IMG/VR virus record: IMGVR_UViG_3300048836_001251
Span: 1-36,307 of that record
DNA: 36,307 nucleotides
Source of the DNA: a virus
Reading direction: 5' to 3' (one strand)
Part shown: positions 1 to 36,307 of the stretch, piece after piece
Layout: each line of letters starts with the position of its first letter
How positions within the stretch are numbered: the first letter of the stretch is position 1
Translations under genes and position numbers: made by a program
Notes under the pieces: generated by a model
The model's input: the letters and a program-made list of their open reading frames with translations, nothing else
Told to the model about the DNA's origin: nothing
Databases searched by the model: none

Positions 1-981
1 TTAGGCCGATTTGTAGAATTGAAGGATGGATTCAGATGGAGCACCTGAACCTAGTTTATCGAGCGGGCTTTCTGTGCCGTGGAAGCCGACTGCGTGGGTG
101 TAGATCATGGTGGTCTCGACGCTGGCGTGACCAAGTTGGTCCTGGATGGTGCGGATGTCGGTGCCGCTGGTGAGGAGATTGGTAGCGTAGGAGTGCCGCC
201 AGATGTGAGGAGTAACGCGCTTGAGAATACCTGCATCTTCAGCTGCGGCTTTGAGTGGCTCGACCAGGCCTTTGGTTGTGGCGTGCCAACGCTCATCGCC
301 ACGCGTTACGCGCGACGGGAAGAGCCAATACCAGCAGATGCGTCTAAATTGCGCCCGGCCCAATTTGCGCATGAGTGATGGGTTATCGATGGGAAAGATG
401 AGTCCTGATTTGGAATCGCGTTCGAACTGGCGGCGGCACCGGCGGATCTGATCCTCTATCATCGGGTAGAAAGAGCGAGGAAGCCGGACCATGCGGTCTT
501 TGTCGCCCTTGCCGGATCGAACGGTTATCATGCCAGCGGCCAGGTCTACATCCTTGAGGCGCATGGTGAGGCACTCGGTAACCCGTAGTCCGCAGCCATA
601 CATGAGGACGGATTGAATGCGGTTGATGCGCTCCAAGCGACTGATGATCGCCATGCACTCGGGGTGAGTCAGGAAATCCGGAGCACGGCGACCGACGGTT
701 GGCATACCGATGTCCAGGGAGTTTGGCGGGACATCGACTTTGAGAACCTTCCGATGAAAAAACACCAAAGCGTTGAGGGCTTGCTTTCTGGTTTTCCAAC
801 AGACGCGGCGAGGCTCAATGGCCAATGAGTCTAGGTAGCCTTGCATGCCGTCCACCTCTTTCGATTTCATCTTGGAGAGGTAATCACGGATCCATCCGCG
901 ATATGACTCACGGGTCGTGGACTTGTGATTTTCCTTCAACTGCTCTTTATCGAGCACCTGGAGAGCATCTTTGAATTTCAT
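1..981 (-). CDS. Integron-type tyrosine recombinase (IntI-like)
   Basis: A 326-residue tyrosine recombinase, the normal size for phage and integron integrases. Residues about 5-80 form the SAM-like core-binding domain, and residues about 100-300 form the catalytic domain. The expected catalytic set is visible: R133 (GLRVTE), K158 (GKGDKDR), H259 and R262 (HIWRHSYA), H285 (LGHAS), and nucleophile Y294 (MIYTH). Between about 205 and 255 it carries an extra segment with WYWLF followed by an aromatic/basic stretch. This matches the insertion that distinguishes integron integrases (IntI1 has WPWFWVF there) from XerC/D. The C-terminal ESPLD also resembles IntI1 SPLD. It is the last gene of the leftward early operon. 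Its start is preceded by an AACCAGCC leader and no Shine-Dalgarno. It could excise or resolve the element, or act on CTAACA-type sites; its function here is unproven. Confidence 0.85.
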   Translation of the reverse strand: MKFKDALQVLDKEQLKENHKSTTRESYRGWIRDYLSKMKSKEVDGMQGYLDSLAIEPRRVCWKTRKQALNALVFFHRKVLKVDVPPNSLDIGMPTVGRRAPDFLTHPECMAIISRLERINRIQSVLMYGCGLRVTECLTMRLKDVDLAAGMITVRSGKGDKDRMVRLPRSFYPMIEDQIRRCRRQFERDSKSGLIFPIDNPSLMRKLGRAQFRRICWYWLFPSRVTRGDERWHATTKGLVEPLKAAAEDAGILKRVTPHIWRHSYATNLLTSGTDIRTIQDQLGHASVETTMIYTHAVGFHGTESPLDKLGSGAPSESILQFYKSA

Positions 982-1018
982 GGCGGCTGGTTTTCTATGG
1001 GAACTCAGGGTTGGTTAA

Positions 1019-1465
1019 TTAGCTGTTGTGCAGAGAATCTGCGGGCGCGAGGCACTCGATGCTGCATGCTGTCTCCGCTGGATCGCCAATTCGTTTCGCC
1101 GTTTTCACGACGGGCGGCAGTGCATTGTCAGACGTGGTTTTTCCCTTCGCGCCCGCAGAAGATTTTCTCAGGGGACACACGCGGCAGCGTGATCCCGACA
1201 CGTTGAGAATTGTTTCGCAGGTCAGCCCTTTCCATGACTTCTGCACGCAGACCGGAGGCGGATTCTTGAGCCGTTCTTCGCGGAGTCTGTTGTAGGCATC
1301 GATCCGGTATTGCCCATCTGCGGTGATCGGATCTTCGGTGACGGCATCGAATTTTCCGCAGTCGCACTTTGCCGCCTCGCCCTCACAGAAGAAGCACAAC
1401 AAGGGCGCCGCATGCAACGCCGAGGGCGTCGCATGTTGAATCGGAGCGTAAGGGGCGGCGTGCAT
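1019..1465 (-). CDS. Cys-rich early protein of unknown function
   Basis: A 148-residue protein whose Cys spacing suggests metal binding. One cluster near the N-terminus reads CFFCEGEAAKCDCG, and a second near residue 80-100 includes TCETI and CRVCPLRK. I chose the ATG at 1463-1465, five bases after the stop of the upstream gene; a longer in-frame reading would overlap that gene almost completely. The C-terminal third is low in motifs and may be disordered. It lies between another Cys-rich gene and the integrase in the leftward early operon. I do not recognise the family. A zinc-ribbon DNA- or protein-binding role is an inference from the cysteines only. Confidence 0.6.
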   Translation of the reverse strand: MHAAPYAPIQHATPSALHAAPLLCFFCEGEAAKCDCGKFDAVTEDPITADGQYRIDAYNRLREERLKNPPPVCVQKSWKGLTCETILNVSGSRCRVCPLRKSSAGAKGKTTSDNALPPVVKTAKRIGDPAETACSIECLAPADSLHNS

Positions 1466-1469
1466 GGGC

Positions 1470-1730
1470 TTAGACGTTGCCTTCCCAAAGTTGGCAGGCT
1501 GGGGATTTTGCTCGGATGTCTGTTCCTGGACCACTTGTCCAGGCATGCCGGATGAGGCCGCACTTGAGATATGTTTTTGCATATTGCACGCGGCAGAGGT
1601 GTTTACAGGTTTTACAGGTTTGATCCTTCGGTCCAGATCCGGGCCGCGCAGGGTATCCGCGTGGCGTTTCGTCACGCTTTGACTTGCGCTTGTATGCACC
1701 TAGCGGCTGGTTCCAGAGGTCGGTATCCAT
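1470..1730 (-). CDS. Small Cys-rich phage protein (zinc-ribbon-like)
   Basis: An 86-residue protein with CKTCKHLCRV, later KTYLKCGL, and a C-terminal TSGPGTDIRAKSPACQLWE. The CxxC...C plus GPGTDIR..PAC ending resembles small conserved phage proteins I have seen annotated as hypothetical or zinc-ribbon; four or more cysteines could hold one zinc. The start ATG at 1728-1730 follows ACCCAACCAGCC with no Shine-Dalgarno sequence, like its neighbours. A 19-nt gap separates it from the gene upstream. Its function is unknown. The conserved-looking C-terminus argues that it is a real gene rather than a chance reading frame. Confidence 0.7.
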   Translation of the reverse strand: MDTDLWNQPLGAYKRKSKRDETPRGYPARPGSGPKDQTCKTCKHLCRVQYAKTYLKCGLIRHAWTSGPGTDIRAKSPACQLWEGNV

Positions 1731-1749
1731 GGCTGGTTGGGTGAGAGGT

Positions 1750-2145
1750 TTAGATGAGTCGGAGTTTAGGGGATGAGTCGGATCCGTGGGTGCGGTTGTG
1801 AGACTCGTGGAAGGAGCGGCCGCAGTGGGCGCAGGTTTGGCCTGGGGCCACACTGGAGCGCTCGCAGATGCAGAGGATGGTGCCGCGCTTGGGCTTGGGT
1901 AGGGCGAGGGTCTTTGCGGGCCTGGGTTTGCGTGGCTCTTGGAAGTTCTGATTGAGCTTCATTTCCAGCTCTACCCTTGTGTCCCTTTCGTCGGGTTCGT
2001 AATACCAATCGCGGGAGGAATCTGCGTCGGTGTTTAATCTCACGCGTTGCAATTTTGACAGGACGCGGATGGCCTCCGTAGCTGCTGTGATGCTATCAAC
2101 CGCGTAGTGGTAAAGGCCGAATTCTATGATGTGTTTTTTTGCCAT
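1750..2145 (-). CDS. Hypothetical protein with C-terminal zinc-finger-like Cys motif
   Basis: A 131-residue protein. The N-terminal half (MAKKHIIEFGLYHYAVDS...) looks globular, the middle is Pro/Lys/Arg-rich and probably a linker, and the C-terminus has CICERSSVAPGQTCAHCGRSFH. That is two C-x-C / C-x2-C pairs plus His, typical of a small zinc ribbon. The start at 2143-2145 is preceded by CACACCCAACCAGCC. The upstream gene (ASCH protein) ends 20 bases before, its TAA lying inside TGTTAG. Three consecutive small Cys-rich genes in this early tail suggest nucleic-acid-binding accessory functions, but none is recognised with certainty. Confidence 0.65.
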   Translation of the reverse strand: MAKKHIIEFGLYHYAVDSITAATEAIRVLSKLQRVRLNTDADSSRDWYYEPDERDTRVELEMKLNQNFQEPRKPRPAKTLALPKPKRGTILCICERSSVAPGQTCAHCGRSFHESHNRTHGSDSSPKLRLI

Positions 2146-2165
2146 GGCTGGTTGGGTGTGAGTTG

Positions 2166-2813
2166 TTAGGATTGTCGCTCTGCTCTGCGGATGGCTTGCA
2201 GCCACTGTTGGCGGGTGAAGCCGAGTTGACGGACCTTTGTGAAAAGATCCTCGCGGACCATGAGGGCATTGCGATTGCAGGCGGATGACTCGGCGGCGTG
2301 TGATGGCATTATGTAGCCGTTGACAATGGGGCCGGTGCAGATGGCGCGGTCGTATTCTTCTGTGCGCTTGATGTATTGCTCTGCAAGTTCGCGCAGACGC
2401 TTTTCCCCTTCCGATTCTTCGTAGGGCACGCACATATACTCTTGATGGAAATGTGGTTCGAAGTGGAAAAATCCGAGCTTCCCTTTGCAGGGTTTGAATG
2501 GGAGGGGCACGGGGTTTGCGAGGGTGTAGCCGAAGGGGCCGAAGAACCACGGGGATTCGTGTGCCTGGACGCAATCGGTGATCTCGACGGTGCCGATGAT
2601 TCCGCCGCGTTGGAGGTCATCGAATGCGGGTAGGGTTAGGCCGGCCTCTGCGGCCATGATGTCGCCAATGGTATATTCATCATGCGTCATGCCGAGGGAG
2701 GCGTGGACGTAGATGCGGCCGCGCAGGTTGGTGCTGCGGTTGCGGTTCTCGATGTCCTTGCCGCCGTGGATGATGAGCCATGCCCAGGGCTGGCGGATGG
2801 AGAGCGCTTTCAT
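2166..2813 (-). CDS. ASCH-domain protein
   Basis: A 215-residue protein whose N-terminus has the ASCH/PUA-like signature: MKALSIRQPWAWLI, then GGKDIENRN, RGRIYVHAS, later RGGIIGTVEITDCV and a PWFFGPFGY segment. ASCH folds bind RNA or modified nucleobases; phage versions with the QPWA..I..G.K..E.R pattern are common and uncharacterised. Residues about 130-215 add a helical charged extension (EKRLRELAEQYIKRTEEYDRAICT) not needed for the fold. Its ATG overlaps the stop of the upstream 53-residue gene (ATGA), so the two are probably translationally coupled. Placement among early accessory genes suggests a role in nucleic-acid modification or host takeover, which is inference. Confidence 0.75.
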   Translation of the reverse strand: MKALSIRQPWAWLIIHGGKDIENRNRSTNLRGRIYVHASLGMTHDEYTIGDIMAAEAGLTLPAFDDLQRGGIIGTVEITDCVQAHESPWFFGPFGYTLANPVPLPFKPCKGKLGFFHFEPHFHQEYMCVPYEESEGEKRLRELAEQYIKRTEEYDRAICTGPIVNGYIMPSHAAESSACNRNALMVREDLFTKVRQLGFTRQQWLQAIRRAERQS

Positions 2814-2971
2814 CGGCCTTGGAGGGTTTGCGCCTGGTGCCAGTCGGCAAGGGCGTTGATTTTGGTAATGTAGGAGGCGAGGAGGTTGTTGACGGGGGGG
2901 CACCATTGGGAGAGGACTTCGATGCAGGTGCCGATCCGGTAGAGTGTGAGGGCGGCGGAGGAGTGGTTCAT
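2810..2971 (-). CDS. Small hypothetical protein (53 aa) coupled to ASCH gene
   Basis: A short open frame read directly from the sequence (MNHSSAALTLYRIGTC...ending TLQGR). Its TGA overlaps the ATG of the ASCH gene by ATGA. It begins after a leader with two tandem CCAACCAGCC units and a CACACCG spacer, the same leader type as other early genes. That leader and the overlap are the main reasons to believe it is real. It is predicted helical with one or two cysteines. No family is recognised. Confidence 0.55.
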   Translation of the reverse strand: MNHSSAALTLYRIGTCIEVLSQWCPPVNNLLASYITKINALADWHQAQTLQGR

Positions 2972-3001
2972 CGGTGTGGCTGGTTGGCTGGTTGGGTGTT
3001 G

Positions 3002-3508
3002 TTAGAGCGATGCCTGGTCGATGGGCTTGGCATCGTCCCAGGCGATGATGGTCTTTGATTTGGGAATGCCGTCCTTATTGCGCTGGGTGGTGGCACTGAT
3101 GAGCTTGGCGAAGGTGTCGGGATCGAGTTGCTGGCGGGCGAGCTTGCGGAAGGCGAGGCCATCTTTGGGGACGCGGGTGAAGGTGCGGATGTCTTTGAAG
3201 AAGAGCGGGAGTTTGTCGGCGTGATCTTCCCCGAGGGCGGCTTTGACGGCTTTGTGCATGAGGGAGTCCGGGGCGAAGGAACCGGCGATGAGATCGGACT
3301 CGAAGCGGACGGGAACGATTTTGGATGTGCCTTTGGCGAGGTATTGTTTGCCTTCGCGGTCTTTGTCCTGGAGGGGGACTTGATCACCGGCGAGACCAGC
3401 TTGTTCGAGCCGCTCTTCGATGGCATCGAGTTCGGTAGTGAGGCGTTTGATCTCGGCACGGATTTCGAGGCCGCGTGCGATGTCTGCGGCGATTTGTTGG
3501 GGAGTCAT
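3002..3508 (-). CDS. Early protein of unknown function, Gam-sized
   Basis: A 168-residue protein. Residues about 1-40 are a charged helix likely to form a coiled coil (IRAEIKRLTTELDAIEERLEQA). The rest is a mixed domain with FFKDIRTFTRVPKDGLAFRKLA and a C-terminal DDAKPIDQASL. The start at 3506-3508 was chosen because longer in-frame readings run through the palindromic gap and the upstream gene. Mu has its host-nuclease inhibitor Gam downstream of B with similar length and a helical N-terminus, but I see no clear Gam motif. An equivalent position is the only argument for that. Its TAA stop is embedded in TGTTAG. Confidence 0.65.
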   Translation of the reverse strand: MTPQQIAADIARGLEIRAEIKRLTTELDAIEERLEQAGLAGDQVPLQDKDREGKQYLAKGTSKIVPVRFESDLIAGSFAPDSLMHKAVKAALGEDHADKLPLFFKDIRTFTRVPKDGLAFRKLARQQLDPDTFAKLISATTQRNKDGIPKSKTIIAWDDAKPIDQASL

Positions 3509-3543
3509 GGGAGAGAGATTGTGGATTGTGGATGGAAGAGGCT

Positions 3544-3560
3544 GCGGGCAGGATGCCCGC
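3544..3560. repeat. REP-like short palindrome
   Basis: A perfect 6-bp inverted repeat, GCGGGC..GCCCGC, with a 5-base loop AGGAT, in the 61-base gap between two early genes. I recall similar GCGGGCATCCTGCCCGC palindromes as abundant in Verrucomicrobiota genomes; this could not be checked here. It may be a host-derived repetitive element captured by the phage, or a weak terminator without a T-tract. Confidence 0.5.
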
Positions 3561-3569
3561 GCCACGGGG

Positions 3570-3842
3570 TTAGATTCCGATGCGGCCTTTGAGGATGCCG
3601 ATGCGGCGGTCGATGTCGGCGAGTTGGCGGCGTTCGAGGCGTTCGAGGCGGACTCCTGTGGCAGTGTGTTTTTTGCGGGCTGCGACGACGCTGCGTTCGA
3701 GGGTTTTGAGGGCCTTCTCGGAGCGCTTGAACTCGGCAGTGATATCACGGCTGACCTTGGTGCGGGCGGCGAGGTGTTGTTTGAGTTCGGCCTTCCAGAC
3801 ATTCTTCTGGGCGGCTTCGGGTGATATGGTTTTGGTTTTCAT
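3570..3842 (-). CDS. Small coiled-coil early protein
   Basis: A 90-residue, highly basic and helical protein (many Lys/Arg/Glu, no Gly or Pro in the middle) with heptad-like leucine/alanine spacing from about residue 35 to 80 (SEKALKTLERSVVAARKK, then LERLERRQLADIDRRI). Such proteins oligomerise or bind nucleic acid, but no family is recognised. The ATG at 3840-3842 follows CACATCAAC and lacks a Shine-Dalgarno. The stop is within ATCTAACC. It lies downstream of the transposition genes in the early operon. Confidence 0.6.
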   Translation of the reverse strand: MKTKTISPEAAQKNVWKAELKQHLAARTKVSRDITAEFKRSEKALKTLERSVVAARKKHTATGVRLERLERRQLADIDRRIGILKGRIGI

Positions 3843-3881
3843 GTTGATGTGGATTTGATATTTGAGATTTCAGAGGGGGAG

Positions 3882-4115
3882 TTATTCGCCGCCGCGCACA
3901 TCCTCACGGAGGATGGCGAGCTGGTATGAGGTGGTGCCGGTGCGGATGAGACAGGCGCGGTCCGGGCAGCGGTGCTGGCAGACGCTTGCCAGGATGCGGT
4001 GCTCCATGGCCTCGCAAATGTCTGTGGTGATGGAGGCGAATCCTGCGTCGTGCGCTTGCTGCGGGGAGAGGACGCGGAGGCCGTGGATGGGCTGTGGTGT
4101 GGTGGTGTTTGGCAT
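3882..4115 (-). CDS. Small hypothetical early protein (77 aa)
   Basis: A 77-residue protein starting MPNTTTPQPIHGLRVLS with three cysteines in ASVCQHRCPDRACLI, a possible metal or disulfide cluster. It begins 14 bases after the stop of the MuB-like gene and is preceded by AATCAGCCACACCACC, the early leader type. Its short length limits interpretation. I rate it real mainly on gene packing and leader. Confidence 0.5.
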   Translation of the reverse strand: MPNTTTPQPIHGLRVLSPQQAHDAGFASITTDICEAMEHRILASVCQHRCPDRACLIRTGTTSYQLAILREDVRGGE

Positions 4116-4129
4116 GGTGGTGTGGCTGA

Positions 4130-5329
4130 TTAGTTTTTTGAGTCCCAATCGTCGGCTGGGGCGGCGGCGTTGGACGCGATGGTGAGATGCGCGGTGGTGA
4201 AGTGTTTCCAGTTGAGCTTCTGGCGCTCTTTGGCTGCGATCTTGCGGGCGTATCGTATCCGCTCCGTGATGGCTTTGAGGCCTTCGTCCTTGGCGAGCTG
4301 GCGGAGGATTTCCCAGGGCTTTTCGGTGATGGTGCCGGTGCCTGCCTTGAACTCGAAGATGAGTTTCTTATCGGGCCAATCGAGGCCGTGATGGTCCAGG
4401 ATGATCTTGGCATCCTTTACCAGGACGATGTCCCCGAGCTGGACGCGGTGAACTCCCCGGCGGAAGAGTTGTTCGAGCGCGGCCTTGCGCTCTTGCTCGA
4501 TGCGGGCGCGGAAGACGTTTGTGGTGCAGATGACCATGCCGCACTTGGCGTGATCATAGATGGAGCGGAGGACTTCGAGGCAGGCGAAGAAGGATTCCTT
4601 ACGGTAGGTGTAAATGAGCTGGTGGACTTCATCCAAGATGAGGACTTGGTTTTTTGTTAGAGCGTGTTTGATGCGCTCGATGAGATCGGCGACGTTGCCA
4701 CCAGGGGAGACGCCGACGGCAGCAGCGATGGTGCGGACCATGCCGCCGAGGCCGGATGAGGCGGGGATGCGGACCATGGGTGTGGAGCCGTGGTTGTTGG
4801 CCACGGCGTAGTGTTCCAGCGCCCAGGTCTTGCCGAGGTGGGACGCGCCGTAGATGAAGACGGGGGTGTGTGACTCGCGGGCGAGATCGCAGCCGGTCCA
4901 GATGCGGTTGACGGTGGGTGTGACCACGAAGTCGATGTCGCCGAGCTGGGCGGCAGCGAGTTGATCGCGGCGGAAGCGGCGGATGGCATCGGCGAGTTTG
5001 TCGGGGATGTCGTAGAGGTCGCCGGTGCGGGGATCCCGGTATGCGCCGGTGATGATCTTATCGATGGTCTTGCGGTCGTAGCCGACCTGGGCGGCGAAGT
5101 CGTCGAGGAAGATGGAGCGGTCGATGCACCACATGAAGGCCCAGTGAACGAGTTCCTTTTTCTCGGGTGTGCAGTGGCGAAGGTGCTTGTGCAGGTTATC
5201 TGCCGAGACGCGCCAGGACGCGCGGGCGTTTCCTCCCTGCTGGATCTTGGCGGCTTCGACAAGGGCGATGCGGTCTGTGGTGGTGAGCGCGGTAGGGGCT
5301 TCTTGGTGTGGTGTGGCGGTTGTGTTCAT
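4130..5329 (-). CDS. AAA+ ATPase, transposition target-DNA activator (MuB/TniB-like)
   Basis: A 399-residue AAA+ ATPase. Walker A is at 161-168 (GASHLGKT) and Walker B at 229-234 (VLILDE, followed by VHQL). A sensor-1-like ICTTN is near 267-271, and an arginine-rich helix lies at 280-292. Residues about 40-110 form an N-terminal helical region with a probable HTH (FAAQVGYDRKTIDKIITGAYRDP), as in MuB, whose N-terminal domain binds DNA. Known: MuB coats target DNA, recruits MuA and gives target immunity. It is 27 bases downstream of the transposase in the same operon, the A-B order of Mu. It is longer than MuB (312 aa) because of N- and C-terminal extensions. Confidence 0.85.
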   Translation of the reverse strand: MNTTATPHQEAPTALTTTDRIALVEAAKIQQGGNARASWRVSADNLHKHLRHCTPEKKELVHWAFMWCIDRSIFLDDFAAQVGYDRKTIDKIITGAYRDPRTGDLYDIPDKLADAIRRFRRDQLAAAQLGDIDFVVTPTVNRIWTGCDLARESHTPVFIYGASHLGKTWALEHYAVANNHGSTPMVRIPASSGLGGMVRTIAAAVGVSPGGNVADLIERIKHALTKNQVLILDEVHQLIYTYRKESFFACLEVLRSIYDHAKCGMVICTTNVFRARIEQERKAALEQLFRRGVHRVQLGDIVLVKDAKIILDHHGLDWPDKKLIFEFKAGTGTITEKPWEILRQLAKDEGLKAITERIRYARKIAAKERQKLNWKHFTTAHLTIASNAAAPADDWDSKN

Positions 5330-5356
5330 GTTTGGGTGTGGCTGATTGGTTTTTTG

Positions 5357-7390
5357 TTAGAGGAGATCTGCGGGGTCGAAGGCGATGGCGGGATCCGGGG
5401 CGTTGTAGGCGAGATCCGAGTCGTCGGCATCGAGCATGGAGGAGGGATCGAGGTTGGCGGCGGCGAGGGCGGTGTCGCGGGCGGAGGGTTGGTTTGCCTG
5501 GCGAAGGATGCGGGTGTTTGCCTTGATGTGAGGGATGCGGCTGAGGCCGTGGCGTGCGGCGGTCTCGGCAACGGAGTCCTTGAAGTCGCGCTCGGCTTCG
5601 CCGTGCATGCGGTGGATGGCATCCACGTCTCCGCGTGTGACGGCCTGGTGGCGCTTGGCGATGCCGAGGAAGCGATGGGTGCGGGCATCGGAGAGATAGA
5701 TGTGATCAGGCTTCCAGGGATTGAGGTGGGCGAGGACTTCGGTGCCGTTGTCCAGGCGGCGGAGGAATCCGTGCTCGTCCTGGTAGGTGGATTTGTAGCG
5801 GAGCTTGCCGAGGCCGGGGATGGTGAAGCCGAAGAGTCCGCCGACGACTTGCTTGATGTGGCCATGCTCGGGGCCTAACAGATCGGGGATAGATTCGAGG
5901 GGAGGCTTGATGAGGCGGGGTGTGTTTGCGAGGAGTGACTCTGCGGGGGAGAGTTTGCGGCGGCGAAGGATGGAGGGATCACAGCGCAGGGCGATGCCGA
6001 GGCCGATGCGGTCGGCCTCAGATGCGTTCTCCAGGGTCTGATGGAGTGGGAGCCATTGGTCGATGAGTTTGGATGGGCGGAACTCTTCGATGACGAGGCC
6101 GCATTCTTCCCATCCTTCCATCTGGTGATCTGTGCGGCAGTTGAGGAGATCGTAGGTGTCCTGAACGGCGAAGACGGCTTCCTGGAGGTCGAGGAATCCG
6201 AGAGAGAGTTTATCGCGCAGGGCTGGGACGACGGAGGCGATGGCGAGGAGGAGTTCGTTTTCATCCTCGCGTCCTTTTAGGGATGCGGGTGCGTCATCGC
6301 GGTTCATGCCAACCTGGCCAGGAAGGTGACCTAGGGCGTTCTGGATGAGTTTACCGATGCCTTCCTTGAGTGCCTTGGCGTTTGGATTGCCTTTGGCTCG
6401 CTCTTTCCACGAGCCGGGAAAGGCCGGGGCACCGGACATGCCGGAGCGGGATACGGTGAGGCGACCGCCGAACCACATGAGGAGTTTTTCCTCCATGGTG
6501 CGGGAGATGGCGGCGGTGCCGTTTTCGACGTTGAAGACGGTGCCATCGGGGTGGACTCCGTAGTCTAACAACCAGTTGACGAGGTAGAGGTGAAAGTCGC
6601 GACCGTTGAGCTGCTTCATTTTGCCGGTATCCATGTCGGGGAGGCGGGGCTTGAGGCCGGGCTTGAAGATGTAGGTGGAGAAGTTGTCGATGGCACCAAA
6701 CTCCAACAGGCGGTAGGCTTTCTGGTAGCCTGGAACATTTACGAGGAAGCTGTGCCACATGTCGTCGAACTGGATCTCGGCGAATGGGTAGGTGCCGACG
6801 CGGGTGGTGATGACTCCGGGGAGGAGTTTCTTGGCGGCGGTGCGGCCTTTGCGTGCGGCGGCGAGTTCGACCTCGTTGGGCATGTGCTGGAGGAGGTTGG
6901 AGTAGGTCCAGCCGCGCGGGACGCGTGATCCTGCGGCGGGAGGCGGGCAGCGGTCGTAGCCTGGGATGGCTATTGTGAGATCACCATTGCGCCAGAGTTG
7001 CCAGTCTCGGATGAGGCGTGCGTAGGCGGGCTTGGCGGCGCGGTCGTTTGACTCGACGCGGGTTTTCCATTCGGTGACAAAGGGAGCGGGGAGACCGATG
7101 GTTTTGGATGAGTCCCGTTTCCAGAACTCGGGGGTGCGGCGGCGGTCGAGAAGGGTGCGCCAGTCGCCGGACTGGGAGTAGCGCTGCCAGGGCTGATAGA
7201 TGGAGTTGAAGTGGAGTCCGGCGGCGGCGGCGATATCCTTGCATGCCTGGACTTTGCCTTTGGAGGAGGAGACGGCCCGCATGACGGAGAGGAGCCAGCG
7301 CACGCGGTCTCGGCTTTTTGCCGGGAGGCGGGCGAAGTCTGCGGCTTCGTCCTGTGGGATCTCGAAGGCGAGTGAGAGGGATGCTTTCAT
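5357..7390 (-). CDS. DDE transposase (MuA-like)
   Basis: A 677-residue transposase, close to MuA (663 aa). Residues about 15-90 look like DNA-binding helices. Residues about 200-355 are the RNase H-like (rve) core: D209/D210 in EIQFDDMW, the second acidic position in FNVENGTAAI (E289), and E343 in KALKEGIGKL. The usual motif at the second position is D-N-G, and here it reads E-N-G. Residues about 515-590 form the beta-barrel domain typical of Mu transposases (LRYKSTYQDEHGF.. TEVLAHLNPWKPDHIYLSD). The C-terminal tail is Asp/Ala-rich and may contact MuB or ClpX, as in MuA. Known role: end pairing, nicking and strand transfer. The start at 7388-7390 gives a normal length. Confidence 0.88.
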   Translation of the reverse strand: MKASLSLAFEIPQDEAADFARLPAKSRDRVRWLLSVMRAVSSSKGKVQACKDIAAAAGLHFNSIYQPWQRYSQSGDWRTLLDRRRTPEFWKRDSSKTIGLPAPFVTEWKTRVESNDRAAKPAYARLIRDWQLWRNGDLTIAIPGYDRCPPPAAGSRVPRGWTYSNLLQHMPNEVELAAARKGRTAAKKLLPGVITTRVGTYPFAEIQFDDMWHSFLVNVPGYQKAYRLLEFGAIDNFSTYIFKPGLKPRLPDMDTGKMKQLNGRDFHLYLVNWLLDYGVHPDGTVFNVENGTAAISRTMEEKLLMWFGGRLTVSRSGMSGAPAFPGSWKERAKGNPNAKALKEGIGKLIQNALGHLPGQVGMNRDDAPASLKGREDENELLLAIASVVPALRDKLSLGFLDLQEAVFAVQDTYDLLNCRTDHQMEGWEECGLVIEEFRPSKLIDQWLPLHQTLENASEADRIGLGIALRCDPSILRRRKLSPAESLLANTPRLIKPPLESIPDLLGPEHGHIKQVVGGLFGFTIPGLGKLRYKSTYQDEHGFLRRLDNGTEVLAHLNPWKPDHIYLSDARTHRFLGIAKRHQAVTRGDVDAIHRMHGEAERDFKDSVAETAARHGLSRIPHIKANTRILRQANQPSARDTALAAANLDPSSMLDADDSDLAYNAPDPAIAFDPADLL

Positions 7391-7404
7391 GATGCGCCGG
7401 CCCG

Positions 7405-7572
7405 TTATGATTTGTGGGAGTAGAAGAGGTTGGCGGCTCTCCAGGATTCGTTCTGTTTTCGGCGCAGGCGGGGACGCATGGCAAGGAACGTGCCGAGTGT
7501 GCCGAGTGCGGCACCGATGAAGGCGGCGGCGATGATGTAGATCTCAGGGTGGCTCAGGGAGTGCGTGATCAT
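7405..7572 (-). CDS. Small single-pass membrane protein (55 aa)
   Basis: A 55-residue protein with one strong hydrophobic helix (IYIIAAAFIGAALGTLGTFLA, residues about 10-30) followed by a basic tail RPRLRRKQ, which by the positive-inside rule places the C-terminus in the cytoplasm. The start codon overlaps the upstream stop (ATGA at 7569-7572). The gene ends 14 bases before the transposase start. It resembles the 67-residue TM protein at 8632-8835 in architecture. No function is recognised; small early TM proteins of phages sometimes modulate superinfection. Confidence 0.6.
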   Translation of the reverse strand: MITHSLSHPEIYIIAAAFIGAALGTLGTFLAMRPRLRRKQNESWRAANLFYSHKS

Positions 7573-7796
7573 GATGTGGGCGGGGTGTGGCTGGTTGCGG
7601 TTTGGGTGAGGCCCCAGGACTCGCGGGCGAGCTCGAAGGGGATGGACTGGAGATAGAGGTGGTAGGCGCGCAGGAAGTCCTCCCAGGACAGGGGGCCGAA
7701 CGTTGCGGGCAGGCATTTGGCGAGCCCCTCTGCGTGAAGAAGCCCTTTGTGCCAGGCGCGCAAGAGAAGGGTGACTTTTGGAGGGTTGAGGATCAT
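7569..7796 (-). CDS. Small hypothetical early protein (75 aa)
   Basis: A 75-residue protein, MILNPPKVTLLLRAWHK..., with WEDFLRAYHLYLQSIPFELARE, likely all-helical. Start and stop both overlap neighbours by four bases (ATGA on each side), which strongly supports translation as part of the operon. The C-terminal codons contain the GCAACCAGCCACAC motif that serves as leader for the next gene. The family is unknown. Confidence 0.6.
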   Translation of the reverse strand: MILNPPKVTLLLRAWHKGLLHAEGLAKCLPATFGPLSWEDFLRAYHLYLQSIPFELARESWGLTQTATSHTPPTS

Positions 7797-8200
7797 GAGG
7801 CTGAGCGCGCGCTTTCTCCACAGGCGGCGGTGGGTTGGCGTTGGGCATCTTTGGCGGCGAGGATGATGCCGAGGGCGCGATGCATCTCGCGAATCATCCA
7901 AAGGGGCCATGCGCGCACGATGCTGACGACGTCGCGAAAGGGTTTCTCCTCGGAGAAGCGACCAGAAGCGTGCTGCATGATGAAGACGACGAGATCATCG
8001 ACGTGGATCTTGTAGGTGAAATGAGGGCGTCGATCCTCACCTTCGGTTTGGAATTTCTGAGCGGTGAGCTTGCCTGTTTTGATCCGCGCGCGGATGAAGC
8101 TGCGGGACCACCCGGAGTGCATGGCGGCTTCGTCCAGCGAGAACCACCGTTGATCCGGCAGGCGGGAATAGATAAGGGCGCGACCTGGTATGTATGACAT
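7793..8200 (-). CDS. Excisionase/MerR-like helix-turn-helix protein
   Basis: A 135-residue protein. Residues about 18-60 (WFSLDEAAMHSGWSRSFIRARIKTGKLTAQKF) fit the excisionase/AlpA-type winged HTH: an aromatic, a DEAA helix, a GWSRS turn and a recognition helix, then a basic KTGKL turn. The remaining helical half (DDLVVFIMQHASGRFSEEKPF...) may dimerise. The start at 8198-8200 follows AACCAACCAACCAGCCAC, the clearest example of the early leader. It could be an early regulator or a directionality factor for the integron-type recombinase encoded at the left end; both are inferences. Confidence 0.65.
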   Translation of the reverse strand: MSYIPGRALIYSRLPDQRWFSLDEAAMHSGWSRSFIRARIKTGKLTAQKFQTEGEDRRPHFTYKIHVDDLVVFIMQHASGRFSEEKPFRDVVSIVRAWPLWMIREMHRALGIILAAKDAQRQPTAACGESARSAS

Positions 8201-8244
8201 GTGGCTGGTTGGTTGGTTCCTTGTGCTTTGTGCTTTGTTTAACG

Positions 8245-8544
8245 CTATGCGCGGGGGGCGATGGCGAGGGCATCGGGAGGGAATTCGTCGCGGGCGGGAT
8301 CGGAGAGAGGGAGATCCTCTATGGTGAGGAGAACGGCGGGCATGAGTTCGCCCCATGGGGCTTGGACGACGATGAGTGTGGAGCCTGGCATGTGGGCGGT
8401 CTGGGCGCGGAGATCGGCGAGGGTCATGGTGTGAGGGGCTGGTTTGGGGCGGGCGGGTTTTTCCCAGTGAGGGCCGAGGGCGGGGTTGTAGTCCGGGTGG
8501 GCGGGGTGATTTGAGTAGTCGGGATGTGAGGGGTTGAGGGGCAT
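8245..8544 (-). CDS. Hypothetical early protein with DYxNHP motif
   Basis: A 99-residue protein. The N-terminus is Pro/His-rich with HPDYSNHPAHPDYNPAL, a motif that recurs in the protein at 10331-10621 (DYTNHPQSPDYDPT). The C-terminal half (MTLADLRAQTAHMPGSTLIVVQAPWGELMPAVLLT) looks like a small alpha/beta fold. The start ATG is 17 bases from the foot of a perfect inverted repeat in the upstream gap. No family is recognised. Confidence 0.55.
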   Translation of the reverse strand: MPLNPSHPDYSNHPAHPDYNPALGPHWEKPARPKPAPHTMTLADLRAQTAHMPGSTLIVVQAPWGELMPAVLLTIEDLPLSDPARDEFPPDALAIAPRA

Positions 8545-8560
8545 GGCAGTGGAGAGGTGG

Positions 8561-8627
8561 TGGGGCGGATGCGTAGCGGCGCTTTCTCAGACGCAGGCCA
8601 TCTTTACAGGGAGGCCCATCCGCCCCA
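8561..8627. repeat. Long-stem intergenic inverted repeat, copy B
   Basis: An 11-bp perfect stem (TGGGGCGGATG at 8561-8571 with CATCCGCCCCA at 8617-8627) encloses 45 bases. The loop contains GGCC..GGCC (8596-8599/8613-8616), which can stack on the outer stem, and a weaker CGT..ACG hairpin. Its nine core stem bases GGGCGGATG are the same as in the element at 26420-26481. It fills the gap between two minus-strand early genes, directly after a TAA stop. There is no T-tract, so a simple terminator is unlikely. Confidence 0.65.
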
Positions 8628-8631
8628 TTTG

Positions 8632-8835
8632 TTAGGGGAAAGGGTTTTGGGGTTTGGTGATTGGAGGTGTGGCGTTGTAGAGATCGTGAAAGTGGGCGGC
8701 GGCTTGGGACCAGGCATCGCTGGCGATGCGGGAGCGCTGGCGGTCGGTGAGGAGGCCTGCGGTGGCGAAGCCAAGGAGGGTTCCGAGGACAAGGCCGGAG
8801 AAGCAGGCGATGGAGTAGAGGATGATGGGTAACAT
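8632..8835 (-). CDS. Small membrane protein (67 aa)
   Basis: A 67-residue protein, MLPIILYSIACFSGLVLGTLLGFATAGLL, giving one long or two short N-terminal membrane helices, then a polar tail DRQRSRIASDAWSQAAAHFHDLY. Its stop TAA sits inside TGTTAG immediately left of the inverted repeat. The leader CTCCATATCTCCC carries no Shine-Dalgarno. Architecture (hydrophobic N-terminus, basic junction, amphipathic tail) is like the 55-residue protein at 7405-7572. Function unknown. Confidence 0.6.
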   Translation of the reverse strand: MLPIILYSIACFSGLVLGTLLGFATAGLLTDRQRSRIASDAWSQAAAHFHDLYNATPPITKPQNPFP

Positions 8836-8854
8836 GGGAGATATGGAGTTTCCG

Positions 8855-10021
8855 TTAGATGTTGGCGAGTTTGCGGAATGTGGCGGCGAAGGGTTTGACT
8901 GTGTGTTCGTAGAGGTCGCGGAGTTCGGCGATGGGGAGGGGTTCGAGGTCGGCACCGTCGTTGTTGACGAAGTTTGTTAGAAACATAGCGACGGAGCCTT
9001 TCTCAACCCGGCCGGGCTTCTCCGTGCCAAGGAAGATGAGGCGGGCGGCGATTTGGCGTTCCTTGAGGAGGGCTGCGGGACTCGATGCTAGCTTTTTCTT
9101 TCCGCCGTTTTTACCGAAGGGGTTGTTGGAGGAGTTTGGCTTTTCCGGGGGCTCGTAGCCGAGGGAGGAAAGGAAGTCGGACTGTTGGAGCAGATCGCGC
9201 TGGGTTTTATCCTGGCAGATGGATTGGACGGTGTTGCCGATGTGCTCTGCTTCCTCCGGGGTCCATTCCCACGGGAGCTTCTGGCAGATGGTGATGACAT
9301 CACCGCCCTCGGCATTGGCCTTGGCTTCCACGGCATCCGCGATGAGCATCCACCGCTTGGCCGTTGCTTCTGTGATGCCTGCGACATCTGCAAGCATGGA
9401 TGTCCAACTCTCCATGCCCGATGTGTTTTCGCGCTTACGCGGACGGCCACCATTGGGATTACGCGGACCAAAATGAAACTCGCGGAGCGCCCTGAGCGTG
9501 AGGCCTGCCATCGCCATGGCGGCGATGCTGGCACGGGAGTAGAGTTTTACCTGGCCGGCCCAGTGGGCAAGATTTTCCTTAGCAGTTTCCACAGCAGCGA
9601 GGGCGGAGGCCTGGAGGGGAGAGAGGGAGGTAATGGGAGCGCCGGGGAGGAGGGACTCGGGGGAGAGGACTTCTAATTGAGTATTGATTATTGGAGATTG
9701 ATTATTTGAAGATTCTGGAAGGCCGTATTCTTTGCGGCCGGCTTTTTCGTAGGCTTGGATGTGATCTTCGACAGTGAGGGCGGGAAGTTTTTTGAGCGCG
9801 GACTTGAGTTGGTTGATGACGGAGCGGCGGTGATTGCAGCGGACTTCGATGGAGAGTGAGTTTTCCAAACACTCGCGGACCTCGGCTGGTGACCGACCGA
9901 TCTTATTGGCCACTACGGTTTTGATGCGGGAAGAGGAGCGCAATAGGCTCGCTGTTTGAGTGATCTCTGCGACATCATCGCCGATGGACGGGGTGGCGAT
10001 TGCTTTGGCTAGTGTGGACAT
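8855..10021 (-). CDS. Large early protein with HTH-like segment, DUF3102-like
   Basis: A 388-residue protein. Residues about 20-85 are helical (SSRIKTVVANKIGRSPAEVRECLE...). Residues about 145-240 contain AHWAGQVKLYSRASIAAMAMAGLTLRALR and then ESWTSMLADVAGITEATAKRWMLIADAV. That second part reads like the DUF3102/KilA-related pattern 'short wait - W - HTH ITEATAKRWM' found in phage and plasmid DNA-binding proteins. The 285-320 region is a low-complexity Asn/Lys/Gly linker, followed by a helical C-terminal domain. It is the largest gene between the switch and the transposase, so it may be an early replication or regulatory protein. This is inference. Confidence 0.6.
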   Translation of the reverse strand: MSTLAKAIATPSIGDDVAEITQTASLLRSSSRIKTVVANKIGRSPAEVRECLENSLSIEVRCNHRRSVINQLKSALKKLPALTVEDHIQAYEKAGRKEYGLPESSNNQSPIINTQLEVLSPESLLPGAPITSLSPLQASALAAVETAKENLAHWAGQVKLYSRASIAAMAMAGLTLRALREFHFGPRNPNGGRPRKRENTSGMESWTSMLADVAGITEATAKRWMLIADAVEAKANAEGGDVITICQKLPWEWTPEEAEHIGNTVQSICQDKTQRDLLQQSDFLSSLGYEPPEKPNSSNNPFGKNGGKKKLASSPAALLKERQIAARLIFLGTEKPGRVEKGSVAMFLTNFVNNDGADLEPLPIAELRDLYEHTVKPFAATFRKLANI

Positions 10022-10028
10022 GGGATTG

Positions 10029-10283
10029 TTAGAAGAGAGAGAGTTGAGTGGCGGAGTCTAGGCGGTAGGAGGAGTGGACCATGCGGCCTTTGCGTTGGTT
10101 GCGGTGCAGGATGGTGATGCCAGGGCGCAGGCGGAGATCCGCGATGCGGCTATGAACGGCCATGGAGCCGGAGACGGCGTGGAGTTCAGGAAGGCTGACC
10201 CACTGCCCCTCGCGGCGCTGCAACTCGGCGAGGATGAGGTCGCATTGTGAGGCACCGGCAGTGGCTGAGGGGTGGGTGGTCAT
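10029..10283 (-). CDS. Winged-helix DNA-binding protein (84 aa)
   Basis: An 84-residue protein with the layout of a small winged helix: CDLILAELQRREGQWVSLPELHAVSG, then SMAVHSRIADLRLRPGITILHR for the recognition helix and wing. A stretch of this type (LxELxxRxGxWVxLPELxxxSGxxxVHSRIxDLR) is common in Mu-like prophages and is usually annotated HTH. The stop is in TGTTAG, eight bases before the next gene. It likely acts on phage promoters. Confidence 0.65.
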   Translation of the reverse strand: MTTHPSATAGASQCDLILAELQRREGQWVSLPELHAVSGSMAVHSRIADLRLRPGITILHRNQRKGRMVHSSYRLDSATQLSLF

Positions 10284-10330
10284 GGTGGAAGTTTGCTAGT
10301 GTTCAGTTTCCAGTTTTCAGGGAAGAGGAG

Positions 10331-10621
10331 TCAGAACTCGTCGTGGCCGGTGGGGCGTGAGGCGTTGTTGATGCTGTGCCAAAGGGCCTTGGTGGCATCG
10401 GCGTGATTGCCGATCATCTCCCATTGATCGACCCAGCCTTGGAGCGGGCAGGAGGTTTGAGCGGCAGCGTAGAGGAGCGTCTGCGCCTGCTGGATGAGAT
10501 GGAGAGTTTTTATCCGTGCGGCGGCGGCTTGTGCGGCACTGGTGAGTGGGATGCCGTCTGCGTCCTTGGTGGGATCGTAGTCGGGGGACTGTGGGTGGTT
10601 TGTGTAGTCGATGGTGCTCAT
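10331..10621 (-). CDS. Hypothetical early protein with DYxNHP motif
   Basis: A 96-residue protein. The N-terminus (IDYTNHPQSPDYDPT) matches a motif in the 99-residue protein at 8245-8544. The remainder is helical (AAQAAAARIKTLHLIQQAQTLLYAA, then WEMIGNHADATKALWHSI). I chose the ATG at 10619-10621, which follows CTAACAACCAGCCACACG; longer in-frame readings overlap the upstream gene. The family is unknown. Confidence 0.55.
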   Translation of the reverse strand: MSTIDYTNHPQSPDYDPTKDADGIPLTSAAQAAAARIKTLHLIQQAQTLLYAAAQTSCPLQGWVDQWEMIGNHADATKALWHSINNASRPTGHDEF

Positions 10622-10635
10622 CGTGTGGCTGGTTG

Positions 10636-10881
10636 TTAGGAGTTGAGGAGAGAGGTGAGGAGGAGCTGCTGGCGTTCGACGGTGCGGAGGTGCTCGGCGT
10701 GCTCGCGGGCGGTGATGGCCTCGCTGCTTTGCTCGGGGTAGAGGGAGGCGATGCCTTCGCAGACCATGATGCGCTCCGTGGTGGTGAGGGTGTCCAGGTG
10801 GGCTGCAGCGACGCGGGCGAGAAGGCGGCGGCTCGATTCGGTGCGGGCGGGAAGGCCTAATTGGTGATTGAGTTTTTTCAT
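10636..10881 (-). CDS. Small helical early protein (81 aa)
   Basis: An 81-residue protein, MKKLNHQLGLPARTESSRRLLARVAAAHLDTLTTTERIMVCEGIASLY..., predicted all-helical with a basic first half. The start follows CTAACAACCAGCCTCAGC. It is the second gene of the early operon, where Mu-like phages keep small regulatory or host-interaction proteins. No motif allows a firm call. Confidence 0.55.
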   Translation of the reverse strand: MKKLNHQLGLPARTESSRRLLARVAAAHLDTLTTTERIMVCEGIASLYPEQSSEAITAREHAEHLRTVERQQLLLTSLLNS

Positions 10882-10910
10882 GCTGAGGCTGGTTGTTAGA
10901 GTGGGGATGA

Positions 10911-11132
10911 TTATTTGTGTTGCTCTTTGCGCTGGGCTGCGCGGTTGGCTTTGAGGAATGCGGGGTGGGTCTTGAGCCAGTCGTTCCAGCGGGCCATGAG
11001 TACTTTGCTGTCCCGCTTGCCGGAGAGCACGGCGTGGAGGTGGCCGCGATGGACACCAAGTTCCCGCGCGGCGATGGAGCTGCCAGGAAAGCGGCAGTAG
11101 GGACCATTGGATTGGTGGGGAATTTTATTCAT
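10911..11132 (-). CDS. Ner/Cro-like early regulator
   Basis: A 73-residue protein. Residues about 19-50 form a compact HTH (SSIAARELGVHRGHLHAVLSGKRDSKVL) with an additional WNDWLKTHP helix. It is the first gene leftward from the switch and faces the repressor gene, which is the position of Ner in Mu (75 aa). Known role of Ner: it represses the early and repressor promoters once the lytic choice is made. It probably binds within 11133-11207. The gene for its antagonist starts 76 bases away on the other strand. Confidence 0.7.
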   Translation of the reverse strand: MNKIPHQSNGPYCRFPGSSIAARELGVHRGHLHAVLSGKRDSKVLMARWNDWLKTHPAFLKANRAAQRKEQHK

Positions 11133-11179
11133 TTTTCCGTAGTGTTTGGTTCTTGTGGCGGTGCGCGAAACGTGCGACA

Positions 11180-11266
11180 GTCAGAACTCTTACGAAAGAA
11201 CTCTGACATGTCCACTGCAAAAAGTAAGAATTCTGACAATTTTTTGTTGAGGCTAAGATCTCTGAT
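11180..11266. promoter_or_regulatory. Operator array of the lysogeny switch
   Basis: Four copies of a 13-base half-site fitting TAAGANYTCTGAC: minus strand 11180-11192 (TAAGAGTTCTGAC), and plus strand 11195-11207 (AAAGAACTCTGAC), 11225-11237 (TAAGAATTCTGAC) and 11254-11266 (TAAGATCTCTGAT). The first two form a nearly perfect 28-bp palindrome that ends at the base before the repressor ATG. The last two are spaced 30 and 29 bp on, about three helical turns, inside the repressor reading frame. Binding would block repressor translation/transcription and the leftward early promoter. I could not define -35/-10 boxes with confidence. Confidence 0.7.
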
Positions 11267-11660
11267 GGAAAATAGCGGAATATCGAAAGCGCAACTGGCT
11301 CGCGAATTAGGAGTCAGTAATGCTCATGTAGCCAATTGGCTCAGTGGACAAATGCCAAGAGCTGAGCATTTATTGCCTATTTCAAAGCATTTTAATGTAA
11401 CCATGGAATGGCTCCTCTGCGGGCAAGATGCCGCGCCGAGTGGACCAGGAGGCCCTGGGAATGCACCGATGTATAACCCTGGGCTGGGAGCCAAAGCGCG
11501 GATCGACAAGAGCAAGGATCTGATGGAAAAGGCCGGACATTACCGAACGGTGGCGGCGCGGATGGAGACGGATCGGCAGGAGATGTTGGACCTTGCCGCT
11601 ACCTTCGAGGATATGGCGCAGGCTGTTCTGGAAGATGAAGACGATTTTGAAGAGGACTGA
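11208..11660 (+). CDS. XRE-family phage repressor (c-like)
   Basis: A 150-residue protein. Residues about 13-70 are a lambda-repressor-like HTH (LRSLMENSGISKAQLARELGVSNAHVANWLSGQMPR...ISKHFNVTMEWLL). Residues 72-95 are a Gly/Pro linker, and 100-150 are a helical, very acidic C-terminus ending EDEDDFEED. There is no LexA-type Ser/Lys protease domain, so RecA-triggered self-cleavage is not expected. The ATG immediately follows the 28-bp palindrome, so there is no room for a Shine-Dalgarno separate from the operator. Its DNA is less GC-rich at the 5' end than neighbouring genes. It is followed by three terminators. Confidence 0.82.
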   Translation: MSTAKSKNSDNFLLRLRSLMENSGISKAQLARELGVSNAHVANWLSGQMPRAEHLLPISKHFNVTMEWLLCGQDAAPSGPGGPGNAPMYNPGLGAKARIDKSKDLMEKAGHYRTVAARMETDRQEMLDLAATFEDMAQAVLEDEDDFEED

Positions 11661-11675
11661 TAATCAATGGGTTAC

Positions 11676-11707
11676 AAATAAACCGCTCACGATGAGCGGT
11701 TTATTTT
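11676..11707 (+). terminator. Intrinsic terminator 1 after repressor
   Basis: A perfect 13-bp stem, AAATAAACCGCTC (11676-11688) with GAGCGGTTTATTT (11694-11706), with a 5-base loop ACGAT and a T-run at the end. The A-rich 5' arm would also make it work in the opposite direction. Confidence 0.85.
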
Positions 11708-11723
11708 GGCTCTGTGGCTCTCG

Positions 11724-11754
11724 AATAAATGCGACACGGTGTCGCATTTATTTT
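11724..11754 (+). terminator. Intrinsic terminator 2 after repressor
   Basis: A 29-base perfect palindrome: AATAAATGCGAC (11724-11735) pairs with GTCGCATTTATT, leaving a loop of about five bases, then TTTT. It is bidirectional by symmetry. It lies 17 bases downstream of terminator 1. Confidence 0.82.
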
Positions 11755-11798
11755 GTCAGACTTAAAACCCTGTCACTGATAATCAACGAGTTGCAAAT

Positions 11799-11822
11799 AA
11801 ACCCGCCACGGTGGCCGGTTTT
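11799..11822 (+). terminator. Weak intrinsic terminator 3
   Basis: A 9-bp stem with one mismatch (AAACCCGCC at 11799-11807, GGCCGGTTT at 11813-11821) and loop ACGGT, followed by only a short T-run. It comes at the end of the second 28-bp direct repeat and is probably a decayed or diverged copy of terminator 1. Confidence 0.55.
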
Positions 11823-11860
11823 CGGCTTGATGTGGCGCGGGCGACAAAAGAAAAGAAAGT

Positions 11861-12028
11861 ATGGACATCATAAGAAGTGGGCCCTTCGAGACTGGGGAGC
11901 CGGGATTTCTACACTGCCCGGTGCGGTTGGTACCGGCGAACGAGCGGTATGCGGTGGATGAGGTGGGGCTGGAGCAAGTTTCCTGGGCGTATCCGGTATG
12001 GGGCCGGTGGAGCCAGGTTTGGAAGTGA
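11861..12028 (+). CDS. Small hypothetical protein (55 aa)
   Basis: An open frame read directly from the sequence: MDIIRSGPFETGEPGFLHCPV..., rich in aromatic residues at its C-terminus (VSWAYPVWGRWSQVWK). A purine-rich AAAAGAAAAGAAAGT precedes the ATG. It ends 11 bases before the start of the exported protein gene, and the Shine-Dalgarno of that gene lies right after this stop. It is the first gene after the terminator stack, so it probably starts a separate transcript. Family unknown. Confidence 0.5.
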   Translation: MDIIRSGPFETGEPGFLHCPVRLVPANERYAVDEVGLEQVSWAYPVWGRWSQVWK

Positions 12029-12039
12029 AAGGAGATACT

Positions 12040-12789
12040 ATGAAGACGATACCCTTGCTCACGTTATTGATGGGGCTGACGATAGCGACTGCAACGGGGC
12101 AGGCTGTTAAGACGCATTTCCACATCGGGCGTGTGGATGGAGACGGGCCGTCGAGGCCTTACCTGGCCCGCACGCCTTACACGCTCCGCTGGAATGTGGA
12201 CCCAAAGTATAAGCTGTATGGGAACCGTGATCCACGAGTGAAGGTGGAGAGTTACATTGCGGCTGTGCATGTGAGGGACGTGGAGACCGGCAGGATTGTC
12301 CACAGCCTGGGGCAGGTGCCTTACAATGGAGAGACGCGCGTGCCGGTGGCGGGAAGGCACACAGTGGAGTTTTTCTCGACGGCCCCGTGGGAGGCTTCCT
12401 ACGTAGAGGACAAGACGATACTGGAAGCGGCTGCCCGCCGCGGCGAACTAAAGGCTGACCAAACTGTACGAGAGGCATCGAAAAACAGTGTGGCCACGCG
12501 TGGTGAGAGCGTGGCGGCGGTGAAGCAGGCGACTTTATTAGAAATCGGAAAAGTGCGCTCGACGATAGGAGAAACGGCGGCGAATGAGTTGGAGATGGCC
12601 GCGCAAAAAGCCGCACAGCTCGCAAGCGACCCAGCGGATTTCACAAGGCGATTTACCGCTTTGACGGCTGACGTTTTGGAAAACAGCAAGACCAGGCAAG
12701 CCGTGACCAAACCACAAATACAGGCTCTTCTGCCAGCCAGCGAGTGGGATGGAAGAGCCCTGCCGCCAGGGATGGAGAAAGCCAAATAG
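12040..12789 (+). CDS. Exported protein with signal peptide, possible lysogenic-conversion gene
   Basis: A 249-residue protein. Residues 1-19 are a classic Sec signal (MKTIPLLTLLMGLTIATATG, with cleavage likely near ATGQA). Residues about 30-125 look beta-rich and Ig-like (YTLRWNVDPKYKLYG, VAGRHTVEFFSTAPWEASYVEDKT). Residues 130-235 are helical and Ala/Glu-rich. A canonical Shine-Dalgarno AAGGAGA sits 5 bases upstream of the ATG at 12040, unlike most genes in this element; an upstream in-frame ATG at 11998 is rejected because it disrupts the signal peptide. It lies between the repressor terminators and the lysis genes, the usual site of cargo in temperate phages. A role at the cell surface is inferred. 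Confidence 0.7.
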   Translation: MKTIPLLTLLMGLTIATATGQAVKTHFHIGRVDGDGPSRPYLARTPYTLRWNVDPKYKLYGNRDPRVKVESYIAAVHVRDVETGRIVHSLGQVPYNGETRVPVAGRHTVEFFSTAPWEASYVEDKTILEAAARRGELKADQTVREASKNSVATRGESVAAVKQATLLEIGKVRSTIGETAANELEMAAQKAAQLASDPADFTRRFTALTADVLENSKTRQAVTKPQIQALLPASEWDGRALPPGMEKAK

Positions 12790-12806
12790 CCACTGAGCAA
12801 ATCAAT

Positions 12807-12995
12807 ATGAGCGATAGCGAAGAAAAACCGAAACCGAAGCTGGAAGACATCCGAGGTCCGATCATGCGGTTGGATGCTGGCAGACAACAGCGGATCGATG
12901 AATCTGTGGAGCTGCGAGCGAAGCAGGCGAACCGGGAGTCTATCCACAACGCAAAGCCGCCAGATACCAGGCAGCCAGGAAAACGAGAGGAGTAG
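12807..12995 (+). CDS. Small charged protein (62 aa)
   Basis: A 62-residue, strongly charged and probably disordered protein (MSDSEEKPKPKLEDIRG...DTRQPGKREE). It starts 17 bases after the exported-protein stop, and GAGC lies only weakly near the ATG. Its last 56 bases overlap, on the other strand, the end of the membrane-protein gene at 12940-13422. The two are convergent and could influence each other's expression. No family is recognised. Confidence 0.45.
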   Translation: MSDSEEKPKPKLEDIRGPIMRLDAGRQQRIDESVELRAKQANRESIHNAKPPDTRQPGKREE

Positions 12996-13422
12996 CACAG
13001 GCGGCGAAGCGGATCTTCACAAGAGCCTTGGCCTTTTTCTGGCCATTGCGGATGGCGTAAAGAATGGCGTCTTCCATGTGGTGTAAATTGATCTCCCGGA
13101 TGCCCAGGGTATCGAACTCGGGCTTGTAGAGATTGAGGGGATGATTGGCGGGAGGCAAGGCAGGCTTGAAGGCCAGGCACTTGAACTGGACGGCAGCGGC
13201 GAGGGCAAAGAGCCAGAGAGAGGTGATGATGACGGCGATGGCCAATGGCCAGTGCGGCGAGGAAGAGGTGAGCTGTGAAAGCGCCCATGCGATGCAGGCC
13301 GCGCCGCCGGTAAAAAGGAAACCAAGCGTGAGATTGGATTCCTGGCGCGTGGTTTCATTGACCCTTTGCTGCCATTGGAAGTTTGCGAGCCCTTGCTGCT
13401 CCGCGTAATCGATGAGATCCAT
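12940..13422 (-). CDS. Membrane protein of unknown function
   Basis: A 160-residue protein on the strand opposite to its neighbours. The N-terminal 30 residues are amphipathic (MDLIDYAEQQGLANFQWQQRVNETTRQ). Three hydrophobic stretches follow: about 32-50 (LGFLFTGGAACIAWALSQL), 57-78 (WPLAIAVIITSLWLFALAAAV) and 140-157 (ACATPLVFLAAWYLAAL). A cytoplasmic or periplasmic helical segment lies between the second and third (LYKPEFDTLGIREINLHHMEDAI). I chose the ATG at 13420-13422. Its reverse orientation within an otherwise rightward region suggests expression in the lysogen, for example for superinfection exclusion. That is inference. Confidence 0.65.
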   Translation of the reverse strand: MDLIDYAEQQGLANFQWQQRVNETTRQESNLTLGFLFTGGAACIAWALSQLTSSSPHWPLAIAVIITSLWLFALAAAVQFKCLAFKPALPPANHPLNLYKPEFDTLGIREINLHHMEDAILYAIRNGQKKAKALVKIRFAACATPLVFLAAWYLAALRCG

Positions 13423-13504
13423 GAGATATGAATAAGGCCTTGCCGAGGTGATATGCAAACCTTCATTGCAGGGGGGGCATGGATGACACGGGTATTGCTT
13501 GGTG

Positions 13505-13810
13505 ATGGGGAGCGATGGCAGATGCCATGGCGTGAACGGTGACCTGGAAGCCAACGCAAAGAATACACCTGATCGTATTCTGCAACGGCTCTTCTACCGC
13601 CAGAAAATACACACATTTGCAACCTACTACCATTTTGCCGCCCATCTGTGGTTGATCGGTTGGCCATCCAGCGCGGCACTTTATGCCGCTGTAATTTCAT
13701 GGGTCATGCTGCCGTTCACAGGAGCAAAGGTGTGGCAGGCGCATGAAATGCTCACGTTGGCTCGTGATGCGGAAGATCTGCAAAGGAGGAACGATGATCT
13801 ACTACGATAA
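13505..13810 (+). CDS. Small membrane protein upstream of endolysin, holin candidate
   Basis: A 101-residue protein with two hydrophobic segments: about 42-58 (YYHFAAHLWLIGWPSSA) and 59-77 (ALYAAVISWVMLPFTGAKV). A charged helical C-terminus follows (AHEMLTLARDAEDLQRRNDDLLR). It overlaps the endolysin start by 17 bases, the position and layout of a phage holin or lysis accessory. The start is uncertain: ATG at 13505 is used; GTG at 13532 would give 92 residues. The second membrane protein after the endolysin (14506) is an equally good holin candidate. Confidence 0.55.
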   Translation: MGSDGRCHGVNGDLEANAKNTPDRILQRLFYRQKIHTFATYYHFAAHLWLIGWPSSAALYAAVISWVMLPFTGAKVWQAHEMLTLARDAEDLQRRNDDLLR

Positions 13811-14444
13811 AGACCCGAGTTTGAAAAGCCTGCTGGTGCAGGAGGCGCTGGCGGCGAAGGGATACTACACGGGGGAGCTGGACAACTGGTTCGGGCCGCG
13901 CTCGCAGGATGCGCTGGCGGCGTATCAGAAAGGGATGCGGCCGGCTGTGGAGGAGACGCCGACGACCTCCCTGGCGAATCTGTTCCGGGATATTTCTGCG
14001 GATGGGGTGGAGCTGATCAAACACTTTGAGGGGCTCTATCTGACGGCGTATCTGTGCCCGGGCGGGGTGTGGACGATCGGCTACGGGCACACAGGCCTGA
14101 AGCACAAGGATGGGACGGTGTATCGCGGACGGAAGATCACGCAGGAAACGGCGGAGGAGCTGTTCCGGCATGACATCGATGCCTTCGAGGGGCGGGTGAT
14201 GAGGTTGATCTCGGTGCCGTTGAATGACGACGAGTTTGCGGCGCTGGTGAGTTTTGACTTCAATACCGGAGGGCTGGCGGACTCGACCTTGCGCCGGAAA
14301 CTCAATGCCGGAGACCGAGCCGGAGCGGCCGACGAGCTGCTGCGGTGGAACCGCGCGGGCGGGAAAGTGCTCGCGGGTCTAACAAGGCGGCGGAAAAGCG
14401 AGAGAAACCTGTTCCTGGGCAAGCGGCCCTACCTGGTAAGGTGA
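13794..14444 (+). CDS. Endolysin: peptidoglycan-binding domain plus GH24 lysozyme
   Basis: A 216-residue endolysin. Residues about 8-48 are a peptidoglycan-binding repeat (LVQEALAAKGYYTGELDNWFGPRSQDALAAYQK). Residues about 66-215 are a T4-type lysozyme (glycoside hydrolase 24) with the E-x8-C-x5-T catalytic triad at E79, C88 and T94 (HFEGLYLTAYLCPGGVWTIGYGHTG). Known activity: hydrolysis of the MurNAc-GlcNAc bond. There is no signal peptide or SAR helix, so it needs a holin. The start has the strongest Shine-Dalgarno in the window (AAAGGAGGAACG before ATG). A rare CTA Leu codon occurs in CTAACA near the end. Confidence 0.9.
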   Translation: MIYYDKDPSLKSLLVQEALAAKGYYTGELDNWFGPRSQDALAAYQKGMRPAVEETPTTSLANLFRDISADGVELIKHFEGLYLTAYLCPGGVWTIGYGHTGLKHKDGTVYRGRKITQETAEELFRHDIDAFEGRVMRLISVPLNDDEFAALVSFDFNTGGLADSTLRRKLNAGDRAGAADELLRWNRAGGKVLAGLTRRRKSERNLFLGKRPYLVR

Positions 14445-14447
14445 GGC

Positions 14448-14471
14448 GGCACAGTTGGCACGGGGCTTCCC
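14448..14471 (+). promoter_or_regulatory. Sigma-54-like promoter candidate / direct repeat copy 1
   Basis: GGCACAGTTGGCACGG (14448-14463) recurs with one change at 17690-17705. The segment TTGGCACGGGGCTTCCC fits the -24 box TGGCAC, while the -12 box reads TTCC instead of TTGC. It lies in the 61-base gap between the endolysin and holin-like genes. Without an activator gene or transcription data, this is only a candidate. Confidence 0.3.
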
Positions 14472-14505
14472 AAATGCTGCCGATGCGGAGCAAAGATGAT
14501 GCGCC

Positions 14506-14733
14506 ATGCAACCAAAGCCAATCTTCCAAAGCAAAACCATCGTGGGTGCCGTGCTGATGATACTGCCGCTTGCGCTGCAGTTTTTCCAAGTGGACATCCA
14601 ACAACCGGATCTCGATCAAGCGGGCCATGACCTGGGCGCTGCGGTGCATGGGATCACGGGGTTGGTGGGGTTCGCGATGGTGGTGATAGGCCGTTACAAG
14701 GCCAAGCGCCCGATCTCCCTTTCTGGCAAGTAA
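14506..14733 (+). CDS. Holin-like two-helix membrane protein
   Basis: A 75-residue protein with two hydrophobic helices, about 10-28 (TIVGAVLMILPLALQFFQV) and 45-62 (AAVHGITGLVGFAMVVIG). A polar 17-residue turn separates them, and the C-terminus is a basic tail (RYKAKRPISLSGK). Size, topology and position directly after the endolysin match class II holins and related phage lysis membrane proteins. The start ATG at 14506 gives the complete first helix. Its leader is not Shine-Dalgarno-like. Confidence 0.65.
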   Translation: MQPKPIFQSKTIVGAVLMILPLALQFFQVDIQQPDLDQAGHDLGAAVHGITGLVGFAMVVIGRYKAKRPISLSGK

Positions 14734-14744
14734 GCCGGATCACA

Positions 14745-14784
14745 GGAGTGGAGAGATTTCCGTGGCTGGTTGACTCTCCACTCC
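14745..14784. repeat. Long-stem intergenic inverted repeat, lysis region
   Basis: A perfect 11-bp stem GGAGTGGAGAG (14745-14755) / CTCTCCACTCC (14774-14784) around an 18-base loop. The loop contains GTGGCTGGTTG, the exact reverse complement of the CAACCAGCCAC leader found before early genes. CCTTTTCCC follows, so it might terminate weakly. It fills the gap between the holin-like and TM/coiled-coil genes. Confidence 0.65.
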
Positions 14785-14803
14785 CATCCTTTTCCCAAAA
14801 AAA

Positions 14804-15217
14804 ATGCAAACGCTACTTGCCACCGCTACCGCCGCCGCATCGAGCACGCCTGACCAAGTGACCCCGGCCGTGATGGGCCTGGCGGTGATCATCCTGCTGC
14901 AACTGAGCCAATTCTTCTTTGCCTGGAAAAAGGACATGAGGTCCGACCAAGCGGTGCGGCGTGAGGATTTGACGAGTCTGCGCGACGAGCTGCTGGAAGA
15001 GATCGTGGACATCACGGATGATTTGAAATCGTTCAAAACCTCGACGGACATCAAGATGGAGGCCTCGCGCTGCGAGAGCATACGGGCGAGGGATGAGATC
15101 CACGCGCGGATCACGGAAACGGCGGTGAAATTGAGTGCGCTGGTGGCGGGGCAGGAAGCGATGAATCAAACCATGACGGCGGTGTCCGGCAAGGTGGACC
15201 GACTGATCCAAAAATGA
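14804..15217 (+). CDS. TM plus coiled-coil protein, possible spanin-type lysis protein
   Basis: A 137-residue protein with an N-terminal membrane helix at about 22-42 (VMGLAVIILLQLSQFFFAW), then KK and a long polar helix to the end (DLTSLRDELLEEIVDITDDLKSFKTSTDIK...AVSGKVDRLIQK). This N-in type II topology with a coiled coil is that of i-spanins, but such a layout is also found in DUF2730-type Mu gp26-like proteins, which occupy this position before gp27. No lipoprotein partner is seen overlapping it. It overlaps the next gene by ATGA. Confidence 0.55.
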   Translation: MQTLLATATAAASSTPDQVTPAVMGLAVIILLQLSQFFFAWKKDMRSDQAVRREDLTSLRDELLEEIVDITDDLKSFKTSTDIKMEASRCESIRARDEIHARITETAVKLSALVAGQEAMNQTMTAVSGKVDRLIQK

Positions 15218-15483
15218 ATGCGGAACAAAAAAAACTCCTGCGTGATGCGCTGCTGGCAGCACTGGTGACGATGGCACCGCTGAGCCTGCCTCTGGCAACG
15301 CTGAGGAATGCGGCGCGTGCCGCCGGGTTCCGGCTGGAGGAAGAGGAGCTTGCGCGCGAGCTGGACTACCTGGTGGGGAAAGGTCTCGTGATCGAAAAGG
15401 CGGAAGAGCTGAGCGCCGGAGCCACGCGGTGGAAGGCGACATCCGCAGCAGTGGATTACTGCGAGAAGGAAGGTCTCACGTAA
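15214..15483 (+). CDS. Winged-helix-like small protein (89 aa), Mu gp25/26 position
   Basis: An 89-residue protein, MNAEQKKLLRDALLAALVTMAPLSLPLATLRNAARAAGFRLEEEELARELDYLVGKGLV... The arrangement of three helices plus a strand-like end fits a winged helix of the type seen next to the terminase genes in Mu-like phages. It starts inside the previous stop (ATGA) and ends 39 bases before the small terminase, the gap being filled by a palindrome. The function is not established. Confidence 0.6.
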   Translation: MNAEQKKLLRDALLAALVTMAPLSLPLATLRNAARAAGFRLEEEELARELDYLVGKGLVIEKAEELSAGATRWKATSAAVDYCEKEGLT

Positions 15484-15486
15484 TCA

Positions 15487-15507
15487 GCGACGGTCACAGA
15501 CCGCCGC
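15487..15507. repeat. REP-like palindrome before the terminase genes
   Basis: A 9-bp stem with one mismatch (GCGACGGTC/GACCGCCGC) around ACA, extended by flanking bases. The reverse complement contains GTAGCGGCGGTCTGTGACCG, which I associate from memory with dispersed repeats in Verrucomicrobiota chromosomes. It may have been acquired from the host. Confidence 0.45.
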
Positions 15508-15522
15508 TACAGCCAAAAAGCC

Positions 15523-16077
15523 ATGCCCTCCAAGATCGAAAAGGAACTCACGCCCGCCGAAGTGGTGGAGCTGCTCGACACACTGGCGAAAACGCCAGGT
15601 GGAGATGTGCTGCGCGTGATCCAGGCCGAGGCGGAGAAGCGCGGCATCACGGTTTCCTTGATGGGAGCATCCTCTTTCCGGGATGCGGCGCTGAAGCCGT
15701 TTTTGGACAAGCTCAAGCAGACGCGGGCGAAAAGCCTGGCGATGGCGGACGCGGTGAGTGAGGGAGATGAGAGCGGGCTGCTGGCGAGCAACCGGATCAT
15801 CCTCGCGGACAAGATCAACAGCGTGTTGATGGCCGAGGGCGAGGAAATGCAGAAAAAGGAGATGCTCTCTTTCGCCAAGGCGCTGCAGTCCCTGACCAGT
15901 GCGAACACCGGTGACCGGATGACGGCGGCACGGGTGAGGGAATTTGAGGCGCGCGAGGAAGATCGGAAGCGTGCGGCGGCGAAACTCATCGAGCGCAAGA
16001 ACGCGCTGACCAAGAAACAGGGACTCTCCAAGGAGGCCATCGAGCTGATGGAGGAGACGTTTGAACTCCTCGGATGA
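15523..16077 (+). CDS. Terminase small subunit-like (Mu gp27, DUF3486)
   Basis: A 184-residue protein similar in size and helical composition to Mu gp27 (DUF3486). The N-terminal region SKIEKELTPAEVVELLDTLAKTPG..VLRVIQAEAEKRGI looks like a DNA-binding helical unit. The C-terminus is rich in Glu/Lys (REFEAREEDRKRAAAKLIERKNALTKK), typical of the helical oligomerising half. Known or presumed role: recognition of phage DNA and loading of the large terminase for headful packaging. Its stop overlaps the ATG of the large subunit (ATGATGA), so the two are translationally coupled. Confidence 0.78.
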   Translation: MPSKIEKELTPAEVVELLDTLAKTPGGDVLRVIQAEAEKRGITVSLMGASSFRDAALKPFLDKLKQTRAKSLAMADAVSEGDESGLLASNRIILADKINSVLMAEGEEMQKKEMLSFAKALQSLTSANTGDRMTAARVREFEAREEDRKRAAAKLIERKNALTKKQGLSKEAIELMEETFELLG

Positions 16078-17678
16078 TGACCGAAATGAAGAAGGCCCGA
16101 AAATCGCCCACAATCGACGAGAAGCCCTCCGGACGGGACGCGACTGCGGCAAGGGGGGGCGGACGCTCGCACGGGGCATATCACGCGTCGCACGGGGCAT
16201 CTCTGACGGATGCGGAAGTTTTGGAGAAGGCTCTGGAAACGCGATTTACGGGTGGGGCGAAAATCCGGCCCAAAAATCCACGCGCCAAGTTCCTGCCCTA
16301 TCAGACGAAGTGGATCTTGGATCGGAGCCGGATCAAGGCGATGGAGAAGAGCCGCCAGATTGGTATCTCGTGGGCGGACTCGTATGAGACCGTTCGCTCC
16401 ATCGCCCCGGCGGACCGGGTGCATGATACGTGGATCAGCTCGCGGGATGAGGCACAGGCCGCGCTCTACCTGAATGACTGCAAAGGCTGGGCCGCATTTC
16501 TCCAGCACGGGGCGAAGGATCTGGGTGAGAAGGTGTATGAGGATGAGAAGGGGCAGAAGTTCAAGAGCTTCGAGCTGGAGTTTGCGAATGAGAAGGTGAT
16601 CCACTCTCTATCCAGCAACCCGGATGCGCAGGCCGGAAAGCGCGGGCCGCGCAAGCTCGATGAGTTTGCGCTGAACCCGCAGCAGCGGAAGCTCTATGCC
16701 ATCGCGTATCCAGGCATCACCTGGGGCGGCAATCTCTCGATGATCTCCACGCACCGGGGGAACCTGACGTTCTTCAATGAGATCATCCGCGAGGTGAAGG
16801 AGAAGGGAAACCCGAAGAAGATAAGCCTGCACACGGTGACATTGCAGGATGCTCTCGACCAAGGATTCCTCTATAAACTCCAGACCTCGCTGGCGAAGGC
16901 CAACCCGGATGACCCCATCGTGCAGATGGATGAGGCGGACTATTTCAACATGGTGCGCCGCGAGTGCCCGGATGAGGAAACATTTCTCCAGGAGTTCATG
17001 TGCGTGCCAGCGGATGACAAGGCGGCGTTCCTGGAATGGGACATGATCGCGGCGGCGGAGTATGATACCAAAGACAACTGGCAGATCCCACTGGAATCCA
17101 TCCTCGGGGAGTTGTATATAGGAGTGGACGTGGGCCGCCGCCATGACCTCACGGTGATCTGGGTGCTGGAAAAGCTGGGAGGGTATTACTTCACGCGGCG
17201 GGTGATCGAGCTGAAGAACACAAGGTTCTCGGCACAGGAGGAAATCCTGTGGCCACTCATCGCGCACCGCAAGACGCGCCGCTGCTGCATCGATAGCACG
17301 GGACTGGGGATGCAGCTCGCCGAGCGCGCGCAGGAGCAGTTTTCGAAATACCGTGTGGAGGCCGTGAGTTTCTCCGCGCCGGTGAAGGAAGAGCTGGCGT
17401 ATCCACTTCGCGCTGTGATGGAGGAAAGAGCGCTGAAGATCCCGCTGACGAAGGAAATCCGGGCGGACTTGCGCGGCGTGAAGAAAGAAACGACGACGAG
17501 CGGGAATATACGATTCACAGCAGACACCGGGCCGGATGGCCACTCGGACAGGTTCTGGGCGCTGGCGCTCGCGGTGCATGCAGGCAAGGCTCCGGCAGGC
17601 ATCGCGCTGCCACCGGTGCGGACGCGGGTGATGCCAATGGCAGGGATTCACAGAGGAGACCGCAGCTTGCAAGGCTGA
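16074..17678 (+). CDS. Terminase large subunit (Mu gp28-like)
   Basis: A 534-residue packaging motor. The ATPase domain comprises residues about 70-330. A deviant Walker A is at 91-98 (EKSRQIGI, compare SRQxGxS in terminases) and a Walker B with LDEFA at 195-199. A coupling-like SMISTHRG lies at 222-229. The nuclease domain comprises about 345-510, with D352 in YIGVDVGRRHD, CIDSTGLGMQLAE and a C-terminal HSDRFWALALAVHAG. This is the RNase H-like headful nuclease. The N-terminal 45 residues are Gly/His/Arg-rich and probably disordered. It is directly downstream of and overlapping the small subunit, and upstream of the portal, as in Mu. Confidence 0.92.
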   Translation: MMTEMKKARKSPTIDEKPSGRDATAARGGGRSHGAYHASHGASLTDAEVLEKALETRFTGGAKIRPKNPRAKFLPYQTKWILDRSRIKAMEKSRQIGISWADSYETVRSIAPADRVHDTWISSRDEAQAALYLNDCKGWAAFLQHGAKDLGEKVYEDEKGQKFKSFELEFANEKVIHSLSSNPDAQAGKRGPRKLDEFALNPQQRKLYAIAYPGITWGGNLSMISTHRGNLTFFNEIIREVKEKGNPKKISLHTVTLQDALDQGFLYKLQTSLAKANPDDPIVQMDEADYFNMVRRECPDEETFLQEFMCVPADDKAAFLEWDMIAAAEYDTKDNWQIPLESILGELYIGVDVGRRHDLTVIWVLEKLGGYYFTRRVIELKNTRFSAQEEILWPLIAHRKTRRCCIDSTGLGMQLAERAQEQFSKYRVEAVSFSAPVKEELAYPLRAVMEERALKIPLTKEIRADLRGVKKETTTSGNIRFTADTGPDGHSDRFWALALAVHAGKAPAGIALPPVRTRVMPMAGIHRGDRSLQG

Positions 17679-17689
17679 GCCAGACAGAT

Positions 17690-17713
17690 GGCACAGTTGA
17701 CACGGTGATTGCC
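17690..17713 (+). promoter_or_regulatory. Sigma-54-like promoter candidate / direct repeat copy 2
   Basis: GGCACAGTTGACACGG (17690-17705) differs in one base from the copy at 14448. TTGACACGGTGATTGCC keeps the -12 TTGC and spacing of a sigma-54 promoter, but the -24 box reads TGACAC instead of TGGCAC. It lies in the gap before the portal gene. As an alternative, TTGACA could be a sigma-70 -35 box, but I see no good -10 at 17 bp. Confidence 0.3.
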
Positions 17714-17752
17714 TGTTAGGCGCTGGCTTTGGCTATTCGTGAGGTCCGCTTG

Positions 17753-19363
17753 ATGAAACTCATCGCAACCAGCCTCACCGACCGCATGCTTTCCACGCAC
17801 AATCCATTGCGTGGACTGACGATGGCGCGGGTGGTGGCGGAGCTGGAAAACGGCCAACGCGGGGACTACTCGCACTTGCAGTGGCTGTATCACTTTATCG
17901 AAAAGCGCGACGCCACGCTACGCGGAGCAAAGCGCCGCATCCTCTCTTCCCTGCTGAAACTGGACTGGGATATCAAGATCCGCGATGGACTGAGCAAAGG
18001 CGAACAGGCCACGGCGAAGAAACAGGCGGAGCATCTGAAGGAAGCATACGGACGCATCAAGGGATTCCGGGCGACGTTGAAACATCTCGCGCTGGCGGAG
18101 TTTCGCGGGTTCGCGCATGTGGAAAAGCACGTCGCCGCCGGTGGCGAAATCATCGCTTTGCAGCCGGTGCCACAGTGGCACTGGTGCCGGGACGGCATCT
18201 ACGGAGACTGGAAGTTCCAGGAGAACGCCTTGCGCGGTGGAACCACTGGCACGGATATCGCATACGCAAACTTCCTGATCCGCGAGGTGGAAGATCCTAT
18301 CGATGAGATCGCGGTGATTGCCTTCGTCCGGAAAGGACTGTCTTCGAAAGACTTCGACAGCTTCATTGCACGCTACGGCATTCCGTTTGTGTTTTGGATT
18401 TTATCCGAGCCGATGGCAGCCGCGCTGGCAACCGATCCAACAAAACTCAGTGAGTGGATGGCCATTATGCGCGGCATCGGCGCGGACGGTGAGGGTATCC
18501 TGCCCGGCGGTGATCTGAAGACGCTGGACTCCTCTGCCGGGGGAAAAGACCAGAATCCGTTTTTGCAGCACCTGGGCTACCAGGACGAACAAATCGTGAT
18601 GGCGGCGACCTCCGGGAAACTGACGATGCTGAATGAGGCCACCGGCCTCGGCAGCGGGAACTCCGAGGCTCACCAGGATACGTTTGATGACATCGCCATG
18701 GCGCTGGCCATGGAGATCTCCGAAGTGATGCACGAGCAATTTGACACGCCCGAGCTGGCACGAGTCTATCCAGGGCAGGAAGTCCTTTGCTACTTCGAGC
18801 TGGCGGCCAAGGATGCCGAGGACGTGGGCGAGCTCGTGAGCAATGTCCAGAAGCTCGACGATGCCGGATGGGAGATCGACGGCGCGGAGCTGAGTGAGAA
18901 AACCGGCTACACACTGACCAGGAAAGCGGCATCTACGGATGGCGCACAGCAGGCTACCCCTAACATAACCGAAGAGGCTGGCGGGACGCCACCAGCAGAG
19001 AAAGAGCAGCAGGCGGCGGCGGGCGCGGATCCCGCCGCCGCCGATGCCGAGCAACCTGAACCCACGGGACTGGTTGTCACGAAGAACCGCGCCGCCGGAA
19101 AACCGCTTTCCCTTTTGACCGACCTGGAGGGCGTCGTTGCCGAGTCCAATGACCGGAGCAAGCTGCTGCTGGCCGCGATGCGGGCGGACCTGCGGCCGCT
19201 GGGCGAGGCACTGGAGAGAGCGATGGCGGCGGGTGACCAGCCTGCGATGACCGCCGCGCTGCGCAAGATCTCTGCGGAGATGCCGGACTTCCTCGCCTCC
19301 TCCGAACTGGAAGAGGCGCTGGGCCGTGAATTCATCCAAGCCCTAACAGAAGACGAACCATGA
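17753..19363 (+). CDS. Portal protein (Mu gp29-like, DUF935)
   Basis: A 536-residue protein matching DUF935 portals in size. Recognisable segments are LQWLYHFIEKRDATLRGAKRR near residue 45-65, HVAAGGEIIALQPVPQWHW near 130, IARYGIPFVFW near 205, and GSGNSEAHQDTFDDIAMALA near 300. These follow the order found in Mu gp29 relatives. The C-terminal 130 residues are Ala/Glu-rich, and the linker at 400-440 is low-complexity. Known role: dodecameric ring at the capsid vertex through which DNA is pumped. I chose the ATG at 17753, with GAGGT upstream; a TTG at 17729 would add eight residues. A CTAACA with a rare CTA codon lies just before the stop, and the stop overlaps the protease start. Confidence 0.85.
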   Translation: MKLIATSLTDRMLSTHNPLRGLTMARVVAELENGQRGDYSHLQWLYHFIEKRDATLRGAKRRILSSLLKLDWDIKIRDGLSKGEQATAKKQAEHLKEAYGRIKGFRATLKHLALAEFRGFAHVEKHVAAGGEIIALQPVPQWHWCRDGIYGDWKFQENALRGGTTGTDIAYANFLIREVEDPIDEIAVIAFVRKGLSSKDFDSFIARYGIPFVFWILSEPMAAALATDPTKLSEWMAIMRGIGADGEGILPGGDLKTLDSSAGGKDQNPFLQHLGYQDEQIVMAATSGKLTMLNEATGLGSGNSEAHQDTFDDIAMALAMEISEVMHEQFDTPELARVYPGQEVLCYFELAAKDAEDVGELVSNVQKLDDAGWEIDGAELSEKTGYTLTRKAASTDGAQQATPNITEEAGGTPPAEKEQQAAAGADPAAADAEQPEPTGLVVTKNRAAGKPLSLLTDLEGVVAESNDRSKLLLAAMRADLRPLGEALERAMAAGDQPAMTAALRKISAEMPDFLASSELEEALGREFIQALTEDEP

Positions 19364-20406
19364 AAACCGATCTTACCTGCACAGCGGCCTTCCGCGATCT
19401 GAAGCCATTGAGCGAGAAGCCAGCGCCATGGACGCAGGTGGCCATACGGGGTGAATATCCCGGCACGGTGGAGATTCCAGCCGGTTACGAGGTGCCAGGC
19501 TTTGGTGTGGCGGCCGAGGACATGAGGGTGGAAGGCGTGACGGTGTTCGACGACCGGACGCTGGAAAGCATCGTGCAGCGCTTCGACGAGCGCATCCTAA
19601 TCGACGCGGATCACTTAAGCCATGACGAGAAGCAGACCACGGAGGCGATGGGCTGGGGACTGGAAGTGCGCTACGGGGCGAACAAAAACGAGCTGGAACT
19701 ACAGACTCCATGGACGCCACCAGGGCGCGAGAAGATCGCGAATCAAATCTATCGCTACATCTCGCCGGAGTTCTCCGGAGCCGTGCGCTACGAGGGCGGC
19801 GTATTCAAATTCTATCCGAGCGCCCTCACAGGCGCGGGACTGACCAACCGGCCCAAACTCAAAGCGCTCCGGCCGGTGAGCGCGAACCGTGAAACCAAAG
19901 ACAACAAACCACATATGAAACACGCACTGACATTGCTCTGCGGATTGATCGGCTCGCCCGAGACCGCCACTGAGCAGGAACTGACCGACAAGGTTACGGC
20001 CTTCCAGTCGGACCTCGCCACCTCCAAGAACCGCGCGGCCCAGGCTGACCGGCTGGAGACGGAAATCAAGGTGCTCCGCGAGGAGGCCGTCACCCACGAT
20101 CTGGAACGCTATTCGGACGTGATCGAAGACAAGGACAGCGCCCGCGAGCTGCTGCAAACCAACCGCGAAGCGACGGTGAAGTTCTTCGCGGCCGCACAAG
20201 CGAAGAAAGCGACCGGCGGCAATCCCGCGCCGCTCTACCAGAAGAACCGCGCGACGGCTCCCGATGGTAAAAAGTTCACGGAAGCGGACCCCGCCGAAAA
20301 CCAAAAGAAAGCCGCGCAGATCCGCAACCGCGCGGCTGCCATCCAAGCCTCCGAAGGCATCCCCTTCAACCAGGCCTTCGGGCGGGCACAAGCCGAACTG
20401 GGCTGA
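19360..20406 (+). CDS. Head maturation protease / scaffold (Mu I-like)
   Basis: A 348-residue Mu I-type protein. The protease half (1-175) shows the two hallmark catalytic motifs: DADHL (H85) and YISPEFS (S135), as in the Mu I/gp32 peptidase family. The C-terminal half is helical and Ala/Glu/Lys-rich (TDKVTAFQSDLATSKNRAAQADRLETEIK...), the scaffold. An internal in-frame ATG at 19915 marks a likely separately translated scaffold. Known role: scaffold guides prohead assembly, and the protease cleaves it before packaging. The gene starts inside the portal stop codon. Confidence 0.85.
   Translation: MKTDLTCTAAFRDLKPLSEKPAPWTQVAIRGEYPGTVEIPAGYEVPGFGVAAEDMRVEGVTVFDDRTLESIVQRFDERILIDADHLSHDEKQTTEAMGWGLEVRYGANKNELELQTPWTPPGREKIANQIYRYISPEFSGAVRYEGGVFKFYPSALTGAGLTNRPKLKALRPVSANRETKDNKPHMKHALTLLCGLIGSPETATEQELTDKVTAFQSDLATSKNRAAQADRLETEIKVLREEAVTHDLERYSDVIEDKDSARELLQTNREATVKFFAAAQAKKATGGNPAPLYQKNRATAPDGKKFTEADPAENQKKAAQIRNRAAAIQASEGIPFNQAFGRAQAELG
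19915..20406 (+). CDS. Nested scaffold protein (Mu Z-like), internal start
   Basis: An in-frame ATG at residue 186 of the protease gene would produce a 163-residue scaffold MKHALTLLCGLIGSPE... The bases before it, GACAACAAACCACAT, are A/C-rich like other leaders in this phage (compare AAACCACACGT before the decoration gene). In Mu, Z is made by exactly such an internal start in I. The position at the domain boundary between protease and helical scaffold supports it. It has not been shown for this phage. Confidence 0.6.
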   Translation: MKHALTLLCGLIGSPETATEQELTDKVTAFQSDLATSKNRAAQADRLETEIKVLREEAVTHDLERYSDVIEDKDSARELLQTNREATVKFFAAAQAKKATGGNPAPLYQKNRATAPDGKKFTEADPAENQKKAAQIRNRAAAIQASEGIPFNQAFGRAQAELG

Positions 20407-20436
20407 CCCGCCGCACCCACCCCCATACATATCATC

Positions 20437-20458
20437 CCAACCAAGACTGTTAGAAAGA
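20437..20458 (+). promoter_or_regulatory. Leader repeat copy 1, before decoration gene
   Basis: A 22-base sequence beginning CCAACCAAGACTGTTAG and ending AAAGA recurs exactly at 21101-21122. It ends 10 bases before the ATG of the decoration gene. It contains the TGTTAG hexamer and no Shine-Dalgarno. Shared use upstream of the two most abundant head proteins suggests a translation enhancer or RNA-processing site. Confidence 0.6.
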
Positions 20459-20468
20459 AACCACACGT

Positions 20469-21044
20469 ATGAGCAACAAAGCCATCTACGCCACCCAAAG
20501 CAACACCCTCACCGGATTGCTTGTCCTCGCGGCCCTGACCGCCAACTGCGCCACGGAGGGCCATGTGGCCGTCCTGGGATCCACCGGGCTCAAAGACCCG
20601 ACCGCCATCAGCGACCTCGCCGCCTACCTCGTCCTCGAACGCGGCACGGCGGACGCCACGGTGTTCCCGCTCACCACCGGTGGGGAGAACTGCCGCATCC
20701 GCCTCAACGGCACGTGCTCGAAGGGAGACGTGCTGGTGCTGGCCGCCGGGGATGACCTCGGCAAGGTCACCGCGCTCGCCGCGCAGACCGGCAAGGTGTT
20801 CTCCGTAGGCATCGCCGAGGAGGATGGGGTGGACGAACAACTCGTCCTGGTGCGGCCCATGCCGCGCTACCTCACCGGAGAGGGTGCGGCCATCGCGTTT
20901 ACCGGCGCGACTCCCGCCGACACCGCCGCGACGAGCACCACTCCCTTTGGCTTTGCGGAGGCGCAGGCCAACGCGCTGCTGGCCAACGTGCGCGAGATGC
21001 GCGCAGCGCTCATCGCCCACGGCATCATGGCCACCAATGCCTGA
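20469..21044 (+). CDS. Capsid decoration-type head protein
   Basis: A 191-residue protein. Residues about 30-130 are beta-rich (EGHVAVLGSTGLKDPTAIS..AAYLVLERG...VFSVGIAEEDG..LVLVRPMP), resembling DUF2190/gpD-type decoration domains that often sit between the scaffold and the major capsid gene. The C-terminal helix NALLANVREMRAALIAHGIM may anchor it. The 22-base leader shared with the capsid gene implies similar high expression. Alternative: a second minor head protein. Confidence 0.65.
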   Translation: MSNKAIYATQSNTLTGLLVLAALTANCATEGHVAVLGSTGLKDPTAISDLAAYLVLERGTADATVFPLTTGGENCRIRLNGTCSKGDVLVLAAGDDLGKVTALAAQTGKVFSVGIAEEDGVDEQLVLVRPMPRYLTGEGAAIAFTGATPADTAATSTTPFGFAEAQANALLANVREMRAALIAHGIMATNA

Positions 21045-21056
21045 TCCACCTGGCAA

Positions 21057-21077
21057 GGGGAGGTCCGATCCCTCCCC
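21057..21077 (+). terminator. Hairpin after decoration gene
   Basis: A 7-bp GC stem, GGGGAGG (21057-21063) with CCTCCCC (21071-21077), and a 7-base loop, without T-tract. It is more likely an mRNA 3'-end stabiliser or partial attenuator than a full terminator, because the capsid gene just downstream needs transcription. Confidence 0.4.
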
Positions 21078-21100
21078 CGCCACACACGCCATCACAACAA

Positions 21101-21122
21101 CCAACCAAGACTGTTAGAAAGA
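21101..21122 (+). promoter_or_regulatory. Leader repeat copy 2, before major capsid gene
   Basis: Exact 22-base copy of 20437-20458, ending 10 bases before the capsid ATG. In both copies the following bases are A/C-rich (ACACCAATCCC here, AACCACACGT at copy 1). Confidence 0.6.
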
Positions 21123-21132
21123 CACCAATCCC

Positions 21133-22062
21133 ATGAGCAAACTCGCATCCGTATCGGCCAACCCGATCCTCGTATCCTACTCGCAAGGCGCGGCGCAAAC
21201 CGCGACCTCCTCCGTGGCCGATTTCATCGCGCCGACCGTGCCCGTGCCCACCTCCGTGGGCCGGTTCAAGAAATACACCGCGAAGAACCGCTTCCACATC
21301 CCGGACACGCGCCGTGCGGTGGGTGGCCGTGCCACGCAGCTCGGCTTCAGCGCGGAGGACAAAAATTACAACTGCGCTCCGCACGCGCTGGACTTCCCCG
21401 TGGACATCCTTGAACAAGCGGAGGAAGGCGATCTGATGAACATCCTCCAGGAGGGTGCCGACATCTGCGCCCAGGTGGGAGCACTCGCTCACGAAAAGTC
21501 CGTGATCGACCTCGCTCTGACCACCCTCGGCGCTGGCACAGCCCTGTCCATCGGTGCGAATGACGACATCGTCGGCCAGATCGACACCAACGTGCTCGGC
21601 GTCATCAAGGCCGCCAAGATGGGCGCTTTGATGAATGTGGGCGTGGTGTTCGGAGCCGGTGCCTGGCGCGTGGTGAAGAACCACGCCTCCGTGCGCGGAC
21701 GTTTGCTCAGCGGGAGCAAGCGCGATCTGGCGAACGTGACGCTGGAGGACTTCGGCAACCTGCTGATCTCCAAGTGCGACGCACGCGTCTCCCTGATGTG
21801 CTACGACGATGCCGCGGAGGGCAAGGACGAGGACGTCAAGTTCGTGCTGGATGGAGACATCATCGTCTTCGCGCGCACCGCGCAGCCCACCCGCTTCGAC
21901 CCCTCGTTCATGAAGACGTTCCGGCTTCGGAACCAGTGGATGAAGCCCGGCGTCTACACCCGTGAGGATGGACGCGCCGAGGTGGCCAAGTTCGACTGGT
22001 CCGAGGACGTGCAAGTCACGAACGAAGACTCGGGCATCCGCCGCACCGTGGCCCTGAGCTGA
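21133..22062 (+). CDS. Major capsid protein
   Basis: A 309-residue protein, the length of Mu gpT (305). Typical HK97-fold features are an N-terminal IAPTVPVPTSVGRFKKYTAKNRFHIPD segment (N-arm/E-loop region) and an ALDFPVDILEQAEEG helical spine. Also present are GMNVG/ALMNVGVVFGAGAW-like AKMGALMNVGVV and LLSGSKRDLANVTLEDFGNLL in the A-domain. The C-terminal strand is KPGVYTREDGRAEVAKFDWSEDVQVTNED. It follows the decoration gene and carries the same strong leader. A long hairpin follows the gene. Confidence 0.85.
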   Translation: MSKLASVSANPILVSYSQGAAQTATSSVADFIAPTVPVPTSVGRFKKYTAKNRFHIPDTRRAVGGRATQLGFSAEDKNYNCAPHALDFPVDILEQAEEGDLMNILQEGADICAQVGALAHEKSVIDLALTTLGAGTALSIGANDDIVGQIDTNVLGVIKAAKMGALMNVGVVFGAGAWRVVKNHASVRGRLLSGSKRDLANVTLEDFGNLLISKCDARVSLMCYDDAAEGKDEDVKFVLDGDIIVFARTAQPTRFDPSFMKTFRLRNQWMKPGVYTREDGRAEVAKFDWSEDVQVTNEDSGIRRTVALS

Positions 22063-22082
22063 TCGGTCGTTGGATCCAGTCC

Positions 22083-22124
22083 GTGCGGCGGTGAGTTTTT
22101 ATCCTGTTTTTCTCACCGCCGCAC
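22083..22124 (+). terminator. Long hairpin after major capsid gene
   Basis: A perfect 13-bp stem, GTGCGGCGGTGAG (22083-22095) with CTCACCGCCGCAC (22112-22124), and a 16-base U-rich loop TTTTTATCCTGTTTTT. The T-runs are in the loop, not after the stem, so it is not a classical terminator. It is probably a 3'-end stabiliser or processing site that raises capsid mRNA abundance relative to downstream genes. Confidence 0.6.
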
Positions 22125-22155
22125 CCCTGGGGCCACCGCCCAACTAGAACCAGCC

Positions 22156-22425
22156 ATGAGTGAAATCCTTCCATCCGCCACAACGGCCGCCCTGATCGAG
22201 CAGCGCATCGAAGCGCTCGATCTGCCCATGCTGGCCTCTGCGAGCAACATGATGACCGGCGGCAGCCTGCGCGCCGAAGATGTGCGCAAGGTGCTGCAAA
22301 TGGCAGCGGAGTGTGCCCTGCGCACGCCCAACCTGGAAGTGATCGTGGCGGGCCTGCGGGCGCATTACGCGGGCAGGGATCTCACGCTGGGCCTTGCCGG
22401 AACCATCACCACCATCCTGATCTAA
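22156..22425 (+). CDS. Small head-region protein (89 aa)
   Basis: An 89-residue, helical protein (MSEILPSATTAALIEQRIEALDLPMLASASNMM...VIVAGLRAHYAGRDLTLGLAG) with no recognised family. It starts after CAACTAGAACCAGCC, a plus-strand example of the AACCAGCC leader. Its TAA is inside CTAACATG, which gives the next gene a start 1 base after the stop. In Mu-like phages this slot holds small connector or head-completion proteins. Confidence 0.55.
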   Translation: MSEILPSATTAALIEQRIEALDLPMLASASNMMTGGSLRAEDVRKVLQMAAECALRTPNLEVIVAGLRAHYAGRDLTLGLAGTITTILI

Positions 22426-22426
22426 C

Positions 22427-22879
22427 ATGAGCTGGCGCACCATCACCGATAATGACATCCGCAGCGCGATCTCCGAGCCGGAGGACACGCTCTTCCGCAC
22501 GCGCCTGCTTGCCGAGGGACAGAGCGATCCTTACACTCCCATCAGCGCCCAGGTGACGAGCCTCTTCCGCGATGCGATCCGGAGCAATGCCTCAAACAGA
22601 CTCGATCCGGATCCTGCCACTCTGCCTGAGGCAGCCATATTCCATGCCACGGCCATCATCCGCCAGCGGCTCATGACACGGTTCAGCAGCGGCATGGAGG
22701 ATGAGACGCGAGCCGCCGAGGCGCGGGCGGCGAGGGACTACCTGCGCGACGTGGCCAAATCCGGCCCGCCCACCGTGGAAAGCCCGGATGATGCCGCGCA
22801 GACCAAACAAACAGTACCAAGCCCGGCGGTAAACCAATCTCCCCGGCGCGATGGATGGAGAAACCAAGATGGAATCTAA
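22427..22879 (+). CDS. Head-tail connector (Mu gp36-type, tentative)
   Basis: A 150-residue protein. The N-terminal ITDNDIRSAISEPEDTLFRTRLLAEGQSDPYTPI, then FRDAIRSN and a long helix IFHATAIIRQRLMTRFSS, resemble the DUF1320-like connector proteins found after the capsid gene in Mu-like phages. The C-terminal 50 residues are polar and disordered. Placement between the capsid and fibre-like block fits an adaptor on the portal. Confidence 0.5.
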   Translation: MSWRTITDNDIRSAISEPEDTLFRTRLLAEGQSDPYTPISAQVTSLFRDAIRSNASNRLDPDPATLPEAAIFHATAIIRQRLMTRFSSGMEDETRAAEARAARDYLRDVAKSGPPTVESPDDAAQTKQTVPSPAVNQSPRRDGWRNQDGI

Positions 22880-22890
22880 CAAAAGAAGCC

Positions 22891-23268
22891 ATGTCTCAAA
22901 AAGAAAGCAAAGGTTACTATGCACTGCCCAATTTTACGCAGGGCGACACGTTTGACGGTCGGGAGATCGCGAGGATCACCCAGGGCGGAGAACCTCTTAC
23001 GATATACAAGGCGGCCATGGAGCTGCGAAAAAAATCGGACGGATCTCTCGTCTGGCGCTGGCAAACATGGGGTGAGGCTCCGAATGCGGAAATCACTGGC
23101 GACAACAATGCCATGACGCTGCACCCGGTCCACGAAAGTATCACCGCACAATGGCCGCTCGGGCTCATGGAATACGATGTCGAGGTTTGGTTTAGCCCGG
23201 ACACCGACAAAAAAACCATTATGGGCGGACCGATGAAAATCGAGAAAGGCACCACCGCGAACTCCTAA
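22891..23268 (+). CDS. Beta-rich structural protein (125 aa), fibre block
   Basis: A 125-residue protein with alternating strands ([68 protein letters not shown]). It has the flavour of an Ig-like or BppU-type N-terminal domain found before collagen-like baseplate/fibre proteins. I chose the ATG at 22891, which follows CTAACAAAAGAAGCC; a longer upstream start overlaps the previous gene. It is 6 bases from the collagen-like gene. Confidence 0.55.
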
Positions 23269-23274
23269 CAGGCG

Positions 23275-24303
23275 ATGATCGAGATCCTCACACCCGCTGG
23301 CACCAGCATCACCGTCGAGATCGGCGGGGTGATGGGGCCGCGTGGGTTTACGGGGGAGACAGGGCCGCAAGGGCCACAAGGCATCCAAGGCGAGACGGGT
23401 GCGCAGGGGCCAGAAGGCCCGCAGGGTATCCAGGGGGAGACGGGAGCGACAGGCGCGACAGGTGCGCAAGGACCACAGGGTGAGCAGGGGCTCAAGGGGG
23501 ATAAGGGCGACAAGGGGGATACTGGAGAGCAAGGGCTCAAGGGAGACACTGGAGACACGGGGCCTGCTGGCTCCGATGCCACGGTGAATGCCGAAAATGT
23601 CGCCAGTGTGCTCGACGCGGCGACCGAGGCCACCGAGCCGGAGGATGCCAACAAGATCCCGCTGCTCGTGGCCGGGGCGTTGCGGTGGGTGTCGTTTGCC
23701 AATCTGTGGACGTTGATCGTCACCAAAATCGGCGCGATCACCAGCATCACAGCGGGAGGCGTGTGGTCGTTCGGATCGCCCACCCGCCCGACATCCAGCG
23801 CCACTGGAGCCCCATTATCTAACAGCCTCATCATGCTGAGCGACGGAGACGCGAGATACGGCCCCGTGATCGTCGCAAACTCCACCGGAGTGACAGATGC
23901 ACCAGACACAACCTATGTTGATGTCGCCGGATGCACGAGCATCCAACTGGAGGCAAACACCCGCTACGAAATCGGGACGTATGCGTATTTCAACTGCATC
24001 CCCGGCTGGTTTTTGCGGCTGGTTTTCTCGGCGGATTTGTATGGCACGTCCGGGCGTCGTCCCGCGTCAAACATGGGACAAGGCTCCGCGCTGCCGCAAC
24101 AAGCGCAATTTATCGGCGACTTGCGGACGATCCAGTTAGGCACGCGGGCAGTCAACACTGGAGGAAATCAGGAAGGCTACGGGGGGCAGATCATGATTCT
24201 AACAACAGCCACCGCTCCGACCGTCACCCTGCAATTTTCCAACACCGGGGCGGGCACGGCGAATCTGACTTACGCAACAGTGATTATCCGTAAACTATCA
24301 TGA
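23275..24303 (+). CDS. Collagen-like fibre protein
   Basis: A 342-residue protein. Residues 21-98 are 26 uninterrupted G-X-Y triplets ([12 protein letters not shown] ...), a bacterial/phage collagen triple helix of roughly 78 residues, rich in Gln, Glu and Lys and lacking Cys. Residues 100-170 are a trimerising, partly helical section. Residues 190-342 are a beta-rich tip ([20 protein letters not shown]..., [18 protein letters not shown]). Known: such repeats form slender rods in tail or head fibres. It opens a block of at least four similarly sized fibre-like genes. Its stop overlaps a 22-codon frame by ATGA. Confidence 0.8.
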
Positions 24304-24368
24304 TCACACTACCCCACCCCACCGTACTGGACTCCGCCGCGCTAAACGCCGAGGAATCAGATCCATGA
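24300..24368 (+). CDS. 22-residue mini-ORF, translationally coupled
   Basis: An open frame [22 protein letters not shown] that begins inside the stop of the collagen-like gene (ATGA) and ends inside the start of the 86-residue gene (ATGA). This exact chaining on both sides is unlikely by chance. Its product may have no function; translation could serve only to pass ribosomes to the next gene. Confidence 0.4.
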
Positions 24369-24625
24369 CCGACGAACCCCCCATCATCGTAGTCGTCTCG
24401 GAGCCGCTGGCACCGATTGACGTGGCTGTGGGCGTGCCGGATGGGGAGCCGGTGAGTGTGAGTGTGCCGGGGTTGCCCGCGATCGAGGTGCAGGTGCAGC
24501 AGGGGCTGCCGGGGAGGCCGGGGGAGAGCATCTACGCGGTGATGCTGGAGGATGGGGATGCGTATCTGGACCTGACAGCGGAAGAGCAGATGATGCCTAA
24601 CATTTTTTACGTGATCCCGGAATGA
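24365..24625 (+). CDS. Small fibre-block protein (86 aa) with remnant collagen stretch
   Basis: An 86-residue protein. Its first half is Val/Pro-rich and strand-like (IIVVVSEPLAPIDVAVGVPDGEPVSVSVPG), then there is a short QQGLPGRPGES with three collagen-like triplets, then YAVMLEDGDAYLDLTAEEQMMPNIFYVIPE. The end (EQMMPNIFYVIPE) resembles C-terminal motifs I know from phage collagen proteins ('mpnviYfipE'). Likely a fibre accessory or tip protein. A CTAACA lies near the end. Its stop overlaps the next start. Confidence 0.55.
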   Translation: MTDEPPIIVVVSEPLAPIDVAVGVPDGEPVSVSVPGLPAIEVQVQQGLPGRPGESIYAVMLEDGDAYLDLTAEEQMMPNIFYVIPE

Positions 24626-25506
24626 GCCTGAAATCGACATCAAGATTGCGAGGCCAGCGTGTGAAGCACGCGGGGCGCGACGTGGGCAAGATCCACATCC
24701 AGAACAAGGTGGCGCGGTTTATTTTTGGGAATGGCATGCAGATCCTGCCGAAGCTGGAGCAACACCTGAGCGGCTACACGAGCTGCCGGATGCTGTGGGA
24801 GGGCGGGCAGCATTGGTTTGAGTTTGGGATCCGCATCAATGCGGTGCTGGATGGCAACCCGGTGGACGGATGGAGCGACCCCAAGGGGTATTTCCGGCTG
24901 GTGCCGGAATACAGCACGGACCTGGTGAACTGGGAGGGCGGGAAATTCACGCCACCGACGAGCGACATGATCACCAGCCACGGCGATGGACGATACACGT
25001 ATTGGCAACGGGCGGTGAACCCGGCGGCGAGCGAGATCAAAAGCTGGGCGATCTACTGCGAGAGCACGGTGGCAAATGGAGATACGCGCAACAACCCGTT
25101 TACGGCGGTGGTGATCGCAGGGGTGACGCAGGCGCTGCCGCGCTATCCCTACACGATGCCGCAGGACGCGGCGGCGCTCCAGGAGGATCTGATCGCAGCG
25201 GGTTGGGCGGGCACGACTGTGACGGCTGGGTCCGACGTGGTGTGGGCGATCACAGTTCCGACGGTGAATTTCACGTCGCTGAGCCAGGCATCGTCGGTGC
25301 GGTGGCCGGGGTATTTGGTCGAGGATGTGTTCGGCAATCTCACGAACACGATCGATGAGCGGGCATTCGAGGGGAATTACGTCAATGCGTTTGGCGTGCC
25401 GATCTACCTCAAAGGATTCGGGCGGCTGCGCATATTGCCGGGGCCGCGCTATCAGATCACGCTCGCGGAGCGGTTGCAAAATCTACGGGAGGAATTCGGA
25501 CTATGA
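24622..25506 (+). CDS. Structural protein of fibre block (294 aa)
   Basis: A 294-residue protein with mainly beta-type composition: GRDVGKIHIQNKVARFIFGNG, CRMLWEGGQHWFEFGIRINAVLDGNPV, YFRLVPEYSTDLVNWEGGKFTPP, YTYWQRAVNPAAS. Aromatic, carbohydrate-binding-like composition without enzyme motifs. Starts and stops overlap its neighbours by four bases. I do not recognise a family; tail or head fibre component is inferred from context. Confidence 0.55.
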   Translation: MSLKSTSRLRGQRVKHAGRDVGKIHIQNKVARFIFGNGMQILPKLEQHLSGYTSCRMLWEGGQHWFEFGIRINAVLDGNPVDGWSDPKGYFRLVPEYSTDLVNWEGGKFTPPTSDMITSHGDGRYTYWQRAVNPAASEIKSWAIYCESTVANGDTRNNPFTAVVIAGVTQALPRYPYTMPQDAAALQEDLIAAGWAGTTVTAGSDVVWAITVPTVNFTSLSQASSVRWPGYLVEDVFGNLTNTIDERAFEGNYVNAFGVPIYLKGFGRLRILPGPRYQITLAERLQNLREEFGL

Positions 25507-25775
25507 GCCTGGCCACACAAATCCTCGATGCGAACTCGGTGCGCCTGTGGGAGACGCCGGTGCGGGCGTTGATCAACGCAGCGGCCACGGCTGCGGCGCA
25601 GGATCCGGCTGTGGCGGCGGCGCTGGTGCTGCTGCAAGACAACGGGATTTTCACAGGGCTGCCACTGGCAAGTGATGCGGACATCCCCGCAAAAATCGCG
25701 CTGCTCCAGCAGGATGCGGAGTTCATGGCGGCGCTCGATCTCGTTACCTCCACCCTCATTGAAAACCTATCATGA
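25503..25775 (+). CDS. Small fibre-block protein (90 aa)
   Basis: A 90-residue, Ala-rich helical protein (LINAAATAAAQDPAVAAALVLLQDNGIFTG, ADIPAKIALLQQDAEFMAALDL). Overlaps both neighbours by four bases. May be a chaperone or oligomerisation partner for the 294-residue protein. No family is recognised. Confidence 0.5.
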   Translation: MSLATQILDANSVRLWETPVRALINAAATAAAQDPAVAAALVLLQDNGIFTGLPLASDADIPAKIALLQQDAEFMAALDLVTSTLIENLS

Positions 25776-26407
25776 CCACGCTCACCACCACTCTCCCACT
25801 GCCCTACCCCGTGACGCTGGATCTGCGGATCCCGAGCGGCCTGCGCCCGCGCGTGGTATCCAAAGCCACCACCGACTCGGGCGAGCCGAGCGATGAGCCA
25901 CCACTGGAGCCCGTTGTGCCGCATGAGTTTGCGGAGTTTCCATTCCTGCTCTATGTGGACGGGCACGCCCGGACGATCTCCGCCCAACTCCCGCCGCTGG
26001 CCAAGCCGCTGCCGCTGTATGGGCCGCAGGATTTCGCGGCGGCCGCAGGCGATAGCATGGAGGACCATGTGGCCCGCGCGCTGGCTCTCCTGGCACCGGA
26101 TGTGCAGGGCACGCTGCAAACCCTGGCCGATGGCCACGAGATGCCGGAGCTGCCACCCCGCGTGCCGCGCGAGATCGCCAACTGGCGGGCGCGTGCGATC
26201 CTGGAACTCCAAGGGCTGCTGCCGACGGTGGACGGCATGATCGCGGCGATGACCGGGCCGGAGGCCATCGTGGTGCGCAATGCCTGGTATGCGGGAGCAC
26301 CGCTCGCGCGGCGCGGGGCCACCGTCACCGCCCTCGCCTCCCAGCTCGGACTCACGCCGGATCAAATCGATGCCATGTTCATCGCAGCCGAAAATCTCCA
26401 TGTATAA
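25772..26407 (+). CDS. Tail-fibre-assembly-like protein
   Basis: A 211-residue protein. Residues about 130-211 (REIANWRARAILELQGLLPTVDGMIAAMTGPEAIVVRNAWYAGAPLARRGATVTALASQLGLTPDQIDAMFIAA) match a common C-terminal module of phage tail-fibre assembly proteins: W-R-A-K/R-A-V-L-E-L..GL...V...W......R.G..V..LA..LGLT..Q.D.LF. Residues 1-120 are Pro-rich with a beta-type section. Known: such chaperones help fibres fold or attach. It closes the fibre block and is followed by the folded element at 26420-26481. Confidence 0.6.
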   Translation: MTTLTTTLPLPYPVTLDLRIPSGLRPRVVSKATTDSGEPSDEPPLEPVVPHEFAEFPFLLYVDGHARTISAQLPPLAKPLPLYGPQDFAAAAGDSMEDHVARALALLAPDVQGTLQTLADGHEMPELPPRVPREIANWRARAILELQGLLPTVDGMIAAMTGPEAIVVRNAWYAGAPLARRGATVTALASQLGLTPDQIDAMFIAAENLHV

Positions 26408-26419
26408 CCCCAACACAAT

Positions 26420-26481
26420 GCGGGCGGATGCTCTGCTCGGTAGCAGACAGGATTTGGGTTTCCTGCCCACCATCCGCCCGC
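26420..26481 (+). other. Strongly folded intergenic element (predicted three-way junction)
   Basis: Outer perfect 11-bp stem GCGGGCGGATG (26420-26430) / CATCCGCCCGC (26471-26481). Inside are hairpin TCTGCT-CGGT-AGCAGA (26432-26447, 6 bp) and directly after it hairpin CAGGA-TTTGGGTT-TCCTG (26448-26465, 5 bp), then CCCAC unpaired. No T-tract follows. It is almost the whole 96-base gap between the fibre-assembly gene and the next head gene, and the start codon at 26504 lies 22 bases downstream. Stem core identical to 8561-8627. Confidence 0.65.
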
Positions 26482-26503
26482 GCCTCTCTCCATCAACTAA
26501 CAC

Positions 26504-27481
26504 ATGACCACCGCCGAACAAATCGCCGCCATCCGCGCATTGCTGCCCACCACGCTGGGGAGCGCGGAGCTGCGCGAGCAGATCGCATCGGACATCCGTG
26601 TGCGGAGTGTGTTTGTGAGCCGGGCGTCGAACGCTGTGTTTCTGAGCAACCTCAAGGGCCTGGTGGAGAAGCTCGCCGCCGGTGACATGGACCATGCGAG
26701 CGCACGGCTCGCGCTGCGCCAGATCCTCAGCGAACTGGGCTACACGCCCGAAGGTGGATTTCCGGAAGTGGAAGCCGGTGCTGTGCCTCCTGCGGAACCG
26801 GGCAGCTTGCAGGATCTCACCAGCACGCGCCGCCTTGATCTCATTCTGGAAACGCAGGTGGACCTGGTGCGCGGCCGTGGCATGCAGATCCGGGGCATGG
26901 AGCCTACGGTGCTGCGGATGTGGCCGGCATGGGAGCTGGTGCGTGCGATCCAGACAGCGGTGCCACGCGATTGGCAGAGCCGCTGGGTGGTAGCCGGTGG
27001 CACGCTGGTGGACGGCGGCCGGATGATTGCGCTGAAGGCTGATCCCATCTGGGGTGAGCTGGGATCCAGCGGAAATTTTGAGGATGCACTGGATGTGGAT
27101 TTTCCACCGTTTGCCTTTAATAGCGGCATGCGGTGGACACCGATCACCCGCTCGGAAGTGAGCCGCCTCGGCATCACCGGCCCAGATGGGCAAAGCGTCG
27201 AGGAGTGGCAGGCGGAAGACCGGAATATTCTAACGGGCACACAAAGCGGACTACCTGCACCCCAGGTGAGCGTGAAGAAGGTGGATCCAGATCTGCGACG
27301 CGAGCTGGAAAAGCAAGGGGTGAGCATCGTGGATGACACGGCGACGACACCGGGCAATGAGGAAAATCTGCGCAAGCAACTCGAAGAGCGGGCGGCGGCG
27401 CGGGAAGCGCGTGCGGCAGAGCGGATGCGCAAATCCATCGAGGAGCGGCAGGAGGAATACGAAAGGAGGCACCCATCATGA
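26504..27481 (+). CDS. Minor head / head morphogenesis-like protein (tentative)
   Basis: A 325-residue protein. The N-terminal 60 residues (EQIAAIRALLPTTLGSAELREQIASDIRVRSVFVSRASNAVFLSNLKG) are helical. A central globular part contains SLQDLTSTRRLDLILETQVDLVRGRGMQIRGM and RMWPAWELVRAIQTAVPRDWQSRW. The C-terminal 70 residues are charged, helical and end in EERQEEYERRHPS. Its place before a gpG-like gene is that of Mu F/gp30, but motif support is thin. The stop overlaps the next start; a Shine-Dalgarno AAAGGAGG for that next gene is encoded in its last codons. Confidence 0.5.
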   Translation: MTTAEQIAAIRALLPTTLGSAELREQIASDIRVRSVFVSRASNAVFLSNLKGLVEKLAAGDMDHASARLALRQILSELGYTPEGGFPEVEAGAVPPAEPGSLQDLTSTRRLDLILETQVDLVRGRGMQIRGMEPTVLRMWPAWELVRAIQTAVPRDWQSRWVVAGGTLVDGGRMIALKADPIWGELGSSGNFEDALDVDFPPFAFNSGMRWTPITRSEVSRLGITGPDGQSVEEWQAEDRNILTGTQSGLPAPQVSVKKVDPDLRRELEKQGVSIVDDTATTPGNEENLRKQLEERAAAREARAAERMRKSIEERQEEYERRHPS

Positions 27482-28080
27482 GCGTGACTCTCGAAGTGAC
27501 CATCCGTGGGGTGGAGGGCAATGCCGCCAGCCGCCTGGCACGCGCCTTGCAAGACCGCAGCAGCCTGCATGCCGCACTGGCGCAGGCATCGGAAAAGTTT
27601 GTGAAAGACAGAGGCCGCCAGACGGCCTCGAAGGAGCATAACTCTGCGAACCGACTTGGTGCCAGCCCCACCGGCCATCTAGCGCGGGCCTACGATGCCA
27701 TCGAGAGCCAGAGCGATGCCCGGGGCGCGCGGCTGCTGGTGCCACGGGCAAGCCGCCTGCGCGCGGCCTTCGGTGATTTCACGATCCGGCCCACGGGCGG
27801 CCGGACGTATCTCACCATACCAGCGGCGGCGGAAGCATACGGCAAGCGCGCCGGAGAGTTCTCGGATCTCATATTCATGCGCATCGGCCCGCGCAAGACG
27901 CCGATTCTGGCACGCAAGATGGGAAACAATCAAACCCTACAAGTGATGTATCGACTCGTAAAACAGATCACCCAAAAGGCCGATCCAGGCCTAATTGATT
28001 TTGATGGCATACGCGCCACGGCACGTGACGCGGCGGAGGCCTGGGTGGATGAAATCATACTAGGAGGGCTGCCATCATGA
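27478..28080 (+). CDS. Tail completion / virion morphogenesis protein (Mu gpG-like)
   Basis: A 200-residue protein. Residues about 58-75 (RLGASPTGHLARAYDAIESQSD) resemble the conserved segment of the Mu G/phage_tail_S family ('RTGxLrxSi'). Beta strands follow (ARLLVPRASRLRAAFGDFTIRPTGGRTYLTIP), with AEAYGKRAGEF and a C-terminal helical IDFDGIRATARDAAEAWVDEII. Known role: joins finished tail to head. AAAGGAGG lies nine bases upstream of the ATG, so this gene has a good Shine-Dalgarno despite the overlap with the previous gene. Confidence 0.6.
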   Translation: MSVTLEVTIRGVEGNAASRLARALQDRSSLHAALAQASEKFVKDRGRQTASKEHNSANRLGASPTGHLARAYDAIESQSDARGARLLVPRASRLRAAFGDFTIRPTGGRTYLTIPAAAEAYGKRAGEFSDLIFMRIGPRKTPILARKMGNNQTLQVMYRLVKQITQKADPGLIDFDGIRATARDAAEAWVDEIILGGLPS

Positions 28081-28523
28081 GCCGCTGGAGTGACCACGCC
28101 GAGGCAATGGCCAAGCGTTTGCGCGAGACAATCATGGAGATGCAGGGCAGCGATGCCATCCCTGTGATCGTGGAGCGCCAGCTCGACGTGGCCACGAGCG
28201 TGCAACAAGAGGCGGCCAAGGCCAGCGGCGGGCTGGTGATGCTGGTATGGACGGAATCCCGCAATCTGGACACACAGCAAAAGGTGCTGCGCATGAGTGG
28301 CGAGTTCTCTGCACTGTGCATGACCAAGCCGATGTACACAGACGACAAGATCACGTGCGATGACCTCGCCGAAAAGGTGGCCGTGGCACTGCACGACTGG
28401 CTGCCCGCAGACAAACCTTACAACGAACCGCTGCGCACACGCGTGACGGGTATCTCTCTCGTGCCGGAGACCAAGGGCCTGCTAACCTACGAGGTGCGCA
28501 TGACCGCGGAACGGCTCATCTAA
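28077..28523 (+). CDS. Tail terminator / gp37-like minor tail protein (tentative)
   Basis: A 148-residue alpha/beta protein: N-terminal helix EAMAKRLRETIMEMQG, strand AIPVIVERQLD, GGLVMLVWTES, and a C-terminal PLRTRVTGISLVPETKGLLTYEVRMTAERLI pair of strands. This is the layout of tail-terminator or DUF1834-like proteins that come just before the major tail gene. It overlaps the previous gene by ATGA and ends with CTAACA, 27 bases before the tail tube gene. Confidence 0.55.
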   Translation: MSRWSDHAEAMAKRLRETIMEMQGSDAIPVIVERQLDVATSVQQEAAKASGGLVMLVWTESRNLDTQQKVLRMSGEFSALCMTKPMYTDDKITCDDLAEKVAVALHDWLPADKPYNEPLRTRVTGISLVPETKGLLTYEVRMTAERLI

Positions 28524-28550
28524 CAAACCAACCAGTAGAAAACAAACAAC

Positions 28551-29123
28551 ATGTCCAAATTCGGATCCATCGTAGAGCGCCTGGTGGGCGCATCAGTATT
28601 CTTCGTCCCAGACGGCGAGGATTTCAGTCTCACGGAAACGCCAGATCTGGCGAGCGTGACGAACAAACCGGCGACCACGGAGTGGAACGCATTCAGCCTG
28701 GGGCGCGTGAACATGGCGAAATACACGCCGAAGACGAAAGACCGCACACGCGAGTGGGCGGTGCCGACCGGCGGCTACAAAGAGCGCACGGACACAGTGG
28801 TGGTGGAAGACGCGTTCGAGTTCACGATGATCGACTACGCGGCGAAGCTGTTTGACCAGCTCATGTTCGGCATGGCCACGGCTCCCGTGAGCGGCACGTC
28901 CCAACAGGCGTTCGCCGAAAGCACGCGCCGCAAGGACGGCTGGCTGCGCATGGTGCGCTACGACGAAGACGGCAACGCCTTCTGCGAGCTGGAAATCCAC
29001 AGCCGCCTGACGATCGCGCAGGTGCCGGAGGATAAAAACGAGCCCGGCAGCCCGGTGCTGCGCGTGGGCCACCTCGCCGACGGCGGAGTGCTCGACATCA
29101 TCGAACTGACGTATCCTGCCTGA
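28551..29123 (+). CDS. Major tail (tube) protein
   Basis: A 190-residue protein with beta-rich composition: VGASVFFVPDGEDFSLTETPDL, REWAVPTGGYKERTDTVVVEDAFEFTMIDYAAKLFDQL, CELEIHSRLTIAQVPEDKNEPGSPVLRVGHLADGGVLDIIELTY. It has the size and order expected of siphophage tail tube proteins. Its leader CCAACCAGTAGAAAACAAACAAC resembles the strong leaders of the decoration and capsid genes, which fits high expression. No sheath precedes it. A minor-tail role is the alternative. Confidence 0.65.
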   Translation: MSKFGSIVERLVGASVFFVPDGEDFSLTETPDLASVTNKPATTEWNAFSLGRVNMAKYTPKTKDRTREWAVPTGGYKERTDTVVVEDAFEFTMIDYAAKLFDQLMFGMATAPVSGTSQQAFAESTRRKDGWLRMVRYDEDGNAFCELEIHSRLTIAQVPEDKNEPGSPVLRVGHLADGGVLDIIELTYPA

Positions 29124-29135
29124 GCGTAAACCACC

Positions 29136-29561
29136 ATGGCCCTACGGAGAGTCAGCGCCTGGCAGATCGTGTGGGCACCGGGAGCCGGTGCCCACACGCT
29201 GCTGGCGTATGGCGATCTGATGGAGCGTGATGTGGTATCCTACGAGTCCGGAGCCCACGGCGTGGGCCTGCTCGACGGGGCGCTGGCAGCCCTGCTCTGC
29301 GCGCGTGGCGGGGCGCGGCGCACGCTGGACATCAGCCGGGTAGTGGAGCACGCGAGTTTTGCTGCGGCCTGGAAGGCGCAGGCGAGGGCCCTGGCTGCGG
29401 ATCCCTGGGGACTGACATCCACCCTGCAAATCACGGCGGCTGGGCTCTCAGCACGGGTGGTGCGGGCCGCTCTGCTCTCCAGCTCCCACCACATATCTAC
29501 GGATGCGGGCGCGATCGAAACGATCCACACCTACCAATTCCGCGTCTCGCGCAACACCTAA
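29136..29561 (+). CDS. Tail protein of unknown function (141 aa)
   Basis: A 141-residue protein, Ala-rich with SAWQIVWAPGAGAHTLLAYGDLMERDVVSYE, LDISRVVEHASFAAAWKAQARAL and TSTLQITAAGLSARVVRAAL. It shares a loose outline with the 149-residue protein at 30478 (N-terminal W-x-tg/pg strand pair, middle helix, C-terminal strand), but I cannot assert homology. It sits in the region between tube and tape measure, where siphophages usually have two overlapping tail-assembly chaperones. I see no frameshift site here. Confidence 0.5.
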   Translation: MALRRVSAWQIVWAPGAGAHTLLAYGDLMERDVVSYESGAHGVGLLDGALAALLCARGGARRTLDISRVVEHASFAAAWKAQARALAADPWGLTSTLQITAAGLSARVVRAALLSSSHHISTDAGAIETIHTYQFRVSRNT

Positions 29562-29566
29562 CAATC

Positions 29567-30481
29567 ATGCCCGGCATCACCTACACTCCCGGCACTGCGT
29601 GGCCAACCTTACCTCTAGGCGAGGTGAATCTGCCTCTGGGCTGGCCACAGCCGAGGCAGGGATTGCCGCTGTCGATCGACGAACAGTTCCAACCTGGATG
29701 GATGGGCCGGCCCGAGGAGCAAGAGATCGTTTTCCCGCAAACCATCGCCAGGGAAAAGCGCGTGTATACGACCCCGCCGGGCGGGTTTTATGGTAGCGAA
29801 GTGTCGCCGACGATTGTGAGCGGGGTCGATTACAACGGCAAAACAACCATACAGTTGTTGGGCCTTCGTTACCACGGCGATGGGGTCTATGCACCGGCGC
29901 AGTATGCCAATGCGATGGCCGAGGGAGACTATGCGTATTTTTTCACGCAGGCAGAGACTGCGTGGCCGAGCCTCATCATCAACCACACGTGGTATATCAA
30001 ACGATCTACCGAGTATGGACTCTACACCGACGTATTCGGGGAAGTCTTCAATGTAACGGGCCCGTTCATGGTGCCCCACAAAGTGCCCGCCATCGTCTGG
30101 CCAATAATCACGCCTGAGTTGATGGGGTGGCCTGCGGACACGGTTCTCACCCATACTCCATTCAACGTCCGCACGAATTTTGCGACCGGCACTGAGGTAT
30201 ACAATTTCACGGCGAAGGCAGTGGAACGGCTGAGTGATGGCACTCCGGGCTACGAAGAACGGATCATCCTCAGGATCCGAGTGGATTGCACGATCATCTA
30301 TGAGGACGAAGGCGAAAACCTGGAGCCCGTGCAGACGTTCGACGAGCTGGATCTGACGGGGCTCTCCGGGACGGAAATCCTAACCCATTACAGCCAGCCG
30401 CTGCCAAGCCTCACACCACGCGAGGCGAATTATTATGAACGCACGGCGTGGCGCGGCCCCGGCACAATCCTGTTTCCATGA
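29567..30481 (+). CDS. Tail protein of unknown function (304 aa)
   Basis: A 304-residue protein with mostly beta character and many Trp/Tyr/Pro. The start is MPGITYTPGTAWPTLPLGEVNLPLGW. The centre is TIQLLGLRYHGDGVYAPAQYANAMAEGDYAYFFTQAE, then NHTWYIKRSTEYGLYTDVFGEVFNVTGPFMVPHKVPA. It is acidic near the C-terminus. Possible minor tail or distal tail component. The stop overlaps the start of the next gene by ATGA. A rare Leu codon CTA occurs in CTAACC near its end. Confidence 0.5.
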   Translation: MPGITYTPGTAWPTLPLGEVNLPLGWPQPRQGLPLSIDEQFQPGWMGRPEEQEIVFPQTIAREKRVYTTPPGGFYGSEVSPTIVSGVDYNGKTTIQLLGLRYHGDGVYAPAQYANAMAEGDYAYFFTQAETAWPSLIINHTWYIKRSTEYGLYTDVFGEVFNVTGPFMVPHKVPAIVWPIITPELMGWPADTVLTHTPFNVRTNFATGTEVYNFTAKAVERLSDGTPGYEERIILRIRVDCTIIYEDEGENLEPVQTFDELDLTGLSGTEILTHYSQPLPSLTPREANYYERTAWRGPGTILFP

Positions 30482-30927
30482 CGCAAACCTGCCCAGTGAA
30501 GATTACCTGGAACACCGGCACCACCTCTGTGACCTTGGTGAGTGCTGGCGACTGGATAGGAGAGCCATTGACGGCCAACGGACGGCAAGAGGTGCTGGAC
30601 GTGGCGGGCATCGGCGTGGCCGAGAGCTACTTCCGCGCGCTGGGCGGTGCTGCGCTGGATCTCAGGTTCACCCTGGAACGTGATGAGGATACCACATCCG
30701 CCGCCGCCGCGAAACTTATCGACTTGCAAGCCTCGTGGCTGGGGCTCGACGGCAAAAGCGGCACACTCACCATCGCCAGCACGGATGAGGACGATGAGTG
30801 GACGCTGGTATTCACGCCCTGTGTGTTTGTGGACATCACGCCGGATCTCCCAGGCGACACCGGCGCGGCGACGCTGCGCCGCAAGCTGCGGTTTCTCGCC
30901 GCGCCTCCCAACTTCACCCAACTCTAA
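30478..30927 (+). CDS. Minor tail protein (149 aa)
   Basis: A 149-residue protein (VKITWNTGTTSVTLVSAGDW, ALDLRFTLERDEDTTSAAAAKLIDLQAS, TLTIASTDEDDEWTLVFTPCVFVDI). Beta-rich with an acidic middle, like small tail-tube or tail-tip proteins. I used the ATG at 30478, which overlaps the previous stop; another ATG at 30448 would lie inside the previous gene. It ends in CTAACA, directly before the tape measure gene. Confidence 0.5.
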   Translation: MTQTCPVKITWNTGTTSVTLVSAGDWIGEPLTANGRQEVLDVAGIGVAESYFRALGGAALDLRFTLERDEDTTSAAAAKLIDLQASWLGLDGKSGTLTIASTDEDDEWTLVFTPCVFVDITPDLPGDTGAATLRRKLRFLAAPPNFTQL

Positions 30928-30929
30928 CA

Positions 30930-32690
30930 ATGGACCCTCAAAAGATCGACATCAACATCAAGACGACGGCGGATACCAAGGGGGCCGAAGAGGCGCAAAA
31001 GGCCGTGGATGACTTGGCAAACAAGTCCACGGCCGCCGGACGCGTGGACATCACTCCTACGGTAAACAAAGAAGGAGCACAGACCGCGAAGGAGAAGGTG
31101 GAGGAATTGATCGGGAAGATGCGCGAGCTGCGCGACGGCACGAATACGGCCGCACGCGAGGCGCAGGATATCCAAATGGAACAAGGGCAGGCCGAAGCCG
31201 TCGCATCGATCAACCGCAAGGTCACCGCACAAATCATCGGCATGGCGGGCTCGCTGGCAGGCAAAGCCGCCGCCGAGCTGCGGGATTTCAACCGGGAGCT
31301 GGCAGAGATCAATCCTGAGGCGGCGAGGGCTGTGGAGAACATCGCGGCGGGATTCGATCTGGTGGCGGTATCGGCCAATGGCGCGGCACTGGGCGCAGCA
31401 TTCGGCGGGCCGATGGGAGCCGCCATAGGAGCTGCGGTGGTGCCTGCGGTGAAGCTCACGACGGATGCGATACAAGATGCCATCCTCGCCTCCGAGAATC
31501 TCAAGCAGCTCGAAAAAGTCGGCGAGAACCTTCCCGCGCGGATGGCAGAAGTGAAGCGACTGATGGAAATGCGGGATGAGATCCGTTCGTGGTCGACCTT
31601 GACCGACCAAATCAGGGCCGCTGCAACGGAGCTGCAGGTGATGAGCCGAGCTGTTGCAATCACCAAATCCGCGCAAGTCCAGATCGCGCAGGCAAACCTC
31701 AACATCGCCACTGCCACCGGCGGCGATGTGGCCGGTGCCGAGGCTCGACTGCGCACGGCACAGGACGCCGCATTTGAGGCGCAACAAACCGAGGCACTCA
31801 ACGCGGCTATCAGTGCCAAGACCGTGGCCACCCAGCAGCTTGCCGAAGCGGAAAACAAACTGCTGGTGCTCAACCGCACGTGGGTAACGGCCAGCGCCGA
31901 GGATCAACAATCTCTGATGAAGGATATGCAAGCCATTGAAAAAACACTCGATGGCCTGCGCAGCCGAGTGAGATCTGCCGATGATGCGTTATTCATCGCC
32001 GAGACTCAATCCAGATTCGACCGCGCAACGATCTCCCGCGAAAAAACCGCGCAAGAGGTCAAAACCGGGCAGGAAACCACCCTGGTGACACTGGATGATC
32101 TGATCAACCAGGTGAAGGAAAAGGGCGGCGGAAGCGCTGAGTTGCAAAGCGCGGTGGCTGCCATCGAAAAAGCCGCCAAGGATGGATCCCTGAGCAAGGA
32201 GGATCTGGCAAAAGTGGAATTGTTCCTCGCCCAATGGCGGGCCTCGCTGCTGAACCTAGGAGTGCTGCCCGACACGTATGAAAAAGTGGTGGACGCGGTG
32301 AATGACCTGACCACCCGCATGAAGGATGCCGAAGGCAAACTGCAACCAACGGCTCCAACGGCACCAACACAGCAGAGCAATGGTGGCCTGCCGCCCGGCA
32401 TGGCACCGACCACTGATCAAAACGCCATTCAGTCGATCAAAACGGTTTTGGACGATGCGGATGGAAAGGGAGGGGGCGCGGAATTGCAACAAGTGATCGA
32501 GCAGTTGCGATCTATAATCGCGGATGGAGTGTTGAGCACCACGGAAATCCAAGAGATCCCCAATTTGATGAGCCAGCTCAATACCCATCTGTCCGGACTC
32601 AACGTGATCCCCGAGGCCTTGCGGATCGCTAACGGTCGGATCGATGATGTGGTGCGCCAGGTGGAACAACTCCAAGCCCAAGCGAAATGA
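30930..32690 (+). CDS. Tape measure protein
   Basis: A 586-residue, almost entirely helical protein with long Ala/Glu/Gln-rich coiled-coil stretches. A hydrophobic stretch is at about 130-165 (LVAVSANGAALGAAFGGPMGAAIGAAVVPAVKL), a hallmark of tape measure proteins that insert in membranes. The C-terminal half contains two similar units (SAELQSAVAAIEKAAKDGSLSKEDL and AELQQVIEQLRSIIADGVLSTTEI), suggesting an internal duplication. Using the usual 0.15 nm per residue gives a tail of about 85-90 nm. Start ATG at 30930 follows CTCTAACA. Confidence 0.82.
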   Translation: MDPQKIDINIKTTADTKGAEEAQKAVDDLANKSTAAGRVDITPTVNKEGAQTAKEKVEELIGKMRELRDGTNTAAREAQDIQMEQGQAEAVASINRKVTAQIIGMAGSLAGKAAAELRDFNRELAEINPEAARAVENIAAGFDLVAVSANGAALGAAFGGPMGAAIGAAVVPAVKLTTDAIQDAILASENLKQLEKVGENLPARMAEVKRLMEMRDEIRSWSTLTDQIRAAATELQVMSRAVAITKSAQVQIAQANLNIATATGGDVAGAEARLRTAQDAAFEAQQTEALNAAISAKTVATQQLAEAENKLLVLNRTWVTASAEDQQSLMKDMQAIEKTLDGLRSRVRSADDALFIAETQSRFDRATISREKTAQEVKTGQETTLVTLDDLINQVKEKGGGSAELQSAVAAIEKAAKDGSLSKEDLAKVELFLAQWRASLLNLGVLPDTYEKVVDAVNDLTTRMKDAEGKLQPTAPTAPTQQSNGGLPPGMAPTTDQNAIQSIKTVLDDADGKGGGAELQQVIEQLRSIIADGVLSTTEIQEIPNLMSQLNTHLSGLNVIPEALRIANGRIDDVVRQVEQLQAQAK

Positions 32691-34528
32691 GCGATGTGTG
32701 GACATTAGGCGGCGCGTCCCTCGAATCCAAACGAGTGGAGAATCTGCGGGTGAAATTCCGGGCGGCGGATAGGTCGATCATGACGTGGACGGTGTGGCTC
32801 AAGTCGGTTGACGAGATTTCCACCTTTGTGCCAAATCTAAGAGACGAGCTGGTGCTGCGGCGCAATGGATCGCGGTTTTTCACTGGATGGGTGATCGGGA
32901 GGGAACCATTGCACACGGCTGGACGGCTGGGCTACAACATCACAGTGGTGGATGCCTGGTTCCATTTGGAGCAGGTATTGCTCTCGTCGGAAGTCGCCGA
33001 CGGCGCGGGCACGGAAAAAGAACGGGCCATCTACCTGCTGGGGGCAGGTGACCTCAGGCTGCATTTCGTGAGCGTGATCACGCGCGCGATCGACATGGGC
33101 ATACCCATACAACTAGGCGACCTCGCCGAGTGCTTTGATGTGCCACGCATGGCGCTCCGAAACATGTCATTCGCCGCAGCACTCAACGAGATGATGACAT
33201 GGCTCGCAGATGGCACACTGTGGCTCGACCATAGTGAAGCGCCCGCCGTGGTGAGGCTGAGCCGCCGAGCCAGCGCATCCACCGTCACAGTGAATGTGGG
33301 AGAGGCAGTCGTATCGAACATCGCACTGAAACCGCGACTGGAACTGCAAGTGGAAAAGGTGCAGATCGCGGCAGCGAAGCGAGAAACCGTGGACAACCGT
33401 CGGGTAACCGTGTGGGAGGAGTTCAGCGCTGGGGAATCGACGGGGATTTTACCCACTCGGGGCATTGTGGCGATCACCGGGCCGGAAATCAACGTTTCGA
33501 TGCCACAGGAAGTACAGGACAGTGTGTATGTGCAGGTGCAGGCATTCAATCCAACGGATGCTCTGATCCACGCACACAAGGTTCTGAGAGAAAACCGCCA
33601 ACAACCACCTACGGCGTATAGCTCCCAAGTGCCTGTGGACCCGTATGACATACACGGAGACAAAATGCCGCTGATCCCCTTGATCAAACTGACAGATGGA
33701 GATGGACAGGAAATCGACGAGAATGATTGGGGGCTTTTTCTGGTGCAAGGCGAGCCGCGCGACTGGTGGCTCAAACAAGGCATCCAATACACGCGCGTAA
33801 ATGTCACTGCTACGGTGGCATGGTCCAGTGGAGCCGAATTGATCCAGCCTGGTGGGCAGTTTTACAACATACCCGAGCCGCAGTGGGCAACCCTTGTAGG
33901 GGCCAGGCAACGGTTGATTTTCAACTACCCACCCGGCGCGGGCATCTACCGCACCACGGTATGGGAGGCAACGCTGAGCGCGAGCGTTACATGCGTGCGG
34001 GGTGTCACTACAGGCACGATCATCCGCAAGGAAGACTGGGGTTGGTTCCGTCTGCCGCCCGACCTTGCAGATAACCTACTGGCTGCACAAAATTGGATGC
34101 CGTACGAAGGCACAGTAACGACGATCCAAGAGGAAATGATTCACAACAACCCTGTGGGTTCGGTCCTGAATGTGACTGGCTGGGTCCCCGAGACGTCAAC
34201 AATGCGCGGCCTGATCACGGGATGCACCGTGACACCCCGCACCGGCCAAGTCACATACGAAGTCGGACCGCCCCTACGCCATGCGTTCTTGGACATCATC
34301 AATAGGTTCAAACAGAGCGGCAGTGACAATTTTTACTGGCTCAGCTCGCCCGACGACGACGGCAGCGGAGCCTTTGACACTGCTCTATCCAGTCTCGGCA
34401 GCACTAGTTCCGGTGGTGGATGGCATTATCCTACTACCGGAGGCGAAACGCCAAGCAACGCAACTCTCACCGAAGACGGCCAAGTCGAACTCACGGAAGA
34501 CGGCCAGATCACTCTCCCCGAATCCTAA
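32687..34528 (+). CDS. Baseplate hub / tail tip protein (tentative)
   Basis: A 613-residue protein. The N-terminus (SLESKRVENLRVKFRAADRSIMTWTVWLKSVDEISTFVPNLRDELVLRRNGSRFFTGWV) is like tail hub/late-control D-type beta domains. Residues about 110-200 are helical, and the remainder is beta-rich with many Trp. The C-terminus is flexible, with Ser/Gly-rich linker (SSLGSTSSGGGWHYP) and a repeat LTEDGQVELTEDGQI that may be a fibre attachment motif. It overlaps the tape measure stop. Known role of such proteins: tube plug and fibre attachment. Confidence 0.6.
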   Translation: MSDVWTLGGASLESKRVENLRVKFRAADRSIMTWTVWLKSVDEISTFVPNLRDELVLRRNGSRFFTGWVIGREPLHTAGRLGYNITVVDAWFHLEQVLLSSEVADGAGTEKERAIYLLGAGDLRLHFVSVITRAIDMGIPIQLGDLAECFDVPRMALRNMSFAAALNEMMTWLADGTLWLDHSEAPAVVRLSRRASASTVTVNVGEAVVSNIALKPRLELQVEKVQIAAAKRETVDNRRVTVWEEFSAGESTGILPTRGIVAITGPEINVSMPQEVQDSVYVQVQAFNPTDALIHAHKVLRENRQQPPTAYSSQVPVDPYDIHGDKMPLIPLIKLTDGDGQEIDENDWGLFLVQGEPRDWWLKQGIQYTRVNVTATVAWSSGAELIQPGGQFYNIPEPQWATLVGARQRLIFNYPPGAGIYRTTVWEATLSASVTCVRGVTTGTIIRKEDWGWFRLPPDLADNLLAAQNWMPYEGTVTTIQEEMIHNNPVGSVLNVTGWVPETSTMRGLITGCTVTPRTGQVTYEVGPPLRHAFLDIINRFKQSGSDNFYWLSSPDDDGSGAFDTALSSLGSTSSGGGWHYPTTGGETPSNATLTEDGQVELTEDGQITLPES

Positions 34529-34543
34529 CCCCACATCATCATC

Positions 34544-36307
34544 ATGAAACACACCTACATGCCCGGCCTGGCCGGACTCCTATTGATCATCACGGCCCTC
34601 GCCGTCATGCCCGCATTTGGCCAAGGCCAGAAAGTCAGCGAGCGCACAGCACTGTCGGCGGCTGCACTGGCACCCGCCAGCGACATCCTGCCCATCGTGG
34701 ATATCTCGGCCGGTGCGGCCGGATCGAAAAAAATCACGGTGGACGATCTGTTCACGGGCTGGGGATTCACCTCCGCCGGTGCCGACATGGCCAAGGCTTC
34801 CAACGCCGCAGCACAGCGCAGCCTCCTCGAACTCGGCACGGCCGCCACGCTCGACCAAGGCACGGCCGCTGGGAATCTGGTGCGCCTCGATCCTACGACG
34901 GCGCAACTGCCTGCGGTGGATGGTTCATTGCTCACCAATCTGCCCAGCACCGGCCCGGCAGGCCCCACCGGCCCAAGCGCCTACGATGTGGCCGTGGCCG
35001 ATGGGTTTGTGGGAGATGAGGCGGCGTGGCTGGCATCACTCATCGGAGCGACCGGGCCGTCCGGAGCAGGCCTTCCTGGAGGCGGCACCACCGGGCAAGT
35101 GCTGGCTAAGAGTAGCGAGGACGACTATGCCTACACGTGGACCGCTCCTACTACGCCACTCACGGACTCCGCGTCCCTGCGGGCCGCGCTGAGCGATGAG
35201 ACGGGCACCGGCCTTGCGGTGTTCGCCACCTCCCCTACGATCACCACACCAACCATCAACGTGGGCAGCGATGCCACCGGCGACATCCTCTATCGAGGCG
35301 GCGGTGGTGGGCTCGCCCGACTGGCACCAGGCACCAACGGACACGTGCTCACACTCGCTGCGGGGGTGCCGACTTGGGCGGCGACCGCCGCTGGAGTATT
35401 GAGCCACTGGACCGAGGCCGTGAACACCGCCTCCCCAAACGCCACAGTCCCTGTGACATCATTCGCCGCCACCAACGCCGCCACCCATGTGGATGTGGCC
35501 ATAGTCCCAAAGGGCAGCTCCGGTGCCATCATCGCCGCGATCCCCGATGGCACCAGTGCCGGCGGCAATAAGAGAGGCCCCCAAGCTGTCGATTTCCAGC
35601 TGCATCGATCGTCGTCTACGCGGGTGGCCAGCGGCACCAGATCGGTGATCTGCGGCGGCGGGTCGAATACTGCCAGCGGCGGGGCGTCCGTGGTGGGTGG
35701 CGGCACTCTCAACACTACCAGCGGATCCTACGCTGCTATACTCGGTGGAGACTCAAACACGGCATCGGCTAGTCACTCTGCGGTCGGGGGTGGTGTCGGC
35801 AATGCTGCATCCGGCGAATTCTCAACTATCCCAGGAGGCCGCTATGCCTCCACTCGTGGGCTCTACGGAGCTATGGCCCATTCATCCTCTCGCTATACCG
35901 TGACGGGCGACGCGCAATCCGCCGACTACAAGCTCATGAAGAGCGTCACGTCCAACACGCCCGCCGAGGCTACCCTCGGCAACCAGACAGCCGGCGCGGA
36001 ATCTCGCATCGTCCTGCCCAATAATTCCACCTATGAGTTCACGGCGCGTGGGGTCGCCCGCAGCAGCGGAGACCTCACCAAGACCTGGCGCATCTCCGGC
36101 ACCATCCGCCGCGAGGGCACCGCCGCCACCACTGCCCTGGTAGGCTCCATCTCCAAAGCCTCAAACGGCGACACCGGCACAGAGGACTGGGACGTCGTCT
36201 TCACCGCCGACACCACCAACGGCCACCTCAAATGCGATGTCACCGGGGCTGCCTCAGGGACCACTCGTTTCCTCATCCAAGTCGAGACCGTCGAACTGGT
36301 GTATTGA
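34544..36307 (+). CDS. Tail fibre with signal peptide, collagen-like and YadA-like segments
   Basis: A 587-residue protein ending at the window edge with its own stop. Residues 1-27 read as a Sec signal (basic start, hydrophobic GLLLIITALAVMPAFG, AFGQ cleavage site), which is unusual for a tail fibre. Residues 45-70 (ASDILPIVDISAGAAGSKKITVDDL) form a fibre N-terminal motif common in phages. Residues 137-180 are collagen-type GPAGPTGPS with SAYDVAVADGFVGDEAAWLASLIG between triplets. Residues 362-435 are about five copies of a 15-residue repeat (GGGSNTASGGASVVG) like YadA head hexapeptides. Residues about 470-587 are a beta-rich tip. Alternative: an exported adhesin made by the lysogen. Confidence 0.75.
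   Translation: MKHTYMPGLAGLLLIITALAVMPAFGQGQKVSERTALSAAALAPASDILPIVDISAGAAGSKKITVDDLFTGWGFTSAGADMAKASNAAAQRSLLELGTAATLDQGTAAGNLVRLDPTTAQLPAVDGSLLTNLPSTGPAGPTGPSAYDVAVADGFVGDEAAWLASLIGATGPSGAGLPGGGTTGQVLAKSSEDDYAYTWTAPTTPLTDSASLRAALSDETGTGLAVFATSPTITTPTINVGSDATGDILYRGGGGGLARLAPGTNGHVLTLAAGVPTWAATAAGVLSHWTEAVNTASPNATVPVTSFAATNAATHVDVAIVPKGSSGAIIAAIPDGTSAGGNKRGPQAVDFQLHRSSSTRVASGTRSVICGGGSNTASGGASVVGGGTLNTTSGSYAAILGGDSNTASASHSAVGGGVGNAASGEFSTIPGGRYASTRGLYGAMAHSSSRYTVTGDAQSADYKLMKSVTSNTPAEATLGNQTAGAESRIVLPNNSTYEFTARGVARSSGDLTKTWRISGTIRREGTAATTALVGSISKASNGDTGTEDWDVVFTADTTNGHLKCDVTGAASGTTRFLIQVETVELVY

Follow-up and report, generated by a model that had tools for sequence, protein, structure and literature searches.

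A conserved intergenic RNA element of C4-like architecture in phages of Verrucomicrobiota-type bacteria

Positions 26420-26481 of a 36,307-base virus record, analysed at its full length and termed here the window, form a real, evolutionarily conserved RNA element which is intergenic in several phages of Verrucomicrobiota-type bacteria. The window, which has Mu-like transposition genes, a terminase and a Mu-type portal, carries the element twice (Table 1). Copy 1 is typical. Copy 2, to which 26420-26481 belongs, is the most divergent member of the family, being without the GNAA loop and having a shorter joiner. The best explanation, with a probability put at about 0.5, is that the element is a C4-like regulatory RNA which would be processed by RNase P from a polycistronic phage mRNA, and whose loops would act on a conserved partner.

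Fold, family and covariation

An earlier, sequence-only reading of this DNA had described an 11-bp outer stem enclosing two hairpins, one of 6 bp with a tetraloop and one of 5 bp with an 8-base loop, and this description is exact in coordinates and shape. The minimum free energy of 26420-26481 is -34.6 kcal/mol, against -21.4 (sd 3.2) in dinucleotide shuffles (z -4.1, with 0/200 as good); the opposite strand folds with a z of -5.4. As that reading also stated, the first ATG after the stem, at 26504, is 22 bases on and no T-run intervenes. Its proposal of a family with 8561-8627 was right as well, since this is a true sister copy, though one whose sense strand is minus: the covariance model R1 gives copy 1 89.5 bits on the minus strand and 13.8 on the plus strand. 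For copy 2 the figures are 53 bits on plus and 18.9 on minus. Copy 2 is a training row of both R1 and a second model, R2. The covarying outer pair of its stem is C-G and not G-C.

Table 1. Coordinates of the two elements and of neighbouring genes in the window
Feature	Position	Strand	Evidence or remark
C4-like RNA element copy 2, divergent, whole model span	26412..26494	+	R1 53 bits, E 1.7e-12; R2 47.6 bits
Copy 2 outer stem P1, 5' strand (GCGGGCGGATG)	26420..26430	+	fold, covariation
Copy 2 outer stem P1, 3' strand	26471..26481	+	fold
Copy 2 hairpin P2, 6 bp, CGGT loop	26432..26447	+	fold, alignment
Copy 2 hairpin P3, 5 bp, 8-base loop	26448..26465	+	fold, alignment
Copy 2 joiner J3/1, position of a' in P1 C4	26466..26470	+	fold, comparison with P1
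GCC right behind P1 of copy 2 (RCC, tRNA-3'-end-like)	26482..26484	+	RCC here in 14/17 elements
Gene upstream of copy 2, phrog_6034, function not known	25772..26407	+	TAA 12 bases before P1
Gene downstream of copy 2	26504..27481	+	homologues in 9 other phages, element absent at that junction
C4-like RNA element copy 1, typical, whole model span	8548..8635	-	R1 89.5 bits, R2 88.6 bits; training row of both
Copy 1 P1, 5' strand (GGGGCGGATG on minus)	8617..8626	-	fold, alignment
Copy 1 P1, 3' strand; then ACC at 8561-8559 on minus	8562..8571	-	fold, alignment, RCC count
Gene immediately downstream of copy 1	8245..8544	-	G002 homologue likewise preceded by element
MuA-like transposase, 1.2 kb downstream of copy 1	5357..7390	-	phrog_310, E 2.2e-8
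MuB-like transposition ATPase	4130..5329	-	phrog_296, E 1.9e-29

Relatives were sought by scanning the stem pattern (GGCGGATG...CATCCGCC) through viral contigs. The majority of matches were chance palindromes; eight have flanks and inner hairpins in common with both window copies. R1 was built from ten aligned sequences, namely the two window copies and eight further phage records. In this starting alignment 11 of the 21 pairs had changed on both sides, a result matched by 0/500 shuffles, whilst the outer stems of the seeds are near-invariant because the stem pattern selected them. A 17-row alignment, A3, was made of window-type elements from 14 records: the window, G004 and G007 (two each), and G001, G002, G003, G005, G006, G008, L344, L152, L136, L425 and the bacterial genome G099 (one each), the two identical copies in G099 being entered as one. 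The sequence-only reading had staked the element on covariation in relatives and on folding against dinucleotide shuffles, and both are found, the latter as given above. In A3, 15/21 pairs show double changes, 92.7% of cells pair, and covariation is 0.398 compared with 0.105 in shuffled alignments (0/500 as good).

R1 also recognises copies outside its training set, giving 73.6 bits for L152, 71.7 for L136, 69.1 for G004b, 66.7 for L344, 62.7 for L425, 56.6 for G007b and 53.6 for G099. In copies found later, by the model or by different patterns, the outer stem truly varies, reading UUUU/AAAA in L344, GGGGGATG/CATCCCCC in G099, GGGGAGGGTG/CACCCTCCCC in G004b and GAGGCGGACG/CGTCCGCCTC in G007b. 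Some members fold moderately, the single-sequence fold of L123 having a z of -1.25, and the case for the element therefore rests on covariation and not on energy alone. R2 finds seven outgroup elements, absent from its training, at 31-47 bits, a score which is partly selection because they were found via the shared stem pattern. In the outgroup 93.8% of cells pair and the inner hairpins covary, whilst 8/10 P1 pairs never vary; the alignment was fitted to the model and therefore leans towards the structure. Same-pattern palindromes judged to be chance mostly score below about 27 bits.

Several matches were set aside. L409 and L465 (29.5 and 25.1 bits), which are probable members, and L381 (36.4 bits) were excluded from all counts, and the weak matches G016 22903-22982 and G007 13122-13176 were kept out of the family. 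L409:4269-4330 (-) and L465:4808-4869 (-) stand before a gene starting MPTIAEI, as does the element at G007:27643-27729. The match at G007:13122-13176 (+) is a simple strong hairpin (GGCCGGGGCGGAGG...CCTCCGCCCCGGC) lying between a stop codon and the next ATG, perhaps a relative that is degenerate or resembles a terminator. In the whole window, GGCGGATG occurs 115 times at one mismatch or fewer against 73.7 expected from shuffles, mostly on the plus strand, which is probably a matter of codon use.

Position between genes and distribution

The position of the elements was scored by a simple rule: with open reading frames of at least 45 codons, a stop codon had to lie next to the model start and an ATG reading frame had to begin within 100 bases downstream, a rule which may count spurious reading frames in GC-rich DNA. 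A same-strand stop codon stands at the element start in 13/17 cases and a same-strand ATG reading frame follows in 15/17, with both in 12/17. On the antisense strands the counts fall to 5/17, 7/17 and 3/17, respectively, and at random places (n=3,400) the frequencies are 12.0%, 49.5% and 5.4%.

The genes which flank the element differ between phages. In 6/14 records (window, G002, G004, G006, G008 and L344) the element is followed on its own strand, at a distance of 1.1-2.7 kb, by a MuA-like gene, a phrog_3657 gene is directly downstream in G001 and L152, and a RecT/Bet gene in L136, so that genes of one of these three kinds follow the element in 9/14 records. No antirepressor gene was recognised downstream of the elements in the 14 records. 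The gene immediately downstream of copy 1 shares 55% identity over 60 residues with its syntenic partner in G002. Near copy 2 a collagen-like tail-fibre gene is found at 23275-24303. The sequence-only reading had placed the element at the border of a fibre cassette, which is true here and not true in general, as most copies other than copy 2 are in early operons. It had also pointed to boundary junctions in relatives. In nine other phages with a homologue of the gene after copy 2 no element stands in front of it, as judged from the sequences by eye, and R2 likewise found none there in the records on which it was run. The element at 26412-26494 is an extra at that junction.

The host of the window is probably a member of the Verrucomicrobiota, to judge by terminase relatives, which are present at E<=1e-30 in 57 of 387 genomes of that phylum, the only one searched, with a best identity of 61%. 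The distribution of the element is sporadic. In ten terminase-related Verrucomicrobiota prophage regions no credible element was found and one match was at chance level; in a separate set of ten terminase relatives, several of whose records are fragments, nine gave no match at E<=0.01 and one, G016, a weak one. When R1 was run over 288 Verrucomicrobiota genomes, six gave matches at E<=0.01, of which G099 alone was convincing, in a scan of low sensitivity because at most 15 candidates were scored per genome. Over 62 genomes of its order R2 found G099 and no other. Among the best 60 of the stem-pattern matches listed for genome contigs there were just palindromes judged by eye to be chance. Known phage records held no useful match to the element and none to the transposase, and C4 antisense RNA was not found together with Verrucomicrobiota in the literature searched. 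Clustering of the reading frames of 13 phages with the element and five without it, as a search for a protein partner, gave no gene that all of them share; the most widespread cluster was in 7/13. In G099 the two identical copies of the element lie in a 6.4-kb stretch which occurs twice at 99.9% identity, 34.9 kb apart (L401:8223-14582 and L402:11083-17445), the second running to the contig end; this looks like a phage-length repeat, perhaps a tandem prophage or the assembly of a circular phage.

Comparison with C4 and the search for target sites

Among 11 member loci a single Rfam match was obtained, a c4-2 RNA at L100 with 41.5 bits (cut-off 41), which pointed to the C4 clan. This RNA (L100:372-535, minus strand), one of the outgroup elements, begins immediately after a tRNA gene, and a small HTH/excisionase-like reading frame comes next. 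The c4-2 family (RF02944) is like the window family in its three-way junction and in a P2 which has a bulge of 2 bases on its 5' side and is capped by a GNAA tetraloop; in the L100 alignment its outer stem has an internal loop, which the window family lacks. C4 itself is a textbook immunity RNA, an antisense RNA of phages P1 and P7 (RF01695, clan CL00128). In the P1 version (AF234172) the fold combines an outer stem with two hairpins, the first having a UUCG loop and the second a loop of 9 bases, followed by a joiner of 7 bases and then ACC. By inspection of the sequence, the joiner (a') corresponds to the annotated a target sites and the 9-base loop (b') to the b sites. All these parts recur in the window family in unchanged order, as an outer stem, a tetraloop P2, P3, a short joiner and RCC. 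The family also shares the early-operon setting and conforms to the three-way-junction layout of C4 (P1 stem, tetraloop P2, P3 loop of 8-9 bases, short J3/1).

There are also differences. Most window-type elements have a GNAA tetraloop where P1 C4 has UUCG, the P3 loop is of 8 bases, the joiner of about 5-7 bases and the outer stem is shorter; some phages carry up to two copies, and neither a1/b1 or a2/b2 sites nor an antirepressor have been recognised. The loops, moreover, are conserved between phages: P3 loops are mostly C-U-N-R-R-W-A-A, as judged by eye from the alignment, the opposite of the variable specificity loops of C4.

RCC stands at the stem end in 14/17 elements (nine scored by script and five in which R itself can close the stem), being absent from G005, G006 and L344, whilst other offsets give at most 1/17. 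Together with GG at the stem start, it is compatible with a 5' end made by RNase P. A CCA-like 3' element of C4 is said, from work by Hartmann in 1995, to matter for the RNase P cut. According to a published account (PMC5320573), the cut that RNase P makes in C4 falls at the outer stem's 5' end, and the b' loop covers part of ribosome-binding sites.

Rfam does not place the element. RF01695 scored none of 20 records above its cut-off, window-type elements included; RF02944 passed one of the 20, that of L100, and matched none of the window-type elements tested. A scan of the whole window at gathering thresholds and one of 26300-26600 at E<=10 each gave 0 matches, and Rfam 15 at E<=5 over 12 element loci gave nothing relevant. 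A ribozyme or riboswitch of known type was rejected for want of any Rfam match. The sequence-only reading had proposed a structured RNA, whether ribozyme, regulator or processing site; a structured RNA, as regulator or processing site, is borne out, and a known self-cleaving ribozyme is unsupported. Since there is no Rfam match and R1 gives the C4 of P1 0.2 bits, common descent with C4 is not shown.

Target sites were sought as paired a/b sites complementary to the joiner and the P3 loop, with the element masked and shuffled loops as controls. In P1 the search recovered a2/b2 as the top match (1/40 shuffled as good) and a1/b1 as the third. No a/b pair was found near the element in any of the 17 window-type elements, 48 to 196 of 200 shuffled controls being as good. 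Record-wide, the best cases were G007b (1/40), L344 (3/40), G005 (4/40) and L425 (5/40), with the others at 17-39/40; because 17 tests were made, none of these matches is counted as a target. Pairing of loops with flanks in 24 elements, over 14 permutation tests, gave a best p of 0.0245 (P3 loop against 5' flank, 0-60), which is not significant for 14 tests. As the Rfam and target-site tests both fail, the element is not assigned to C4.

Two of the seven outgroup elements, L154:2775-2862 (-) and L130:788-875 (+), are C4-type antisense systems, with paired sites upstream and at a downstream ribosome-binding site. In L154 the sites upstream of the element are the top match (0/40) and a pair ending at AAGTAGGAG before an ATG is third; in L130 the top pair is again upstream (0/40), and a downstream pair ending at GCGAAGGAG is seen by eye. 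Local a/b tests gave 0/200 shuffled loops as good for each. The Rfam C4 and c4-2 models left both loci unscored.

Proposed function and alternatives

In the proposed mechanism both window elements would encode a C4-like regulatory RNA of roughly 65 bases, transcribed within a polycistronic mRNA of the phage. Its outer stem and RCC would mimic the acceptor end of a tRNA, such that RNase P would cut just 5' of the stem. This cut would fall behind the upstream stop codon and set free a compact three-way-junction RNA, in which the P3 loop and the J3/1 joiner, by analogy with P1 C4, would be free to bind a partner. Since the loops and joiner are conserved and have no convincing match in their own genomes, a conserved RNA or protein of the host is the probable partner. 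Copy 1, in an early operon before the transposition genes, would tune early expression or the choice between lysis and lysogeny; copy 2 may play the same role for the tail region or be a stray copy.

tRNAs punctuate some transcripts, and the main rival, which is considered rather unlikely, is that the element is an intercistronic processing signal, whose tRNA-like end lets RNase P cut the mRNA between genes and whose freed piece has no partner. The tight fit between stop and start codons, the frequency of RCC, the differing genes on either side and the lack of cis targets would all be accommodated. However, the P2 tetraloop and the P3 loop are conserved beyond the needs of cleavage, and as none of the ten related Verrucomicrobiota prophage regions carries the element, such operons do not generally require it. 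Still less probable is a cis-acting leader for transcription or translation which is not released, either an antiterminator like the put RNA of HK022 or a leader bound by protein. The put RNA occurs in early phage transcripts and, like the window element, is structured and about 65 bases long; it differs in having two stem-loops and no enclosing stem. The location of the element upstream of MuA-like genes, and directly before the RecT/Bet and phrog_3657 genes, suits a leader, yet its usual place is mid-operon, right behind a stop codon and away from a promoter, and RCC has no role in that model.

A DNA element, be it a cruciform recombination site, as the sequence-only reading had offered, an integron attC-like site or a MITE moving between gene junctions, is very improbable. 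It would account for the sporadic occurrence, the element being present in one of ten phages with the 26504-27481 gene or its homologue, and for the two copies at different junctions in the window, G004 and G007. Against it, the model scores are strand-asymmetric, the sense orientation is fixed and follows the coding strand, and the mostly GNAA-type loops and the covariation fit RNA. Many palindromes of GGCGGATG in the collections are indeed due to chance, but a chance hairpin here is refuted by the covariation and by homologues which the models find far beyond chance.

More tentatively, the element may stand for a regulatory RNA class that is new and belongs to Verrucomicrobiota phages. Such a class would keep the C4 chassis of an RNase-P-released three-way junction, would have exchanged self-specific antisense loops for fixed, conserved ones directed at a common partner, for example an RNA or protein of the host, and would be dispersed among gene junctions, with no more than two copies in a phage. 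The L130 and L154 loci mean that the Rfam C4 models miss clear C4 systems. The element itself offers a compact test system. A published survey (PMC2864571) records C4 for Proteobacteria and phages. A C4-shaped RNA with fixed and not variable loops in the phages of a distant phylum points either to convergence on a three-way junction released by RNase P or to a family of much greater age.
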